Below, in pieces: positions 1 through 64,000 of a stretch of 64,000 nucleotides of DNA. The DNA is taken from contig MHAZ01000017.1 in NCBI GenBank assembly GCA_001803165.1, forward strand, positions 186,001 through 250,000, read 5' to 3'. Source of the stretch: Stygiobacter sp. RIFOXYC2_FULL_38_25. GTDB taxonomy: Bacteria > Bacteroidota > Ignavibacteria > Ignavibacteriales > Melioribacteraceae. The notes under the pieces are model-generated. The model ran no database searches. It worked only from the letters and a program-made list of their open reading frames with translations, and had not been told where the DNA came from. Every line of letters begins with the position of its first letter. Within the stretch, counting starts at the first letter, position 1. Made by a program: the position numbers and the translations under genes.

Positions 1-1
1 T

Positions 2-361
2 AACGAAAAAGGATTGAAAGAAGTTATTGGTGAAATTGCACAACTCCGTGAAGAATTCTGGAAGAATGTAAATGTTGTTGGCGATGCAAAAGATGTTAAC
101 CAATGTTTGGAAAGAGCCGGACGTTTGGCAGATTATCTTGAACTTGGCGAATTGATGGCTGTTGATTCACTTCACAGGAATGAATCTTGCGGCGGACACT
201 TCCGTACTGAATATCAAACTGAAGAAGGTGAAGCCTTACGCGATGATGAAAACTTTGCTTACGTCGGCGCCTGGGAATACATAGAAGCCGGTAAATGGGA
301 ACTCAACAAAGAACCATTGGAATTTGAGAATATTCATTTAGCTACAAGGAGTTATAAATAA
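2..361 (+). CDS. sdhA: succinate dehydrogenase/fumarate reductase flavoprotein subunit, C-terminal part (5' end outside window)
   Basis: The reading frame is open from the window edge and ends at 361, giving 119 visible residues. They show the C-terminal signature of the SdhA/FrdA flavoprotein in its Bacteroidetes form: an HRNESCGGHFR stretch, then RDDENFAYVGAWEY. In the family this part includes the capping helices that follow the FAD and substrate domains, and the protein oxidises succinate or reduces fumarate at the inner membrane. The iron-sulfur subunit follows at 1418, so this is the end of an sdh/frd operon, interrupted here by a nuclease gene at 370. The direction of the reaction in vivo cannot be read from this fragment. 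Confidence 0.9.
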   Translation, partial: NEKGLKEVIGEIAQLREEFWKNVNVVGDAKDVNQCLERAGRLADYLELGELMAVDSLHRNESCGGHFRTEYQTEEGEALRDDENFAYVGAWEYIEAGKWELNKEPLEFENIHLATRSYK

Positions 362-369
362 TTGTAGCT

Positions 370-1392
370 ATGAAGGAAAACAAACGAAATAGTGTTGGAG
401 TTAAGAAAAACTATTCTTCACTTGTTGAAGATATAGGTGAGCTGCTTAAAGCCGGAAGAAAACAATTTTATTCTTCTGCCAACACTATTCTTGTACGCAC
501 ATATTGGCAAATTGGAAAACGAATTGTTGAATTTGAACAAGGCGGCAAAGAGAAATCAGTTTACGGCTCGAAGTTGTTAGATGTTCTTTCGCAAGATCTG
601 AAATCTAAGTATGGTAAAGGGTTTAGCAGAACTAATCTTGTTTTTGTTCGGCTTTTGTATATCAATTACCGAAAAAGTCAGACACTGTCTGACCAATTGA
701 GTTGGTCGCATTATGTTGAATTATTAAGTATTGAAGATGATCTTGCGCGAAGCTTTTATGAGAAGCAAACGCTTATTGAAAAGTGGAGTGTACGTGAACT
801 GAGAAGGCAAATTAATTCTGCTCTTTTTCAACGGCTTGCTCTAAGCAAAGATAAAAAAGGAATTTTAGAGCTTTCTAAAAAAGGAAAGAAGATTAAAACG
901 GAAGATGATATAGTTAAAGATCCGTATGTTCTTGAGTTTCTAAAAATTCCGCAGTCTCACAAGTATTCCGAAAAAGAACTTGAGCAGAAGCTAATAGAAA
1001 ATCTTCAACTCTTTCTGCTTGAACTTGGAAAAGGCTTCGCTTTTGTCGCAAGACAGTTTAGGATTACCCTTGATAATACACACTATTACGTTGATCTTGT
1101 TTTCTATAACATTGCTTTGAAATGCTATGTCTTGATTGATCTTAAACTTGGTAAAGCTTCTCATCTTGACGTAGGGCAAATGAATCTTTATCTCAACTAC
1201 TTTAAGAAAGAAGAGATTTTCGCTGGAGATAGCCAACCTATTGGAATTATACTAGCTACGGAAAAAGATAATGTTTTAGTAGAATATGCTCTCGGCGGGA
1301 TTTCCAATAAACTATTTGTTTCCAAATATTTGCTCTATTTACCGGATAAAACTTTGCTCGAAGAAAAAATTAAAGGTTTATTAACAAAATAA
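370..1392 (+). CDS. DUF1016 / YhcG-family PD-(D/E)XK nuclease
   Basis: This 340-residue protein has the two-part architecture of the DUF1016/YhcG family. An N-terminal helical region carries the IRTYWQIGKRI-like segment seen here as VRTYWQIGKRIVE near residues 42-54. A C-terminal nuclease-like core has YYVDLVFYN followed by VLIDLKLG and GQMNLYLNYF. The D..DxK pattern replaces the more usual D..ExK, which is still compatible with a PD-(D/E)XK active site. The gene starts 8 nt after sdhA and ends 25 nt before sdhB, so it splits a respiratory operon and is probably co-transcribed with it. Members are often scattered or associated with mobile DNA and defence; the target is unknown. Confidence 0.85.
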   Translation: MKENKRNSVGVKKNYSSLVEDIGELLKAGRKQFYSSANTILVRTYWQIGKRIVEFEQGGKEKSVYGSKLLDVLSQDLKSKYGKGFSRTNLVFVRLLYINYRKSQTLSDQLSWSHYVELLSIEDDLARSFYEKQTLIEKWSVRELRRQINSALFQRLALSKDKKGILELSKKGKKIKTEDDIVKDPYVLEFLKIPQSHKYSEKELEQKLIENLQLFLLELGKGFAFVARQFRITLDNTHYYVDLVFYNIALKCYVLIDLKLGKASHLDVGQMNLYLNYFKKEEIFAGDSQPIGIILATEKDNVLVEYALGGISNKLFVSKYLLYLPDKTLLEEKIKGLLTK

Positions 1393-1417
1393 AGTTTGAT
1401 AAACAGTAGGAGATTAA

Positions 1418-2176
1418 ATGAACGTTGAAAAATTAAATCTAACTCTTAAAATCTGGCGGCAGAAAAGCATTAACACGCCGGGTAGTTTTGTAGAATATAA
1501 AATTTCTGTTTCACCCGATTCATCATTCTTAGAAATGTTGGATGATTTGAACAACGATTTGGAAAGCAAGAATCTTGAACCGGTTGCTTTTGAAAGCGAT
1601 TGCCGCGAAGGTATTTGCGGGACTTGCGATTTGGTTATTCAAGGTCAGCCGCACGGACCCGTTCCCAAAATTGCAACTTGCCAGCTTCACATGCGCAACT
1701 TTAGAGACGGCGAAACAATTTGGGTAGAACCTTTCCGCGCTAAAGCTTTTCCAATCATCAAAGACTTAATTGTTGATAGAACCGCTCTGGATAAAATTCA
1801 GCAAGCTGGCGGATTTATTTCCGTTAACACCGGCAGCGTACCTGATGGCAACGCGATTCCAATTCCAAAAGATCATGCTGGTTTATCAATGGATGCAGCC
1901 GCTTGCATCGGTTGCGGTGCGTGTGTTGCGGCTTGTAAAAATGCATCTGCAATGTTGTTTGTAAGCGCAAAGGTTTCTCAGTTTGCTCTGTTGCCGCAAG
2001 GACAACCGGAACGTTACCAGCGTGTACAAGCAATGGTAAAAGTGATGGACGAACTTGGCTTTGGCTCTTGTTCCAACACATACGCTTGCGAAGCCGAATG
2101 CCCGAAAGGAATTTCCGTTAAGAACATTGCCCGCATGAACCGTGATTACTTGATGGCGAAAGTGAAAGCGGAGTAA
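1418..2176 (+). CDS. sdhB: succinate dehydrogenase/fumarate reductase iron-sulfur subunit
   Basis: This 252-residue protein carries electrons between the flavoprotein and the membrane quinone site. An N-terminal 2Fe-2S ferredoxin domain has Cys62, Cys67, Cys70 and Cys88. The C-terminal domain has [11 protein letters not shown] (Cys163, 166, 169, 173) and a second group at Cys218, 224 and 228, consistent with the 4Fe-4S and 3Fe-4S clusters. The sequence is of the Bacteroidetes B-type, which normally works with a separate di-haem cytochrome b; no cytochrome gene is seen downstream, so it probably lies upstream of sdhA. A TAGGAG ribosome-binding site precedes the ATG. A predicted terminator follows at 2205. 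Confidence 0.95.
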
Positions 2177-2204
2177 GCGGTTAGCTATAAGCTATAAGAA
2201 AATT

Positions 2205-2244
2205 AAAACCTCAGTTCGTTAATTCGGATTGGGGTTTTGTTTTT
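2205..2244 (+). terminator. rho-independent terminator after sdhB
   Basis: A 14-bp stem (2205-2218 with 2225-2238, including three G-U pairs) encloses a 6-nt loop and is followed by a GTTTTT tract. It lies 28 nt after the sdhB stop and would end the sdh operon. Confidence 0.7.
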
Positions 2245-2245
2245 G

Positions 2246-2307
2246 GTAGAGACGTTCCGCCGGAACGTCTGCTTTTTTCGTAAAGACGCGATATATCGCG
2301 TCTCTAC
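2246..2307. repeat. pair of GTAxAGACG palindromic repeats
   Basis: Two palindromes lie side by side. The unit at 2280-2307 is 28 nt, with arms GTAAAGACG and CGTCTCTAC around the self-complementary core CGATATATCG. The unit at 2246-2270 has a GTAGAGACG arm, the core TTCCGCCGGAA and a right arm that has lost its end. A third unit with the same arms and another core is at 29544-29571. These are dispersed REP-like elements, not coding. Confidence 0.75.
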
Positions 2308-2402
2308 TTAAATTATTACAACAATTCTAGATCACCCTTTACAACTTAAAATCGTATATTGTGGCTGAAATAAATAAGTGTCTCAGTAATCAGAAGTAAG
2401 TC

Positions 2403-3980
2403 TTGCTTAAAAAAATCGCATCAAAGCTGAAAAACCTATTTGGCACCAAGCCAAAAACAAAAGTTTCAATTCCTGAAGTAAAAGCCAAAGAAAGCCATTC
2501 AACTCCAAGAAACAAGAAGCCATACTCAAAAGATAAAGCCGCTGAACCTCAGCTTCCTCGTAAACCATATAAAAAGGAAACCCGGGAAGAATACCGCCTC
2601 CGGCACGAAAAGAAAGAACAATCACAAAAGAAAATTGAGAAGCCGGTTGAAGTCATTTCAACAGAGCCCTGGGATGAATCTGTTTTCAAAGTTGTGATTG
2701 AAGATGGCAAAACCCGTTTTCATGATCTGAAAATGGCTAAGGAAATTCTTCATGCTGTTTACGATTTGGGATTCAAATATTGCACTCAAGTTCAAGCAGA
2801 GACACTTCCTAAATCTCTCACGGGAGAAGATGTAACAGCGCAAGCTCAAACCGGAACTGGAAAAACTGCGGCGTTTCTCATCACAATTTTTAATCACATA
2901 CTTGCTAATCCGGTAGATAAAAAAAGAAAACATGGCGCACCACGTGCGTTAATTCTTGCGCCTACTCGCGAGCTTGTTTTGCAAATCGAAAAAGACGCAC
3001 GCGGACTTGGTAAATATATCCCTTGCTCAATTCTTTCTCTGTTGGGTGGTGTAGATTATATGAAGCAGATGAAGGCACTTAAGAGTGAAGCCATTGATAT
3101 TCTTATCTGCACACCCGGTCGCCTTATTGATTTCATGCAAAAGAATCTTGTTGATCTTGGTAAAGTGGAAATCTTAATCATTGATGAAGCCGACCGCATG
3201 CTTGACATGGGTTTCATTCCTTCAGTGAAAAAAATTGTTACAAGCACACCCGCAAAAGCTAAACGCCAAACAATGTTTTTTAGCGCAACACTTACCGGCG
3301 ATGTAAAGCGTTTAGCAGAATCATGGACGCGGCAAGCTTTTGAAGTGGTTGTAAAGCCGGAAGAATTAGCGGTGGAAGCAGTTGAGCAGATTATCTACAT
3401 CACTACTGTTGCGGAAAAACCAACGCTGCTTTACAATCTAATAATGCAAAAAAAATTAGAGCGCGTTCTTGTTTTTGTAAACCGTAAGTACGAAGCAAAG
3501 CGCGTGAAAGATACTTTTGAAGCTTACGGAATCAGCTGCGCGCTTCTTTCCGGTGATGTAGAACAGACCCAGCGCATCAAACGTTTGGAAAGATTCCGTG
3601 AAGGGCAAGTTCGCATTCTAGTTGCAACCGATGTTGCTTCGCGCGGTATTCATGTGGAAGGAATTTCTCACGTTATCAATTATAACATTCCGGAAGATGT
3701 AGAAGAATATGTTCATCGTATTGGCAGAACCGGGCGCGCCGGCGCAACCGGAATTTCAATCAGCTTTGCAGATGAAAATGATTCGCATGATTTGTTGAGA
3801 TTAGAAGAATATCTAGGCAAAAAAATTGAATGTATTTTCCCGGAAGAAAGTTTGCTAGTTCCGATTCCCGAGGCGCATCAGAAGAAGAATTTACCAAAGC
3901 AGCCTAGAAAAGAATTTCAGAAAAGAAGTCCTTCCGGCTCATCACCAAGAAATTATAGAAGTCGGGGTAAGCGAAGTTAG
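2403..3980 (+). CDS. DEAD-box ATP-dependent RNA helicase
   Basis: This 525-residue protein has the full DEAD-box motif set: AQTGTGKT (about 148-155), PTREL (187-191), TPGR (237-240), DEAD (261-264), SAT, and HRIGRTGRAG in the second RecA domain. It unwinds structured RNA in the cytoplasm, as RhlB/RhlE-type helicases do in ribosome assembly or mRNA turnover. An unusually basic N-terminal extension of about 90 residues and a basic C-terminal tail probably add RNA binding. The frame is closed by a TAA at 2397 and holds no ATG before the helicase core, so the TTG at 2403 is the likely start. The exact subfamily cannot be assigned by eye. Confidence 0.9.
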   Translation: MLKKIASKLKNLFGTKPKTKVSIPEVKAKESHSTPRNKKPYSKDKAAEPQLPRKPYKKETREEYRLRHEKKEQSQKKIEKPVEVISTEPWDESVFKVVIEDGKTRFHDLKMAKEILHAVYDLGFKYCTQVQAETLPKSLTGEDVTAQAQTGTGKTAAFLITIFNHILANPVDKKRKHGAPRALILAPTRELVLQIEKDARGLGKYIPCSILSLLGGVDYMKQMKALKSEAIDILICTPGRLIDFMQKNLVDLGKVEILIIDEADRMLDMGFIPSVKKIVTSTPAKAKRQTMFFSATLTGDVKRLAESWTRQAFEVVVKPEELAVEAVEQIIYITTVAEKPTLLYNLIMQKKLERVLVFVNRKYEAKRVKDTFEAYGISCALLSGDVEQTQRIKRLERFREGQVRILVATDVASRGIHVEGISHVINYNIPEDVEEYVHRIGRTGRAGATGISISFADENDSHDLLRLEEYLGKKIECIFPEESLLVPIPEAHQKKNLPKQPRKEFQKRSPSGSSPRNYRSRGKRS

Positions 3981-4152
3981 ACACATATTGCTCGTCCGCC
4001 CATACTCACGTTAAGAGAGGCAAGAAACCGGGAAATGGAATATTCTGCTATGACTTAAAAGGTCTAAGCAATTCCGGTTGAATTCAGTCGGGATTTTTTT
4101 CTTCGTTTTTTTGTATTATTCGTACAAGATAATACGGCAGTCCAAAGCTAAA

Positions 4153-7804
<3,652 letters not shown>

Positions 7805-7813
7805 GGAGGCATC

Positions 7814-8656
7814 ATGCTAAGCGTATTGAAAAAGAAGAAACTCTGGTTCGTATTTCTTGCAGTGTTTATAGCAGCATGCTCTGCAATTCAGAGTCTTAAT
7901 ATTTTTCCTGTTGAACAAGATGTGGCTCTCGGTTCTGAGTTTGCACTGCAATTACAGAACAGCTCAAAAGATTATCCTGTTTATAACAATCCGGCAGTAA
8001 AGAATTATATAACTCAAAAAATTTTCCAGCCGATTTTACAATCGCCGGATGTACTTTATAAGAATGTGTTTAAGTACAACTTGGAGATTATCAAGAACGA
8101 TACAATACTTAACGCGTTTGCTGTACCTGGCGGGCCAGTTTACGTTTACACCGGCTTGCTAAAATACCTTGATTCGGAAGCTGCTCTTGCCGGAGTTCTT
8201 GGACACGAAATAGCTCATGCTGAAAGAAGGCACGCAACTAATAGAATGACGAAGCAGATGGGAATTCAGATGCTAACTCAGTTAGTGCTGGGACAAAATC
8301 CGTCTCAAACAGCTATGATTGTTTCTAATCTATTTACCGGCATGACTTTACTTGCTAACAGCAGAGCTGATGAAGATGAAAGCGATCAAGTTTCTATGAA
8401 GTATTTACAAGCAACAAAATATTATCCCGGCGCAGTAAAGTTTTTCTTCGAAAAAATGAGAGATGATGGTAAGGTTGAAAAAGGCGGGCAAGGGATTTCT
8501 GTGTTTTTATCTACTCATCCGGATCCAATAGCCAGAATTGCTTCGGTAGACCAAAGACTAAAAGCTGCCGGAATCGAAGTTAAATCTTATAAGGCTACCG
8601 GTGCCGGAATCTTCAAAGATGAGTATAAAAAGAACATTTTAAGCCAGCTTAAATAG
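7814..8656 (+). CDS. M48-family zinc metalloprotease, lipoprotein
   Basis: This 280-residue protein has a lipoprotein signal peptide with a lipobox ending at Cys22 (FIAAC), so it should be anchored in the envelope facing the periplasm. The M48 active site is HEIAH, with zinc ligands His131 and His135 and catalytic Glu132. The third ligand is probably Glu187 in SRADEDESD, which matches the SRxxExEAD pattern of the family. Relatives such as LoiP and BepA act in outer-membrane protein quality control. A GGAGG ribosome-binding site precedes the ATG, 9 nt after the permease stop. The substrate is not known. Confidence 0.92.
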   Translation: MLSVLKKKKLWFVFLAVFIAACSAIQSLNIFPVEQDVALGSEFALQLQNSSKDYPVYNNPAVKNYITQKIFQPILQSPDVLYKNVFKYNLEIIKNDTILNAFAVPGGPVYVYTGLLKYLDSEAALAGVLGHEIAHAERRHATNRMTKQMGIQMLTQLVLGQNPSQTAMIVSNLFTGMTLLANSRADEDESDQVSMKYLQATKYYPGAVKFFFEKMRDDGKVEKGGQGISVFLSTHPDPIARIASVDQRLKAAGIEVKSYKATGAGIFKDEYKKNILSQLK

Positions 8657-8681
8657 GCTTATTTTTCGTCCCAATCTTTTC

Positions 8682-8710
8682 TTGAAGTTTGGGGCTCGAT
8701 AATATATATT
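8682..8710 (+). promoter_or_regulatory. sigma-70-type promoter of the CAU tRNA
   Basis: TTGAAG at 8682-8687 and TATATT at 8705-8710 are separated by 17 nt. The likely start point near 8717 is about 17 nt before the mature tRNA 5' end at 8734. This is a prediction from spacing and sequence only. Confidence 0.55.
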
Positions 8711-8733
8711 TACCACCCGTTTTTAGGAATGAT

Positions 8734-8807
8734 GGCGAGGTAGCTCAGTTGGTTAGAGCAGTGGAATCATAATCCACGTGTCGGGGGTTCAAGTCCCTCC
8801 CTCGCTA
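8734..8807 (+). tRNA. tRNA with CAU anticodon (elongator Met or Ile2)
   Basis: A 74-nt cloverleaf is visible. The acceptor stem is GGCGAGG with CCTCGCT (a G-U pair at position 1-72). The D arm contains AGCTCAGTTGGTTAGAGC, the anticodon stem is GTGGA/TCCAC and the T loop is TTCAAGT. The anticodon CAT is at 8768-8770. The stem lacks the GGG/CCC run of initiators, so it is elongator tRNA-Met or the tRNA-Ile2 whose C34 is changed to lysidine by TilS, a gene also present in this window. CCA is not encoded. It sits between the M48 gene and secG. Confidence 0.93.
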
Positions 8808-8826
8808 CAAAACTTTGGAGTTAAGG

Positions 8827-9171
8827 ATGTACACTTTATTAATGACTTTATCTGTAGTAATCGCGGTGCTTTTAATCATCGTGGTGTTGCTTCAATCAAG
8901 TAAAGGCGGCGGACTCGCCGGATCGTTCGGCGGAGTTGGTCAATTTGGAACTGTTTTTGGCACAAGAAGAACTGCTGATTTTCTTAGCAAAGCCACATGG
9001 TGGTTAGGTGGTGGTTTGATAATTCTTGCAGTTGTTATCAATCTTTTTTTCTTACCCGGACAAGTAGCTCAAGGTGGCGGTGATAGTATCATTCAAGGTG
9101 GCGGACAGCAAGCTGTTCCGACCTCGCCGGCATTGCCTCAGCAAAGGTCAACTCAAGCGCCTACTAAGTAA
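8827..9171 (+). CDS. secG: preprotein translocase subunit SecG
   Basis: This 114-residue protein has two transmembrane helices (about 1-23 and 50-74) joined by the conserved loop LLQSSKGGGLAGSFGG, which identifies SecG. SecG assists SecA-driven translocation through SecYE at the inner membrane. A Gln/Pro/Ser-rich tail follows the second helix. The ATG at 8827 is chosen because a GGAG motif lies 6 nt upstream; the TTG at 8815 would leave no room for it. It begins 19 nt after the tRNA and may share its transcript. A strong terminator follows. SecA, its partner, is encoded at 36627. Confidence 0.93.
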   Translation: MYTLLMTLSVVIAVLLIIVVLLQSSKGGGLAGSFGGVGQFGTVFGTRRTADFLSKATWWLGGGLIILAVVINLFFLPGQVAQGGGDSIIQGGGQQAVPTSPALPQQRSTQAPTK

Positions 9172-9180
9172 TTCAATTGA

Positions 9181-9204
9181 GCCCCTTTGCAAAGGGGCTT
9201 TTTT
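9181..9204 (+). terminator. rho-independent terminator after secG
   Basis: GCCCCTTTG and CAAAGGGGC form a perfect palindromic stem at 9181-9198, immediately followed by six T residues. It lies 9 nt after the secG stop. Confidence 0.9.
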
Positions 9205-9315
9205 ATTTAATGAGACTTGGTCTTTGCGATCGTTGAGCGCGAAGCATAAGCCTTAGTCGAGTATCTCGCCAAAGGCGGGATGTAATTGTAATATCAAATT
9301 ATTTTTTGGTGAATA

Positions 9316-10164
9316 ATGAAAAAAAATGAAAAAGCAGTAAAAGCGTACACCGATATGGATTTTCTCAATTCGAAAGATGCGCGCACAATTAGAATTTTAT
9401 CCGAGTTCCTTCAACCTAAGGCGAGATTCGATAAGAATAAGATTATAGACACGGTAGTTTTCTTTGGCTCCGCTAGAATTGTTTCCCGTAGAGATGCGTT
9501 AAAGATGTTGAACGAAGCGAAAAAAGATAAGAGCAAAACCGGAAATGCTAAGTTTGAAAAAGCTCTTAAAGCTCTGGAAATGGCTCAGTATTATGAAGAC
9601 TCGGTTGAATTAGGAAGAAGATTAACCGAGTGGAGTATGGCTTTGCCAACTACCGGCAAGAGATTTATGATCTGCAGCGGCGGCGGACCCGGAATTATGG
9701 AAGCAGCAAATAAAGGAGCTTACCTTGCAGGCGGTCATTCAATCGGTTTAAACATCAGCATTCCTTTTGAACAGTTCGTAAATAAGTATGTTGATCCGAA
9801 TCTGACTTTTGAATTCCATTACTTCTTTATGAGAAAACTCTGGTTTATGTATCTGGCAAAAGCGCTTGTTGCATTCCCGGGTGGATTTGGAACGTTAGAT
9901 GAAATGATGGAAGTGCTAACTTTAGTCCAGACGAAGAAAGTTACTAAACCGATTAAAGTAGTTCTTTTTGGTGAAAGCTACTGGCGCGAAGTTCTAAACT
10001 TTGATGCGCTGCTTGAGCATGGAATGATTAGCAAAGGAGATTTGAAGTTATTTGAATTTGCTAGTTCAGTTGATGATGCGTTCAACAAAATAACCAGCTA
10101 TTTACAAAAGCATTATTTGGCACCGCAGAAAGTTAAAGCGGCGGCTAAAAAGAAGATGAAATAA
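9316..10164 (+). CDS. LOG-family Rossmann-fold protein (nucleotide 5'-monophosphate nucleosidase-like)
   Basis: This 282-residue protein has both LOG signatures: GGGPGIMEA (122-130) and PGGFGTLDE (188-196). The family includes cytokinin-activating phosphoribohydrolases and the bacterial PpnN nucleosidase, which cleave a nucleoside 5'-monophosphate into a base and ribose 5-phosphate. The N-terminal 45 residues and a helical insert near 60-95 go beyond the minimal fold of about 190 residues, which suggests a larger-type member. It is transcribed alone, between the secG terminator and a bidirectional terminator at 10167. The nucleotide it uses cannot be told from the sequence. Confidence 0.88.
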   Translation: MKKNEKAVKAYTDMDFLNSKDARTIRILSEFLQPKARFDKNKIIDTVVFFGSARIVSRRDALKMLNEAKKDKSKTGNAKFEKALKALEMAQYYEDSVELGRRLTEWSMALPTTGKRFMICSGGGPGIMEAANKGAYLAGGHSIGLNISIPFEQFVNKYVDPNLTFEFHYFFMRKLWFMYLAKALVAFPGGFGTLDEMMEVLTLVQTKKVTKPIKVVLFGESYWREVLNFDALLEHGMISKGDLKLFEFASSVDDAFNKITSYLQKHYLAPQKVKAAAKKKMK

Positions 10165-10166
10165 AA

Positions 10167-10186
10167 AATCCCGCCTAGGCGGGATT
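10167..10186. terminator. bidirectional terminator between convergent genes
   Basis: A perfect 20-nt palindrome, AATCCCGCCT joined to AGGCGGGATT, is flanked by an A-run on the left and a T-rich stretch on the right. It can stop transcription of the LOG gene rightward and of rpsU leftward. Confidence 0.85.
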
Positions 10187-10190
10187 AATT

Positions 10191-10394
10191 TTATCCTTTG
10201 CGATCTCTCATCGCTTGTTCACGAGAAGCTCTTCTTTTAGCTTTAATCTCATCCATTCTTTTCTCAATAGACGGCTTAACGAAAAACGTACGCTTCTTGT
10301 ATTCTTTAAGGATTCCGGAACGTTCATATTTTTTCTTAAAGCGCTTTAACGCTTTATCAATATTCTCGTTCTCTCCGATAGTGATACCTACCAA
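10191..10394 (-). CDS. rpsU: 30S ribosomal protein S21
   Basis: This 67-residue basic protein matches S21 over its whole length: ENIDKALKRFKKKYERSGIL, then a Lys/Arg-rich tail ending in RASREQAMRDRKG. S21 sits on the 30S platform and helps initiation of translation. The start is a TTG at 10394, supported by an AGGTG ribosome-binding site 7-8 nt upstream on the minus strand; no ATG fits the conserved N-terminus. It is the last gene of the leftward block and ends at the bidirectional terminator. Confidence 0.95.
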   Translation of the reverse strand: MVGITIGENENIDKALKRFKKKYERSGILKEYKKRTFFVKPSIEKRMDEIKAKRRASREQAMRDRKG

Positions 10395-10465
10395 CTTATT
10401 TCACCTGCCTTCTTGTTGATAATTTTTGCGCCGTAAAACTAAAGAAAGCACCCCAATTTTCCAAG

Positions 10466-10918
10466 TTATCTTTCTTCGCCGGCTGGAATTACAAGTACCG
10501 GGCATTTAGCGTGTTGTATCACCTTTTCGGCAACACTGCCGAGTAATGAGTGCATAATTCCCGTTCTGCCGTGTGTTGCAATTACAATTAGCTCGGCCTG
10601 AATCTCTTTAGTGTACTTCACAATTTCTTCAAAATCAATTCCATGTTTAATCACACCAATCACTTTTATGCTGGTATCGTTTTCAGTTTCTGCAATGAAT
10701 GCAGAGAGCTGCTTCCGGGCATCAGCTTCAAGAGCAGCAGCAATTTCGGTTTCGCTTAAATTTTGTTTTCCTGGAACGAAAGGCATGCTTTTATCAATTA
10801 CATGAAGAATATGGATTGCAGCGTTCATGTTATCTGCTAAGTCGCGCGCGTACTCCAGCGCGGATTGCGAGAGACTGCTGAAATCAGTTGGAACAAGAAT
10901 ATTTTTTATGCTGAACAT
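10466..10918 (-). CDS. universal stress protein, UspA family
   Basis: This 150-residue single-domain protein begins with NILVPTDFS, typical of the Usp fold. It carries the ATP-binding loop ATHGRTGIMHSLLGS, where G117, nine residues, then G127-S128 match the ATP-binding subfamily (the first Gly of the motif is Ala114). Such proteins accumulate in starvation or redox stress. The gene starts 12 nt after the small putative anti-sigma gene and shares an operon with it and the ECF sigma factor, so it is a plausible member of that regulon. Confidence 0.93.
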   Translation of the reverse strand: MFSIKNILVPTDFSSLSQSALEYARDLADNMNAAIHILHVIDKSMPFVPGKQNLSETEIAAALEADARKQLSAFIAETENDTSIKVIGVIKHGIDFEEIVKYTKEIQAELIVIATHGRTGIMHSLLGSVAEKVIQHAKCPVLVIPAGEER

Positions 10919-10930
10919 TTGAGACTGGGG

Positions 10931-11152
10931 TTAGTTCGAGTCGCGTCCGGTAATCTTATTGTTTATGATATTAAAAAGTTTAACCGGTGCACAGTTACTT
11001 GAAAATCTATCTTTAAGCAAGAATTTAATTGATTTCTGAATGATGTATTCACCGCGGATTTTGGGATTTGTCTCGACTTCTTCTTTAACCATAGGACAAA
11101 CTTTGCCGTCCTTGATGGCTTCGTCGATATATTCTTGTTCATCTAAAATCAT
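10931..11152 (-). CDS. small protein following ECF sigma factor, candidate zinc-less anti-sigma
   Basis: This 73-residue protein starts 5 nt after the sigma-factor stop, the usual place for an anti-sigma factor. The pattern EEVETNPKIRGEYIIQKSIK, then LLKDRF, APVKLFNII, resembles the core helices of ZAS anti-sigma proteins of the RsrA type. However, the HxxxCxxC zinc motif is absent, and only Cys19 and Cys54 are present. I infer a derived anti-sigma that no longer uses zinc; the match is by pattern only. It has no transmembrane segment, so it would act in the cytoplasm. Confidence 0.55.
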   Translation of the reverse strand: MILDEQEYIDEAIKDGKVCPMVKEEVETNPKIRGEYIIQKSIKFLLKDRFSSNCAPVKLFNIINNKITGRDSN

Positions 11153-11157
11153 TACTG

Positions 11158-11769
11158 CTACTTCCTACTTTTTTCTTTCTTTCTGTTTACATAACCTTTG
11201 TCTTTAGCGTAATCATACAGTTGGGCATAGAGCATTTTACGCGCGCGGTGCAATCGCGATCTAACTGTTCCAACCGGAATATCAACAAAATCTGCAATTT
11301 CTTCGTATGTAAATCCTTCTATATCACTCAGAATAATTGCTGTTCTAAAATCTTCCGGAAGAGCTGAAAGTACTTTGGTTATTTCGTCATCCAACAAATT
11401 GCTGAAGGCATCTTGTTCGTAATGCTTGCTGTCAATTTCATCGGACTTAACGTTTTCATAAAAATTCTGAACATCTTCATAATCAACTTTGTTCGGCTCT
11501 TTAACAGCTTTGCGGTAGTCGTTGATGTAAGAGTTCTTCAATATTCTAAACAACCAAGCCTTGCAGTTCGTTCCCTTTTCAAATTTATCAAAGAAGCGGA
11601 AAGCCTTGAGGTAGGTCTCTTGAACAAGATCATTGGCGTCATCTTCATCGCCGGTCATGCGTAAAGCAAAATTGAAGACGGCGTTCATGTGCGGAACGGC
11701 TTCACGCTGAAAATCAGCATACAGCAGCTGTAGTTCTTCTTCGGTTTTATTTTCTTCAATAACTGACAT
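11158..11769 (-). CDS. ECF-type RNA polymerase sigma factor (SigR-like)
   Basis: This 203-residue sigma factor has region 2 (about residues 20-90, with DDANDLVQETYLKAFRFFDKF and CKAWLFRILKNSYINDYRK) and region 4 (135-182, with LPEDFRTAIILSDIEGFTYEEIA and GTVRSRLHRAR). The GTNCKAWLFRIL stretch is characteristic of the SigR/ECF12 group that answers thiol-oxidative stress. An acidic linker joins the regions. The neighbours downstream are a candidate anti-sigma and a UspA protein, giving a three-gene stress operon. Direct evidence for the inducing signal is lacking. Confidence 0.93.
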   Translation of the reverse strand: MSVIEENKTEEELQLLYADFQREAVPHMNAVFNFALRMTGDEDDANDLVQETYLKAFRFFDKFEKGTNCKAWLFRILKNSYINDYRKAVKEPNKVDYEDVQNFYENVKSDEIDSKHYEQDAFSNLLDDEITKVLSALPEDFRTAIILSDIEGFTYEEIADFVDIPVGTVRSRLHRARKMLYAQLYDYAKDKGYVNRKKEKSRK

Positions 11770-11832
11770 TTAATTCAATTTAATTCTAAGGCAAAGTTAA
11801 ATAAATAGTTTCCAACTTGTTCTAAATTAGGA

Positions 11833-13035
11833 CTAACTGCTCTTGAGAAAACCGTTAGCTACTTCAAATTTTGGAGTAAAGTCTTTAAGAATTTGAAAAT
11901 TTGCCGGTTCATCAACTTTTAATTCATTTTTAGATTGAATGGAATAACCTTCTAAATTTTCTTCTTCTATTCCATAGAAAACAGAAAGGTCTCCAAGTTC
12001 AGCAATTGTACCTTCGTAGTAAAACTCTTGTTTCTGCAAATCATATTTTTTTGTGCGGTTGATTCCAACATCAACAACAAAAGTTCTTCCGTTAAATTCC
12101 AGCTTTAGATTTCGGAGGAGAAGATCGAAAAGCATTTTCATGTTTTCCGGAATATCAAAGTAATCCGCATAAAAAAGTTTTTCGTAATCTTTCTCTATGA
12201 TTGTTTCGAAAGCTGTTAGCAGCGAAATGAAATTTAGCTTTCTTACAAAATCCTTTTTGTAATCGTTTCTGTAAAAACCGGACTCGATTAAAATTACTCC
12301 AATTCCCTCTCTAGTAAGATTATCACCAAAGGCACGCGGTTCGTAGTCATCGCTGTAACGTGCAATTTGTCCCGGAATAAACAAATCCAATGCTTCTCGG
12401 ATTTTCAAGATTACTTGCATGCTTTTTTCACGTGTGTAATTAATGCTCTTTACATGATCCATAGGCGGCGAGAGTAGAGAAATCGCAGATGGATTATTTG
12501 AGCGCCCGGCTGTGTAATAACTGTTCTGGTCGTGCAGGTTAAAACCAAACTCAGGCTTAAATTTTTCCGCGTATTTCCATAGAAGTTGAGACTCGTCCGA
12601 TTGAAAACGCAATGCATCACGGTTCAAATCAATATTAAATGCATTCTCACGCTGATAGCGAGCCGCACCATCCGGATTAAGCATTGGGATGAAATGAATT
12701 TCCAAGTTTTGAAGAATTGATTTGCGTAATGAATCGAATGAATCGTTGGCAGAAAGAAAATTGAAAATATCTAACAAAGCGGCAGTGGCGGTTGGTTCAT
12801 CGCCGTGCATCTGCGACCATGCTAAAATTTTAGTTTTGCCTTTGCCAATCTTTATAGAAAAGATTTCTCTACGATCAATAGATTTGCCTATTTGTTCAAT
12901 CGAAAATAATCCACTTTGTATTAGCGAAGTAATTTTGTCTATCAGTTCTTGATGTGTAATAAAATCGGAACGGATGCTTGCGGCTTTGTAAGTACTATAG
13001 CTATCAAAAAGATTATTTAGTAATTCCTTTTTCAA
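11833..13035 (-). CDS. M14-family zinc carboxypeptidase
   Basis: This 400-residue protein has the M14 active site. Zinc ligands are His77 and Glu80 in MHGDE and His168 in NLHDQN. A substrate Arg lies in IDLNRD (138-140) and the catalytic Glu251 in VILIESGFY. LNPDGAARYQREN is also typical. The region after about 290 is an additional beta-rich domain. No signal peptide is seen, so it looks cytoplasmic, unlike most digestive M14 enzymes. The start is a TTG at 13035 with a GGAGAG ribosome-binding site 5 nt upstream. The natural substrate is unknown; peptide or amide conjugates are possible. Confidence 0.88.
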   Translation of the reverse strand: MKKELLNNLFDSYSTYKAASIRSDFITHQELIDKITSLIQSGLFSIEQIGKSIDRREIFSIKIGKGKTKILAWSQMHGDEPTATAALLDIFNFLSANDSFDSLRKSILQNLEIHFIPMLNPDGAARYQRENAFNIDLNRDALRFQSDESQLLWKYAEKFKPEFGFNLHDQNSYYTAGRSNNPSAISLLSPPMDHVKSINYTREKSMQVILKIREALDLFIPGQIARYSDDYEPRAFGDNLTREGIGVILIESGFYRNDYKKDFVRKLNFISLLTAFETIIEKDYEKLFYADYFDIPENMKMLFDLLLRNLKLEFNGRTFVVDVGINRTKKYDLQKQEFYYEGTIAELGDLSVFYGIEEENLEGYSIQSKNELKVDEPANFQILKDFTPKFEVANGFLKSS

Positions 13036-13113
13036 TTGCTCTCCGGTTAAGATTTGATTTTAATGCTTCTAAAATACAACTTACAATTAAAATTAAATTG
13101 ATTTTACTCCGCG

Positions 13114-13172
13114 CCTTAGCGCCTTCGCGGTAACAGTTTTTCCTTTAACCGCTGAGTCGCAAAGACGCTAAG
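13114..13172. repeat. CTTAGCG inverted-repeat element
   Basis: CCTTAGCGCCTTCGCGGTAA (13114-13133) is an imperfect inverse of the stretch at 13145-13172, which reads TTAACCGCTGAGTCGCAAAG and then ACGCTAAG. The pair could form a long hairpin. Similar CTTTGCG/CTTAGCG repeats are scattered in many Bacteroidota-related genomes. It lies just upstream of the interrupted thioredoxin-like gene. Confidence 0.5.
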
Positions 13173-13199
13173 AAAGCAAGAAAACATTTTGGAGAAGAA

Positions 13200-13736
13200 A
13201 TGGCAACTTCAACTTTATCAATTGGTTCTAAAGCCCCCGAATTTAACCTCGAAGCAACTGACGGAAATTTTTAGTCATTGACTTCATTTGGCGGAAAGAA
13301 AGCTTTTATTGTGGTGTTCAGCTGCAATCACTGTCCTTACGTGCAAGCTTACGAAGATAGAATAAAGCAAATCCAGAAAGATTACTCAACCAATCTTCAG
13401 GTGGTTGCAATTAGCAGTAACGATGACGTGCAATATCCCGATGATTCTTTTGTGGAAATGAAAAAACGTGCTATCAGCAAGGAATTTAACTTTCCGTATT
13501 TGCGGGATGCCGACCAATCAATAGCCGAAGCTTTTGGCGCAACGCACACACCGGAAGTATTTCTTTTTGATGCCGGACAAAAACTTGTTTTCCACGGAAA
13601 GATTGATGACAACTGGCAAGATGAGAAAAGTGTTCGCTCTAAGTATTTGAGAAATGCTATTGATGAGCTATTTGCTGGAAAGCCAATCTCTGTACCGGAA
13701 ACATTTACAATTGGCTGTACAATAAAGTGGAAGTAA
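13200..13736 (+). pseudogene. thioredoxin-like peroxiredoxin-family protein, interrupted by an in-frame TAG
   Basis: The frame from the ATG at 13200 encodes 178 codons with one stop, TAG at 13272-13274 (codon 25). Before it lies a normal start (SIGSKAPEFNLEATDGNF), and after it SLTSFGGKKAFIVVFSCNHCPYV with the redox pair Cys42 and Cys45. AhpC/TSA relatives usually have Phe-Tyr-Ser-Leu here, so TAG probably replaced TAT or TAC by one base change. The rest is intact to the natural end (GCTIKWK). An AAGAAATG context with GGAG precedes the ATG. It may be a young pseudogene, a sequencing error, or a gene reinitiating at TTG 13278. Confidence 0.85.
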
Positions 13737-13813
13737 GAAACAAATTCTAAATCCAAAGCACAAAATTCAAAAAATGTATAAAGCAATTCTAAATTCGCAA
13801 CTCTAAATTGCTT

Positions 13814-14545
13814 TTAAACTACTTCTCCAAACTCATCTTCAAAACGCTGTAACTCTTTTAGCGGTTGCGGAGAAATAGTAAAGCAGTAAAGCGGATAAAG
13901 CCGGGAGATCATCTTTATCATTTCTATTACAATGTTTTCTGAGAAGAGAATTTTTTGTGGAATCTTCTTCACACTTTGAAGTAGAAACATATCATAATCG
14001 TAAAATTTGTCTATATGCTTCTCAGCATCAAACTTACCAAACAATTTTATGGTAGACATTTTTTCAAAGTAATGAAGCGAATAATTGCCGTTAATTTTGT
14101 ACTTAGCACACACCTCACGGATTTCCTTTTCATACTTTTCTAAATTCTGACGGAAGTAAAGTTTTTCTCCTTTAGAACGGTTGAGAAAAATTCCTAAGTC
14201 CGATGAACCGGCTTCAAAGTAAAGAAAGAATTCGCTGTCCAATTTGAACCTGCCAAAGTGAATAAGCCAATAATTTCTGTAAGGATCACCCTTAGCAAAG
14301 CGCATATCCTTATTAATGCGCATGATAGTTTCGTTAAACTTTGGTTCTGTTCTAATCGCTGGATTTAATCTATTCAAAAACGGCTGTAGTTCTGTAATAA
14401 AAGCTTTGGTAGGCTCAACAACAAAACTTTGGTAGCGTTCTTTGTTCTTGTGGAACCACTCTACGTTGTTATGCTTTTCCAAATCCGCGAAAAAGGAAAA
14501 AATTTCTTTGCTAAATCCACTAAATTTTGCGAGCTCTTTTTTCAA
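13814..14545 (-). CDS. DUF2461 domain protein
   Basis: This 243-residue protein matches DUF2461 (TIGR02453). It has an opening FSKEIFSFFADLEKHNNVEWFHKNKERY, a central RINKDMRFAKGDPYRNYW stretch and an aromatic C-terminal half with FEAGSSDLGIF. No enzymatic function is established for the family. It begins at a TTG whose TTGA overlaps the stop of the outer-membrane protein gene upstream by 4 nt, so the two are translationally coupled on the minus strand. No signal peptide or membrane helix is visible. Confidence 0.85.
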   Translation of the reverse strand: MKKELAKFSGFSKEIFSFFADLEKHNNVEWFHKNKERYQSFVVEPTKAFITELQPFLNRLNPAIRTEPKFNETIMRINKDMRFAKGDPYRNYWLIHFGRFKLDSEFFLYFEAGSSDLGIFLNRSKGEKLYFRQNLEKYEKEIREVCAKYKINGNYSLHYFEKMSTIKLFGKFDAEKHIDKFYDYDMFLLQSVKKIPQKILFSENIVIEMIKMISRLYPLYCFTISPQPLKELQRFEDEFGEVV

Positions 14546-15186
14546 TACATGACCCCAACATTAAGAGATAAATAAAAATGTCCAAAGTTGTTACGGAACT
14601 GGCCAACTAAGTTTTCGATGCCGCCACCAAACAAATGTGTGTAATAATAGCGCACGTTAATGCCAATTAAATTGGAAGTGCTTTCTCCGAAGTACGCGCC
14701 AAATCCTACATATCCGCCAGCCGCATAGTGCATTTTAGCGTGTTTAAAAGAACTAAAAAATTCCTCTTCATAAGGTGTGGTTATTACAAAAGTAGGACCT
14801 ACACCAGCCATAACATAGGGACGTAAATTTTCGCTGAGCACTTCATCAAATAATCTAATCTGGGCACCAAAATTAAGAGGCATTAGCAGAGAACGGTTAA
14901 CCTTAAAAGGGGAGTAAGATGTTCCGTAGTAAGGATCGTAGTATTCAATTTCTCTATCATCTTTTGTTTCGGAAATTGATAGATCCACAAAGCCGGTAAT
15001 TTCCTTTGTGATAGCCCTTTTATAAAATGTGCCTAAACCAAATCCGCCTTCGCCAAACATAATGTCTGCACCCCAGCTGTTTGATGGGAAAGAAATCGGC
15101 GCTTTATCCGGTGCAAACTGCCCGATTTGTTGCGCCATTAAAAAACTGCTTAAAAGCAGAAGCGCTGCTGCTATAATCACTTTCAT
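14542..15186 (-). CDS. outer-membrane beta-barrel protein, unknown
   Basis: This 214-residue protein has a clear signal peptide (MKVIIAAALLLLSSFLMA, cleavage before QQIG). Alternating aromatic strands, many glycines and a C-terminal strand ending in tyrosine point to a small beta-barrel in the outer membrane. AGVGPTFV and GGYVGFGAYFGES are typical of this porin-like group. It is the first gene of a two-gene leftward operon with DUF2461 and is divergent from the CYTH gene. No specific function can be assigned. Confidence 0.75.
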   Translation of the reverse strand: MKVIIAAALLLLSSFLMAQQIGQFAPDKAPISFPSNSWGADIMFGEGGFGLGTFYKRAITKEITGFVDLSISETKDDREIEYYDPYYGTSYSPFKVNRSLLMPLNFGAQIRLFDEVLSENLRPYVMAGVGPTFVITTPYEEEFFSSFKHAKMHYAAGGYVGFGAYFGESTSNLIGINVRYYYTHLFGGGIENLVGQFRNNFGHFYLSLNVGVMY

Positions 15187-15299
15187 CTTTAATTTCCTTT
15201 TGCTAAGCTTCTATTGAAAGATATAGATTCTTTGTTAAAAATCAACGGGATAAAATTTTATCATTTATTTAACATCAAAATGAGTAGGAAAGTTTAGTT

Positions 15300-15797
15300 A
15301 TGCCTCTAAATCTTGAATTGAAAATTAAAGTGAACTCGCATAGTCCGATAGAATCAACACTTAAAAAGAATGGGGCGGAGTTCATGGGAATTCTGAAACA
15401 GAAAGATGTTTACTACAAAACGAAAAGCGGCTTGCTGAAACTTCGGATTGAAGGAAAGTCTTTTACTCTGATAAAATATTTGCGTGATGAAAAGGGCAAG
15501 CGTTGGAGTAACTATGAATTGCTGGATTTGCGTGGAAAGAATCCGGAGAAATATTTAGAGAGTTTTCTAAATATTGAAGCTGTGGTTGAAAAAAAACGCA
15601 AACTATATCTGTATGATAACACGCGCGTTCATCTGGATGAAGTAAAAGGATTGGGCAAGTTTCTTGAACTGGAAACTTTGCTTGTTGACGGCAAAAGTGA
15701 CGCAACACGCCGATTCGATTTTGTTAAGCAGATGCTCGGAATTGAAAACCATGAGCAAATTCGCAAATCGTATAGAAATTTGATATTGAAGAAATGA
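15300..15797 (+). CDS. CYTH domain protein (class IV adenylate cyclase-like)
   Basis: This 165-residue protein starts with the tunnel-enzyme signature LNLELKIKV, with Glu6, Lys8 and Lys10 (an ExKxK form of ExExK). Further down, KQKDVYYKTKSGLLKLRI and FLELETLL contain the charged strand residues that line the triphosphate tunnel. The family includes CyaB adenylate cyclases, thiamine triphosphatases and inorganic triphosphatases; the substrate is not predictable here. Its last 4 nt (ATGA) overlap the start of the AddB-like nuclease, so the two are co-expressed. Confidence 0.85.
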   Translation: MPLNLELKIKVNSHSPIESTLKKNGAEFMGILKQKDVYYKTKSGLLKLRIEGKSFTLIKYLRDEKGKRWSNYELLDLRGKNPEKYLESFLNIEAVVEKKRKLYLYDNTRVHLDEVKGLGKFLELETLLVDGKSDATRRFDFVKQMLGIENHEQIRKSYRNLILKK

Positions 15798-18700
15798 TTC
15801 TCTCCAAAGAAAAAATAAGCGCGATAGATATTGACGGGATTGTAAATCGGAAGATTGCGGCAAGCGTGATTGATGAAATTCTTTTCATTGTTCCAACAAA
15901 CCGTAAAGCGAGAACTCTGAAGAAAGAAATAATTTCCTTGATGCCGAATTTCGCGGCGCATCAAATTAAGATAGAAACGCTTTCCACAATTACATCTAAA
16001 CTTTTAAGTGAGCTAAAACCATTTCATCCAATCAGCGAAGCGGCTTCTTCGGTTTTTATTCGGCAAATTTCCGCCAAGACAAAATTTAGATATTTATCAT
16101 TGTATAGAGAAGATATACCATCCGGAACGCTTGATAAGATAAGAAACGTAATTATTGAATATAAACGGCATGGGATTTCTCCGGAAACACTTATTGCCGA
16201 GGCTGAAAAGTTAACCGGCTCGGAGAGAAACAAAGCGCTGGATATTGCTGACATCTACAAAGCTTACCATGAAAAATGTTTGAACTTGCGCTCGTATGAT
16301 CTTGGCGATATTTACAGCGAGCTGCTTAAAATCGAACTGGAAGAGTTTGCGCAATGCTTCGCCAAAATTTATGGAACGCTTGATTACATTGTTATAGAGG
16401 GCTTCAGCGAGTTTGCCAAACCGGAAATAGAAATTATTAATGAGCTTTCTCACACAGCAAAACTGTTCATCTCTCTCGATTATCAACCGGAGAATGATTT
16501 CCTCTTTGCACATTTAGAAAAAACTTTTGAGCAGCTTGCAACAACCGGCTTTGCAGAGACACAAGATCAACGCATACCAGATATGAATGAGTTTCACAAA
16601 CTGATTCGGGAAAAACTATTCAAGGTTCGCTCGCCTAAAGTGAAAAAGAAACTGGCGGTTTCTCCAGCTATTATTTGCGGGCAAAGTAAGGAAAGTGAAG
16701 TCGAGCTAATTGCGAAGCAGATAAAAACTATTCTGCTTGAAGAAAAAACCGAGCCGCATAAAATCTGTGTCGCTTTTAATCTTGTTCAAGATTACTCATC
16801 AATCGTAAAAGATATCTTTACAAAGTATGGCTTACCGTTTAACCTAACCGACCGAACACTGTTGCAAAACTCGACTCCGGTAATTGCTCTAATAAACTAT
16901 CTTGAAGTCGCTGAGAGTGATTACTATTTCAAAAATATTTTCCGCGCGCTAAACAGCGGCTTTATTAACACAAAAGGAATTGATACCGCAAATCTTTACC
17001 GCATCGCGGCAGAGCATAAAATAATTTCCGGAAAGGAAAACTGGCTGAGCAGTATTAACGATGCGCTTGCTAATCTTTCTCATTCAGGCGATGAAGATGA
17101 TCTTTCAGAAAATAGAAGCAAGCTGGAAAATGCTAAGAAGGATGTTCTAAAACTGATTGAGACTTTGAAACCGTTTGAGCAGAAAATGACGGTTGAAGAA
17201 TTTGCAAAGAAGTTATCGGGCTTCATAGTTGATTCTAATCTCGCGTACAATGTTTTGAATATTGGTGAAGAGAAGGAAAAAAATGTTCGCGCTGTTGCTG
17301 AACTGCTGAATGTTACTGATGAAATATTTGAGCTTATGAAAGAAGAGTTTGGCGGTGAAAAGAAATTTCCACTTAGTTTTTTTATGGAACAGCTGAGAAC
17401 CGCGTGCGGCTGGGCTCGATTCAATGTAAAAGAAAAATCCGATTACGGTGTTCTGGTAACTTCTCTTGATGAGATTCGCGGCTTACAGTTTGATTACCTT
17501 TTCATTGGCGGATTGTGCGACGGAATTCTGCCAACACGTTTTAATCCCGAAATCTTTTTCTCCGGCTCATACAAGAAGCAAGCGTTTATTCATCAAACGG
17601 AAGAGCGCTACCTGTTCTACCGCGCACTTTGCAGTTGGCGAAAAAAGCTATTTCTTAGTTACCACCAAAGTGATGCGAACAAAGAAACTGTTACGTCAAG
17701 TTTTCTTAAAGATTTTTCAGCGCTTGTTATCACAACGGAAATAACGCCGGCAGAGTTTGAAAACTATTTATACTCACAAGAAGAAGTATTGATTGAAGCC
17801 GGGAAGAATCCAAATCCGGAATTGAACACAGCTTTGAATGCAGAAACAAATCTCGCAATCACAAAATCTTTGGAAGTTGAAAAGAGAAGAACTGAAACGC
17901 CTTTCGGCAATTCGGCTTTTACAGGAGATATTCTTTCCAAAGATGATTTAACAATTACCGAAAACGAGTTCGCTGAAATCGAAACAAAGTTGAGAGAGTA
18001 CTTATCAAAGCAGTATTCAATTTCACAGCTTGAAAACTACGCCAAGTGCCCATTCAAATATTTTGCAGAGCGTGTTCTCGGGATTGAAACAATTGAAGAA
18101 CCGACAGAAGACATTGAAGCGATTGAGATGGGACGGCTTCTTCACTCTATTCTTTATGAGTTTTACTCTGAGCTTCGCAAAAAGAAAATTGTTCTTCAGC
18201 AGTGTAATGATTCCGACTTTGCAAAAGCAAAAAAGCTGATTTACCAAATCGCGTCGAGGCAATTGGAAAGTACGGCTTTCAAATCTCCGCTTACTTTTTA
18301 TGAAAAAGAGAAAATACTTGTACTCGGCGGCAACGAAGAAGAATCGGTCCTTTTCCGCTTTATTGAAAATGAAAGAAAGTCCGGCAAGGATTTCATTCCA
18401 CAGTTTTTTGAGGTTGGTTTCGGAAGATTGCGAAGCGAAGAATCCGACGATGAATTAACAACTACCGAAGCCATAAATGTTGATGGAATTAAGCTTCGCG
18501 GCAAAATTGACCGGATTGAAGTGAGCGAACCTAGTTCTTCTTTCAATATTGTTGATTATAAATTGAGCGGAACGAAACCAACTTTTGGCGATTTGAAAAA
18601 CGGAATCTCGCTACAGCTGCCTATGTATTTATACGCCGCCGCTGAATTGCTTACAAAAAAACTTAACCGCCCGGTTTCTCCTAACGAAATGTTTATCTAC

Positions 18701-18943
18701 TCGTTAAAGTATAATGAAAAAGAATTCGGCAGAATTAAAATTGGATTGGCTGGAAAAACAAAAGAAGAAAGATTTGGCTCAGTTGATGAACTGATTGAAA
18801 ATTCTCTCGCGCATATCAAAAATTATGTCCGGCAAATCTCAGAAGGGAAGTTTAACCTTTCCACTTTGGAAGACCGGGAGAACAAAGTCTGCCGTTTCTG
18901 CCAGTTCCGCAAGGTTTGTAGGATTGACGAAGTTTCGGCTTAG
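15794..18943 (+). CDS. AddB/RexB-like PD-(D/E)XK nuclease with iron-sulfur cluster
   Basis: This 1049-residue protein resembles AddB, the second subunit of the AddAB double-strand-break resection enzyme. The N-terminus has FIVPTNRKARTLKKEI in place of a strict Walker A motif. The middle contains degenerate helicase segments such as TSLDEIRGLQFDYLFIGGL. The C-terminal nuclease core has GKIDR (Asp906) and VDYK (Asp921, Lys923). Cys752 (KCPFKYF) with Cys1033, Cys1036 and Cys1042 can hold a 4Fe-4S cluster, as in AddB. No AddA gene is adjacent, which is unusual. It is coupled to the CYTH gene and followed by a terminator. Confidence 0.85.
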   Translation: MILSKEKISAIDIDGIVNRKIAASVIDEILFIVPTNRKARTLKKEIISLMPNFAAHQIKIETLSTITSKLLSELKPFHPISEAASSVFIRQISAKTKFRYLSLYREDIPSGTLDKIRNVIIEYKRHGISPETLIAEAEKLTGSERNKALDIADIYKAYHEKCLNLRSYDLGDIYSELLKIELEEFAQCFAKIYGTLDYIVIEGFSEFAKPEIEIINELSHTAKLFISLDYQPENDFLFAHLEKTFEQLATTGFAETQDQRIPDMNEFHKLIREKLFKVRSPKVKKKLAVSPAIICGQSKESEVELIAKQIKTILLEEKTEPHKICVAFNLVQDYSSIVKDIFTKYGLPFNLTDRTLLQNSTPVIALINYLEVAESDYYFKNIFRALNSGFINTKGIDTANLYRIAAEHKIISGKENWLSSINDALANLSHSGDEDDLSENRSKLENAKKDVLKLIETLKPFEQKMTVEEFAKKLSGFIVDSNLAYNVLNIGEEKEKNVRAVAELLNVTDEIFELMKEEFGGEKKFPLSFFMEQLRTACGWARFNVKEKSDYGVLVTSLDEIRGLQFDYLFIGGLCDGILPTRFNPEIFFSGSYKKQAFIHQTEERYLFYRALCSWRKKLFLSYHQSDANKETVTSSFLKDFSALVITTEITPAEFENYLYSQEEVLIEAGKNPNPELNTALNAETNLAITKSLEVEKRRTETPFGNSAFTGDILSKDDLTITENEFAEIETKLREYLSKQYSISQLENYAKCPFKYFAERVLGIETIEEPTEDIEAIEMGRLLHSILYEFYSELRKKKIVLQQCNDSDFAKAKKLIYQIASRQLESTAFKSPLTFYEKEKILVLGGNEEESVLFRFIENERKSGKDFIPQFFEVGFGRLRSEESDDELTTTEAINVDGIKLRGKIDRIEVSEPSSSFNIVDYKLSGTKPTFGDLKNGISLQLPMYLYAAAELLTKKLNRPVSPNEMFIYSLKYNEKEFGRIKIGLAGKTKEERFGSVDELIENSLAHIKNYVRQISEGKFNLSTLEDRENKVCRFCQFRKVCRIDEVSA

Positions 18944-18980
18944 AGGTTGAAAACCACCAACCTTTTTACTTATTTTTGGG

Positions 18981-19013
18981 TGCCGCTGATGGAAGTCAGC
19001 GGCAATTTTTTTT
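18981..19013 (+). terminator. rho-independent terminator after the AddB-like gene
   Basis: TGCCGCTGA (18981-18989) pairs with TCAGCGGCA (18996-19004) around a 6-nt loop and is followed by a run of T residues. It separates the nuclease gene from greA. Confidence 0.9.
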
Positions 19014-19128
19014 AATGTGGCTTCCCAAATCAATAATGGGATGTCAAAAAATATCTTAACGCTATAGGCGATGATAAGTTTTATACTTGTCCACCTCTGG
19101 CGGATAAAAGCAACAAAGGAGTTTCTGA

Positions 19129-19599
19129 GTGGCAAATTTTGTCTATTTAAGCAAAGAACGGATTCGTGAGTTAGAAAAAGAACTTACAGAAATGAAAACA
19201 AACGGGCGCAAATCAATGGCGGGAAGAATTGCAGAAGCCCGCTCGCATGGCGATTTATCTGAAAACGCTGAATATGATGCTGCAAAGGAAGAGCAGGGAT
19301 TGCTCGAGCTTAGAATCAGCAAACTTGAAGACTTACTTTCACGTGCTCAGGTAATTGATCTTTCTAATTATCCACGGGACCAAGTTCATATACTTTCCAA
19401 TATTACTGTAAAAAATCTGACTACAAAGAAAACATATAAATACACAATGGTTTCACCGGAAGAAGCTAATCTTGAACAAGGTAAAATTGCTACTTCCTCT
19501 CCGGTTGGCTCTGCGTTTATGGGCGCAAAAATCGGGCAAATTGTAGAGGCAAAAGTTCCGGCTGGTGTTATCAAGTTTGAAATTCTGGCTATCGAATAA
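19129..19599 (+). CDS. greA: transcription elongation factor GreA
   Basis: This 156-residue protein has an N-terminal coiled coil (residues 8-75, including ARSHGDLSENAEYDAAKEEQ with the catalytic acidic tip) and a C-terminal FKBP-like domain (PVGSAFMGAKIGQIVEAKVP). GreA rescues backtracked RNA polymerase by stimulating transcript cleavage. The start is GTG at 19129, with an AAAGGAG ribosome-binding site about 8 nt upstream. Length and motifs are normal. It is probably a single-gene unit, bounded by a terminator upstream and a repeat element downstream. Confidence 0.96.
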   Translation: MANFVYLSKERIRELEKELTEMKTNGRKSMAGRIAEARSHGDLSENAEYDAAKEEQGLLELRISKLEDLLSRAQVIDLSNYPRDQVHILSNITVKNLTTKKTYKYTMVSPEEANLEQGKIATSSPVGSAFMGAKIGQIVEAKVPAGVIKFEILAIE

Positions 19600-19604
19600 A
19601 TATT

Positions 19605-19722
19605 TTGTCATATTGAGTCTCGGGTTACCGGGACGAAATATCCCCTACTTTTTTTATATCTGAGATTCTCCCGAAGGGATGCCTTCGGCTTTCTTCCCGA
19701 AAAATTGGGATCAGAATGACAA
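19605..19722. repeat. TTGTCAT-bounded inverted-repeat element
   Basis: TTGTCATATTGAG (19605-19617) and CAGAATGACAA (19712-19722) are inverse ends of a 118-nt element with internal short hairpins such as CCCGAAGGG and GCCTTCGGC. It has the same ends as the elements at 24417 and 36272. It fills most of the gap between greA and tilS and encodes nothing. Confidence 0.6.
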
Positions 19723-19750
19723 GTGATTCAAGATTTGGATTTGTTGATTG

Positions 19751-21106
19751 ATGAAAAAGACCGAAGAAAAAATCATCCGCTTTATTGATGCTCACAAATT
19801 AATCGAAAAAGGTGAACGGGTTCTTGTTGCTTTCAGCGGTGGACCCGATTCTGTTTTTGCTCTCCACTTCCTAAAGAAATTCCAGAAGAAATATAAAATT
19901 GAATTAGCGGCTGTACATTTCAATCATCAGCTGCGTGGAAAAGAAGCTGACGCCGACGAAAAATTTGCTAAAGAGTTTTGCGAGAAACTTGGTGTTGAGT
20001 TTTTTTCTGTTAAGCTAAATGTGAAGAAACTCGCCAAAGCAAAAAAGCTTTCTATTGAAGAAGCCGCGCGTAAACTCCGCTACCAAAACTTAGAAAAACT
20101 TTGCAAACAAAACTTGTTTCATAAAATTGCAACGGCGCATAATCTTTCAGACAATACCGAAACAGTCTTGATTAATCTGCTTAGCGGAACAAGTGCCGCC
20201 GGATTAAGCGGAATACCTGTTGTTCGCGGTAATATTATCCGCCCGGTACTTTGCGTAACTAAGCAAGAAATTCTGGAATATCTCGAAAAGGGTAGAATCG
20301 CATTTAGAATAGATACATCAAATCTGAGTGATGATTTTAAGCGCAACTTTCTGAGGAACAGAATTCTTCCGCTGCTGCGCGGTAAAATTAACCCGGCGCT
20401 TGATGAAGCTGTTTACCGCACAACATCAAATTTGAAAAGTCAGCTTACGGTAAATGAAAAAGTCGTCAATCATTTTAGCAATGAGTTTACCCGAAAAAAA
20501 GCAAACGGCTTCGAGATACGTCTAAATCTTGCAGAAGTTTTTGGAGAAATCCCCGGTGAATTGCTTAAGACGTTGCTGGAAAAGAACTTTGATTACGAGT
20601 TCAAGCATGAAGATTACGCTAAGATAAACTCGCTGGCAAAAAATCATAAAGGGAAAAAAGTAAACTTAGGAAGCGGAATTACTGTTATTAGAGAAAAAGA
20701 ATTGCTCTGTTTCCAAAAGGATGAAAGCAGTTTAACCGGAGAAGTTGAAATTCCGGCTGGCAAAAAAGCAAAGCTATGCGGCGTTACCATAAGCATTCAA
20801 AAGGCTGAGATTGAAGCTAATCCGGCTAAAAAGAAAGCTTACGAGTTAATTTCTGCCGATGGATTGGATGAAAAATTCTTGTTGCGCACCTGGAAACATG
20901 GGGATATTTTTAAGCCTCTCGGTTTCAAAGGAACGAAAAAGGTCTCAGACTTTTTAACCGACGCAAAGATTCCGTCTTCGGAAAAGAAAAACCGGCTCGT
21001 TTTGCTAAACCGGAACAAAATCATCTGGGTTGTTGGTTTAAGAATAAGTGACGAAGTAAAAATTACAAACAAAACTAAAAGAGTTTATAAATTATGGACG
21101 ATCTAA
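19751..21106 (+). CDS. tilS: tRNA(Ile)-lysidine synthase
   Basis: This 451-residue protein is TilS, which uses ATP and lysine to convert C34 of tRNA-Ile2 (anticodon CAU) to lysidine so that AUA is read as isoleucine. The PP-loop motif SGGPDS is at 29-34, followed by AVHFNHQLRGKEADADE and the TAHNLSDNTETVLINLLSGT segment. A linker and C-terminal domain with FLLRTWKHGDIFKPLGFKGTKKVSDFL complete the long form. The ATG at 19751 is taken over the TTG one codon earlier. The 3' end overlaps hpt by 13 nt. A CAU tRNA lies at 8734. Confidence 0.95.
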   Translation: MKKTEEKIIRFIDAHKLIEKGERVLVAFSGGPDSVFALHFLKKFQKKYKIELAAVHFNHQLRGKEADADEKFAKEFCEKLGVEFFSVKLNVKKLAKAKKLSIEEAARKLRYQNLEKLCKQNLFHKIATAHNLSDNTETVLINLLSGTSAAGLSGIPVVRGNIIRPVLCVTKQEILEYLEKGRIAFRIDTSNLSDDFKRNFLRNRILPLLRGKINPALDEAVYRTTSNLKSQLTVNEKVVNHFSNEFTRKKANGFEIRLNLAEVFGEIPGELLKTLLEKNFDYEFKHEDYAKINSLAKNHKGKKVNLGSGITVIREKELLCFQKDESSLTGEVEIPAGKKAKLCGVTISIQKAEIEANPAKKKAYELISADGLDEKFLLRTWKHGDIFKPLGFKGTKKVSDFLTDAKIPSSEKKNRLVLLNRNKIIWVVGLRISDEVKITNKTKRVYKLWTI

Positions 21107-21648
21107 AGAAAGATGAAATTTGGGTGGGAACAGAAAAGTTTGTTCCGTACTTAACTGCGGAAGTAATACAGAAAAGAGTTGCCGAGCTTGGCAAACAACT
21201 GAGCGAAGAATACAAATCCAAACTGCCGATATTTATCGGTGTGTTGAACGGCTCGTTCATGTTCATGGCTGATTTGCTTAAAAACATTTCCATCAATTGC
21301 GAAATGGATTTTTTCAAACTTTCCAGTTACGGCGATACTAAAATTTCATCCGGCAAAGTAAAACTTGTTAAAGATTTGAATGCCGATATCACCGATAGGC
21401 ATTTAATTATTGTTGAAGATATTGTTGATAGCGGGCTCTCAATCAAATACATAGAAGAACTGATAGCCGAGCACAAACCGGCAAGTATGAAGGTTGCATC
21501 GCTTCTCTACAAGCCCGATAGCCTCAAATATGACGTCAAAATTGACTATATTGGCTTCGAGATACCAAGTAAGTTTGTTATCGGCTATGGGTTAGATTAT
21601 GCTCAGAAGTATCGCAATCTCCCCTCAATTTATGCTCTTAGCGAATAA
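21094..21648 (+). CDS. hpt: hypoxanthine phosphoribosyltransferase
   Basis: This 184-residue enzyme makes IMP or GMP from hypoxanthine or guanine and PRPP. The PRPP loop is VEDIVDSGLS at 107-116. FIGVLNGSFMFMADLL near 47-62 and KVASLLYKPD are also characteristic. It lies between tilS (13-nt overlap) and ftsH, an order found in many bacteria including Bacillus, which supports the assignment. It is a purine salvage gene, unlike the purine-degradation candidates at 52-64 kb. Confidence 0.95.
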   Translation: MDDLKKDEIWVGTEKFVPYLTAEVIQKRVAELGKQLSEEYKSKLPIFIGVLNGSFMFMADLLKNISINCEMDFFKLSSYGDTKISSGKVKLVKDLNADITDRHLIIVEDIVDSGLSIKYIEELIAEHKPASMKVASLLYKPDSLKYDVKIDYIGFEIPSKFVIGYGLDYAQKYRNLPSIYALSE

Positions 21649-21657
21649 GGAATAGGA

Positions 21658-23754
21658 ATGAAAGAACTAAATAATAAATGGTTTATGGCTGACGAAGATA
21701 AAACACCAAATCAAAAACCAAAAAAAGGTTTTACTCCGCAAAAGCAAGATGGAGATTTCGACTGGGGAAAAATTATTAAAACTGTTTTTAGCTGGGGCGC
21801 AGTTGTTATTGCCGCAGTTATAGTAATGCAGTTTATGCGTTCCGGTACTTCCGGAACGGTTGATGTTTCTTACGATCAGTATCAGCAGTTTTTGAAAGAC
21901 AACAAAATTGTACACGCGAAGATTATTAAATCCGATATCAACGATTACCGCCTTGAAGGAACTCTGAGAGAAAAGGAAAAAATCTTTGTTAACAATACCG
22001 GCGTTGATATAAAAGTATTTTCAGTAGTTATTGATCAATCGGATCTTCCGGAACAGAAAAAAGCCTGGGATGCAAAGGGAATTAAATACACATACTCAAA
22101 AGAATCGAACGAATGGCTTACTGTATTTCTTGGATTCATTCCTTGGCTATTAATTCTTGCTGTGTGGATTTTCTTCTTCCGCAGAATGCAAGGCGGCGGT
22201 GCGGGCGGCGGCGGTTCACGTGGAATTTTCAATTTTGGAAAAAGCCGCGCTAAACTTATTTCCGAATCGCAGATTAAAGTTACGTTCAAAGATGTTGCGG
22301 GTGCAGATGAAGCAAAACAAGAACTTCAAGAAATTATCGAGTTCTTACGCGAACCCGCAAAATTTCAAAAACTTGGCGGAAAAATTCCACGCGGCGTTTT
22401 GTTATTAGGACCTCCCGGAACCGGTAAAACTTTATTAGCACGTGCAGTTGCCGGAGAAGCGGGCGTACCGTTCTTTTCTATTTCCGGTGCGGACTTTGTT
22501 GAAATGTTTGTTGGTGTTGGCGCAAGCCGTGTTAGAGATTTATTCGATCAAGGAAAGAAAAACGCTCCTTGTATTATTTTCATAGATGAAATAGATGCTG
22601 TGGGTCGCCATCGCGGTGCGGGTTTAGGCGGCGGACATGATGAGCGCGAGCAGACTTTGAATCAATTACTTGTTGAGATGGATGGCTTTGAGCAGAACAG
22701 CGGCGTTATAATTATTGCTGCTACAAACAGACCGGATGTTCTCGATCCGGCATTATTGCGCCCAGGTCGCTTTGATAGACAAGTTGTTGTAGATCGCCCA
22801 GATGTTAAAGGCCGCGAAGGAATTTTGAAAGTTCACACAAGAAAAATTCCTCTTGAGCCGGATGTTGATTTAACTGTGCTTGCAAAAGGAACTCCTGGTT
22901 TAGCCGGCGCAGAAATTGCAAACCTGGTTAACGAAGCAGCGCTTCTTGCGGCGAGAAAGAATAAGAAAAAAGTTGGCATGGAAGATTTTGAAGAAGCCAA
23001 AGATAAAGTGATGATGGGAATGGAACGTAAGAGCATGATAATCTCCGAAGCTGAAAAGAAGATTACTGCTTACCACGAAATTGGACACGTTCTTGTTGCT
23101 AAGATGATTCCTGAAGCAGATCCTGTGCATAAAGTAACAATCATTCCACGCGGAAGAGCACTCGGCGTTACAACTTATCTTCCGGTTGATGAGAAGCATA
23201 CATACTCCAAAACATATCTTGAAGCTATGATTACTTATGCACTTGGCGGAAGAGCAGCAGAAAAATTGGTCTTCAATCAACTTACAACCGGTGCCGGTAA
23301 CGATATTGAAAAAGCTACCGGTATAGCGCGCAAAATGGTTTGCGAGTGGGGTATGAGCGAAAAACTTGGACCGCTTGCTTTAGGAAACAAAGAGCAAGAA
23401 ATATTTTTGGGAAGAGAAATTTCTCAGCATAAAGATTTTAGCGAGCAAACAGCTCAGATTATTGATATGGAAATCAAAAAGATTATCATAGATGGAATGG
23501 ACAGCGCCGAAAAAATTCTTGCTGATAATGCCGATATGCTTCATAAACTTTCTAAAGAACTTCTTGAAAGAGAAATACTTGATAACGATGAAATAGAAAA
23601 AATTATGCGCGGGGAAGAACTTCCGCCGGTCAAGAGAAATGGTTCTAATGATGCCTCTCATGCTAAAGCAGAAGAAGTTCCGGATCATGTAAAATCTTTG
23701 CTTGATGAAAAGAAAAAAAGAGAAACGGAAAAGCCTGCCGAAACAAATGACTGA
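21658..23754 (+). CDS. ftsH: ATP-dependent zinc metalloprotease FtsH
   Basis: This 698-residue membrane protease has two N-terminal transmembrane helices (about 41-60 and 162-180) around a periplasmic domain. The AAA module has Walker A GPPGTGKT at 251-258, Walker [12 protein letters not shown] and the second region of homology [21 protein letters not shown]. The M41 site is HEIGH (His473, Glu474, His477), with Ile in place of the usual Ala. It degrades misassembled membrane proteins and selected regulators. The C-terminal tail is charged. It starts 9 nt after hpt and overlaps the next gene by 8 nt. Confidence 0.97.
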
Positions 23755-24412
23755 TGACCGCGGAACAATAGATTACAAAAATGAAATTTACCGGAAGGGA
23801 ATCCATATGGTTTCCCTTTCTATTCCCACCGTTTATTATTTTATTACAAAAGAACTCGCGCTTTATATTTTAATCCCAATGATGATTTTTTCTCTAACCG
23901 TGGATTACGGAAGATATTTTTCCGAAACAATGGCAAAGCTGGTTCAAAAAGTTTTCGGGTTTTTAATGCGCAAACATGAGTGGGACAGCAAAAAGAAAAA
24001 TCTTAACGGCGCCACATACGTTTTGATTTCTGCGGTGTTTGTTGTGATTGTCTTTCCCAAAGTTTTTGTGATTACCGCTTTTGCCGTTCTAATTATTGGC
24101 GATGTAGCCGCAGCATTAATCGGCAGGCGTTACGGAAAAACAAAATTTTTGTTTAAGAGTCTGCAAGGAACGCTGGCGTTTTTTGTCTTTTCTTGTATTG
24201 TTGTTTTAGCTACGCCAAAAGTTGAAGGAAGCCTAACCGAGTATTTAATAGGTTTTGCCGCAGTTGCAGTAGGTGCAATTGCGGAAAATGTTTCCGGTAC
24301 CTGGGCTGATGATAATTTTACAATTCCGGTTACAATCTGTGTTACAATGTGGATACTTTATATAATCTTTTTACCGCAGCTTCCTCTAATCTTACCAAAC
24401 GTACCTAATTAA
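23747..24412 (+). CDS. polyprenol/diacylglycerol kinase-like membrane protein (SEC59/VTE5 type)
   Basis: This 221-residue integral membrane protein has about six hydrophobic helices. It shows the CTP-dependent lipid kinase pattern of the dolichol/phytol kinase family: [11 protein letters not shown] near the N-terminus, [12 protein letters not shown], then [17 protein letters not shown] and [10 protein letters not shown]. The acceptor lipid in bacteria is usually unproven. The ATG at 23747 overlaps the ftsH stop by 8 nt; the longer frame from 23702 would only add a Lys-rich run copied from the ftsH tail. It is the last gene of the tilS operon. Confidence 0.8.
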
Positions 24413-24416
24413 TATC

Positions 24417-24640
24417 TGTCATTCTGAGCGCAACGAAGAATCGCCAACTTTTGCCGACACGATTTAAATATTTTCGAAAGTTTAGAATTTCTCTCCTAGT
24501 TTACCAGCTTAATAGAACGCGGATCTAACGGATTAAACTGATTAACGCAGATTTAAATCCTCGTACGTCTGCTCAATCCGCGCTTCCCATTCTATTCATA
24601 GTGATTTCGTGGCTTCATTTCTCGACATCGCTCGAAATGA
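24417..24640. repeat. intergenic repeat region with CATTCTGAGCG and CATTTCTCGA elements
   Basis: The 282-nt gap between convergent genes holds no gene. At 24417 it contains TGTCATTCTGAGCG, matching the ends of the elements at 19605 and 36272. At 24615-24640 it contains a 26-nt palindrome that, on the minus strand, differs by one base from the repeat at 58447-58472. The middle carries degraded ATCTAACGGATTAA-type repeats. Confidence 0.6.
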
Positions 24641-24694
24641 CATAAAACTATTATAAATAATTTGTATTTGCTTCTTACGGCTCACGATTTTCGT

Positions 24695-26593
24695 TTACTC
24701 CATCCCTCTCAAAATCTCATACGGTATTTGATATCCCGGAAAATCTTTCTTCGCTTTCTCAATGTAAACCTTAGCGCGCTCTTTGTATCCGAACTGAAGT
24801 TCGTAAGCCGCGCGGTAGGTGAGCATAGTACCAACCGTAGTTTCAATAAACTGAATGTACTTATTCTTTTCTTTAGGTAATCTGATAGTAAACTTTGGAT
24901 CTGGTGCTGGAATATATTCAGTCCTTTTAACAACTTTGAAGGCGAGCAAGTGAGGAACTAACTGATAACCCTTCGGCAAAGTAAATTCACCACGCTGCAT
25001 TTCATTCTGGAAAAGTTCTAAGCCAATGTAACAGTTGCGCTCTTCAATATTTTTCCCAATTAAATTTGTCATAACAGCACGGTAATTCTGTTCAAGCAGA
25101 TTGGGATCAAAATCCTCATCACGCTCAAATAGTTTTACAGCTTCAACAAACGCGCTTGATTCGGCTTCAATCTTTTTCATCACAGCGGGATGATTATTTT
25201 GCAGCTGATGATAATACCATGAGCGGCGAAGCAGTTCCTTATCTATTACAGCAACATCTTTACGAAAGCTCTCAACATTCTGGAAATAATACGAAGCCGA
25301 AACAAAATAGTCCCACTGATAAGAAAAAATTAACGAGTTGGGCTCCATACTTCCAATGATTGCTTTGGTGTAATCTTCGAAAGTATAACTGTCACTTTGA
25401 TCGGTATCGCTCCTATTTATTGCCAAAGGAACAAAGCAAAGCAAACCAACAATTGCAAGAGAGTAATTTTCCCTTAATGATTTTGTCTTGAGGTATAACA
25501 TCAGTTGGAGAACTCCAAATGCGATGAAGAAGGAAAAAATTATGTAAGTAAGTAGAAAGTAGGAATCAATATCAACAATGTCATAGTTAATTGAATAGAG
25601 AACCGTAAAAAGAAAAGTGATTAGTAAAGCTGTAAACAGTTTCTTCTCCCGCTTGAAAAGAAAAATTATTCCGGCGATTCCAAGAAACAAGCCTGCATAA
25701 GCAAATTCTGACGGAAAGTTAGATAGAAAATATTTGAACTGTTTTCCGGCTGCTTCGAAGGAAGCAAAAAGCCAAACTTGATATTGCTTGCCGGTAAAGT
25801 GGCGCCAGAAGTTTTCGAAGTTAACCGGATTGCCCCAATTTAAAATTGGCTGTGATGCCGCGCGGATTGGTAAGTAGAGATAAATAAGAAAAAGAACCGG
25901 AAGCGAGACGACTGCTGTAAGTCCAATCTTCTTGAAAGCTTGCTTTGTGAACTTCTCTTTTTGAAAGAACAGTATTGCTGCGAATGGGAGCGTAAGCAAT
26001 GTTGTCATATGGTTAGCAAAGCCAAACGCCAAAGCAAGACCAACATAAATCCAATCTGTAATTTTATTTTCGGTTGAGTAATGCGCGCAGAGAGCAGTAA
26101 AGATTATAAGAGTAAAAAGAAAAACCTGAAGTGAATAAACTTCAACTGAAGTTGACTGCATCCAAAATGTTTTGCTGAACGCTAAATAAAATCCTCCTGC
26201 AATAGCAACAATAATTTTCTGGTCGGCTGTAAATCCGGTCTCAATTACTTTCATCCTTTGTTTTGTTTTTTGCGCAACTGATTTAGTTGCTAAACCTTTA
26301 ACCAGCTGCTCAAAAATTTTGACAAAAAGCACTATTGCTAACGCGCACCAAACTGCGGCAAGTAAATTGGCTTGATAGATTTTTGCGAATGGTAAAGGAA
26401 TTTTCAAAAAGAGATAGCCAAGCATTGTAAATAACGGGTAGCCGGTTGGATGAGCAATACCAAGCGTTGCCTGCACAGCGGCAAGTTCACCTGAATCAAT
26501 TTGTATTACGCTTGGTGCCAGTGTGAATAAATAGATTATAAAAACAATTGCGGCTGTAGCAATCGCATAATGCTTTCTCAGAATAGCCAACAT
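24695..26593 (-). CDS. DUF2723 polytopic membrane protein (GT-C-like)
   Basis: This 632-residue protein has about ten transmembrane helices in its first 400 residues and a soluble C-terminal domain. The DUF2723 signature is at the N-terminus: LAPSVIQIDSGELAAVQATL, then GIAHPTGYPLF. The acidic pair in the first loop recalls the catalytic Asp of GT-C glycosyltransferases that use lipid-linked sugars, so a role in protein or lipid glycosylation is inferred. Family function is not established. The ATG shares one base with the glnE stop (TAATG), so the two are translationally coupled. Confidence 0.85.
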   Translation of the reverse strand: MLAILRKHYAIATAAIVFIIYLFTLAPSVIQIDSGELAAVQATLGIAHPTGYPLFTMLGYLFLKIPLPFAKIYQANLLAAVWCALAIVLFVKIFEQLVKGLATKSVAQKTKQRMKVIETGFTADQKIIVAIAGGFYLAFSKTFWMQSTSVEVYSLQVFLFTLIIFTALCAHYSTENKITDWIYVGLALAFGFANHMTTLLTLPFAAILFFQKEKFTKQAFKKIGLTAVVSLPVLFLIYLYLPIRAASQPILNWGNPVNFENFWRHFTGKQYQVWLFASFEAAGKQFKYFLSNFPSEFAYAGLFLGIAGIIFLFKREKKLFTALLITFLFTVLYSINYDIVDIDSYFLLTYIIFSFFIAFGVLQLMLYLKTKSLRENYSLAIVGLLCFVPLAINRSDTDQSDSYTFEDYTKAIIGSMEPNSLIFSYQWDYFVSASYYFQNVESFRKDVAVIDKELLRRSWYYHQLQNNHPAVMKKIEAESSAFVEAVKLFERDEDFDPNLLEQNYRAVMTNLIGKNIEERNCYIGLELFQNEMQRGEFTLPKGYQLVPHLLAFKVVKRTEYIPAPDPKFTIRLPKEKNKYIQFIETTVGTMLTYRAAYELQFGYKERAKVYIEKAKKDFPGYQIPYEILRGME

Positions 26594-29382
26594 TAATCAC
26601 CTAGTAATTTTTCAAACAATTGAGAATTCGATTTAAGAATTTGTTTCAACACGGTTTCAAGAGCATTCATGTTATCGTTCTTAGTGCAACGATTTAAGAG
26701 AAGCTTTTTTTCATTGGTACTGTATGACGAAGCAGAGGTTGAGTTAAATACGTTTTGCAGACATAACTCCACAAATTTTAGTCTTTCGAAATTAGCCTTT
26801 AAAACTTCAACTTCAGGGTGGAACTTATATAATTCCGTAAAAATCTTTTTGTAGCCAGCTCCAATTAATTTGTTCAAATGTTTTTTGTCTGAAATAATAA
26901 TTGTTTGCAGAATAAAATCTATTGTAAGAAGTCCGCCTCTATCTTTTTTAATATTGATGCCGGTGCTTAAACTGTTTGCAGATTGCTGAAGAACCGAAGC
27001 GTGCATCTTTCGTACTTCAGTTTTAATATCTTTTGCGGTAAACCGTTGCGAGTATTTAACAATTGCCGAAGCAAACATTTTGAACAACTTCTCGTTGCCA
27101 TAAACAAATCTTAGTTTAGTTAGTGCTTGAAACTCCCAAACCCGCGCACGGTTTGAAAGGTAGGTTTCGTAATTCTTTATATCCCAAACAATGGGAGATT
27201 TTTTTCCCTCCGGACGCAAGCGGAAATCCACATCGAATGGTTTGAATTTTTCTTTTGCGATGCCGAGAAAATCTTGAAAATGGTTTTGTATTCTTTCGTT
27301 AGCTTCTATTTCTTCAACCACCACGATTAAATCAATGTCGGAAGAAAAATTCATGTTGGAGGCGCCCAAACTGCCGAGCGCTGCAATGAAATAATTGTAA
27401 TTGAGATTTTGCTTGCCGAGAATCACAGCAATATGAAAAGTGAAATACGCAGAAAGTGTCTCCGCAACTTTGGGCTGCTTTATCAAACCAAGTGAAAACT
27501 GAACAGAAAGTGTGAACACAATCTGCTCTGTGGTCAGAATTGCGAAATCGCGGCTTAAGTCTTTTGTAAACACTCTTCGTGAAATAAAGAAATCTTCCAA
27601 GCGGTTTGAGCCGGATAATGCTTCAACGGCTTTCTGCGAATACTCGCATAAGCGCAAAAAGCTCCTAAAGAATTTATTATTTATAAACTCGCCGTACCAG
27701 ATAGATGGAAATTTTGTGGTACGGATAACGCGTACAAAGTTTTCAACAACACTGTCGGGATCAACACAACCTTTTAAATATTCGGCTAGGCTTGGTTCAA
27801 TTGAGTCAAACAGATCAATCGTGCGCGAATCAAATTCTTTCCGCTCAATTATTCCTTGTCCGCTGCGCAAGAATTGCAAATTCTTTTCCGCCTTTGGTTT
27901 CTCCTTAAATAGAATTTGTTGCTTGCCCGCTGTAGAAGAACAGTCATCAGTTTTCAGAATATGGTTATAAATTTCGCGGACAGATTTACGGTAACTTTCC
28001 AATTGTTCCTTAAAGTCTTCAGCGGAATTCATCTGCAAATAGATTGCAAGCTTGTTAACCATTGCCGCATCACCAGGAATCTGATGCGTTTGCGTATCGT
28101 TCATTAGCTGAAGAAAGTGCTCAATCCTCCTATAAAAAATGTAAGCCTCGGCAAGCAATTCCTTTTCTTTCTTCCGCAATAGTTTTCTTTCCAGAAGAAC
28201 CTCAAGTGCAATTAAACTGTTGCCGGTTCGCATCTCTGTATATTTACCGCCGTTAAGAAGTTGTAACGCTTGAACGGAAAACTCGATGTCGCGGATTCCG
28301 CCGGGAAAAGTTTTTACATCCTCCTTTACGTTATGCTGGCGCTCAATGTTCTGCTTCATCGCCTTAATTTTATCTTTGATAGATGAAGAGTATGAAACGT
28401 GATAAACATAAGGAGTAACGAAAGAAATGAATTTATTGTATAGCTCTCTGTTACCGCTTATGAAATCCAACTTTATCAACATTTGCCGTTCCCAATCTTC
28501 GCCGCGTGTTTCGTAATATTTTATGTAATCATTCAGCGCTTTGCAGAGAGGAGAATATTTCCCATCTGGGCGTAAGCGGAAATCAGTGCGGTAGATATAT
28601 CCGTTGGGAGTAATTTCAGTTGATGATTTTGAGAACAGCTGCACGGTTTCGGAAAGTATTTCGTGAAAATCTTTGTTGATGGATTCTAACTGAGAATTAG
28701 AATCGTAGAATAAAATTAAATCTACATCGCTGCTGTAATTAAGCTCGCCGCCACCGAGTTTGCCAAGTGAGCAGAGAGAATATTTATTACTAGGGGGGGC
28801 TATATTATATTTTGCGAGAACATCTTCGTAACAGATTTCGAAAAGATTTTCGTTGAGAACTTTTGCAAGAAATGAAAGCTGCCGCGTTGTACTGAGTAGT
28901 TCATCAAAGTGCAGAATGTCAGTTGTCCCGATTTTTAGAATAATTCGCTTTTTGAATTGACGCAGAAAAGTTAATCTAGAGTTGAGCGATTTGAATTTTC
29001 TAACACCTTCGCTTACCTCTTTCTCCAGTTCTTCAAGTTTTATTTCCCTTGACAAGTACTCTTGATCAAAAATTTGGTAAAGATATTCCGGATTGCGAAC
29101 AACAATATCCGTCAGATAATTTGAGCTAGCCGCTATTGATACAACAATTTCGCCGTGATGAGGAAGTTTTGGCAGTTCACGGAAAAAGAAAGACTTATCG
29201 TATATAGCGGAAATGATGCGGAGAAGGTTCGCTTCTGATGAGGAATTGAAAAAATATTTGCCGGCTTCTGTTTCAAGCTGCGAAACAATATTCTCAAATA
29301 GTTCTGAAGAGAGCAATCCTTCCGAAAGCTCTACAAACTTTTTGATGAATGAATCCGAGAAATGAAAATTCTGCAATGCCAA
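26593..29382 (-). CDS. glnE: glutamine synthetase adenylyltransferase/adenylyl-removing enzyme
   Basis: This 929-residue protein has the duplicated nucleotidyltransferase layout of GlnE. The first unit has SSDVDLILFYD near residue 215 with DFRLRPDGKYSPL and FPGGIRDIEFSVQ. The second has SSDIDLIVVVEE near 680 with DFRLRPEGKKSPI. In enterobacteria GlnE adds and removes AMP on glutamine synthetase under control of PII. A PII gene is present at 39694, but no glutamine synthetase is nearby. The predicted start is a TTG at 29382 with a weak ribosome-binding site. It is the first gene of a leftward pair. Confidence 0.93.
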   Translation of the reverse strand: MALQNFHFSDSFIKKFVELSEGLLSSELFENIVSQLETEAGKYFFNSSSEANLLRIISAIYDKSFFFRELPKLPHHGEIVVSIAASSNYLTDIVVRNPEYLYQIFDQEYLSREIKLEELEKEVSEGVRKFKSLNSRLTFLRQFKKRIILKIGTTDILHFDELLSTTRQLSFLAKVLNENLFEICYEDVLAKYNIAPPSNKYSLCSLGKLGGGELNYSSDVDLILFYDSNSQLESINKDFHEILSETVQLFSKSSTEITPNGYIYRTDFRLRPDGKYSPLCKALNDYIKYYETRGEDWERQMLIKLDFISGNRELYNKFISFVTPYVYHVSYSSSIKDKIKAMKQNIERQHNVKEDVKTFPGGIRDIEFSVQALQLLNGGKYTEMRTGNSLIALEVLLERKLLRKKEKELLAEAYIFYRRIEHFLQLMNDTQTHQIPGDAAMVNKLAIYLQMNSAEDFKEQLESYRKSVREIYNHILKTDDCSSTAGKQQILFKEKPKAEKNLQFLRSGQGIIERKEFDSRTIDLFDSIEPSLAEYLKGCVDPDSVVENFVRVIRTTKFPSIWYGEFINNKFFRSFLRLCEYSQKAVEALSGSNRLEDFFISRRVFTKDLSRDFAILTTEQIVFTLSVQFSLGLIKQPKVAETLSAYFTFHIAVILGKQNLNYNYFIAALGSLGASNMNFSSDIDLIVVVEEIEANERIQNHFQDFLGIAKEKFKPFDVDFRLRPEGKKSPIVWDIKNYETYLSNRARVWEFQALTKLRFVYGNEKLFKMFASAIVKYSQRFTAKDIKTEVRKMHASVLQQSANSLSTGINIKKDRGGLLTIDFILQTIIISDKKHLNKLIGAGYKKIFTELYKFHPEVEVLKANFERLKFVELCLQNVFNSTSASSYSTNEKKLLLNRCTKNDNMNALETVLKQILKSNSQLFEKLLGD

Positions 29383-29543
29383 AATAATCCCAAGTTTCTG
29401 TGTCTAAAATAGTTTAAGAGAATGTAAATCGCACAAGAAAGAAAAAAATAAGTAGCCGGAAATAAGAAGCCTGCTACTCGCTTTGTTTGTTGAGCGGGTC
29501 AGTTGTCCGCATTCAGCTATAAGATAGAAAAACAAATCTTTCT

Positions 29544-29571
29544 GTAAAGACGTAGCGTGCTACGTCTCTAC
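29544..29571. repeat. 28-nt GTAAAGACG palindromic repeat
   Basis: The arms GTAAAGACG and CGTCTCTAC enclose the core TAGCGTGCTA. The arms are identical to those of the unit at 2280-2307, while the core differs but remains self-complementary. It lies in the 313-nt gap between divergent glnE and the first GWxTD gene, which otherwise holds only upstream regulatory DNA. Confidence 0.75.
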
Positions 29572-29600
29572 CATAAAATCTACCTGTACATAAAATTACC

Positions 29601-29630
29601 TTGACAATAAATTATGGAAAAACGTTATTG
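29601..29630 (+). promoter_or_regulatory. possible promoter of the GWxTD operon
   Basis: A perfect TTGACA at 29601-29606 is followed after 18 nt by TTATTG at 29625-29630, a weak match to a -10 box. The first GWxTD gene starts at 29696 with a strong GGAGGGTG ribosome-binding site. Only the -35 box is convincing. Confidence 0.3.
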
Positions 29631-29695
29631 CTAATAGATTACAGTTACTCTAAAACTAAATCTTAGCATTTTCAGTTCTTCCATATGGAGGGTGT

Positions 29696-31882
29696 ATGAT
29701 TAGAAAGTTACTACTCACAGTCCTAAGTTCAACAATCATCTTTGCGCAATCAACGGTAATTTCAAAGTACGAAAACGGTTTAAGGTGTCTTGCAGGCAAG
29801 GATACTGTGAACTCAATTGTTTTCTTAAAAAAAGATATTGAAGAAAGTGAACGAGCCGATTCCTACTATCAGCTTGCAATGATATTACAAGCATGCAAAG
29901 ATTATTATAAAATGAATGAGGCGGAGGATTATTACAAAAAGGCAATTGATAAAGATCCGCTCAATGTTAAGTATCGGCTTGACTACGGCAAATATCTTGA
30001 AATGATAGATGTAAAAGTTAGAGATGATATGACCGCGCGTAAACGGGCAAGAGATCAATACGAAAAGGTAATTGAAATAAGCCCGGCTAATTCTGCCGCC
30101 TATTTTAGAATGGGAAAGCTTGAGTACAATGACTATCTGGATTATCACAATTCTTTTCAAAAAGAAACTTTCACTACCGGAGACAATTATTTTATAACTT
30201 CTGCCAGTGCAAGAAGCAAGTTGAAGGAAAATCAATGGGAAGTATCTCAGGACGCGCAATTAAGCTTTATTAAAGAGGCAAAGAATAGTTATGATACAGC
30301 AGAAGAATATCTGCATCTTGCTATTAAAAACGACTCTTCACTTTATGACGCATATACAACGTTAGCCGGTTTATATGAAGATTCCGGTGACTATCAAAAA
30401 GGAGTTGATGTTCTTAAGCAACTGTTTAGAAAAAAGGAGAATGATTATAGTTATCACGCAACTCTTGCCTTTTTATATTACCGGTTAAATGAGCCGGGGC
30501 TATCGTACCCTGAATTTCAGAAAGCGATTGCCTTGATGACGAATGAAGAAAAAAAAGAATTTCTAATTGGCAGTGTTAAGATTCTATTGCAATCCCTTTT
30601 GGATGAAAAGAAAGTGTACAGCGAAACCGAACTCAATCAAATTGTAAACAGCTATTGGAATAGAAAAGACCCGTTAGTTATTACCGAGATAAACGAAAGA
30701 CTACTTGAGCATTTTGCAAGAGTAACTTATGCTAATCTAAGATTTGGTGTTGAATCACTAGGAACAAAAGGATGGAAAACAGATAGAGGAGAAGCGATAA
30801 TTAGGTACGGATTTCCCGACAAAAGAATACGCTACAGACCATATATATATGATACTGGGAAAAAGTTTATTAGGTTGATCAAGACTGATATTTGGACCTA
30901 CAATAACTTCACTTTGGCGTTTACGGATCGGTTTTTAACAAATCAATTTCAGTTCAACAGTCCATACACTTCCGAAAGTCCTAACACTTCCATAACACTT
31001 TCTCAATATCCCGGAAATACTGATGATCTTGTAAAACTAGATCTTCGTTATTCCAAGCCGGAAGAATATAATCCTAACTTCAAGGGACCAATATTTAGAG
31101 TCCCATATAAAGCATATCAGTTTGCCGCATCAGACAAAAACAAAACCGATGTGTATGTTGGATATCAAATAAATTATGAAGATACGGCAACAACTAAAGA
31201 ACAATTCAGCCAAGGTTATGATGTAGGACTATTTTTTAACGATAACGGATTTAATAGAAAATTTGGGAAGAAACAAACCTTAGCTTATAATGAAAGAAAC
31301 GGCAATTGTTATAATCATTCCATTTTAATGCAGACGCTTCCTCAGAATGGAAATATGGCATTTGAGTTAATGAGAAAGAAAGATAGCGGCATAGCGTCAT
31401 ATCATGGTAAGTTTTCTATTAAGAGTTTTAGAGGTAATGAACTGCAAATAAGCGATATGCTTCTTGCCAAGGAATTAGAACTTGAGAAAAAATTAGATGG
31501 AGCCATTGAAAGGAAAAATATTTCGGTTGTTGCTAATCCAACAAACCGGTTTAACAGCAAAGACCAGATTTATCTTTACTACGAAATTTATAATTTGGGT
31601 AAGAGAAGCAGCTACACAGATTTTGAACAAAAGCTTACTATACAAAAGAAAGGAGATGATGGAATTATTGGTTCTGTTCTAAGCGTTGTTGGGCTTGATG
31701 GTAAAGGCAATAAGATTATGCTCACTTCCAATTATCAAACGGAAGAGCGTGACCCGCAGATGTATCTTCAATTAGATATGAGCAAATATGACGCTGGTAA
31801 TTATTTTGTAACCGTAACAATCAAAGACAAAAATTCCGGTAAAACAATAAGCGCAAGTACAGAATTACAATGGGGTGAATAA
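29696..31882 (+). CDS. secreted TPR and GWxTD-domain protein 1
   Basis: This 728-residue protein has a signal peptide (MIRKLLLTVLSSTIIFAQS). An N-terminal helical TPR-like region (about 25-310) includes YYKKAIDKDPLNVKYRLDYG and a second repeat set. The GWxTD motif is Gly359-Trp-Lys-Thr-Asp363, within a segment followed by GEAIIRYGFPDKR. A beta-rich C-terminal domain contains YLYYEIYNLG. GWxTD proteins are found in Bacteroidota, Acidobacteriota and relatives; their role is unknown. Its stop overlaps the paralogue by one base (TAATG). It is probably periplasmic or outer-membrane associated. Confidence 0.88.
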   Translation: MIRKLLLTVLSSTIIFAQSTVISKYENGLRCLAGKDTVNSIVFLKKDIEESERADSYYQLAMILQACKDYYKMNEAEDYYKKAIDKDPLNVKYRLDYGKYLEMIDVKVRDDMTARKRARDQYEKVIEISPANSAAYFRMGKLEYNDYLDYHNSFQKETFTTGDNYFITSASARSKLKENQWEVSQDAQLSFIKEAKNSYDTAEEYLHLAIKNDSSLYDAYTTLAGLYEDSGDYQKGVDVLKQLFRKKENDYSYHATLAFLYYRLNEPGLSYPEFQKAIALMTNEEKKEFLIGSVKILLQSLLDEKKVYSETELNQIVNSYWNRKDPLVITEINERLLEHFARVTYANLRFGVESLGTKGWKTDRGEAIIRYGFPDKRIRYRPYIYDTGKKFIRLIKTDIWTYNNFTLAFTDRFLTNQFQFNSPYTSESPNTSITLSQYPGNTDDLVKLDLRYSKPEEYNPNFKGPIFRVPYKAYQFAASDKNKTDVYVGYQINYEDTATTKEQFSQGYDVGLFFNDNGFNRKFGKKQTLAYNERNGNCYNHSILMQTLPQNGNMAFELMRKKDSGIASYHGKFSIKSFRGNELQISDMLLAKELELEKKLDGAIERKNISVVANPTNRFNSKDQIYLYYEIYNLGKRSSYTDFEQKLTIQKKGDDGIIGSVLSVVGLDGKGNKIMLTSNYQTEERDPQMYLQLDMSKYDAGNYFVTVTIKDKNSGKTISASTELQWGE

Positions 31883-33918
31883 TGAAAGCAGCACAAAATA
31901 TATCTTGGCTGTTATGCCTTTTCATTACTGTAATTAGTGCGCAAACTTACCGACCTTTGTTAAAAACGGCTAAGGTAGATACTTTCGAGCTAAAACTTTC
32001 GGCACTACGGAGCGCAGTGAGAGAAAAAGGTGACGCAGCTTCTTACTTTGAATTGGCTAAGTTTTACTGGATTCAAAATTCTTACTCGATGAGGAATCAA
32101 GCGTTCGAATGTGCATATGATGCAGTTGCCAAAGATGAAAAAAATATTGAATACAGATACTTCTATGCTGATTTGTGCCGAAGCTTTTCAAAGTTTGAAG
32201 CGAGAGATCAATGGAAAGAAATATTAGAAATAGACAGTACGCAAATTCCCGCACTATTATATCTTGCTGAATACAGTGCCCGAGAGTTTTTCGAGTGGGA
32301 TAAATCTTATAGGAACTTGGGGGCAACTTTAGCTCCGCTGCAAGAATGGGCAGATGAAGATTTTTATGAAGCTGTAAAATATTACGAAAAAGCATTGAAG
32401 ATTGACTCTTCGAATTATGACTTATGCTTGAAGGTGGCATTGTTTTATGAGAAAAATAATAAGCCACGGTTAAGCATTAAACACTTAGAAAGGTTAGTTA
32501 GGCTGAATAAAGCTGATAAAGACGTTTTCCTTGCTTTAGGGCTTGTTTACTACCACACCGTTAATTTTCAGAAAAGCTATGAAAGTTATTCGAAAGCACT
32601 TTCCGATATGTCAAAGTATGAATATGATGATTACACTTATCATTCAGTGGAGATGATTTTAACCAAAGAGATTGAAAAGCGCGGACTAAAAACCGAATCT
32701 GAAATAAAAGAATACATCTCCTACTATTGGAATGAAAAAGATCCGCTGAGAATGACAAAATATAACGAGCGGTTGCTTGAACATTATAGTAGAGTTGCAT
32801 ATGCAAACTTGAATTTTGCCGAGCCGATAAGAAATTTGGTAGGTTGGAAGACAGATAGAGGTGTAATAGTTGTTAGGTATGGAGAGCCTTTGTATCGAAT
32901 GAGAATTAGACCACAAATGGGAGGCAATAACTCTGTTTCATCATCTGGAAGATTAATTAGTGCTATTCCAGCTAAACAAGAACTATGGCAGTTACCCGGC
33001 TTTTCTGTTGCATTTGAAGATTGGTCATATAACGGTTCTTATAGATTAAGTTGGAATAACTATGAATATATCAACGCAAAAAATAGTAAAGAACCAACTT
33101 TATATTTCCCGAAGTTTAATGGACCAGCTTTTGAACTTAAACATAAAGTCTATCAGTTTGCATCAAAGAATAAGACCAAAGTTGATGTTTATTTAACCTA
33201 TGATGTTGATTTAACAGATTCAGTTTCATTACCAAAGTCTTTTGCAGAAGGCTATGATGTAAGTTTTTCTCTTTACGATGATTCTTTTAATGAAAAAATT
33301 AAATACAACAATACAGTTACAGATACTTCGCAAGTAGATAATCATTTGATCAACACTTGCGTAATTAAGACTAAACCAACTGCCGGAAACGCGACTTTCG
33401 AAATTTTAAGAAAGCAAGACCGGGGAGTTGCATCGTATCATGGAAGATTTAAAAACAAAAACTTTCAAACAGCAGAATTGATGTTAAGCGATTTAGTGCT
33501 TTCAAAAGAAATTAAGATTGATGAACAAGTTCCCGGCGGTTTCTGGAGGAATGAATATTCAATTTTGCCAAATGTATCAAATACCTTTAGCTCAAAATCT
33601 CCGCTATACCTTTATTATGAAATCTATAATCTTGGAATAACATCGAGCAATGAAAGTAATTTTGAACAAACGGTTACAATAAAACCAAAGGAAGAAGAAG
33701 GATTTTTCGATTCTGTTTTACGTACGTTTGGGCTTAAGCAGAGTGAGAAAAAACTTTCGCTCACTTCCCAATACAAGTTACCAAAGGCTGATCAACAAAT
33801 GTACTTGCAGTTAGATATGAATAATTACCCGCCCGACACTTATATTCTTACTGTTTCGATAAAAGATAAAAACACAAACAAAACTGTCAGCTTGAACTCA
33901 GAATTAACATGGCAATAA
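31882..33918 (+). CDS. secreted TPR and GWxTD-domain protein 2
   Basis: This 678-residue protein is a diverged tandem paralogue of the preceding gene. It has a signal peptide ending near VISAQT, a TPR-like N-terminal half with YYEKALKIDSSNYDLCLKVA, GWKTD at 321-325 followed by GVIVVRYGEPLYRMR, and the same C-terminal YLYYEIYNLG element. The conserved blocks KTDRG, AYANLNF, VYQFAS and DRGVASYHG are shared, while the remainder differs. The two probably form a heteromeric or functionally paired system with the TonB-like protein that starts 8 nt after this stop. No enzymatic motif is visible. Confidence 0.87.
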   Translation: MKAAQNISWLLCLFITVISAQTYRPLLKTAKVDTFELKLSALRSAVREKGDAASYFELAKFYWIQNSYSMRNQAFECAYDAVAKDEKNIEYRYFYADLCRSFSKFEARDQWKEILEIDSTQIPALLYLAEYSAREFFEWDKSYRNLGATLAPLQEWADEDFYEAVKYYEKALKIDSSNYDLCLKVALFYEKNNKPRLSIKHLERLVRLNKADKDVFLALGLVYYHTVNFQKSYESYSKALSDMSKYEYDDYTYHSVEMILTKEIEKRGLKTESEIKEYISYYWNEKDPLRMTKYNERLLEHYSRVAYANLNFAEPIRNLVGWKTDRGVIVVRYGEPLYRMRIRPQMGGNNSVSSSGRLISAIPAKQELWQLPGFSVAFEDWSYNGSYRLSWNNYEYINAKNSKEPTLYFPKFNGPAFELKHKVYQFASKNKTKVDVYLTYDVDLTDSVSLPKSFAEGYDVSFSLYDDSFNEKIKYNNTVTDTSQVDNHLINTCVIKTKPTAGNATFEILRKQDRGVASYHGRFKNKNFQTAELMLSDLVLSKEIKIDEQVPGGFWRNEYSILPNVSNTFSSKSPLYLYYEIYNLGITSSNESNFEQTVTIKPKEEEGFFDSVLRTFGLKQSEKKLSLTSQYKLPKADQQMYLQLDMNNYPPDTYILTVSIKDKNTNKTVSLNSELTWQ

Positions 33919-33926
33919 TAGAATAA

Positions 33927-34646
33927 ATGGTTTACTGGCGAAAAACATACGAACGAAATTATGCTAAGGGAATAGCCGGAAGCATTCTTATTCACTTATC
34001 TCTAATCATATTCCTCATCATTCCCAAGTGTGAAGAACCGGAGTTGCAAGAAAGAATTTATATGCACACCCACGATGTTATTGTTTTTCAACGCGCGCTG
34101 GATGCAAAAGATATAATAGGTGACGGATTAGGAATTGGCGGTTCTTCCGGCTTGGGTGAAAATCCAAATGCACAAGCAACAAACAACTCACAAGCATTAT
34201 TTGCTAATCCGGTAGCTTCATCTACACCGGATGAAATGGATTTTGGGATGGTAACCAATCTTAATAAACCGGATTCGACAAATAGAGGAGGATTTGGAAA
34301 CAGCGAGGGGAGCGGTTACGGAAGTGGAAGCGGCGGCGGCAAAGGTGATGGTATTGGCAGCGGAATTGGAACCGGAAAAGTTTATCAATCGTTGCCATTT
34401 GCACCAAGACAAATTTTGGAAGTGTTGCCGGATAACACAAAAGAGACTAAAGGTTACATCATTCTTGCGTTACGAATTGGAACGGACGGCAAAGTGCAAG
34501 AACACAAAGTTCTAATGAACTCTATGAATGATTCAGCATTATTAAAAAAAGTCTTGGAAGCGGCGAATAAATCCCGCTGGCAGCCGGTTAAAATGGAAGG
34601 GGAAAAAGTAGAATACTGGATTGAGAAAACTTACAGATTTGAATGA
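33927..34646 (+). CDS. TonB-like energy transducer with Gly/Ser-rich linker
   Basis: This 239-residue protein has a single N-terminal transmembrane helix (about 15-33), a periplasmic region and a C-terminal TonB domain (about 160-239). That domain has the usual GKVQEHKVLMNSMND and WQPVKMEGEKVEYWIEKTYRF pattern. TonB proteins pass proton-motive energy from ExbB/ExbD to outer-membrane receptors. Here the linker is not proline-rich but a Gly/Ser stretch around residues 118-153. The neighbours are GWxTD proteins, not ExbB/D or a receptor. It may serve an envelope machine other than nutrient uptake. Confidence 0.8.
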   Translation: MVYWRKTYERNYAKGIAGSILIHLSLIIFLIIPKCEEPELQERIYMHTHDVIVFQRALDAKDIIGDGLGIGGSSGLGENPNAQATNNSQALFANPVASSTPDEMDFGMVTNLNKPDSTNRGGFGNSEGSGYGSGSGGGKGDGIGSGIGTGKVYQSLPFAPRQILEVLPDNTKETKGYIILALRIGTDGKVQEHKVLMNSMNDSALLKKVLEAANKSRWQPVKMEGEKVEYWIEKTYRFE

Positions 34647-34651
34647 GGAGA

Positions 34652-34790
34652 AAAATCCCGTTAGGGATAAAATCTTTATAATAATGAATACACCTATCGG
34701 TTATAATCCCCTTGGGGGATGTGATATTACGGGCTGAAACTTTATTGAACTAAAGAATGGTTTTATTTATTACATCCCTAAAGGGATTTT
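34652..34790. mobile_element. MITE-like element with 17-bp terminal inverted repeats
   Basis: AAAATCCCGTTAGGGAT at 34652-34668 and ATCCCTAAAGGGATTTT at 34774-34790 are inverted repeats matching at 16 of 17 positions. Between them is a third palindrome, ATCCCCTTGGGGGAT (34706-34720), and AT-rich sequence without an open frame. Total length is 139 bp, typical of a non-autonomous element. It occupies the start of a 344-nt gap; nothing recognisable is seen in 34791-34990. Confidence 0.6.
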
Positions 34791-34990
34791 GAACGATTAT
34801 GAGATGGTATTGATCTAAAAATATATAGTGTCTACGGCACAAAATGTTTTATGGTTTTTAAGTTTCCGTAAAACCCAAGGACAAAAAAATGTGTTGCATT
34901 TAATTTGTACGATTCTGATGTTACTAATACAAACTAGAAAGGGGTTGAATGCCAATTCTTTACCATTCCTCAAAATAACTTGGTGGTAAA

Positions 34991-36265
34991 ATGAAATACG
35001 CAACAATCATTTGTTTATTTATTTCTTCCGTTACCTTTTCTCAATCGCTAAAAGTAGTGCTAGACAAAGCCACAGTGCTAGAAGATGAGTTTGTTCATCT
35101 TGTGACCTATTCAAATGAAGCAAAAGAAAAAATTATTCTTCCTAAGAAAAAAAATGGGGAAATGAACTTGCCAGAAAAATATCTTAATATTTTTTACAGT
35201 TGGGACACTAAGCAAGATGAAAAGATTTCTGTTTTAGCTTATCAACTTAAAGATGAAGATTTGTTATATATAGATAAGAACAACGACAACGATTTATCTA
35301 ACGATGGTGCCCCATTATTATTTCCGCTGACCAAAGATTCCATCACCTTTAAAGTAGAATCATTGTCAGACAGCAAACAAAAAGTTAAGCTTGCTTTGTT
35401 TAGAACTCCAAACGCGGTTGATTCAATAAAAAAGTATTATTTAGATGAAACGGGTAACATTAATCCAAAGTTTTTGTCATTTGCAAAAATATATAGCGAT
35501 GAAGCAGAATTTGATGGCAGTAAAAGATCATTCTATTTTGATTATAGAATTTCTTTACGAAAAGGAAAATTGAGACTGCAAGACTCGGTTTATACAGTGG
35601 GCTTGTTTGATTATTCCAATAACGGTGCTTATAACGATGAGACTGATTTACTGATAATTGACTTAACAAAAGCCGGCAAACTTAATCTTGACATAGCTTC
35701 TAATGTCTTTTCAGTTCATGATGTAATTCACTTAAACGGAAAAAACTATAAACTCTCCTCAGTAGATAAATATGGTGATTACTTTGTTATTGAAGAAACA
35801 AAAGAAGCGCCTACTTTCAAATATTTAGAAAGAATCCAAAAAGAGATTGCGCAGAGTGCTAAAAAAGGCAATCTAACTGAAGAGTTTTGGAATTATCAAG
35901 TAGTTACACTCGAAGGAAAAATTTCTTCGCTAAAAGATTACAAGGGAAAATACTTGTTCATAAACTTTTGGGGCGAGTGGTGTTTGCCTTGCTTAAATGA
36001 AATTACCGAACTGAAAGAAGCCTATAAAAAGTATGGTGTCCAGATTGGCTTTATCAGTCTTATGAAAGTTCGAGACCTTCGAAAGGCGAAAAAGATAATT
36101 TCTGATAAAGAAGTTGTCTGGCAAAATTTCTTTATCTCTGATGAAATCGAAAAGCAATTCAGAGTGAAGGGTTATCCATCCAATGTATTGATCAATCCGG
36201 ATGGAAATACTTTTATCATGGTTGGTCCAATTAACCGTACTTTCTTTGATATGAATATTAAATAG
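34991..36265 (+). CDS. secreted TlpA-like thioredoxin-fold protein
   Basis: This 424-residue protein has a signal peptide (MKYATIICLFISSVTFSQS). About 290 residues of unassigned beta-rich sequence follow, then a C-terminal thioredoxin fold with FINFWGEWCLPCLNEITEL. The active-site cysteines are Cys331 and Cys334 in WCLPC, typical of TlpA/ResA-like periplasmic reductases. The cis-Pro region is VKGYPSNVLINPDG. It probably reduces or isomerises thiols of exported proteins. It follows the TonB-like gene after a 344-nt gap with a mobile element, so it is likely a separate unit. Confidence 0.85.
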   Translation: MKYATIICLFISSVTFSQSLKVVLDKATVLEDEFVHLVTYSNEAKEKIILPKKKNGEMNLPEKYLNIFYSWDTKQDEKISVLAYQLKDEDLLYIDKNNDNDLSNDGAPLLFPLTKDSITFKVESLSDSKQKVKLALFRTPNAVDSIKKYYLDETGNINPKFLSFAKIYSDEAEFDGSKRSFYFDYRISLRKGKLRLQDSVYTVGLFDYSNNGAYNDETDLLIIDLTKAGKLNLDIASNVFSVHDVIHLNGKNYKLSSVDKYGDYFVIEETKEAPTFKYLERIQKEIAQSAKKGNLTEEFWNYQVVTLEGKISSLKDYKGKYLFINFWGEWCLPCLNEITELKEAYKKYGVQIGFISLMKVRDLRKAKKIISDKEVVWQNFFISDEIEKQFRVKGYPSNVLINPDGNTFIMVGPINRTFFDMNIK

Positions 36266-36271
36266 ATTTTC

Positions 36272-36371
36272 GTCATTCTGAGCGAAAAGAAAAATCTGAA
36301 ACCCAAAATAGATTCTTCGGTCGCCCTTGTCTTCGACTTCGCTCAGACTGACGGGACTCCCTCAGAATGAC
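36272..36371. repeat. 100-nt element with perfect 11-bp GTCATTCTGAG ends
   Basis: GTCATTCTGAG at 36272-36282 and CTCAGAATGAC at 36361-36371 are exact inverted ends. Inside is an additional copy of the motif, CTTCGCTCAGACTGAC, in the opposite orientation. The same ends occur at 19605 and 24417. It sits in the 361-nt gap before secA; the rest of that gap (36372-36626) has no convincing gene or RNA. Confidence 0.65.
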
Positions 36372-36626
36372 ACCTACTTTCATGCAGAAAAATCTCTCCA
36401 TTCTTTGGGGCTTAATTTCGCTCTGAATTTGCAAACATTTCACAGCCGAGGCGTTTCATCCAAGTGTAGTTTCATTGTATTTCAGACACGCTTTATTTAA
36501 CTTTAGCCCGCAAAATGAAAGAACCCGGCTCGCTTTTCGGATTTTCAGAGATAAAAAATCTTGTAAACGAAGGAACAATTTGCTCTCGCTTTCAATTTAA
36601 GCAAAGCAAAAATATAGGAGAAATTG

Positions 36627-39600
36627 ATGTTCGATTCACTGCTGAAGAAGTTGTTCGGTGACAAAAATGTTAAAGCAACTAAAGATTTATGGCCAATTGT
36701 AGATCAAATAAATCAAGAGACTGAGAAATTACAATCGCTTTCCGATGATGAACTCCGCGCGAAAACTGCCGAGTTTAAACAGAGAATAGCCGAAGCAATA
36801 CATGATATTAAAACTCCGCTCGATGAATTAAAGACAAAACTTGCCAGCGTTCAATCCGCAGAAGAAAAACACGCACTTCATGATGAAATTGAAGGCTACG
36901 AAGACCAGCTTACTGATAGATATGAAGAAGTTTTAACCGAAATTCTCCCCGAAGCATTTGCAGTTGTTAAAGATACATGCCGCCGTCTCGTTGGCAAATC
37001 ATGGGAAGTTGCCGGCACTAAAACTATCTGGGAAATGGTTCCTTATGATGTTCAGCTAATTGGCGGAATGGTTCTTCACTCCGGCAAGATTGCTGAAATG
37101 GCTACCGGTGAAGGAAAGACACTTGTCGCTACACTTCCGGTTTATCTTAATGCATTAACCGGTCGCGGAGTGCATCTTGTTACTGTGAACGATTACCTTG
37201 CCAAACGTGATAGCGAGTGGATGGGCGAAGTTTATAAATTCCACGGATTAACTATTGGCTGTATCATCAACACAATGGACCCCGAAGAAAGAATTAAGCA
37301 GTACAATTGCGATATTACATACGGAACAAACAACGAATTTGGTTTTGATTACTTGCGCGATAATATGGCAAGCGCAAAAGAATATTGTGTTCAGCGCGGA
37401 CACAATTTTGCAATAGTAGATGAAGTTGACTCTGTGTTGATAGACGAAGCAAGAACTCCGCTCATCATTTCCGGTCCGGTTGATAAAGCTGAACACAAAT
37501 TTGACGAAATGAAACCTCGCGTTGAAAGATTGTTCAGAAAGCAAGCTAACCTGGTTGCAAGTATTGTTAAGGAAGCTGAAACGCTTTTGCAATCTTCTGA
37601 TCCCAAAGACCGCGAGAAAGCCGGTGTTTGTTTGCTGAGAGCACATCGTGGTTTTCCGAAAAACAAATCTTTGATGAAACTTCTATCCGAAGCAGAATAC
37701 AAAAAATTGCTTCAAACTACCGAACTGGATTTTCTACGTGAGAATTCCAAACGTATGCCCGAAATTGATGAAGAACTTTACTACGCAATCGAAGAGCGTC
37801 AGAATCAAATTGATTTAACGGAAAAAGGCAGAGAAGAACTTGCTGTTGGCTCCAAAGAAGGTAAACAGTTTTTCGTTATTCCCGATCTTGGCTTAGAGAT
37901 AAGTAAGATTGAAAATGATGCGGCAATGGCAGTTGAGGAAAGAATCAAAAAGAAAGATGAGCTTTATCATCTTTACTCGGAACGTTCGGATGTAATTCAC
38001 ACAATTAATCAGCTTCTTAAAGCATACACACTTTTTGAAAAAGATGATGAATATGTAATTACCGAAGAAGGCAAGATTGCAATCGTTGATGAATTTACAG
38101 GACGCGTTCTTCCGGGCAGAAGATATTCGGATGGCTTGCATCAAGCAATTGAAGCTAAAGAAAATGTTCATGTAGAAAGAGATACACAGACTCTCGCAAC
38201 TATTACTCTGCAAAACTATTTCCGTTTGTACAGAAAACTTGCGGGCATGACCGGAACTGCGGAGACAGAAGAAGGTGAGTTTTTCGAAATTTATAAATTG
38301 GAAGTTGTCGTAATTCCAACCAACAGACCAATTACACGCAGCGATGAAGATGATGCTATCTATAAAACGAAGCGCGAAAAGTATAATGCAATCATTGAAA
38401 AGATTAAAGAACTGAAAGAACAACGAAGACCGGTTCTTGTTGGTACAACCAGTGTAGATGTTTCAGAAACAATAAGCAGAATGTTGAAACGTCAGGGCGT
38501 TCAGCATAATGTTCTTAACGCTAAACAGCATCAGCGAGAAGCGGAAGTTGTTGCATTTGCCGGACAGCCGGGCGCGGTAACAATTGCTACTAACATGGCT
38601 GGTCGTGGTACGGATATTAAACTTGGCGCGGGTGTTAAAGATTCGGGCGGTCTATATATTCTTGGAACTGAACGTCACGAAGCGAGACGTATTGACCGTC
38701 AGTTGCGCGGTCGTTCCGGCCGTCAAGGCGATCCCGGTACAACAAAGTTTTACATTTCTCTTGAAGATGATTTGATGCGTTTGTTCGGCAGTGATAGAAT
38801 TACAAACGTTATGAGCAAAGTTGGAATGGAAGAGGGTGAAGCGATTGAACATTCGCTTATTACAAAATCCGTAGAACGCGCTCAGAAAAAAGTTGAAGAG
38901 AACAACTTTGCAATTCGTAAACGTTTGCTTGAATATGATAACGTAATGAATCAGCAACGAGAAGTTATTTATTCAAGAAGAAAACAAGCGCTTGAAGGTG
39001 AACGCCTAAAAGCTGAAGTTCTTGAATACCTCGATGAATATATTGAAGGCGTTGTAGAGAAGCATTATGAGAATGCCGAAATGGATCAGCTTCGCGAAAC
39101 TATTCTTCAGCATCTCCTGGTAGATCTCAAATTTGAGCCGGCAGTTTGGGAAAGTTTAGGGCAAAATGGTGTTAAAGAAAAATTAGTTGAAGTGGCAACA
39201 GATTTCTATTCTCGCAAAGAAGAAATGTTAGGCAGCGAATTAATGTCCCGCTTAGAACAATATGCAGTGCTTAGTGTAATTGATAATAAGTGGCGCGAAC
39301 ATCTCCGCGAAATGGATGACTTAAAAGAGGGAATCGGGCTTCGCGCGTATGGGCAAAAAGATCCATTGCTTGAATACAAGGGAGAAGCGTATAATTTGTT
39401 TGTTAATTTACTCGGTGATTTAAGAAATGAAGTTGTTTCTTTCTGTTTCAAGTTTTGGCCTCAAGCTCCGGCAGAAGTTCAGAACAGAAGAACTACGCCG
39501 GCAGCAAGGATGAAAACGATTAAAGATTCTGCTGATAACTTAGGTCTAAGAAACCAGCCGGCTGAAGGTTCTCAAGCCGGAAAAGCAAAGCCAATCCGCG

Positions 39601-39683
39601 TTGAAGAAAAAACCGGAAGAAATGAACCTTGCCCTTGCGGAAGCGGAAAGAAATTCAAAAATTGCCATGGTCTTACTGCATAA
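36627..39683 (+). CDS. secA: protein translocase ATPase SecA
   Basis: This 1018-residue motor drives export through SecYEG. Walker A GEGKT is at 161-165, DEVDSVLIDEARTPL lies near 265-280, and the second nucleotide-binding fold has TNMAGRGTDIKLG and RQLRGRSGRQGDPG. The chain ends with the zinc-binding SEC-C motif (Cys1002, Cys1004, Cys1013, His1014). An insert near 300-420 makes it longer than the 900-residue E. coli protein, as in Bacteroidota. The ATG at 36627 is preferred to the TTG before it because TAGGAG is 6 nt upstream. The PII gene follows by 10 nt. Confidence 0.97.
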   Translation: MFDSLLKKLFGDKNVKATKDLWPIVDQINQETEKLQSLSDDELRAKTAEFKQRIAEAIHDIKTPLDELKTKLASVQSAEEKHALHDEIEGYEDQLTDRYEEVLTEILPEAFAVVKDTCRRLVGKSWEVAGTKTIWEMVPYDVQLIGGMVLHSGKIAEMATGEGKTLVATLPVYLNALTGRGVHLVTVNDYLAKRDSEWMGEVYKFHGLTIGCIINTMDPEERIKQYNCDITYGTNNEFGFDYLRDNMASAKEYCVQRGHNFAIVDEVDSVLIDEARTPLIISGPVDKAEHKFDEMKPRVERLFRKQANLVASIVKEAETLLQSSDPKDREKAGVCLLRAHRGFPKNKSLMKLLSEAEYKKLLQTTELDFLRENSKRMPEIDEELYYAIEERQNQIDLTEKGREELAVGSKEGKQFFVIPDLGLEISKIENDAAMAVEERIKKKDELYHLYSERSDVIHTINQLLKAYTLFEKDDEYVITEEGKIAIVDEFTGRVLPGRRYSDGLHQAIEAKENVHVERDTQTLATITLQNYFRLYRKLAGMTGTAETEEGEFFEIYKLEVVVIPTNRPITRSDEDDAIYKTKREKYNAIIEKIKELKEQRRPVLVGTTSVDVSETISRMLKRQGVQHNVLNAKQHQREAEVVAFAGQPGAVTIATNMAGRGTDIKLGAGVKDSGGLYILGTERHEARRIDRQLRGRSGRQGDPGTTKFYISLEDDLMRLFGSDRITNVMSKVGMEEGEAIEHSLITKSVERAQKKVEENNFAIRKRLLEYDNVMNQQREVIYSRRKQALEGERLKAEVLEYLDEYIEGVVEKHYENAEMDQLRETILQHLLVDLKFEPAVWESLGQNGVKEKLVEVATDFYSRKEEMLGSELMSRLEQYAVLSVIDNKWREHLREMDDLKEGIGLRAYGQKDPLLEYKGEAYNLFVNLLGDLRNEVVSFCFKFWPQAPAEVQNRRTTPAARMKTIKDSADNLGLRNQPAEGSQAGKAKPIRVEEKTGRNEPCPCGSGKKFKNCHGLTA

Positions 39684-39693
39684 TGAGGATTAA

Positions 39694-40032
<339 letters not shown>

Positions 40033-40097
40033 TTTTATCACAAAACAAAGGTGAGCGCATAAGCTTTTCTACGATTCACTAATAAACAGAGTTGAAA

Positions 40098-42722
40098 ATG
40101 TTTTACTCCAATAGCAAGAAACTCTTTGCGCTTCTTTCTTTTATCTTTTTATCAATCGCTTTTTCCGGCTGCGGCGTTTACCGGAATTTTACCACCTACT
40201 TTAATACCTACTACAATGCAAAAGCTATCTTCGATCAGGTTGAAGAGGATATTCAGAAAAAGAAAGTTGATGTATTTGCTTTTCGCGATGATCTGCAAAA
40301 CAATCAACAGCTTGGCGGGCAGTCTGCTTATCAAAACCGCCAAACAAGCCCTCAGAGTGGTTACAGAAGTGAACAAACTTATGGCGGCAATCAATTAGGC
40401 GGCGGCAATCAGTATGGTTCCAACCAATACGGAAATCAGCAGAGCGGTCTATCCGGCGGAAGTTTATATAGCGGTAACGCAAGCCAAGATTTAACCAAAG
40501 TGATTGAGAAGTGCTCTAAAATTCTTCAGTACGAAAAAGAATCTTCATACTTTCCGGATGCGCTGTTCATGACGGGAAAAGCTTTGTACTATCAGCAAGA
40601 ATATTCCAAAGCGCAAAGAAAGTTTACGGAGCTTGCCAGACTTGGCGAAACAGATTACGCAAATGAAAATAAGCTCTGGTTAGCTAAAACTAATTTGCAG
40701 CTTCGCAACTTTGATGAAGGCTTGAAGCAGCTTGAAGAGGTAAAAGCAAAGGCGCTCGAAGATGACGAAGAGAAACTTTTCACCGATGCTTCCATAACAA
40801 AAATTTCTTTTTTGATTTTTAGGGAGGAACTTCCGAAAGCAGTAATTGAGTGTAAGGATTACATTCAGACATCTGATAACGATGAAATGAAAGGACTTGT
40901 TTCTTACCAGCTCGGAAAAATTTACCAAAGTCTTAGCGATGAACAAAATGCGCTTGATACTTATGCTTCGGTTTTAAATTATGGACCAACTCTGGAAGTT
41001 GAACTGCGAAGTAAACTTGAACACGCTAGATTGCTGAAGGATCTTGAAAAAGTTAACGAAAGTGAAGAAGAACTTTCCCGCATGCGCGATCAAGGTAAAT
41101 TCAAAAACAATCTTGATGAGATAAATATAGACCTGGCACAAATTTATTATGAAACAAGTCGTGCCGAAGAAGCAATAAATCTGCTGAAAGATGTGGATAC
41201 AACATACAAGATGCTTCCTACTTCCGGCATAGCCAGTATGAAGCTTGGTGAAGTTTATGAACATGCAATCCGCGACTATGACAGTTCATATAAGTATTAC
41301 CAGAAGGTTGTTTCCTCGCTCGCTCCACTTAAATATAGAAACAGTGCCTACGAACGGGCAAGAAATTTTGAGCGTTATTTCAAACTAAAGAATGAAATGC
41401 AAGAGCTCAATCTAAAACTGACTTATGTGCGGGACCCAAGAATTTACGAGCGAGATTCAATTGATTATGCGGTAGCCTATAAGGAATATGATGAAGAAAA
41501 AAAGAAATTAGAAGAGGCAAATAAGCCCTCAGGTCAACAAGTGGGAATGCAAGACCCGCAGGAAGTACAGCGTTTACAACAACTTCAACAGCAAATGCAG
41601 CAGAAGCAAATAGAATTACAAAAGGAGTATGATCGGAAAAAAAGGGCAGGCATTAACGAACCGATTCCATTAAATATTCTAATAGCCCTAGGCAAAGCAA
41701 AAAAACCGGAAAGACCACAAGGTGATGAAAAATCCATCAATGTTTCGGTAGCAACAAATTTATTTAACATGGGTAGTTTATTCTTCTCTGAAATGGATTA
41801 TGCGGATTCTGCCTTCTATTATTTCTCTAAAGTTGTTACCGAACATCAAGAAGACCCGATAATTCCACAGACACTTTTTTCTTTAGCAACTTACTATGAA
41901 ACCAAAAACGATACCATGAAAGCGGATAGCCTTTACAAAGAGATTTACGACAAATATCCGAAAGACCGGTTGTATCAAATTGCAGGTGAAAAACTTGGAT
42001 TGTTGAAAAAGGATGAGAAAAAAGTTTCAGCTAAAACCGAAGACCCTGCTGAACCTTTTTATGTAAAAGCCGAAGAACTTTACTATAAAAAGAATTTTAC
42101 CGAAGCGATAGACAGCTTCAAAGCAATTCACAAAAATTTTCCTAAGTCTTCTTATGCTGCTAAATCAATTTACTATGCCGGTTTGATTTACGAAGAGCAG
42201 AAAAATTATGACTCTGCGGCAGTAGCTTACGCTCTACTAACAAAAGATTTTGCTACCGAACCGGTTGCCAGACTTGCTTTGCCAAAGTATGAAGAGTACA
42301 AGAACGAAAAAGAAAAAATTAGAAAAGCTGAAGAAGAAAAAAAGAAAGCGGAAGAACTAAAGAAAAAGGAAGCTGAAGATAAACTGAAAGCAGCGCAGGC
42401 TAAAACTGATTCAGTGAAAACTGCAACTCAAATTCCGGCTGTAAAAGATAGTTCTGTTGTTACAGATTCCAACAATGTTGTGAAGGAAGAGAAGACCCGC
42501 AAGAAGCAATCTTATCTTGATAGATTGAAAGCAGACTCCGACACAACAAAAAGAGTGATTGAACAGACGGTTACTAATGATGATGTGCCGTTAAAGAATT
42601 TACCTAAGAGCACTTTACCCAAAGTAAAGAAGGATTCGACTGCTCAAATTAATAAGCCTGTCCAAGTACCGGCAGAAAAACCGGCAGTGCCGGATACCTC
42701 GAAGAAAGTTATTAAAGATTAG
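40098..42722 (+). CDS. large TPR outer-membrane lipoprotein (PorW/SprE-like N-terminus)
   Basis: This 874-residue protein has a lipoprotein signal peptide with Cys25 (AFSGC, a slightly atypical Phe at -3). Next come FTTYFNTYYNAKAIFD, a Gln/Gly/Asn-rich stretch (about 75-130) and many TPR repeats (about 135-440 and 550-725). A charged Lys/Glu coiled coil and a Pro/Lys-rich tail end the chain. The N-terminal FNTYYN segment recalls the PorW/SprE lipoproteins of type IX secretion and gliding, but no other type IX gene is seen here. The ATG at 40098 is preferred to TTG 40092. An assembly scaffold role is inferred. Confidence 0.8.
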   Translation: MFYSNSKKLFALLSFIFLSIAFSGCGVYRNFTTYFNTYYNAKAIFDQVEEDIQKKKVDVFAFRDDLQNNQQLGGQSAYQNRQTSPQSGYRSEQTYGGNQLGGGNQYGSNQYGNQQSGLSGGSLYSGNASQDLTKVIEKCSKILQYEKESSYFPDALFMTGKALYYQQEYSKAQRKFTELARLGETDYANENKLWLAKTNLQLRNFDEGLKQLEEVKAKALEDDEEKLFTDASITKISFLIFREELPKAVIECKDYIQTSDNDEMKGLVSYQLGKIYQSLSDEQNALDTYASVLNYGPTLEVELRSKLEHARLLKDLEKVNESEEELSRMRDQGKFKNNLDEINIDLAQIYYETSRAEEAINLLKDVDTTYKMLPTSGIASMKLGEVYEHAIRDYDSSYKYYQKVVSSLAPLKYRNSAYERARNFERYFKLKNEMQELNLKLTYVRDPRIYERDSIDYAVAYKEYDEEKKKLEEANKPSGQQVGMQDPQEVQRLQQLQQQMQQKQIELQKEYDRKKRAGINEPIPLNILIALGKAKKPERPQGDEKSINVSVATNLFNMGSLFFSEMDYADSAFYYFSKVVTEHQEDPIIPQTLFSLATYYETKNDTMKADSLYKEIYDKYPKDRLYQIAGEKLGLLKKDEKKVSAKTEDPAEPFYVKAEELYYKKNFTEAIDSFKAIHKNFPKSSYAAKSIYYAGLIYEEQKNYDSAAVAYALLTKDFATEPVARLALPKYEEYKNEKEKIRKAEEEKKKAEELKKKEAEDKLKAAQAKTDSVKTATQIPAVKDSSVVTDSNNVVKEEKTRKKQSYLDRLKADSDTTKRVIEQTVTNDDVPLKNLPKSTLPKVKKDSTAQINKPVQVPAEKPAVPDTSKKVIKD

Positions 42723-42735
42723 CCGTGCGTGAGTT

Positions 42736-43395
42736 ATGATTTCCCGCAAGAAAGTTCTTGATATGATTGAGAATGGGGAAGGGCTTAATGTAGAGTACAA
42801 GCAGAGATTTTCTACTCACGAAAAAATTGCCAAAGAAATTATTGCCTTCGCAAATACACGCGGAGGCTTTCTTTTTATTGGCATTGATGATAGCAAGAAA
42901 ATTTACGGCATAGCAAGCGAGAAAGGGGACAACGATTTAATTAGAGAAGTTGCCGAAAAGTACTGCGAACCCAAAGTTGAGATTACGCTTGAGTGTATGA
43001 ACATTGAGAAAAAGGATGTTCTAGTTGTAGAAATTCCGGAATCGCTGAATAAGCCCCACAGAATACAAGATTACAAAACAAGTTTGGATTTGAACACCGC
43101 CGCAGTTTATGTAAGAGTGAATGATAAAAGCGTCTTAGCCAGCAAGGAAATGATTAAGATTCTGCAAACACAAACGCGCGGAAAAACTCTTGAGCATTAC
43201 GAAGTTGGGACAAGCGAGAAAGTTGCCTTTAGTTATTTGGATAAGAACGAAAAAATAACTGTTAAAGAGTTGGGCAAGCTTGCAAACATTTCTGATAGAA
43301 GAGCTTCACGCACACTTATTAAACTTGTGCGGGCTAACATCCTTTTGATTCACACTAAAGATAATGGGGAAAGTTATTTCACTTACGCTGGGTAA
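42736..43395 (+). CDS. AlbA_2 / Schlafen-type AAA_4 domain protein
   Basis: This 219-residue protein has the AlbA_2 (AAA_4) domain at about 5-130: GLNVEYKQRFSTHEKIAKEIIAFANTRGG, then FLFIGIDD and VEIPES.NKPHRI. The C-terminal 70 residues look like a winged helix (ITVKELGKLANISDRRASRTLIKLVRANIL). Such proteins are nucleic-acid-binding regulators, some linked to defence. It starts 13 nt after the lipoprotein gene and converges on the TrmH-type gene 3 nt away. Its target is unknown. Confidence 0.8.
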   Translation: MISRKKVLDMIENGEGLNVEYKQRFSTHEKIAKEIIAFANTRGGFLFIGIDDSKKIYGIASEKGDNDLIREVAEKYCEPKVEITLECMNIEKKDVLVVEIPESLNKPHRIQDYKTSLDLNTAAVYVRVNDKSVLASKEMIKILQTQTRGKTLEHYEVGTSEKVAFSYLDKNEKITVKELGKLANISDRRASRTLIKLVRANILLIHTKDNGESYFTYAG

Positions 43396-43398
43396 AGA

Positions 43399-43938
43399 TT
43401 ACGTTTTACTATCAAACACTCTTCTTAAATCGAATATAGAAATTCCGTAAGCTACAGCAACATTTAACGACTGTTTTGTTCCATACTGAGGTATTTCAAG
43501 CGAAAAATCGCAGAGATCGAGCAGCTCTTGCGAAACGCCGGTAATCTCGTTTCCAATTATCAGCGCAATAGGAAAATTCTCGTGAGTGAAATTATAATGA
43601 GGTAAACTTTCCTCGGTTAATTCCAACGCACCAATTTTTACACCCTGTGATTTCAATTTCAGAATAACTTCTTTAGCATCCTTAACATATTCCCATGCAA
43701 CACTTTTCTCCGCACCGAGCGCGGTCTTAAGAACTTCTTTTTTGAGCGGCGAAGGGGTGTAGCCGCAGAGAAAAAGTTTTTCAATCATAGCTCCATCGGA
43801 AGTACGAAAGATTGAGCCAACATTGTAGCTGCTTCTAATGCTATCAAGAATTACATAGACGGGAAGCTTTTTTACATGGTCGAGCTTTTCTAATGTGCTT
43901 CTGTTGCGGGAAATTTCTTCGTGGGTAAGTTTACGCAT
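43399..43938 (-). CDS. SpoU/TrmH-family RNA 2'-O-methyltransferase
   Basis: This 179-residue SPOUT enzyme has the three family motifs: NVGSIFRTSDG (39-49), IGNEITGVS (about 133-141) and the knot-forming IPQYGTKQSLNVAVA. It uses S-adenosylmethionine to methylate a ribose 2'-OH in tRNA or rRNA. Its small size, without the extra N-terminal domain of rRNA-specific members, favours a tRNA guanosine or cytidine substrate, but this is not certain. It is the last gene of a leftward operon, starting just 3 nt after the exporter gene ends. Confidence 0.9.
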   Translation of the reverse strand: MRKLTHEEISRNRSTLEKLDHVKKLPVYVILDSIRSSYNVGSIFRTSDGAMIEKLFLCGYTPSPLKKEVLKTALGAEKSVAWEYVKDAKEVILKLKSQGVKIGALELTEESLPHYNFTHENFPIALIIGNEITGVSQELLDLCDFSLEIPQYGTKQSLNVAVAYGISIFDLRRVFDSKT

Positions 43939-43941
43939 AGA

Positions 43942-44265
43942 TTAATTTGTTTTGTATGTTAAGCGCAATCCGATTATTCCAATTACAATTAAGAAAATGA
44001 AAAAAACTCTTATCAAATCTCGCGGTTCGTTAAAATAAATCATTCCATAAATTGCTGTTCCAACCGCACCAATACCGGTCCAAACTGCATAAGCTGTTCC
44101 AATCGGAAGCGTTTTAACGCCGAGAGATAAAAACACATAGCTAAGTATCATAGTGATAACAGTAAAAATTGAAGCGCGGAGTTGAGTAAATCCTTCGGAG
44201 TATTTTAAGCCAACCGCCCAGCTAATTTCGAAAATTGATGCAATAAAAACATAAAACCAGCTCAT
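43942..44265 (-). CDS. small multidrug resistance transporter, Gdx/SugE type
   Basis: This 107-residue protein has four transmembrane helices and the SMR signature with the essential Glu13. WAVGLKYSEGFT and LPIGTAYAVWTGIGAVGTAIYG are closer to the guanidinium exporter Gdx (SugE) than to the drug pump EmrE. It works as a proton-coupled homodimer at the inner membrane. The start overlaps the GerMN gene by 4 nt (ATGA). No guanidine riboswitch can be placed before it, because the gene begins inside an operon. Confidence 0.88.
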   Translation of the reverse strand: MSWFYVFIASIFEISWAVGLKYSEGFTQLRASIFTVITMILSYVFLSLGVKTLPIGTAYAVWTGIGAVGTAIYGMIYFNEPRDLIRVFFIFLIVIGIIGLRLTYKTN

Positions 44266-44753
44266 TTAAAACCCTGTCCGGCAATGTCGAGGTATTTCTC
44301 AAGTGGTTGAGTATTTATATAAAAGTTCACCTTTTTCAAATCTGTAAACTGTTTAGCTGTTTCATAAAGCTGCTCACGTATGCGCGGAATATCGCAGGTT
44401 CCGTTGATTGTTAATTCTCCGTTTAGATAAACATCGCCAACTCCGCCGGCAATTGTAACTTGAAACAGCATCAGCTGAAATCCCTTAACATAATTTCTTA
44501 CTTCGTCTGAATCTGTTGAGGCAAGCAGTTCTGTAATTGCCGATTCGAGAGGAGATTTTTCCACTTTAAGGGATTTTGTAACCTCCACAAGCTTATCGTT
44601 GCATCCGATAATTTTACCTTGCTGGTTGGATTCTCCTAATGCTACGAAGTAAATTTTAATTTCTTGCTCGGCAGAGCTTTCTTTCTTACTTGAACACGCG
44701 GACAGAGCAATTACCGCGGCAACAAGCAAAACTAATAAGTTAATTTTCTTCAT
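44262..44753 (-). CDS. GerMN-domain lipoprotein
   Basis: This 163-residue protein has a lipoprotein signal peptide ending at Cys20 (ALSAC) and a C-terminal GerMN-like domain with ITELLASTDSDE, GVGDVYLNGELTINGTCDIPRIREQLYETAKQF and VNFYINTQPL. In non-sporulating bacteria GerMN domains occur in envelope lipoproteins of unknown function. A GTG at 44801 would overlap the upstream gene, but it would put 16 polar residues before the signal peptide, so the ATG at 44753 is chosen. It is co-transcribed with the DUF4249 and exporter genes. Confidence 0.75.
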   Translation of the reverse strand: MKKINLLVLLVAAVIALSACSSKKESSAEQEIKIYFVALGESNQQGKIIGCNDKLVEVTKSLKVEKSPLESAITELLASTDSDEVRNYVKGFQLMLFQVTIAGGVGDVYLNGELTINGTCDIPRIREQLYETAKQFTDLKKVNFYINTQPLEKYLDIAGQGFK

Positions 44754-44797
44754 GGCGGCTACTGGTTTATTTCTAACCGTAAGATAGTAAGTTACTT

Positions 44798-45697
44798 TCA
44801 CTTCTTCACTTTGAAATAAACGGTATCTGCAATCATTGATCCGAAAACACCAATTGCATCTCCTTGAATATTAATCTTGGGTTCATGGAAATTTCCATCA
44901 AACTCTTGCACACTTCTGTAAGTAAGATTGTAAAGCCGGAAGTTATCATCTGCGGCGTAAACTATCATTCTGTAGCGGCTGTAAAACCAAATGGAAATCC
45001 AGTTAATATCAAAATCAACTGTTAAAGCAGCCGGATTTACATTTTGTATCTGGCGCTGTATATATTTATAACGTTCAAGGTTTTTTATGACATCATCCTT
45101 TTTCACTTCGACATAGGAATTATCGTAAATGAAAGTTGAATCGCCTGCGTCCAGCGCAACAAGAGAAATAGGATAATAATTTGTTTCGGGTGAAAGGTTA
45201 AGCTTTAGAGAAAGTTCTTTTACCTTTCCTTCAGAATCAGTTTCGCGGTATTGGATTTCTCCGCTTACCGTTTCCTCATCAATAATTGAGAAACCTTTTT
45301 TAGGTGTTTTGGTAATTGAAGTTGCCGTCAAAGTTGTGATTTCAACTCTGGCAGAAATAGAAAGCTTATAGCTTTTGTCGTAATCAACCAGCCAATCGCT
45401 GCCCTTATATTCATAACTTAGTTTTGTGGAATTGTAAGTGAGCTTATAACTTTTCCCACTCGAGAGATCAGTTATACTAAGATCAGCATCAGATATAAAC
45501 AGAGTTAAAGGATTTGGCTGCGTGTTGATAGGAATATTCTTTGTTACACTGATTCCGGAAACTTTCTGCCCCGGATATATAATTGCGTTTAGTACAATCT
45601 TAGGTTCATAAGTCTTATCTAATTCTACTACGCTTTCTCCGCAAGAAAAAAGAAAGCCAAGAGAAAAGAAAAGAGCTAATACTTTTATGTGTTTCAT
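44798..45697 (-). CDS. DUF4249 lipoprotein, TonB-receptor partner
   Basis: This 299-residue protein has a lipobox at Cys19 (FLFSC). It carries the DUF4249 pattern: KIVLNAIIYPGQKVSGISVTKNIP, LFISDADLSITDLSSG and a beta-rich remainder. In Bacteroidota, DUF4249 genes lie directly after TonB-dependent receptors and probably encode an outer-membrane accessory lipoprotein of the receptor. This gene is 8 nt after such a receptor. The ligand is unknown. Confidence 0.85.
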   Translation of the reverse strand: MKHIKVLALFFSLGFLFSCGESVVELDKTYEPKIVLNAIIYPGQKVSGISVTKNIPINTQPNPLTLFISDADLSITDLSSGKSYKLTYNSTKLSYEYKGSDWLVDYDKSYKLSISARVEITTLTATSITKTPKKGFSIIDEETVSGEIQYRETDSEGKVKELSLKLNLSPETNYYPISLVALDAGDSTFIYDNSYVEVKKDDVIKNLERYKYIQRQIQNVNPAALTVDFDINWISIWFYSRYRMIVYAADDNFRLYNLTYRSVQEFDGNFHEPKINIQGDAIGVFGSMIADTVYFKVKK

Positions 45698-45705
45698 TTA
45701 CGACC

Positions 45706-48057
45706 TCAAAATTTTACAGTTACACCAATGCTTGGCAGTATAGGAAACATGTTCTGGTATTCAACGCCTTGTTTTATAATATTGTTCTGAACTTCATACT
45801 TGTATTGAATGAACCATACATTCTTTCTGTTGAACATGTTAAACACTTGCAAATAAGGAGAAAGCGTCCAGCCATCGTATTGAATATCATAAGTCAAACT
45901 GAAATCCAGGCGCGAGTAGTAAGGAAGATTAAATGTGTTGATATCGGAAGGATAAAGCGCTATTGAGCCTTTGTTCGTTTCCCAATCCGGCATCTGATTC
46001 ATTAAGTAAGCCGAGCCGGGAAGCGTAATTGGTTGACCGGAGAAGAAAGTAAAGTTTAGTCCAAGCGTCCAGTGATTATCCGGATGAATTAGTTTTTCGC
46101 CGCGAAGCTCGCGCATAAAATTGTTGAGATCAATATTTGCTATAACGTTTACCGCGTGAGTTCTATCGTGGCGCGGCTCGAACGAACCGCCCTGGTTAAT
46201 TCCGTCTAATGTAAAAAGTGTTTTTGAATAAGCGTAAGAAATCCAGCCGGAAATTGCCCCGGCTTCTTTCCTCAACAAAAATTCAACGCCGAAGGAATTT
46301 CCATCACCCCGGTTAAATAATCCTTTTTGATTTTTGTAAACCGGCAGATTGTTGGAAGAGTAAGATTCCGGTGTAACATCGGCAATAAATGTTTGATTGT
46401 AGGAATAAATGTCTTTGTATGTTTTGTAATATGCTTCAACTTCCAGCTCGAGCTTTTCACCCAGAGCTCTTTCATAACCTAATATAAAGTGGTTTGAACT
46501 TGAGCCGGAAACGTTTTCATCGGCTGTTGTCCAAATGCTGATAAAGAACAACCTTGGAATTCTATTAGCGTATTGATGAAACATTCCGGATGAGAATTTT
46601 AGATTAGCTTGTTCACTTAATCTATATTTAATTGTTAAACGGGGATCCAGATTTGTAAATATTTTTTCCGCTTTAAAGTAATCGCCTCGAAGACCGGCTT
46701 CAATATCCCAGAGTATAGAAGGCTTCCAGCTTGTTGATCCGTACACGGAATACAACTTTCTCGTCCGCATAACATCAGCAATGCCACCGGGAAATTCTTG
46801 AACTAATCCGCCGCTAACGTTTTTCTGCTCAAATCCAAATTTGAAATTTAGATTATCGTTGTAGAAATACTCTATAGCGCCCTTGAAAGTGAGATCGTTA
46901 ATTTCATTTTTCTCTTTCACTTCAACTGCTGTAAAATTAAAATCCGATTTGAACTTGCTGGCGGTTACCCAAAAATTTCCAAAGAGATTCGGTGAGAAAA
47001 CGGTTCGCCAGTTAACACTGCCGGTTAGGTTTCCCCAAACGTAATCAAAGCCGAGAGACTCCGGGCGTTTCTTATCTAACAAGAAACTGAGATCATCATT
47101 ACTGCCGAAGAAGCTAACGCTGAGCTTGTTGGATTTATTCAAATCAAAAAACGCTTTGAAATTTCCATCAATGAAATAATAATCGGGCAGCTCATCAACC
47201 CATTTTGCGAGAGTCTGATCAAAATATGTTCTTCTGATTGAGCCGGAAATTGAACCGATATCACCAATTGGACCGGATAGTGTTGTGCTTAGCGAAAGCA
47301 AACTCATCTGAGCTTGACCTTCAAAGTTATTTCTGTTGCCATCCTTATTTGTAATGTTGATTACTGAAGAAAGTCTGCCGCCATACTCCGCTCCGAAGCC
47401 GCCTTTGTAAACTTCTACTTTTTTTATTGCGTCTGTATTGAATGTTGAGAACAAACCAAATGCGTGCTCTGGGTTGTAAACATCGGTGCCGTCAACCATA
47501 AATAGATTTTGGTCAGGAGTTCCGCCGCGTACATAAATTGCTGATGAAAAATCGGAAAGAGGAACAATGCCAGGTAATGTTTGAAGAGTACGAAGCAAAT
47601 CCGCTTCTATTACACGGGGAACTTTGGCAATCTGCGACGGAGAGAGATCAATTTTAGAAACCGGTTTGTTGAAAAGCTTGTCAATAATTTTTGTTGAATC
47701 GGCGCGTACAACTATTTCACTTCCTTGAATGTCTTCCTGCTCAAGTTTGGCGTCAAATTCTTTTTCTTCGTTAGAACCAATAACAATTTTAGCCGATAAG
47801 GATTTGTAACCAACATAACTAATTGTTAATTCGTGGCTGCCGGAGGGAATTTTTGGAATAACATAATAACCGCTAACATTAGTAACCGCGCCGCGATTGA
47901 TTGATTTCAAATAAACGTTCGCGCCAATCAGTCCTTCGCCGGAAGCTTTATCATAAATGAATCCGCTGATAGATGCCAGACCGGTTTGAGCCCGGGAAAT
48001 TGTTAGTGTTAGCAACATCAACAAGTAGAAAATTAGCCGAGAAGTTTTTTTCATCAT
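45706..48057 (-). CDS. TonB-dependent outer-membrane receptor with carboxypeptidase-like N-terminal domain
   Basis: This 783-residue protein has a signal peptide (to about residue 23) and a CarboxypepD_reg-like beta domain (about 28-110, GFIYDKASGEGLIGANVYLK). A plug follows with IYVRGGTPDQNLFMVDGTDVYNPEHAFGLFST and VYKGGFGAEYGGRLSSVI, then a large barrel ending in Phe. It imports a bulky ligand with energy from TonB; a TonB-like gene is at 33927, distant from here. No canonical TonB box can be assigned. The lack of a SusD partner argues against a glycan-uptake locus. Confidence 0.92.
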   Translation of the reverse strand: MMKKTSRLIFYLLMLLTLTISRAQTGLASISGFIYDKASGEGLIGANVYLKSINRGAVTNVSGYYVIPKIPSGSHELTISYVGYKSLSAKIVIGSNEEKEFDAKLEQEDIQGSEIVVRADSTKIIDKLFNKPVSKIDLSPSQIAKVPRVIEADLLRTLQTLPGIVPLSDFSSAIYVRGGTPDQNLFMVDGTDVYNPEHAFGLFSTFNTDAIKKVEVYKGGFGAEYGGRLSSVINITNKDGNRNNFEGQAQMSLLSLSTTLSGPIGDIGSISGSIRRTYFDQTLAKWVDELPDYYFIDGNFKAFFDLNKSNKLSVSFFGSNDDLSFLLDKKRPESLGFDYVWGNLTGSVNWRTVFSPNLFGNFWVTASKFKSDFNFTAVEVKEKNEINDLTFKGAIEYFYNDNLNFKFGFEQKNVSGGLVQEFPGGIADVMRTRKLYSVYGSTSWKPSILWDIEAGLRGDYFKAEKIFTNLDPRLTIKYRLSEQANLKFSSGMFHQYANRIPRLFFISIWTTADENVSGSSSNHFILGYERALGEKLELEVEAYYKTYKDIYSYNQTFIADVTPESYSSNNLPVYKNQKGLFNRGDGNSFGVEFLLRKEAGAISGWISYAYSKTLFTLDGINQGGSFEPRHDRTHAVNVIANIDLNNFMRELRGEKLIHPDNHWTLGLNFTFFSGQPITLPGSAYLMNQMPDWETNKGSIALYPSDINTFNLPYYSRLDFSLTYDIQYDGWTLSPYLQVFNMFNRKNVWFIQYKYEVQNNIIKQGVEYQNMFPILPSIGVTVKF

Positions 48058-48122
48058 AGTTGGTATAATTAGTCAATAAAAGCGCCGTGAAGATAAACAG
48101 TCCCCTTAACCGAAACAAGGCA

Positions 48123-48506
48123 CTAATCGGTGGAAGTTTTTTTCTCAATATTAAGTTTATGCAAAAAGCGGTGAACCATCGGCGCTAAAATAATTCCAAC
48201 GGTTACTAAGAAAACAATTCCGGAAAAGAGTGCATAGAACGAAGCAAATAATTTTCCGGCATCTGTTTTTAATTCTGTAACCGGACCCATTCCGCCCAAG
48301 ATCATTGATGCGTTGAGTAGAGCATCCACCCAGCTTAATCCTTCTATGAAGTGATAGCCCGCTATTCCTATCAGCAAAGAAAAAATGATAATTATGAATC
48401 CGAAAGAAAAATGGTTTGCAACACGCTTTACATATAGTTTCTTCGGCAGTATCGGTTCGGAGTTATGCTCAAAGTGAAATCTTTTTGTAGAGCCGATTGT
48501 CTTCAC
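48123..48506 (-). CDS. two-TM membrane protein with pore-loop-like segment
   Basis: This 127-residue protein has two strong transmembrane helices (about 34-53 and 82-106). Between them is a short amphipathic stretch, WVDALLNASMILGGMGPV, in the place of the pore helix and filter of two-TM potassium channels. The TVGYG filter itself is not present; GGMGPV stands there. The start is GTG at 48506, one base after the stop of the upstream lipoprotein gene, with AAGG upstream. Function unknown; a channel-related fold is my inference. Confidence 0.7.
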   Translation of the reverse strand: MKTIGSTKRFHFEHNSEPILPKKLYVKRVANHFSFGFIIIIFSLLIGIAGYHFIEGLSWVDALLNASMILGGMGPVTELKTDAGKLFASFYALFSGIVFLVTVGIILAPMVHRFLHKLNIEKKTSTD

Positions 48507-48507
48507 C

Positions 48508-48954
48508 TTATAATTTTCTTAAAACTAATTTATTATAAAGAATTTTATTTTCATTGTTCGTCCCGTCAATGCAAATAACCTTGTAAGAACCAGAATCGAG
48601 ATCGTAGAACTCCGCATGTATTATATATCTGCATAAGCATTTGCAAAGATTAGGCGCGGTATCCTTTATTTTAATTGTGATTTCATCATTGGTCAATGAA
48701 TAAGTGCTGGTAAATCTATTAGAATCCGGACAGCAGTTTCCGATGACACAAAAATCAATTGTTAGTACGTTTGAAAATGAATAGACAAAGCAAGAATCGC
48801 TTTGGGTGCTTTTTAATAAACCCGATCCATTGCATTTGCCAACTTGCTTAATATTGGCAGAGGCTTCCGGCTGCAATGCAGAATCTCGGCAGCTAACAAA
48901 AAAAGCCGCTACGATAAAAGAAAGAAGCAAAAATTTGTTGCATGTTGAATTCAT
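48508..48954 (-). CDS. cysteine-rich lipoprotein, unknown
   Basis: This 148-residue protein has a lipoprotein signal peptide with Cys22 (FFVSC) and about ten further cysteines, including CVIGNCC and CKCLC, probably in disulfides. I do not recognise the family. It overlaps the DUF4878-like gene upstream by 4 nt and is followed by the channel-like gene. The periplasmic location and cysteine pattern suggest a small disulfide-stabilised beta fold. Confidence 0.65.
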   Translation of the reverse strand: MNSTCNKFLLLSFIVAAFFVSCRDSALQPEASANIKQVGKCNGSGLLKSTQSDSCFVYSFSNVLTIDFCVIGNCCPDSNRFTSTYSLTNDEITIKIKDTAPNLCKCLCRYIIHAEFYDLDSGSYKVICIDGTNNENKILYNKLVLRKL

Positions 48955-49364
48955 AAATACTTATCCCTTTTGAAAACATAATCCACAAGCCATTTCTCAC
49001 CGGTCTTTACGATATCAAGCTTTTTGCTAACCGGTTTACCCGTGCCGTTGCAAGTTTTAGTAAAATAGATTTTCCCTTTGGTTTTGGATGCATCTACAAC
49101 AACACTGTCAACAACTGCTTTGCACATACCTTCTTCTACAGTTACATCGTCGAGCGCCATTTTCTGCATCATAATTTCGATTTGCTTTTGACAATCGGCA
49201 GCGCCGCAGTATTTGGCTGCGTCGAACCACTGACCTTTGAAGTAATAATCAAGAAATTTTTCGGCTACTTCTTTGGGATCAGAATAATCAATTTCCGTCT
49301 GCGCATAGAATTCCGAAATTCCAAGTAGAATGAAAACCAACGAAAATGCTTTTAAAGTTTTCAT
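48951..49364 (-). CDS. secreted DUF4878-like protein
   Basis: This 137-residue protein has a signal peptide (cleaved near FYAQT) and a small alpha/beta domain. DPKEVAEKFLDYYFKGQWFDAAKYC, VDSVVVDASKTKGKIYFTKTC and EKWLVDYVFKRD fit the DUF4878/NTF2-like lumazine-binding fold. The four cysteines in the mature part may be paired. It is the first gene of the small operon that runs leftward to the channel-like gene. Function unknown. Confidence 0.7.
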   Translation of the reverse strand: MKTLKAFSLVFILLGISEFYAQTEIDYSDPKEVAEKFLDYYFKGQWFDAAKYCGAADCQKQIEIMMQKMALDDVTVEEGMCKAVVDSVVVDASKTKGKIYFTKTCNGTGKPVSKKLDIVKTGEKWLVDYVFKRDKYL

Positions 49365-49559
49365 ATTAAACTCCCGGATGATTTTGAAAGGGCAAGAATA
49401 AGGGGGGATTTTTGTTTTAATGTCAGCATTTTTATAACGCCAACTTTTTGTTGCTAAAATATAGTCAATGGTTGAAGAAAGTTCAGCGAAGAAATTTTTC
49501 TTAAAACACCAATTGTCTTTTCTTTACACTTTGAAATAACAATTGTTCTATTATCACTA

Positions 49560-50474
49560 TTACTTATAAAGGTTAAAATTATAACTCAAGGAAACCCAAG
49601 GGATGAATGCACCATGCTCGCTAAAGATTCTTCCAAGACACGCATCACCGGAAAAACTCTTAGAATAAGCTCTGAATCCCAACATTAAAATAGAATTTCT
49701 TAAAAATGAATGTGAATTCAGTGGAATCCAAAACTCTCCAATTATTTTTCCTTGATTACTCAATTGTTTTTGACCACCAAATATTATCACATCATTTCCG
49801 TCGCCGGATTTACTGCTTATATCAACATTAATAGAAGAAGTGAAATTGTTAAAATCATCTCCAAATGTTGCAGTAATGTGTACCAAGTTCAGATCCGGTT
49901 TGGAACCGCTGAAAGATGTATTAGCCGTTATATATCCAGCAGCAACGGAAAGAATGTTGTTATTTATAAATGTAACTTTTGCAGAAAGATAATAAATTGG
50001 ATTTTCTTCAAATGGAAGTAGCGGAATTCCACCGGCAACGGAAACTATATTCTTTATACCAAATCCAGCTAAAGGGAAGAGAATTTCATTAAGGGATACA
50101 AAACCTTCGTTTTCTTTAACCGGCTTTGCAGTCGGAGAAATAAATAGTTTAAATGCATTCCTGTCTACATAAACTACGTCATCTGAAATATCTTCCTCTT
50201 TAGAAAGTAGGATGGTTCTCTTTTTTTCTTTAGGCAAATCTTGCGCTCTGTAGATTTCAGAAATTTGTTTTTTGGGTATTGATATTTCCGTTCCGCTTTT
50301 TGTTGATAATATAATTCTCTCTGCATCAGAGCTGGTAATTCTGCCCCAATAAACCGTACTGTCACTTAGAATCACTTTCATAGTTGGAGATTTCAGCGTA
50401 TCAACTTGAGAGTAGCTTTCCGAAAAAGTTAAAACAAGAATTGATAGACTTAAGAACAGAATTGATTTTTTCAT
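49560..50474 (-). CDS. outer-membrane protein with N-terminal SH3/LSm-like domain
   Basis: This 304-residue protein has a signal peptide (to SYSQ, about residue 22). A beta segment, VILSDSTVYWGRITSSDAERIIL, then EISIPKKQISEIYRA, resembles small SH3/LSm-like repeats seen in other Bacteroidota envelope proteins. The remaining 190 residues form alternating strands typical of a small barrel, ending in SYNFNLYK. It is probably monocistronic, with 85 nt to the stop of the methyltransferase gene that lies upstream and 195 nt of featureless sequence downstream. Function unknown. Confidence 0.65.
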   Translation of the reverse strand: MKKSILFLSLSILVLTFSESYSQVDTLKSPTMKVILSDSTVYWGRITSSDAERIILSTKSGTEISIPKKQISEIYRAQDLPKEKKRTILLSKEEDISDDVVYVDRNAFKLFISPTAKPVKENEGFVSLNEILFPLAGFGIKNIVSVAGGIPLLPFEENPIYYLSAKVTFINNNILSVAAGYITANTSFSGSKPDLNLVHITATFGDDFNNFTSSINVDISSKSGDGNDVIIFGGQKQLSNQGKIIGEFWIPLNSHSFLRNSILMLGFRAYSKSFSGDACLGRIFSEHGAFIPWVSLSYNFNLYK

Positions 50475-50565
50475 TACTCGGACTCAGTTGGTGATTAACC
50501 CCATTAGTTTAGTTTCTACAAACATAATAGAAAATCATTTTTCGAAAATCAGTATAATTTTTTTG

Positions 50566-51381
50566 CTACAACTTCCTAAAAATATATACGTCTTGCCGCA
50601 AGTGCGGGTTTTCGTTTCCTTCTTGGTAACCGACAAGTTCAAATCCCTCTAAAAGATTTTCAGTTGTCCATTTGTATGATTGATAACTGCTGTATTTGTT
50701 ATCACCTTCACCAAAGGAATTGTGAAGGACAATTTCATCGCGGTTGAATTGTTCTTGCTCTGTTTTGCTTAGTGGCGCTATTGTAACTTTACCATGAGTT
50801 GTAAAGTAAAGAAGTCCGCCCGGCTTTAGAATGCGCTTCAATTCACCAATCCATGTAAGCTGAAGTTCTTTGCCGAGATGAGTAAATACAGAACGCGCGT
50901 AAATTAAATCGAAAAAGTTATTCTCGTAACTCAAAGGGGGGACCAGATTGTTAGTAGCGAATTTGCCGAATGTTAAGTTTTTATCACACCAAGAAATCAG
51001 TTCGTGATTCAAATCCGAACCAAATAGATTGTATTTATTTTGTGCCGCAAAGTGGCGGATAATTCTTCCGCAGCCGCAGCCAAAATCCAGAACGTTAGCT
51101 TTCTCCGGCAATTCAATTTTGTGCTCTGCAAGCATTGCACTCATATCGTCAAAAATAATTTTGCCCGATTTATAAAACTCGCTCACCCACGGAATTGCGA
51201 TGATAGTAAAAATCAGCTTTGAGGACGGATAAGTAAATCCATCCGGTAAACCTTTAGCGCGGCATTTCATTTCCTCTTTCAGCAAATCCGGTGAAAGAGT
51301 TTTTGCGCTGTTATAAACCAAACGCAGTGAATCTTGCAAACTTTCACTCTTAACTATTTTCTTTATCAGTTGCTTTATCAT
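50566..51381 (-). CDS. class I SAM-dependent methyltransferase
   Basis: This 271-residue protein has the methyltransferase motif I VLDFGCGCGRIIRHF (97-111), motif II acid LFGSDLNHELISW and motif IV FFDLIYARSVFTHL, followed by LKPGGLLYFTTHG. It methylates an unknown small molecule or protein in the cytoplasm. A Cys-rich variant of the glycine loop (GCGCGR) is common in this group. The start overlaps the MFS transporter gene by 32 nt, so the two are co-transcribed and perhaps functionally linked. Confidence 0.85.
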   Translation of the reverse strand: MIKQLIKKIVKSESLQDSLRLVYNSAKTLSPDLLKEEMKCRAKGLPDGFTYPSSKLIFTIIAIPWVSEFYKSGKIIFDDMSAMLAEHKIELPEKANVLDFGCGCGRIIRHFAAQNKYNLFGSDLNHELISWCDKNLTFGKFATNNLVPPLSYENNFFDLIYARSVFTHLGKELQLTWIGELKRILKPGGLLYFTTHGKVTIAPLSKTEQEQFNRDEIVLHNSFGEGDNKYSSYQSYKWTTENLLEGFELVGYQEGNENPHLRQDVYIFRKL

Positions 51382-52561
51382 TCTTAATCCAAATTATATA
51401 AAAGAGAATTGCGGCTGCTAAAATAGTTCCGCTGCCCACAAAAGAAAAACTCAATCCAAACGCTGAAACAATATACCCGGCAGTTATTGGACCGGCTAAG
51501 TTGCCAATCATCTGAAAGCTTGACCCGATACCCATTACACCAGCCTTTCGTTCGTGCTCAGTTTCATTGCTCATAAGAGAATATATTAAAGGTAGCACAA
51601 CACCAAGTGCAAAACCAAGGACAAATAAAACCAAAGTGAATGTAAAGATATCTTTTAGAAAGTTCAGGCATAGAAATGCAGCGGCTGAAATTATAAATGC
51701 CAGAAGCAAATTTTTCCGGGAAGAAATTATTTTATTTAGTGCCGGAAGCAGTGCCACAGATAGCGCACCGGCTCCGCCGAACAATCCTAATAAAATTCCG
51801 GAAATAGAAGCTTGGTTTTCCAATCCGCCAAATTGCTGATGAATGTATAATGTGAAATTTGGTCTCATCATTGTTACGCTGAGTGTGTAAGCTAATAGCA
51901 TTATGCCGCAAACGACTAACCATTTCTTCGCTGTAAAGTATTTAAAATTGTTTGCAAGAGAATTGTATTTGGCTTCCGTAACCACTTTTTGTTCTTTCAC
52001 AAAAAACAACACCGGTAAGGAGGTTGCGGAAACTAGAATAGCCACAATAATAAACACGGTTCTGAAACCAAAGACATCGGCTAGAATTCCGCCTAAAACC
52101 GGACCGGCAATATTCCCCAAAGCATTTGCAAGTTGAAGATAACTCAGCGCATCGGTTGTTTTTCCCTTGGGAGAATTTGCGGCAGTTAACGAAATAGCAG
52201 CCGGATAGGCACCGCCAAATAATTCTTGGATTGATGATGCGATGAGTAAAAAGGTTAATGAAGAAGAGAAGCTCATAGAGAGCTGCGCAATAACAAATCC
52301 CGCGATTGATAAAAGTGTAGTTAGTTTTCTACCATATTTATCACCAATGCTTCCCCAAAAAGGTGTTGTGAAAAATGAAACGATGAATGGGGAAGCGAAA
52401 ATCCATCCACTCCATAGTGCGGTTGATTCAACATTTGTACTTCCGAGTTCTTGCACAAAAAGAGGAAGGAAAGGAATTAAGCTTCGTGTGCCGGCTCTAT
52501 AAAAAAATTGGCTGATAAAAAGCGCGTAAAGATTTTTCTTCCAAGAATTATCTGGTGTCAT
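51350..52561 (-). CDS. MFS transporter
   Basis: This 403-residue protein has twelve predicted transmembrane helices and the MFS A-motif GSIGDKYGRK in the loop after helix 2. SYLQLANALGNIAGPVLGGILAD is typical of drug/H+ antiporters of the DHA1 class. The ATG at 52561 (MTPDNSWKKN) is chosen over an upstream TTG at 52612, which would add a polar N-tail. It is divergent from the xanthine dehydrogenase genes with 130 nt between starts. The substrate is unknown; it may export a drug or a metabolite. Confidence 0.85.
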   Translation of the reverse strand: MTPDNSWKKNLYALFISQFFYRAGTRSLIPFLPLFVQELGSTNVESTALWSGWIFASPFIVSFFTTPFWGSIGDKYGRKLTTLLSIAGFVIAQLSMSFSSSLTFLLIASSIQELFGGAYPAAISLTAANSPKGKTTDALSYLQLANALGNIAGPVLGGILADVFGFRTVFIIVAILVSATSLPVLFFVKEQKVVTEAKYNSLANNFKYFTAKKWLVVCGIMLLAYTLSVTMMRPNFTLYIHQQFGGLENQASISGILLGLFGGAGALSVALLPALNKIISSRKNLLLAFIISAAAFLCLNFLKDIFTFTLVLFVLGFALGVVLPLIYSLMSNETEHERKAGVMGIGSSFQMIGNLAGPITAGYIVSAFGLSFSFVGSGTILAAAILFYIIWIKNDKATDKENS

Positions 52562-52691
52562 AAGCTGCAATTGAGTTGCAGTAAAATTAACTTTTTGATT
52601 TCCGCATTCCAAAACGTTAATTTTTGTGTAGTTAGATTGTTCTTACTAATTGCTGAACCGATCGTGGAGCGATAATTCCACCGAGGTCTAA

Positions 52692-54107
52692 ATGATAGAA
52701 TTCATTCTCAACAACAAACACATTACTGCTGATCTTCCTCCAACAACTGTTCTTCTCGATTTTATCCGAAGAGAATCCCAACTAACCGGAACAAAAGAAG
52801 GCTGCCGCGAAGGTGATTGCGGGGCTTGTACTGTAATTCTTGGATCGCTTGACAAATCGAAGCTGAATTATAAATCTATTAACTCTTGTTTAATGCCCCT
52901 TGCCGATGTTCATGGAAAACACGTTGTAACTATTGAAGGAATTTCTCCGCAGACAAATAATCCGGATGAACTTTCGCCAATTCAGCAAGCAATGGTGGAA
53001 GAGGGCGGAACGCAATGCGGATTTTGTACGCCCGGTTTTGTCGTTTCAACCACTAATTATTTTTTGAATGAAACAAAGCCGGAAGTAAGCGGCGCAATAA
53101 ATTCACTTGGCGGGAATATTTGCCGCTGCACCGGCTATGCCGGAATAATAAGAGCAGTTGAAAAATCTATTGAAGCTTACAACAAGAGCGAGAAAAAAAG
53201 TAATAATTACAAGAGATTAATTGAAGCTCGTTTCATTCCGGAATATTTCTTAGAAATCCCTAAGCGGTTGAAACTTATTAAGAAACAACAGACAAAGAAG
53301 AAACAAGCTGAATTCCTTGTTGGTGGCGGAACCGATCTTTATGTTCAACGCTGGGAAGAGTTAGTTCAGACGGAAAGTCAGTTCGTCTCAAATAAAAATG
53401 TTAGCTCTGAAATCAAAATTGAAAAAGGGAAAATCGTACTTGGCGGCGCGGCAACTATTCAGCAAATTTTAGAATCAAAAATATTTAAGAAGTATTTCCC
53501 TTCGTTAGCTTCACAGTTGGAATTATTCGGCTCACTGCCAATTCGTAACAGAGCTACAGTTGCCGGAAATATTGTTAATGCTTCTCCAATCGGGGACTTA
53601 TCCAACATTTTACTTTCGCTTGATGCAAGCGTTCATCTCGCGGGAAAATCAAAGCGAGTTGTTCCGTTAAGAAAGTTTTATTTAGGCTATAAAACACTTA
53701 CCAAAAAGAAAGCGGAAATCATTGAGAAAATTTCCTTTGCGATTCCGCCAAAACACTTTTTCTTTAATTTCGAAAAAATCTCTAAGCGGACTTATCTTGA
53801 TATTGCAAGTGTGAATACAAGCATCGCTTTGGTTGCTAAGAATGGAAAGATTGAATCAGCCGGAATTTCTGCTGGAGGAGTTGCGCCAATTCCATTGTAC
53901 CTAACGAAGACGTGTGAAGCTTTGGTTAATAAAGAAATTAAAACTGATTTGCTTAAATCAGTTGTCCAGGTTGCGGCAGAGGAAATTTCTCCGATCAGCG
54001 ATGCACGCGGTTCTGCCGAGTATAAGCGTCTCTTGCTGCGCCAGCTAATTTATTCTCATTTCATTTTGCTCTTTCCCGAAAAAATTAATGTGGAGGAATT
54101 GTTATGA
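52692..54107 (+). CDS. xdhA: xanthine dehydrogenase-type small subunit (2Fe-2S and FAD domains fused)
   Basis: This 471-residue subunit has two 2Fe-2S centres: Cys38, 43, 46 and 66, and Cys109, 112, 144 and 146 (CGFCTPG and CRCTGY). An FAD domain from about 205 has LVGGGTDLYVQ and NRATVAGNIVNASPIGD. It passes electrons from the molybdenum site to NAD+ or another acceptor. The layout is that of bacterial XdhA (about 460-490 residues). Its ATGA overlaps the large-subunit gene by 4 nt. It opens the putative purine block. Confidence 0.93.
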   Translation: MIEFILNNKHITADLPPTTVLLDFIRRESQLTGTKEGCREGDCGACTVILGSLDKSKLNYKSINSCLMPLADVHGKHVVTIEGISPQTNNPDELSPIQQAMVEEGGTQCGFCTPGFVVSTTNYFLNETKPEVSGAINSLGGNICRCTGYAGIIRAVEKSIEAYNKSEKKSNNYKRLIEARFIPEYFLEIPKRLKLIKKQQTKKKQAEFLVGGGTDLYVQRWEELVQTESQFVSNKNVSSEIKIEKGKIVLGGAATIQQILESKIFKKYFPSLASQLELFGSLPIRNRATVAGNIVNASPIGDLSNILLSLDASVHLAGKSKRVVPLRKFYLGYKTLTKKKAEIIEKISFAIPPKHFFFNFEKISKRTYLDIASVNTSIALVAKNGKIESAGISAGGVAPIPLYLTKTCEALVNKEIKTDLLKSVVQVAAEEISPISDARGSAEYKRLLLRQLIYSHFILLFPEKINVEELL

Positions 54108-56377
54108 GAAATTACGATTCAATCCGCCACGTAAAAGGAGAATCCTACTTTATTGATGACTTGCGAATTCCGGAAGGAACATTGTATGGATACGTTTATT
54201 ACTCACCGATTGCTCACGGGAAAATTTTGGAAATTGATTTCTCTAAAGCGCTTCAATCGAAAGGTGTAGCCGGAGTTTATTCTGCAAAAGATATTCCGGG
54301 CGAAAATCAGATTGGCGGAATAATATTAGATGAAAATCTCTTTGCCGATGAGGAAGTACATTTCATCGGGCATCCTATTGCAGTTGTAGTTGCCGATACT
54401 TACTTGCACGCCAAAGAAGCTTCAAAAAAAATAAATGCTATCTATGAAAAATTAAAACCGGTTCTCGATCCCCGTGAAGCGGCGGAGAAAAATCTTTTAA
54501 TAATCCCCCCAAGAAAATTTGAGCTTGGCAACGTAGATAAAAGCTGGAGCGAATGCGATTATATTGTAGAAGGAAAAACTGACAGCGGCGGACAGGAACA
54601 TTTGTATCTTGAAACTCAAGGCGCGCTTGCAAATATTACTGAGAACGGTGGAATAAAAATTTCTTCAGCTACTCAAGGTCCTACAAATGTGCAGCGAATG
54701 ATTTCCCGCGTACTTGGTTTGCCGATGAGTAAAATTGAAGTTGATGTTCAGCGGCTCGGCGGCGGATTTGGCGGAAAGGAAGATCAAGCGACTGCTTGGG
54801 CTTGCATGGCTGCTCTTGCAGCATACAAACTTAAAAAGCCGGTTAAGATTGTTCTCAACCGTCAAGATGATATTCGCATTACAGGCAAGCGTCATCCATA
54901 CTCAAGCGATTTTAAAATTGGGTTGAGTAAGGAAGGAAAAATTTTAGCTTATGAAGCAACGTTCTATCAAAATGCCGGAGCTGTTGCGGATTTATCGCCA
55001 GCGATTCTGGATAGAACTCTTTTCCACGCAACAAATTCTTATTTCGTTCCGAATGTGAGAGCGACAGCGCTCAGTTGCAAAACTAATCTTGTTCCTTTTA
55101 CTGCGTTCAGAGGATTTGGCGGACCGCAAGGAATATTTGTTTTTGAATCGGCAATTTATAAAGCTGCTCAAGTGATGAATATTGAGCCGGCTGAAATCCA
55201 GAAAGCAAATCTGTTAATAGAAGGAGATGAGTTTTCGTTTGGACAGAAAACTTATCAATGTCAGGCTGAGAAAACTTTTTCTCAGATGGAATCGGATTTT
55301 GAACTTGAGAAAATTCAGCAAGAAATAAATTCTTTTAACGATTCCAACAAGCTCGTTAAGAAAGGTGCTGCTGTTATACCAATCTGTTTTGGTATTTCAT
55401 TCACAACAACATTTCTGAATCAAGCTTCTGCGCTTGTTCATATTTATACGGATGGAAGTATAAACATCAGCACAGCCGCAGTTGAGATGGGACAAGGTGT
55501 CAATGCGAAGTTGAAACATATTGCCGCAAAAACTCTGAATGTAGATGAAGCAAGAATAAAGATTGAATCAACAAACACTTCGCGAGTATCAAATACTTCG
55601 CCAACAGCAGCAAGCAAAGGAACTGATTTAAATGGTTTCGCAGTAATTGCCGCTTGCAATATTTTGATTGAGCGTTTGCAGAAAGTAGCCGCAGCAGAAC
55701 TTGGGCAAGATGACTTCACTAAAATAACTTTCAAGAATGAAAAAGTTTTTGATGAAGGCGAACCTACAAATCTAACTTTCAAAGATTTGGTGAACAAAGC
55801 TTACATGAAGAGAATCAGTTTAACTGCTCAAGCTTTTCACTCAACACCCGATATAAATTTTGATACGAAGACTAACAAAGGCAAACCATTCGCTTATCAT
55901 GTTTACGGAGCTGGAATTGTTGAGGTTACTGTTGATTGTCTTCGCGGAACCTATGAAGTTGATGCGATAAAAGTCATTCACGATTTTGGCGAATCATTTC
56001 ATAAAGTTATAGATCAAGGACAAGCTGAAGGAGGAATCGTTCAAGGAATTGGATGGATGACTTCGGAAGAACTCAGCTGGAATTCTGACGGACGATTAAT
56101 CACCGATGCGCTTTCTACTTATAAAGTGCCGGATATTCATGCGATGCCGAAAGAAATGAAAATTGAATTTCTGAAAGATTCACCAAATGATTTTGGACCG
56201 CTTCGCTCTAAAGCAGTCGGCGAACCGCCATTCTTGTATGGAATTGGAGTTTACTTTGCTCTGATGAATGCTATGCGCGCGTTCAATCCGAACATAGAAG
56301 TGAAATTTGATTCGCCGCTAACACCCGAAAAAGTTTTACTCACATTGTATGGTACAGATGTAGGGAAAGGTCTTTGA
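54104..56377 (+). CDS. xdhB: xanthine dehydrogenase-type large subunit, molybdopterin-binding
   Basis: This 757-residue subunit binds molybdopterin and hydroxylates the purine. GGGFGGKE is near 217-224, and AFRGFGGPQG near 333 holds the Arg that in bovine xanthine oxidase (Arg880) contacts the substrate. EMGQGVN also fits, and KAVGEPP at the C-terminus holds the catalytic Glu707 (bovine Glu1261). These features favour true xanthine or hypoxanthine use. The final codons (GKGL then TGA) lie within a REP palindrome at 56360-56387, which indicates that the end was altered by repeat insertion. Confidence 0.93.
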   Translation: MRNYDSIRHVKGESYFIDDLRIPEGTLYGYVYYSPIAHGKILEIDFSKALQSKGVAGVYSAKDIPGENQIGGIILDENLFADEEVHFIGHPIAVVVADTYLHAKEASKKINAIYEKLKPVLDPREAAEKNLLIIPPRKFELGNVDKSWSECDYIVEGKTDSGGQEHLYLETQGALANITENGGIKISSATQGPTNVQRMISRVLGLPMSKIEVDVQRLGGGFGGKEDQATAWACMAALAAYKLKKPVKIVLNRQDDIRITGKRHPYSSDFKIGLSKEGKILAYEATFYQNAGAVADLSPAILDRTLFHATNSYFVPNVRATALSCKTNLVPFTAFRGFGGPQGIFVFESAIYKAAQVMNIEPAEIQKANLLIEGDEFSFGQKTYQCQAEKTFSQMESDFELEKIQQEINSFNDSNKLVKKGAAVIPICFGISFTTTFLNQASALVHIYTDGSINISTAAVEMGQGVNAKLKHIAAKTLNVDEARIKIESTNTSRVSNTSPTAASKGTDLNGFAVIAACNILIERLQKVAAAELGQDDFTKITFKNEKVFDEGEPTNLTFKDLVNKAYMKRISLTAQAFHSTPDINFDTKTNKGKPFAYHVYGAGIVEVTVDCLRGTYEVDAIKVIHDFGESFHKVIDQGQAEGGIVQGIGWMTSEELSWNSDGRLITDALSTYKVPDIHAMPKEMKIEFLKDSPNDFGPLRSKAVGEPPFLYGIGVYFALMNAMRAFNPNIEVKFDSPLTPEKVLLTLYGTDVGKGL

Positions 56378-56387
56378 CCTTTCCTTA
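56360..56387. repeat. REP unit 1 upstream of the RAYT, overlapping the xdhB stop
   Basis: The stem GGAAAGGTC (56364-56372) and GACCTTTCC (56376-56384) around TTT is preceded by GTAG. It contains the TGA stop of xdhB. It has the same conserved bases as the units at 56681 and 56938: GGA, two variable, GGTCT, two variable, GACC, two variable, TCC. Confidence 0.8.
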
Positions 56388-56399
56388 ATTAATTGTAAA

Positions 56400-56933
56400 A
56401 TGGAAAATAAACTGCCAAATAGAAAACATTTGAGGCTAACTGGCTTCGATTATTCAAGCCCAGGATATTATTTCGTTACAATTTGTACGATGAATAAAGT
56501 TGAGTGGTTTGGAGAGATTTCCGGTGCAAGTGTAATTCTTAATGCTAAGGGAAAAATAGTTGAAGATTGCTGGTTTGATTTACAGAATCATTATCCAAAT
56601 TGTGAATTAGATTATTATGTAATTATGCCTGATCATTTTCATGGAATACTAATTTTAACCGAACGAGATATTAACTACTGGGATGGGTCTGAGACCCATC
56701 CTAAAAAGAGTAGGAACCACGGTCTATCAGAAATTATCCGTTCATTCAAATCTTATTCATCTAGAAGAATAAATGAATTGTCGGAAAACAAAAGCAAATT
56801 TAATTGGCAGACATCTTTCTATGATAGAATTATTCGAAATGAAAAAGAGCTTTATCAAATAAGAAAATATATTCAAGATAATCCCTTGAGAAAGGAATTA
56901 GAAAAAATACCCGAAAATTTAGGTGGTCTATAA
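56400..56933 (+). mobile_element. REP-associated tyrosine transposase (RAYT, Y1_Tnp family)
   Basis: This 177-residue coding sequence starts at an ATG 22 nt after the xdhB stop. The HUH motif is HFH at 79-81 (MPDHFHGILIL), and the catalytic tyrosine is probably Tyr157 in RKYIQDNPLR. YYFVTICT near the start and FYDRIIRNEKE are typical of RAYTs, which are single-copy domesticated relatives of IS200/IS605 transposases that process REP palindromes. REP units flank it in inverted orientation, and a third lies in its own coding region. It interrupts the xdhB-PLP gene order but leaves the reading frames whole. Confidence 0.9.
56681..56701. repeat. REP unit 2 within the RAYT coding sequence
   Basis: A perfect 21-nt palindrome, GGATGGGTCT then G then AGACCCATCC, encodes residues 94-101 (WDGSETHP) in a loop of the protein. 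It fits the same consensus as the two flanking units. Confidence 0.75.
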
Positions 56934-56937
56934 AAGA

Positions 56938-56962
56938 GGAACGGTCACAGACCGTTCCCTAC
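56938..56962. repeat. REP unit 3 downstream of the RAYT
   Basis: GGAACGGTC (56938-56946) and GACCGTTCC (56950-56958) around ACA are followed by CTAC. It is inverted relative to unit 1, whose GTAG is on the left, so the pair brackets the transposase. The PLP-enzyme gene begins 19 nt further on. Confidence 0.8.
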
Positions 56963-56981
56963 AACACCAAAAGGAGAAACA

Positions 56982-58472
56982 ATGGAAAGCTTTTCATGGA
57001 AATTGCAGAATGAAGACTATTTAAAGAAAACGATTAAACGGTGCCAAGAAAAAAAAATTATCCTTCCGAAGTTTAGTGAATTAAGAAATCCAGATTCGAT
57101 TACGCAAAAAATTAAAGACCAATTGCCAAAAGTTGGAATGCAAGACATCAATCCGCTTAACTTATTTAGAATTAATTGGCGCAACGATTCCAAGACCGGC
57201 AACATCGGCGAAATTAATTATCTGGAAATCCCATCTGAAATTACCGGCGTTAAAGCTCGCATTGTTGGATTAGTTGGAAAGTTCTTTCCAACAGGCGCGC
57301 ACAAAGTTGGTGCAACGTATGGATGTTTAGCTCCCTATCTTGTAACGGGAAGATTCAATCCGGAATATCACAAAGCTGTTTGGCCATCTACCGGAAATTA
57401 TTGCCGCGGCGGAGTTTTCAACTCCCGCTTGCTTGCGGTTGATGGCGTTGCAATTCTTCCTGAAGAAATGAGCAAAGAAAGATTCGATTGGCTAAAAAAT
57501 ATGGGCGCGGAAATTTATGCCACCTACGGCTGCGAAAGTAACGTTAAAGAAATTTATGATAAGTGTCATGAGTTAGAAAGAACAAGTGATCAGTATTTAA
57601 TTTTTAATCAGTTTGATCAGATGGGAAATCCAATCTGGCATTACGAAATTACCGGCTCAACAATTGAAACACTTTTTAATCAGATTAAAAAAGAGAATCA
57701 GCGCTTAAGCGGATACGTAAGCGCCACGGGCTCTGCGGGAACTATTGGTGCCGGCGATTATTTGCGTGAAATTTCTCCGCTAATAAAAGTTGCCGCTTCG
57801 GAAGCATTGCAATGTCCAACACTTTTATCAAATGGATACGGCGCGCACCGCATTGAAGGAATTGGAGATAAACATATTCCTTGGATTCACAACGTTAAAA
57901 ATACTGACGCGGTTGTAGCGATTGATGATGAAGACCCGCTCAGAATTTTGCGATTGTTTAACGATGCTGAGGGACAAAAATATTTGAAGCAGCTTGGTGT
58001 TGCTGAAGATACAATTGCAAAACTTCCTTGGCTTGGTATTTCCGGAATTAGCAACATTCTAAGCGCAATTAAACTAGCTAAGTATTTCGAAATGAATGAG
58101 AACGATATAATCTTTACAATCTTTACCGATTCCGTTGAGCTTTACGGCTCGCGTCTGGAAGAGATGAATCAGACTTGGGGAAAATATTCCGAACATCAAG
58201 CAGATAAAGATTGGTATTCCGTTCTCAAGAGACAGACAACTGATAATTTTGTGGAGTTAAGTTACCAAGACAAGAAGCGCATTCATAATCTAAAATATTT
58301 TACTTGGGTTGAGCAGCAAGGCAAAACAGTTGAAGAGCTTAATGAACAATGGTATAATGAAAATTATTGGAAGGAAAGATTTTCGGTTGTTCCACAATGG
58401 GATAAATTAATTGATGAGTTTAATACTCAAGTTGGAATTAAGAATGTCATTTCGAGCGAAGTCGAGAAATGA
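56982..58472 (+). CDS. fold-type II PLP-dependent enzyme (lyase or deaminase type)
   Basis: This 496-residue enzyme has the PLP lysine Lys108 in FFPTGAHKVGA, the substrate loop STGNYCRGGVF and the phosphate-binding loop TGSAGTIGAG at 249-258. It is longer than cysteine synthase or diaminopropionate ammonia-lyase (YgeX, about 400). YgeX is a PLP enzyme in purine clusters, so this may do a comparable step, such as deamination of a diamino acid, but homology at that level is not proven. It has an AAGGAG ribosome-binding site. The last codons (ISSEVEK) come from a repeat. Confidence 0.8.
   Translation: MESFSWKLQNEDYLKKTIKRCQEKKIILPKFSELRNPDSITQKIKDQLPKVGMQDINPLNLFRINWRNDSKTGNIGEINYLEIPSEITGVKARIVGLVGKFFPTGAHKVGATYGCLAPYLVTGRFNPEYHKAVWPSTGNYCRGGVFNSRLLAVDGVAILPEEMSKERFDWLKNMGAEIYATYGCESNVKEIYDKCHELERTSDQYLIFNQFDQMGNPIWHYEITGSTIETLFNQIKKENQRLSGYVSATGSAGTIGAGDYLREISPLIKVAASEALQCPTLLSNGYGAHRIEGIGDKHIPWIHNVKNTDAVVAIDDEDPLRILRLFNDAEGQKYLKQLGVAEDTIAKLPWLGISGISNILSAIKLAKYFEMNENDIIFTIFTDSVELYGSRLEEMNQTWGKYSEHQADKDWYSVLKRQTTDNFVELSYQDKKRIHNLKYFTWVEQQGKTVEELNEQWYNENYWKERFSVVPQWDKLIDEFNTQVGIKNVISSEVEK
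58447..58472. repeat. CATTTCGAG palindrome forming the end of the PLP-enzyme gene
   Basis: TCATTTCGAGCGA plus AGTCGAGAAATGA, 26 nt, is an imperfect palindrome whose last three bases are the TGA stop of the gene. It matches, with one mismatch, the inverted copy at 24615-24640. Confidence 0.75.
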
Positions 58473-58553
58473 TCAAAATGATCACGCTTTGTATCTTCGT
58501 TTCCACGAGCCGAAGCGGGCGATCAGTGCAGCATTAAATGATTCTATATAAGT

Positions 58554-58787
58554 ATGAAGAAAGAAAAAAGAAATAAAACAAGAAACGTTCTGGTTGTACC
58601 TGGAGTTAGCAAAGTAGAACCTTATGATATTCTTTTTGGTGAACGTACAAACGAAATTTTATTCAAAGCGGAGTACATGCATTCAAATGTAAATCCACAC
58701 CGTTCAAAGGAGTTACGTCTAACACGGCTGTTAAAGCAAGATTTGTTAACGGAAAACTTCAAAAGTTTAGAATGGAGTGAGCTATGA
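58554..58787 (+). CDS. 77-residue uncharacterised protein coupled to the SsnA-like gene
   Basis: This small basic protein begins MKKEKRNKTRNVLVVPGVSK, and no known domain is recognised. GERTNEILFKAEYMHSNVNPHRSKELRL looks conserved rather than random. Its ATGA overlaps the amidohydrolase start by 4 nt, which argues for a genuine gene translated with it. It contains no signal peptide or helix long enough to span a membrane. A role as an accessory or small subunit in the purine pathway is possible but unproven. Confidence 0.55.
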   Translation: MKKEKRNKTRNVLVVPGVSKVEPYDILFGERTNEILFKAEYMHSNVNPHRSKELRLTRLLKQDLLTENFKSLEWSEL

Positions 58788-60109
58788 AAAATAATATTAC
58801 TATCGAAAACGCCTGGATATGTTCTGTAATTGATTCCGAAGTACTCCCCTTCTTTGGCGATTTGCTCGTCTCAGAAGGAGTAATAACAAAAATCCGTCCA
58901 AAGAGTTTTGCATCATTTCAAAAAAATCCTACTAAAGTTGGCAAAGACTCTTACAACGCTTTTGGCAGAGTAGTTACTATCCCGCAAATAAATTTTCACG
59001 ATCACATTTACTCGCGCCTGGCAAAAGGCTTGCCGCTAAAGGGGAAGTTCGATTCATTCCAAAATGTTTTGAAAAATCTTTGGTGGAAGATTGACCGTGC
59101 GCTTGATTTGGAGATGGTAAAAGCGTGCGCGCAAGTTGCTGCGATTGATTCAATTCAAAACGGAGTTACATACATTTTCGATCATCATTCTTCGCAGAGC
59201 AAAATTGAAAATAGCTTGCAGACCATAAAAGATATTCTCGGAGAACACAAACTGCGCGGAGTTCTTTGCTTTGAAACTACTGATAGAAACAGCTCTGCTG
59301 ATGCTATAGCCGGACTTGCGGAAAATGTTTTATTTAAAAATTCCGATTCGAAAGACTTTAGAGCTATGCTTGGACTTCATGCTTCGTTTACTCTTTCGGA
59401 CGAAACTTTACTTGAAGCAAGGAAAGCACTTAAGAATGATTGGGGGATTCACATTCATGTTGCAGAAGATGAAAGTGATAATAAGCTGAGTATGGAATAT
59501 GCCGGGGCGCTTCCGGTCAGCCGTTTAAAAAAATATAAATTGATGAACGACAGAAGTATTCTGGTTCACGGAGTTCATCTTCAACAAAAAGATTATCTTA
59601 AAATATTGGAAGGGGAAAGCGCGTTGGCGTTTTGTTTGGATTCCAACATGAACAACTCTGTCGGTCTTCCGCAGTTTGCTAAAATACCGGATCCAATCCC
59701 TCTGCTTGTAGGAACGGATGGAATGCACGCTAACATTGCCGACTCACTAAAGCAATTGTTCTTGGTTGCACGTGAACAAGGTTTAACCACAGACAAAGCG
59801 CTGGCATTAATCAAAAAGATTTACTTTGACCAAATCACATTTGTGAAAAAATATTTTAATGATTTCCCTTCATTACTTGAAAAGGACCGGGCAGATTTTG
59901 TTATTTGGGATTATGTTCCGCCGACACCAATTAGTAAAGAAAATTTTTGGGGACACTTTATTTATGGTATGTTGGAATCTCGAATTATTAGTGTTGTTCA
60001 AAAGGGAAAGTTTTTAATGAGAGATTTTCAATTTACCGATGCGAACATTGATAAAATAAGAAACGAAATCTATGTTCAGGGAGAAAGGTTATATAACGCG
60101 TTAAAATAA
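58784..60109 (+). CDS. SsnA-like amidohydrolase
   Basis: This 441-residue protein belongs to the metal-dependent amidohydrolase superfamily. The first metal ligands are in NFHDH (His72, His74); others lie in HIHVAED (His near 225-227) and VHGVHL, with the Asp in LVGTDGMHAN. The layout and the purine setting match SsnA, the aminohydrolase of E. coli and gut anaerobe purine clusters (ssnA-ygfM-xdhD). It probably deaminates or hydrolyses a purine or a purine-derived ring. The start is coupled to the 77-residue gene. The exact substrate cannot be stated. Confidence 0.8.
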   Translation: MKNNITIENAWICSVIDSEVLPFFGDLLVSEGVITKIRPKSFASFQKNPTKVGKDSYNAFGRVVTIPQINFHDHIYSRLAKGLPLKGKFDSFQNVLKNLWWKIDRALDLEMVKACAQVAAIDSIQNGVTYIFDHHSSQSKIENSLQTIKDILGEHKLRGVLCFETTDRNSSADAIAGLAENVLFKNSDSKDFRAMLGLHASFTLSDETLLEARKALKNDWGIHIHVAEDESDNKLSMEYAGALPVSRLKKYKLMNDRSILVHGVHLQQKDYLKILEGESALAFCLDSNMNNSVGLPQFAKIPDPIPLLVGTDGMHANIADSLKQLFLVAREQGLTTDKALALIKKIYFDQITFVKKYFNDFPSLLEKDRADFVIWDYVPPTPISKENFWGHFIYGMLESRIISVVQKGKFLMRDFQFTDANIDKIRNEIYVQGERLYNALK

Positions 60110-60137
60110 TGTCCTTCTAAGAAAAGAAGAGAAATGA

Positions 60138-62516
60138 ATGAGCAAAGATTTTTCTATTGTCGGCAAATCGGTTATAAGAGAAGATGGATTTGAAAAGATA
60201 ACCGGAAGAGCCAAGTTTGCAGATGATTACAAATTTGACGGTATGTTGTTTTCGGTTATGCTTCGCGTTCCGGCAACACACGCTAAGATTAATTCAGTTG
60301 ATTTTTCCGCAATACAAAACAATCCTTCCGTAGCCTCAATTATAACTTCCCAAGATATTCCCGGCGCAAAGAAAATTGGAATGATTAAAAACGATCAGCC
60401 GGTTTTTTGTGATGAAAAAATAGTTACCCCCGGCGATGTTTTGGCAATGATAGTTGGCGAAGATGAAACTGAACTGCGCAAACTGTTAACAAAAATTAAA
60501 GTTGATTATACATCTCTTCCAACATTAACTGATCCAAAAAAATCTTTAGACCCGGACGCGCTGCTAATTCATCCAGAGTTTGGAAGCAATTTAATCGTTC
60601 ACCATCCTTTGCGAAAAGGGAATGTGGAAAAGGGATTTGCTGAGAGTGATGAAATTCTTGAACGGGTTTATACAACACAAACGATTGAACACGCATATAT
60701 TGAACCGGAAGCTGTGATTGCAATTCCGCTTGAAGATGGGGCTTTGAAAGTGATAGGTTCAATTCAAAATCCTTTTACAGTTCGAAGAATTGTTGCTTCC
60801 GTTTTGAATCTCCCGAATGAAAAAGTTCAAGTTGTGCAAGCACAACTCGGCGGTTCATTCGGCGGTAAAGATGATACAATGTGTATGCTATCAGCAAGAG
60901 CAGCTGTAGCAGCATTAAAGCTAAATCGTTCGGTAAAAATTCGTTACACACGCGACGAATCAATTTTAGAATCTTACAAGCGCCATCCATACATTCTAAA
61001 ATACAAAGTTGGGTTCAGCAAGATTGGAAAAATCAATGCAATGAAGATTGATCTTCTTGCTGATGGCGGCGCTTACTGCTCTATGAGTCCATTTGTTACA
61101 TGGCGTTCCGTTGTGCAAGCTACCGGTCCATACGAAATTGAAAATGTTCAGACAGATGTTCGCGCGGTTTATACTAACAATCCTTACACCGGCGCGATGC
61201 GGGGTTTTGGCTCGCCGCAGCCAATCTTTGCGCAAGAAACTTTGATGGATGAGATTGCTTTGCATATTGGTGTTACGCCAGATGAAATTAGAAGACGCAA
61301 CGGACTAAAGCTTGGCTCGGTAACTGCAACAGGACAAACTCTTAAAGAGCATGATGTGAATCTAATTCCGGTTCTAAACAAAGCTGTTTCGTTTACGAAC
61401 TTTGCGGAGAAGTGGAAAGAGAATAAAAAAAATCAAACCGGTTTAAAAGAATATTCTTTCGATCAACCGATATTTAAGGATGAGCAATTTATTTCATCTG
61501 AAAAACTTATTAAGAAGGGGATCGGTCTTGCAGTGAGTTTTCGCGGATGTTCTCTTGGCGCTGAAGGTTTAGATCAATCATCATGTTACATATCAGTTCA
61601 GCCGGATGGAAAAGTTGTTATGCTAAGCGGCTTAGCTGAAAACGGGCAAGGTTTACGAATGACTTTGTTGATGGCTGCCGCAGAAGAACTTGGTGTTACT
61701 GCAGATAAAATTATTTTTTTGGAAAATGATACTTCTAAAATTGAAGACAGTGGACCAACTGTTGCATCGCGCGGAACAATTATGGGAGCCGCTGCCGCTA
61801 AAAATGCGGCAGAGCTGCTTCGTAAACAATTAGAAAAAGTTGCTCGTGAAGTATCCAAACTTGATGAAACTGATTTTATTTCTTTCCGGGAAAATTTAGT
61901 TTTTTCAAGAAAGAAAGGAATGATTGCAAAGTTTGATGATGTTATAAAAGCTGCATTTGAAAACAAAGTTGAGCTTTCAGCAATCGGCAGATATAAAAGT
62001 CCGGATGTTAGCTGGGATGAGCACACCGGACAAGGCGATGCTTACTTCACCTACGTTTACGGCTGCCAGGTTGCGGAGGTAAGTGTTAACACTGGAACCG
62101 GAGAAGTTTATCTAAACAAAATTACCGCAGTTCACGATCCGGGTACAGTCATAAATAGGTTGGGCGCCATTGGACAAGTTTATGGCGGAGTTACACAGGG
62201 AGCCGGTTACGGAATTTTGGAAGAAGTAACTAATGAAGATGGAATGATACGTGAATTGAACTTCGATCAATACTTAATTCCAACTGCGAAAGACATTGAT
62301 GAAATAAAACCACTCTTCTTGGAAGGAAACGAAAAGTATGGCGCGTGGGGCGCAAAATCTTTGGGTGAACCAACGCTTGAACTTGGAGCGGCTGCAATTG
62401 CAAATGCTGTTTGCAATGCACTTGGCAAAAGATTCTACAATTTGCCGCTTAACTTAGAAGAAGTTTTACTTGGCAGAAAATTGCGTCCCCAAGACTTAAA
62501 GAGAGGGAGCTTATGA
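60138..62516 (+). CDS. molybdopterin-binding hydroxylase large subunit (XdhD-like)
   Basis: This 792-residue protein is a second molybdenum hydroxylase subunit. GGSFGGKDD is near 237, AMRGFGSPQP near 352 and GLAENGQG further on; KSLGEP near the C-terminus holds the catalytic Glu744. AMRGFG instead of AFRGFGG, and GGSFGGK instead of GGGFGGK, separate it from the 54104 enzyme and recall XdhD-type or nicotinate/purine hydroxylases. It is the first of three genes for a heterotrimeric enzyme. The CO dehydrogenase signature AYxCSFR is absent. Substrate unproven; a purine is likely from context. Confidence 0.9.
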   Translation: MSKDFSIVGKSVIREDGFEKITGRAKFADDYKFDGMLFSVMLRVPATHAKINSVDFSAIQNNPSVASIITSQDIPGAKKIGMIKNDQPVFCDEKIVTPGDVLAMIVGEDETELRKLLTKIKVDYTSLPTLTDPKKSLDPDALLIHPEFGSNLIVHHPLRKGNVEKGFAESDEILERVYTTQTIEHAYIEPEAVIAIPLEDGALKVIGSIQNPFTVRRIVASVLNLPNEKVQVVQAQLGGSFGGKDDTMCMLSARAAVAALKLNRSVKIRYTRDESILESYKRHPYILKYKVGFSKIGKINAMKIDLLADGGAYCSMSPFVTWRSVVQATGPYEIENVQTDVRAVYTNNPYTGAMRGFGSPQPIFAQETLMDEIALHIGVTPDEIRRRNGLKLGSVTATGQTLKEHDVNLIPVLNKAVSFTNFAEKWKENKKNQTGLKEYSFDQPIFKDEQFISSEKLIKKGIGLAVSFRGCSLGAEGLDQSSCYISVQPDGKVVMLSGLAENGQGLRMTLLMAAAEELGVTADKIIFLENDTSKIEDSGPTVASRGTIMGAAAAKNAAELLRKQLEKVAREVSKLDETDFISFRENLVFSRKKGMIAKFDDVIKAAFENKVELSAIGRYKSPDVSWDEHTGQGDAYFTYVYGCQVAEVSVNTGTGEVYLNKITAVHDPGTVINRLGAIGQVYGGVTQGAGYGILEEVTNEDGMIRELNFDQYLIPTAKDIDEIKPLFLEGNEKYGAWGAKSLGEPTLELGAAAIANAVCNALGKRFYNLPLNLEEVLLGRKLRPQDLKRGSL

Positions 62517-63379
62517 TAGATATAATGTGCGAAGTTCTCACTCCAAAAAATCTGGCAGAAGCTCTTCTGTTGCTATCTAGTGCAGATTCAACTACGAAAA
62601 TTCTAGCTGGCGGAACTGATGTTGTAGTTGGAAAAACTCAAGGATCGAAAAGATTTGCTGATGCAGAAACGTTAATTGATATTAATAGAATTGAAGAGTT
62701 AAAAGGAATTTCTGAGAAGAATGGAATGATTTCTATCGGGGCTGCTGCAACATTCTCAGAAATTTGTAAAAGTAAGTTGGTTGAAGAGAAACTTCCTTTA
62801 TTAAAGAAAGCTTCCAATACTATTGGAAGTTTGCAAATCAGAAATAGAGCCACTATCGCCGGAAACTTTGTAAACAACGCTCCTTGCGCGGATACAGTCC
62901 CAGCGCTTCTTGTTTATGATGCAAGCATCGAAATTAAATCGCAGACGGCAACAAGAAATGTTTCGTTGCAAGAATTTTTGCAAGGACCATACAAAACGCT
63001 TTTGCAGCAAGGCGAGTTGGTTACGCGAATTCTTATTCCGGTCCCTCAACAAAATTACGCTGGCGATTTCTACAAACTTGGCAGAAGACGCGCAGTTGCA
63101 ATCAGCCGCTTAACGTTAGCTGTCGTAATTCAGTTGAAAGAAAAGAAAATTGGCGATATTAGAATTGCCTCCGGTGCAGTCACTCCAATAGGAACTCGAT
63201 TCCCAAAACTGGAAGAATTTGCAATTGGACAAAAGATGACCGACAACCTTTGTCAAGAACTTGCAAAGAAAATGGGCGAAGAAGTATTAGCAGTAACGGG
63301 GTTGCGCTGGTCCAGTGCTTATAAGCTGCCGGTTGTTCAACAAATGTTTTATCAATTATTAAAGGGACTTGAGCGCTAA
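62513..63379 (+). CDS. FAD-binding subunit of molybdenum hydroxylase (YgfM/CoxM-like)
   Basis: This 288-residue subunit has the FAD-binding loops ILAGGTDVVV (about 31-40) and NRATIAGNFVNNAPCADTVPALL, and a C-terminal CO_deh_flav-like domain with DFYKLGRRRAVAISR and SGAVTPIGTR. It transfers electrons from the 2Fe-2S subunit to the external acceptor. Its ATGA overlaps the preceding gene by 4 nt. The ATG at 62513 is used; an in-frame ATG at 62525 is possible. In E. coli, ygfM has the same place between ssnA and xdhD. Confidence 0.9.
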   Translation: MIDIMCEVLTPKNLAEALLLLSSADSTTKILAGGTDVVVGKTQGSKRFADAETLIDINRIEELKGISEKNGMISIGAAATFSEICKSKLVEEKLPLLKKASNTIGSLQIRNRATIAGNFVNNAPCADTVPALLVYDASIEIKSQTATRNVSLQEFLQGPYKTLLQQGELVTRILIPVPQQNYAGDFYKLGRRRAVAISRLTLAVVIQLKEKKIGDIRIASGAVTPIGTRFPKLEEFAIGQKMTDNLCQELAKKMGEEVLAVTGLRWSSAYKLPVVQQMFYQLLKGLER

Positions 63380-63407
63380 TTGCTATGCGTTCGTTGATAA
63401 TAAAATT

Positions 63408-63884
63408 ATGGAAATTAAATTTGTTCTAAATGGAAAAGAAGTCGCGGCGGATATAAGTCCGAGCATTCGGTTGCTCGATTTGCTTCGCGAAAAATTTGAA
63501 CTGACCGGAACTAAAGAAGGATGCGGAGTTGGCGAGTGCGGTGCTTGTACGGTCTTAATGAATGGTAAAGCGGTTAATTCTTGTCTTGTACTTGCGGCAC
63601 AAGTAAACAACTCCGAAATTCTTACGATAGAAGGAATAACAAATGGTGAAGAGCTTCATCCTCTTCAAAAAAACTTTTTACTGAATGGAGCAGTACAGTG
63701 TGGTTTTTGTTCACCAGGAATGGTTTTGTCTTCTTATGCATTACTAGAAGAAAATCCCAATCCGACAGATGAAGAAATTAAAGACGCAATTGCCGGAAAC
63801 CTTTGCCGCTGTACCGGCTATAAACAAATTATTGATGCGGTGAAGCAGACTGCGAAAGAGTTAAAAGTGGAAGTAAAAGTATAG
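63408..63884 (+). CDS. 2Fe-2S subunit of molybdenum hydroxylase
   Basis: This 158-residue subunit has the two 2Fe-2S clusters expected for the family: Cys39, 44, 47 and 59 (plant-type) and Cys98, 101, 133 and 135 (CGFCSPG and CRCTGY). It completes the three-subunit enzyme that begins at 60138. The ATG at 63408 starts MEIKFVLNGKEV, the normal N-terminus; a TTG at 63369 would add 13 unlikely residues. It is 28 nt after the FAD-subunit stop and co-transcribed with it. Confidence 0.92.
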   Translation: MEIKFVLNGKEVAADISPSIRLLDLLREKFELTGTKEGCGVGECGACTVLMNGKAVNSCLVLAAQVNNSEILTIEGITNGEELHPLQKNFLLNGAVQCGFCSPGMVLSSYALLEENPNPTDEEIKDAIAGNLCRCTGYKQIIDAVKQTAKELKVEVKV

Positions 63885-64000
63885 ATGCCAAAGGGACTCA
63901 ATAAATCCGAATACAATACTTTCTTTATCGAAATAAAAAATCGAATTAGAAAAGCACAATACGAGGCACTCCGGAAAGTAAACAAAGAGCTTATTAAGCT
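63885..64000 (+). CDS. DUF1016 / YhcG-family nuclease, N-terminal part (3' end outside window)
   Basis: The frame opens with an ATG directly after the 2Fe-2S gene stop and runs off the window, giving 38 residues. They include FFIEIKNRIRKAQYEALR and then KVNKELIK, which correspond to the N-terminal helices of DUF1016 (IkxxIrxAQyxalkxvN-type). It differs from the copy at 370-1392, so it is a second family member. The C-terminal nuclease part is not visible. Confidence 0.65.
   Translation, partial: MPKGLNKSEYNTFFIEIKNRIRKAQYEALRKVNKELIK

Follow-up and report, generated by a model that had tools for sequence, protein, structure and literature searches.

The stretch analysed here (the window) covers 64,000 nt of Stygiobacter sp. 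RIFOXYC2_FULL_38_25 (GCA_001803165.1, contig MHAZ01000017.1, positions 186,001–250,000, forward strand). Seven enzyme ORFs lie on the plus strand at 52692–63884. A sequence-only reading had described them as two molybdenum hydroxylases with a PLP enzyme and an SsnA-like protein; the ORFs are real and correctly read, and their expected domains exceed Pfam cut-offs. They belong to a 17.8-kb cluster, with all genes on the same strand, that extends 6.5 kb beyond the right edge of the window into the flanking locus L004 (G000:C17:249000-268999; its 1001-base overlap with the window is identical). The cluster encodes XdhA/XdhB, a three-subunit molybdenum hydroxylase, SsnA, a UacX-type reductase, YgeY, a YgeW-like carbamoyltransferase, and MocA. 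Intergenic gaps range from -4 to 108 bp, except for a 311-bp gap that holds a hyuA relic. The features are as follows, with window numbering continued past the edge:

52692–54107, +, XdhA, fused 2Fe-2S and FAD subunit of xanthine dehydrogenase
54104–56377, +, XdhB, molybdopterin subunit of xanthine dehydrogenase
56400–56933, +, REP-associated tyrosine transposase (RAYT)
56982–58472, +, PLP496, 496-aa fold-type-II PLP enzyme of the cysteine-synthase/cystathionine-synthase group
58554–58780, +, hyuA relic
58784–60109, +, SsnA-like aminohydrolase (putative ring opening of dihydro-2,8-dioxopurine)
60138–62516, +, second molybdenum hydroxylase, large subunit, proposed uric-acid dehydroxylase (XdhD role)
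62513–63379, +, second hydroxylase, FAD subunit (YgfM/XdhB role)
63408–63884, +, second hydroxylase, 2Fe-2S subunit
63885–64000, +, DUF1016/YhcG PDDEXK nuclease gene, start only in the window
64951–66057 (past the edge), +, UacX-type reductase
66157–67365 (past the edge), +, YgeY
67474–68484 (past the edge), +, YgeW-like carbamoyltransferase
68593–69840 (past the edge), +, PLP440, 415-aa threonine-synthase-like fold II PLP enzyme
69843–70490 (past the edge), +, MocA

The first large hydroxylase subunit matches xanthine dehydrogenase by far best and the second also best, with both below curated cut-offs. XdhB scores 783 bits against TIGR02965 (cut-off 849.5), the clear top among 13 families, and XdhA scores 360 bits against TIGR02963 (cut-off 467), with Fer2, Fer2_2, FAD_binding_5, and CO_deh_flav_C all above Pfam cut-offs. 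The second large subunit contains MoCoBD domains and scores highest against the xanthine dehydrogenase profile pucD (486 bits, cut-off 784), with a 4-hydroxybenzoyl-CoA reductase profile close behind (421 bits). In a phylogenetic tree, it groups with the large subunits that ssnA-linked loci of other genomes encode and not with E. coli XdhD; in the alignment, it has a gap region at the column of XdhD Glu606. Its FAD subunit scores 224 bits against NF043083 (cut-off 310), and its 2Fe-2S subunit scores 198, 195, and 191 bits against NF041020, pucE, and NF043084 (cut-offs 290, 254, and 217, respectively).

The SsnA-like protein scores 334 bits against NF005540 (cut-off 444) and 295 against TIGR03314 (cut-off 455.5), with the next family at 86. 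YgeY exceeds its curated cut-off (TIGR03526, 401.9 bits against 321.5). The UacX-type reductase, the published counterpart of YgfK, is assigned at domain level only (DHO_dh at 99 bits, cut-off 27, plus 4Fe-4S domains). The YgeW-like protein exceeds the OTCace cut-off and shares 33.5% identity with E. coli YgeW; it reaches 182.6 of the 500 bits required by TIGR03316 and scores higher, at 225 bits, against ornithine carbamoyltransferase models, also below cut-off. SsnA, the YgeW-like protein, both hydroxylases, and MocA all fall below curated NCBIfam cut-offs. Among the right-flank proteins, Peptidase_M20 (YgeY) and PALP (PLP440) likewise exceed their cut-offs. The Pfam families DHO_dh, OTCace, Peptidase_M20, and PALP are those named for UacX, YgeW, YgeY, and YgeX (PMC12507026).

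YgeW, YgeY, and YgfK had been reported missing. This is true of the window, because it ends within the operon, but the UacX-type reductase, YgeY, and the YgeW-like protein are encoded less than 5 kb past its edge. The reported absence of HyuA holds for both the window and the extended cluster, which retains only a decayed piece. Among the genes of the cluster, none for a carbamate kinase, a uric-acid permease, or an XdhC chaperone was seen; in the uric-acid pathway, carbamate kinase serves ATP recovery only. The RAYT gene, located between xdhB and the PLP496 gene, is an insertion in the operon. Its product scores 75.4 bits against NF047646 (cut-off 80) and exceeds the Y1_Tnp cut-off, and short hairpins flank the gene (56361–56387 and 56938–56958). 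RAYT is probably outside the pathway. The sequence-only reading had mentioned neither the RAYT gene nor the hyuA relic.

The comparison drew on a set of 58 genomes (this one, G000, and 57 relatives; 31 with ssnA and 27 without), a phylum sample of 148 genomes (7 of its 15 ssnA- and PLP496-positive genomes are also in the first set), and 80 loci, many on short contigs, fetched around relatives of the PLP496 gene. The proposal of a purine cluster is supported, and the linkage is conserved: ssnA is present in 46 of the 80 loci, and 56 contain at least one of ssnA, ygeW, ygeY, hyuA, and ygfK. In the phylum sample, only three of the 15 SsnA carriers exceed the curated SsnA cut-off.

The idea of a separate or branching pathway is not supported: the right flank supplies candidates for the known reductive uric-acid steps, except HyuA and YgeX. 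The best reading of the cluster is not a new route but a variant of the reductive uric-acid pathway described in 2025. We consider it likely that the window holds the left two thirds of an operon-like anaerobic xanthine/uric-acid cluster for this reductive (2,8-dioxopurine, ‘yanthine’) pathway, with HydA acting for hyuA and PLP440 and PLP496 for YgeX. This reading builds on the observed gene content, gene order, relic, and co-occurrence, and takes its flow of reactions from the homologous enzymes of E. coli and C. difficile. XdhAB would oxidize hypoxanthine and xanthine to uric acid, which the three-subunit hydroxylase (60138–63884) would reduce to 2,8-dioxopurine. The UacX-type FMN/Fe-S reductase would dearomatize 2,8-dioxopurine, and SsnA would open the first ring. 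Because hyuA is decayed in this genome, opening of the hydantoin ring is assigned to HydA, the dihydropyrimidinase of a separate pyrimidine operon on contig C19. The YgeW-like carbamoyltransferase and YgeY would then remove both ureido groups, leaving 2,3-diaminopropionate, which PLP440 and PLP496, jointly in place of YgeX, would convert to pyruvate and ammonia.

The decayed hyuA occupies the 311-bp gap upstream of ssnA. What remains resembles the start and the end of the gene, each in a different frame, and the catalytic middle is gone. By blastn, it matches the 3′ end of the hyuA of locus L006 (68.5% over 108 bp, E 9e-6). Scored against members of the HyuA cluster longer than 440 aa, the N-terminal part reaches 73 and the C-terminal part 68, compared with maxima of 51 and 53 among 200 shuffles.

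HydA itself scores well above its cut-off (TIGR02033, 631 bits, cut-off 393). HydA occurs in 12 of the 13 genomes without an operon-type hyuA and in one of the 18 with it, a complementarity that suggests HydA took over the lost step; the cluster of G012, a genome scored as HyuA-less, nevertheless encodes a HyuA-like protein with 28% identity to that of E. coli, missed by the threshold used, and such distant proteins could have been missed in other genomes too. Another amidohydrolase or SsnA might instead fill the hyuA gap, with HydA co-occurring through shared ancestry or lifestyle. The genomes are indeed related, a second amidohydrolase relative is encoded on contig C3, and in nine of the 11 neighbourhoods read (from 13 genomes), HydA belongs to a pyrimidine operon that is either whole or truncated by the end of the contig. 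Besides the complementarity, several observations speak against this alternative, to which we give limited credence. HydA stands without other pyrimidine genes alongside in G005 and G021. HydA is 92% identical between this genome and G004, compared with 76% for PLP496 and 66% for SsnA, as if it had been acquired. It also shares 41% identity with E. coli HyuA, whereas the operon hyuA of L006 shares only 28%.

YgeX is not found in this genome by whole-genome profile search (best TIGR01747 score 22.9 bits, cut-off 274), nor around PLP496 at any of the 80 loci. It exceeds the cut-off in three of the 58 genomes, each time on a contig other than that of ssnA; G005, G013, and G026 have a true YgeX plus both PLP496 and PLP440. 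The sequence-only reading noted that PLP496 is longer than YgeX, and the protein is indeed not YgeX: it gives no TIGR01747 match at E 1e-5, and its alignment with E. coli YgeX covers only 46 residues. PLP496 contains a PALP domain (51 bits, cut-off 35), and its model superimposes on fold II aminoacrylate-forming enzymes with Z of 29–32 over about 280–320 residues. Cysteine synthase, cystathionine synthase, and cyanoalanine synthase are nearest, both by sequence and by model. PLP496 has the same fold II core, Schiff-base lysine (K108, invariant in 27 of 27 sequences and aligned with the CysK lysine), and Thr-Gly-Asn loop as cysteine synthase, cystathionine beta-synthase, O-ureidoserine synthase, and SbnA, at 16–25% identity in the structural alignments shown. 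PLP496 differs from these in its N- and C-terminal extensions and its GAHK motif, and it falls far below all family cut-offs. As a cysteine synthase, for example, it reaches 99 of the 351 bits required by TIGR01139.

PLP496 occurs in 30 of the 31 genomes with ssnA and none of the 27 without, and in the phylum sample in 15 of 15 and 0 of 133, respectively; because the genomes are related and not independent, Fisher values for the gene co-occurrences overstate the evidence. In 26 of the 30 it is on the contig of ssnA (on a separate contig in G026, G032, G042, and G055). In G028, the lone exception, hyuA and ssnA stand at the start of a contig of 3.8 kb, a position in which PLP496 would fall outside the contig. 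PLP496 and ssnA are also on different contigs in G070, where PLP496 adjoins YgeW, and in G139, where it adjoins YgeY and xdhAB. We think it unlikely that PLP440 is the sole diaminopropionate lyase and PLP496 is off the path, for example using the C3-N2 product to make a cysteine-like compound or another beta-substituted alanine. Its cysteine-synthase relatives do such chemistry, and no pathway gene is visible in 15 of the 80 loci, some with long flanks (L045, L053, L072, and L082). Two rhizobial plasmids carry PLP496 homologues (∼44%), and the stretches of 21 kb read there contain no SsnA; together with the pathway-less loci, these indicate that PLP496 may have a role wider than the uric-acid pathway. 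However, its strict co-occurrence with ssnA points to a catabolic step, and in G124 the order ygeW-PLP496-ygeY matches ygeW-ygeX-ygeY of E. coli.

The same position in G124, and the presence of PLP496 in the ssnA-positive genome G043, where PLP440 was not found, would also suit PLP496 as the only substitute for YgeX, with PLP440 a threonine synthase relative of unrelated role. This is improbable, since PLP440 tracks ssnA equally closely (30 of 31 genomes with ssnA, one of 27 others) and lies within the ssnA clusters of G012, G070, G104, G124, and G139. PLP440 shares with threonine synthase a CxxC/CPxC zinc-ribbon-like N terminus (by eye), the SFKDR lysine motif, and fold II, but differs at Arg160 and Asn188, which we take to be phosphate-site residues of threonine synthase. 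Among 22 sequences, the Arg160 position is Thr (19) or Leu (3), and the Asn188 position is Asp in all. PLP440 is also below curated threonine synthase cut-offs (thrC 154.7 of 167.1 bits; PRK08197 215 of 303).

Returning to joint action of the two PLP enzymes, we prefer a division in which PLP440, found within ssnA clusters and changed at both phosphate-site positions, would be the diaminopropionate lyase, and PLP496 would handle a second form of the C3 product, either the other stereoisomer or a still-ureidated amino acid. More tentatively, and with less confidence than in the pathway itself, we propose that PLP496 may represent a new uric-acid catabolic activity in Ignavibacteria, Calditrichota, and Bacteroidales, alongside one hydantoinase common to uracil and uric-acid breakdown. 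The dual D/L specificity of YgeX might be divided between an L-specific lyase and a second enzyme, either a racemase or a D-specific lyase, or else PLP496 might cleave albizziin, a ureido-amino acid, directly; the literature surveyed yielded no C–N lyase acting directly on albizziin.

It is very improbable that the cluster is confined to oxidizing xanthine and hypoxanthine or to selenium-dependent hydroxylase metabolism, with SsnA, YgeY, and YgeW acting on another substrate: the SsnA and YgeY models bear ‘selenium metabolism’ names and the accessible part of a paper on selenium-dependent molybdenum hydroxylases (PMC2276186) names ygeX and ssnA once each, but work with purified enzymes showed the gene sets of E. 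coli and C. difficile to be uricolytic (PMC12507026), and two hydroxylases plus a UacX-type reductase suit a uric-acid route.

Compared with the E. coli cluster (xdhD-ygfM, ygfK, ssnA, hyuA, ygeW, ygeY, ygeX), the Stygiobacter cluster likewise has SsnA, YgeY, a YgeW-like protein, MocA, xanthine dehydrogenase, and a second molybdenum hydroxylase. It differs in having two other PLP enzymes and no YgeX, a decayed hyuA, a UacX-type reductase for YgfK, a separate 2Fe-2S subunit, a hydroxylase that does not group with XdhD, and no carbamate kinase in the cluster. With the C. difficile UacX/UacY variant it shares a UacX-type DHO_dh reductase in which the Pfam scan finds no FAD domain, which suggests another electron donor, but it has a YgeW-like carbamoyltransferase instead of UacY and is missing HyuA and YgeX. 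Reductive pyrimidine degradation (PreT-PreA, HydA, and beta-ureidopropionase) has analogous chemistry. An operon with these genes lies on contig C19, separate from the uric-acid cluster here, and its HydA may serve both pathways; in G041 the pyrimidine operon adjoins the uric-acid cluster.

The biochemistry of the reductive uric-acid pathway was established only in 2025, and in gut bacteria. PMC12507026 does not name this phylum among those it lists for SsnA, and its main text contains none of the terms Ignavibacteri-, Bacteroidota, and Bacteroidetes. The loci of PLP496 relatives include groundwater and mine records, and the cluster described here would carry the pathway into environmental bacteria. 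The hyuA relic documents a gene loss for which pyrimidine degradation likely supplies the substitute, and the cluster touches the field’s questions about which ureido group is cleaved first and about the stereochemistry of intermediates (PMC12990295). The cluster also presents two uncharacterised PLP enzymes that any pathway model for this phylum must explain.

The genes named in the sequence-only reading (two molybdenum hydroxylases, a PLP enzyme and an SsnA-like amidohydrolase) are present as described, as judged by ORFs and by profile and domain matches. They form the opening of a longer same-strand run that continues beyond the right edge and ends at 70490 on the window scale. Intergenic gaps across the cluster are -4 to 108 bp, with the sole exception of 311 bp upstream of ssnA. 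The host genome is 4.4 Mb in 22 contigs and 99.8% complete; the window corresponds to C17:186001-250000, and a genome of the same genus (G002) also carries these genes, on a 63,161-base contig. The features are as follows (window scale):

52692-63884, + strand: xdhA and xdhB, the PLP enzyme, ssnA and the second hydroxylase
56982-58472, + strand: 496-aa fold-type-II PLP enzyme (PLP496)
60138-63884, + strand: second, three-subunit molybdenum hydroxylase
63885-70490, + strand: right flank, in order after the 2Fe-2S subunit a DUF1016/YhcG nuclease, a DHO_dh + 4Fe-4S reductase, YgeY, a YgeW-like carbamoyltransferase, PLP440 and MocA
68593-69840, + strand: second, threonine-synthase-like PLP enzyme (PLP440), 415 aa counted from ATG

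Several further genes lie in or beside this run. The DUF1016/YhcG-type PDDEXK nuclease gene covers 63885-64000 in the window and reaches 64949 on the flank (L004:886-1950). It lies within the operon, 0 and 1 bp from its neighbours, and holds the same position in L006, a locus from a relative. A REP-associated tyrosine transposase (RAYT) gene at 56400-56933 sits between xdhB and the PLP496 gene, flanked by short hairpins at 56361-56387 and 56938-56958; its identical placement in loci L005 and L006 indicates that it has been retained for some time. An MdtG/Tet-like MFS transporter gene (51350-52612, - strand) is transcribed divergently from xdhA and is found at this position in L005, L006, L007, L010 and L015; it is a possible transporter of purines or of a pathway product.

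Two papers (PMC12507026, PMC12990295) describe how Escherichia coli degrades uric acid. There, XdhD-YgfM reduces uric acid to 2,8-dioxopurine, YgfK dearomatises it, SsnA and HyuA carry out the openings, YgeW and YgeY then remove the ureido groups, and YgeX cleaves the resulting 2,3-diaminopropionate; Clostridioides difficile has UacX in place of YgfK. Compared with this route, the cluster holds candidates for all steps except those of HyuA and YgeX. The sequence-only reading had proposed a related but distinct pathway. This idea of a separate purine pathway was rejected when the contig was followed to the right, where the flank encodes a UacX-type reductase, YgeY and a YgeW-like protein. Curated cut-offs are exceeded by YgeY, and SsnA, the YgeW-like protein and both hydroxylases score below theirs, which points to a divergent branch. 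Among the matches listed in literature searches, those on this pathway are the two papers in Life Metabolism, together with reviews and earlier studies of E. coli; no listed title concerns these PLP enzymes or Ignavibacteria in this pathway.

In a tree of 32 sequences, which carried no support values and contained no characterised non-purine enzymes, the second large subunit groups with those of other ssnA-linked clusters (genomes G012, G104 and G124), apart from E. coli XdhA, E. coli XdhD and the window's own XdhB. Glu606 of XdhD decides nothing as a marker for this hydroxylase, as its column sits in an alignment gap.

The missing HyuA has left a trace. Locus L006, probably from the same genus as the window, has an intact hyuA between the PLP496 gene and ssnA, and its product is identical in another genome (G001). 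The corresponding gap in the window contains start-like and end-like hyuA remnants in different frames. These score 73 and 68 against the HyuA termini, where the maxima of 200 shuffles were 51 and 53, and the relic DNA is 68.5% identical to the 3′ end of the L006 hyuA over 108 bp. At E 0.001 the genome holds two other matches to the L006 HyuA, one on contig C3 and the other HydA, the dihydropyrimidinase of a pyrimidine operon on contig C19 (D-hydantoinase TIGR02033, 631 bits, cut-off 393). The HydA operon also encodes an aldehyde dehydrogenase, a CN-hydrolase, a class-III aminotransferase, PreT, PreA and an NCS1-type permease.

Among the 31 genomes with ssnA, operon-type HyuA (at least 35% identity to L006, E 1e-40) occurs in 18, one of which also has HydA, and HydA occurs in 12 of the 13 others; this threshold missed a more distant HyuA in the cluster of G012, which has no HydA, and so could have missed others too. 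No ssnA-less genome yielded HydA at E 1e-60. Between this genome and G004, HydA is more similar (92% identity) than PLP496 (76%) or SsnA (66%), as would be expected of a recent acquisition. HydA lies with pyrimidine genes in nine of the 11 neighbourhoods read among the 13 HydA genomes, some of these runs being cut short where the contig stops. Around the HydA genes of G005 and G021, the fetched flanks contain no pyrimidine gene. In G041 the uric-acid genes are next to the pyrimidine operon, within one ∼34-kb stretch (L147/L148, G041:C15:111000-144900). Identity to E. coli HyuA is 41% for HydA and 28% for the L006 operon type. The simplest reading is that one hydantoinase is shared by both pathways. 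The UacX-type reductase has no partner in the window cluster, and in G104 and G124 a gene 31–32% identical to YgfK lies beside or near the UacX-type reductase. We speculate that PreT likewise serves this reductase.

A whole-genome profile search for the YgeX family gave at best 22.9 bits (cut-off 274). Across this genome and 57 relatives, YgeX exceeds the cut-off in three (G005, G013 and G026), in each on a contig other than that of ssnA, and the ∼20-kb stretches around it contain no other pathway gene. Nor was YgeX found among the ORFs of 80 PLP496 loci, many of them short; two weak matches are PLP440 relatives.

PLP496 probably belongs to the uric-acid pathway. The 80 loci were kept from at least 586 confirmed relatives in a scan of species genomes. 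The linkage seen in the window is conserved, with ssnA in 46 of the 80 loci and at least one of ssnA, ygeW, ygeY, hyuA and ygfK in 56. Among the remaining 24, a molybdenum hydroxylase or PLP440 is present in nine, and the last 15, short contigs and long ones among them, have no pathway gene. Of the 58 genomes, PLP496 occurs in 30 of 31 with ssnA and none of 27 without, sharing a contig with ssnA in 26 of the 30. Across a phylum sample of 148 genomes, SsnA (TIGR03314 at E 1e-50; three of 15 above its cut-off) occurs in 15 and PLP496 (E 1e-80) in those same 15, seven of which are also among the 58. In two genomes in which the two genes lie on different contigs, PLP496 is beside YgeW (G070) or YgeY and xdhAB (G139); in G124 it lies between YgeW and YgeY.

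Scores rule out membership of PLP496 in the YgeX, cysteine synthase or cystathionine synthase families. Its AlphaFold model (pLDDT 86.5; unreliable, at pLDDT <50, in residues 276–281 and 283–298 and at both ends) is that of a fold-II enzyme. Fold matches at Z 29–32, too close together to be ranked, include cyanoalanine, cysteine and cystathionine synthases, the H2S-producing Fn1055/Fn1220, O-ureidoserine synthase and SbnA. The absence of YgeX and threonine synthase chains from the 50 matches listed is not evidence against kinship. K108 aligns with the lysine that forms the Schiff base in cysteine synthase and is invariant in 27 of 27 sequences.

Ten neighbours of PLP496 in five ssnA-less loci (L044, L053, L058, L080 and L082) share no theme and include prephenate enzymes, a HAD phosphatase, DUF364, a poly-A polymerase and a phosphorylase. 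On a Bosea vaviloviae plasmid (L086 15656-18127), the stretch with the PLP496 homologue also carries a YgeX-like gene split over two ORFs, an M20 hydrolase, RidA and a TauE/SafE exporter; this may be a second context linking PLP496 to diaminopropionate-type amino acids. A gene for a 344-aa protein that matches no Pfam family lies near PLP496 in L019 (6647-8181) together with an NTPase_1 (PF03266) gene, and the pair recurs near it in L036, L039, L043 and L077; an NTPase_1 gene is also within the G012 cluster.

PLP440 likewise probably belongs to the pathway. It occurs in 30 of 31 genomes with ssnA versus one of 27 others, the lone carrier (G029) having it adjoining what appears by eye to be a flagellar operon, and relatives of 35–40% identity lie within the ssnA clusters of G012, G070, G104, G124 and G139. 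Judged against four solved threonine synthases (1uim numbering), Arg160 and Asn188, which we take to be phosphate-role residues, are replaced by Thr (19) or Leu (3) and by Asp (22), respectively, in 22 sequences. These residues and the co-occurrence make a housekeeping threonine synthase unlikely. The RNTAYNPLT stretch of PLP440 resembles QDTAWEGYT of YgeX, and Thr occupies the place of YgeX Asp120 in 22 of 22. PMC4000059 names Lys77 and Asp120 of YgeX as potential catalytic residues.

E. coli YgeX accepts both stereoisomers, according to PMC12507026. PLP496 and PLP440 might divide the work between D and L forms, or between ureidated and free amino acid, and such a split would explain why both are retained. 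Assignment of the cluster to the uric-acid pathway is well supported, and the reactions are predicted from sequence. The cluster is real and conserved and represents a variant of a known pathway, marked by a pair of uncharacterised PLP enzymes and by the documented loss of one gene, hyuA.
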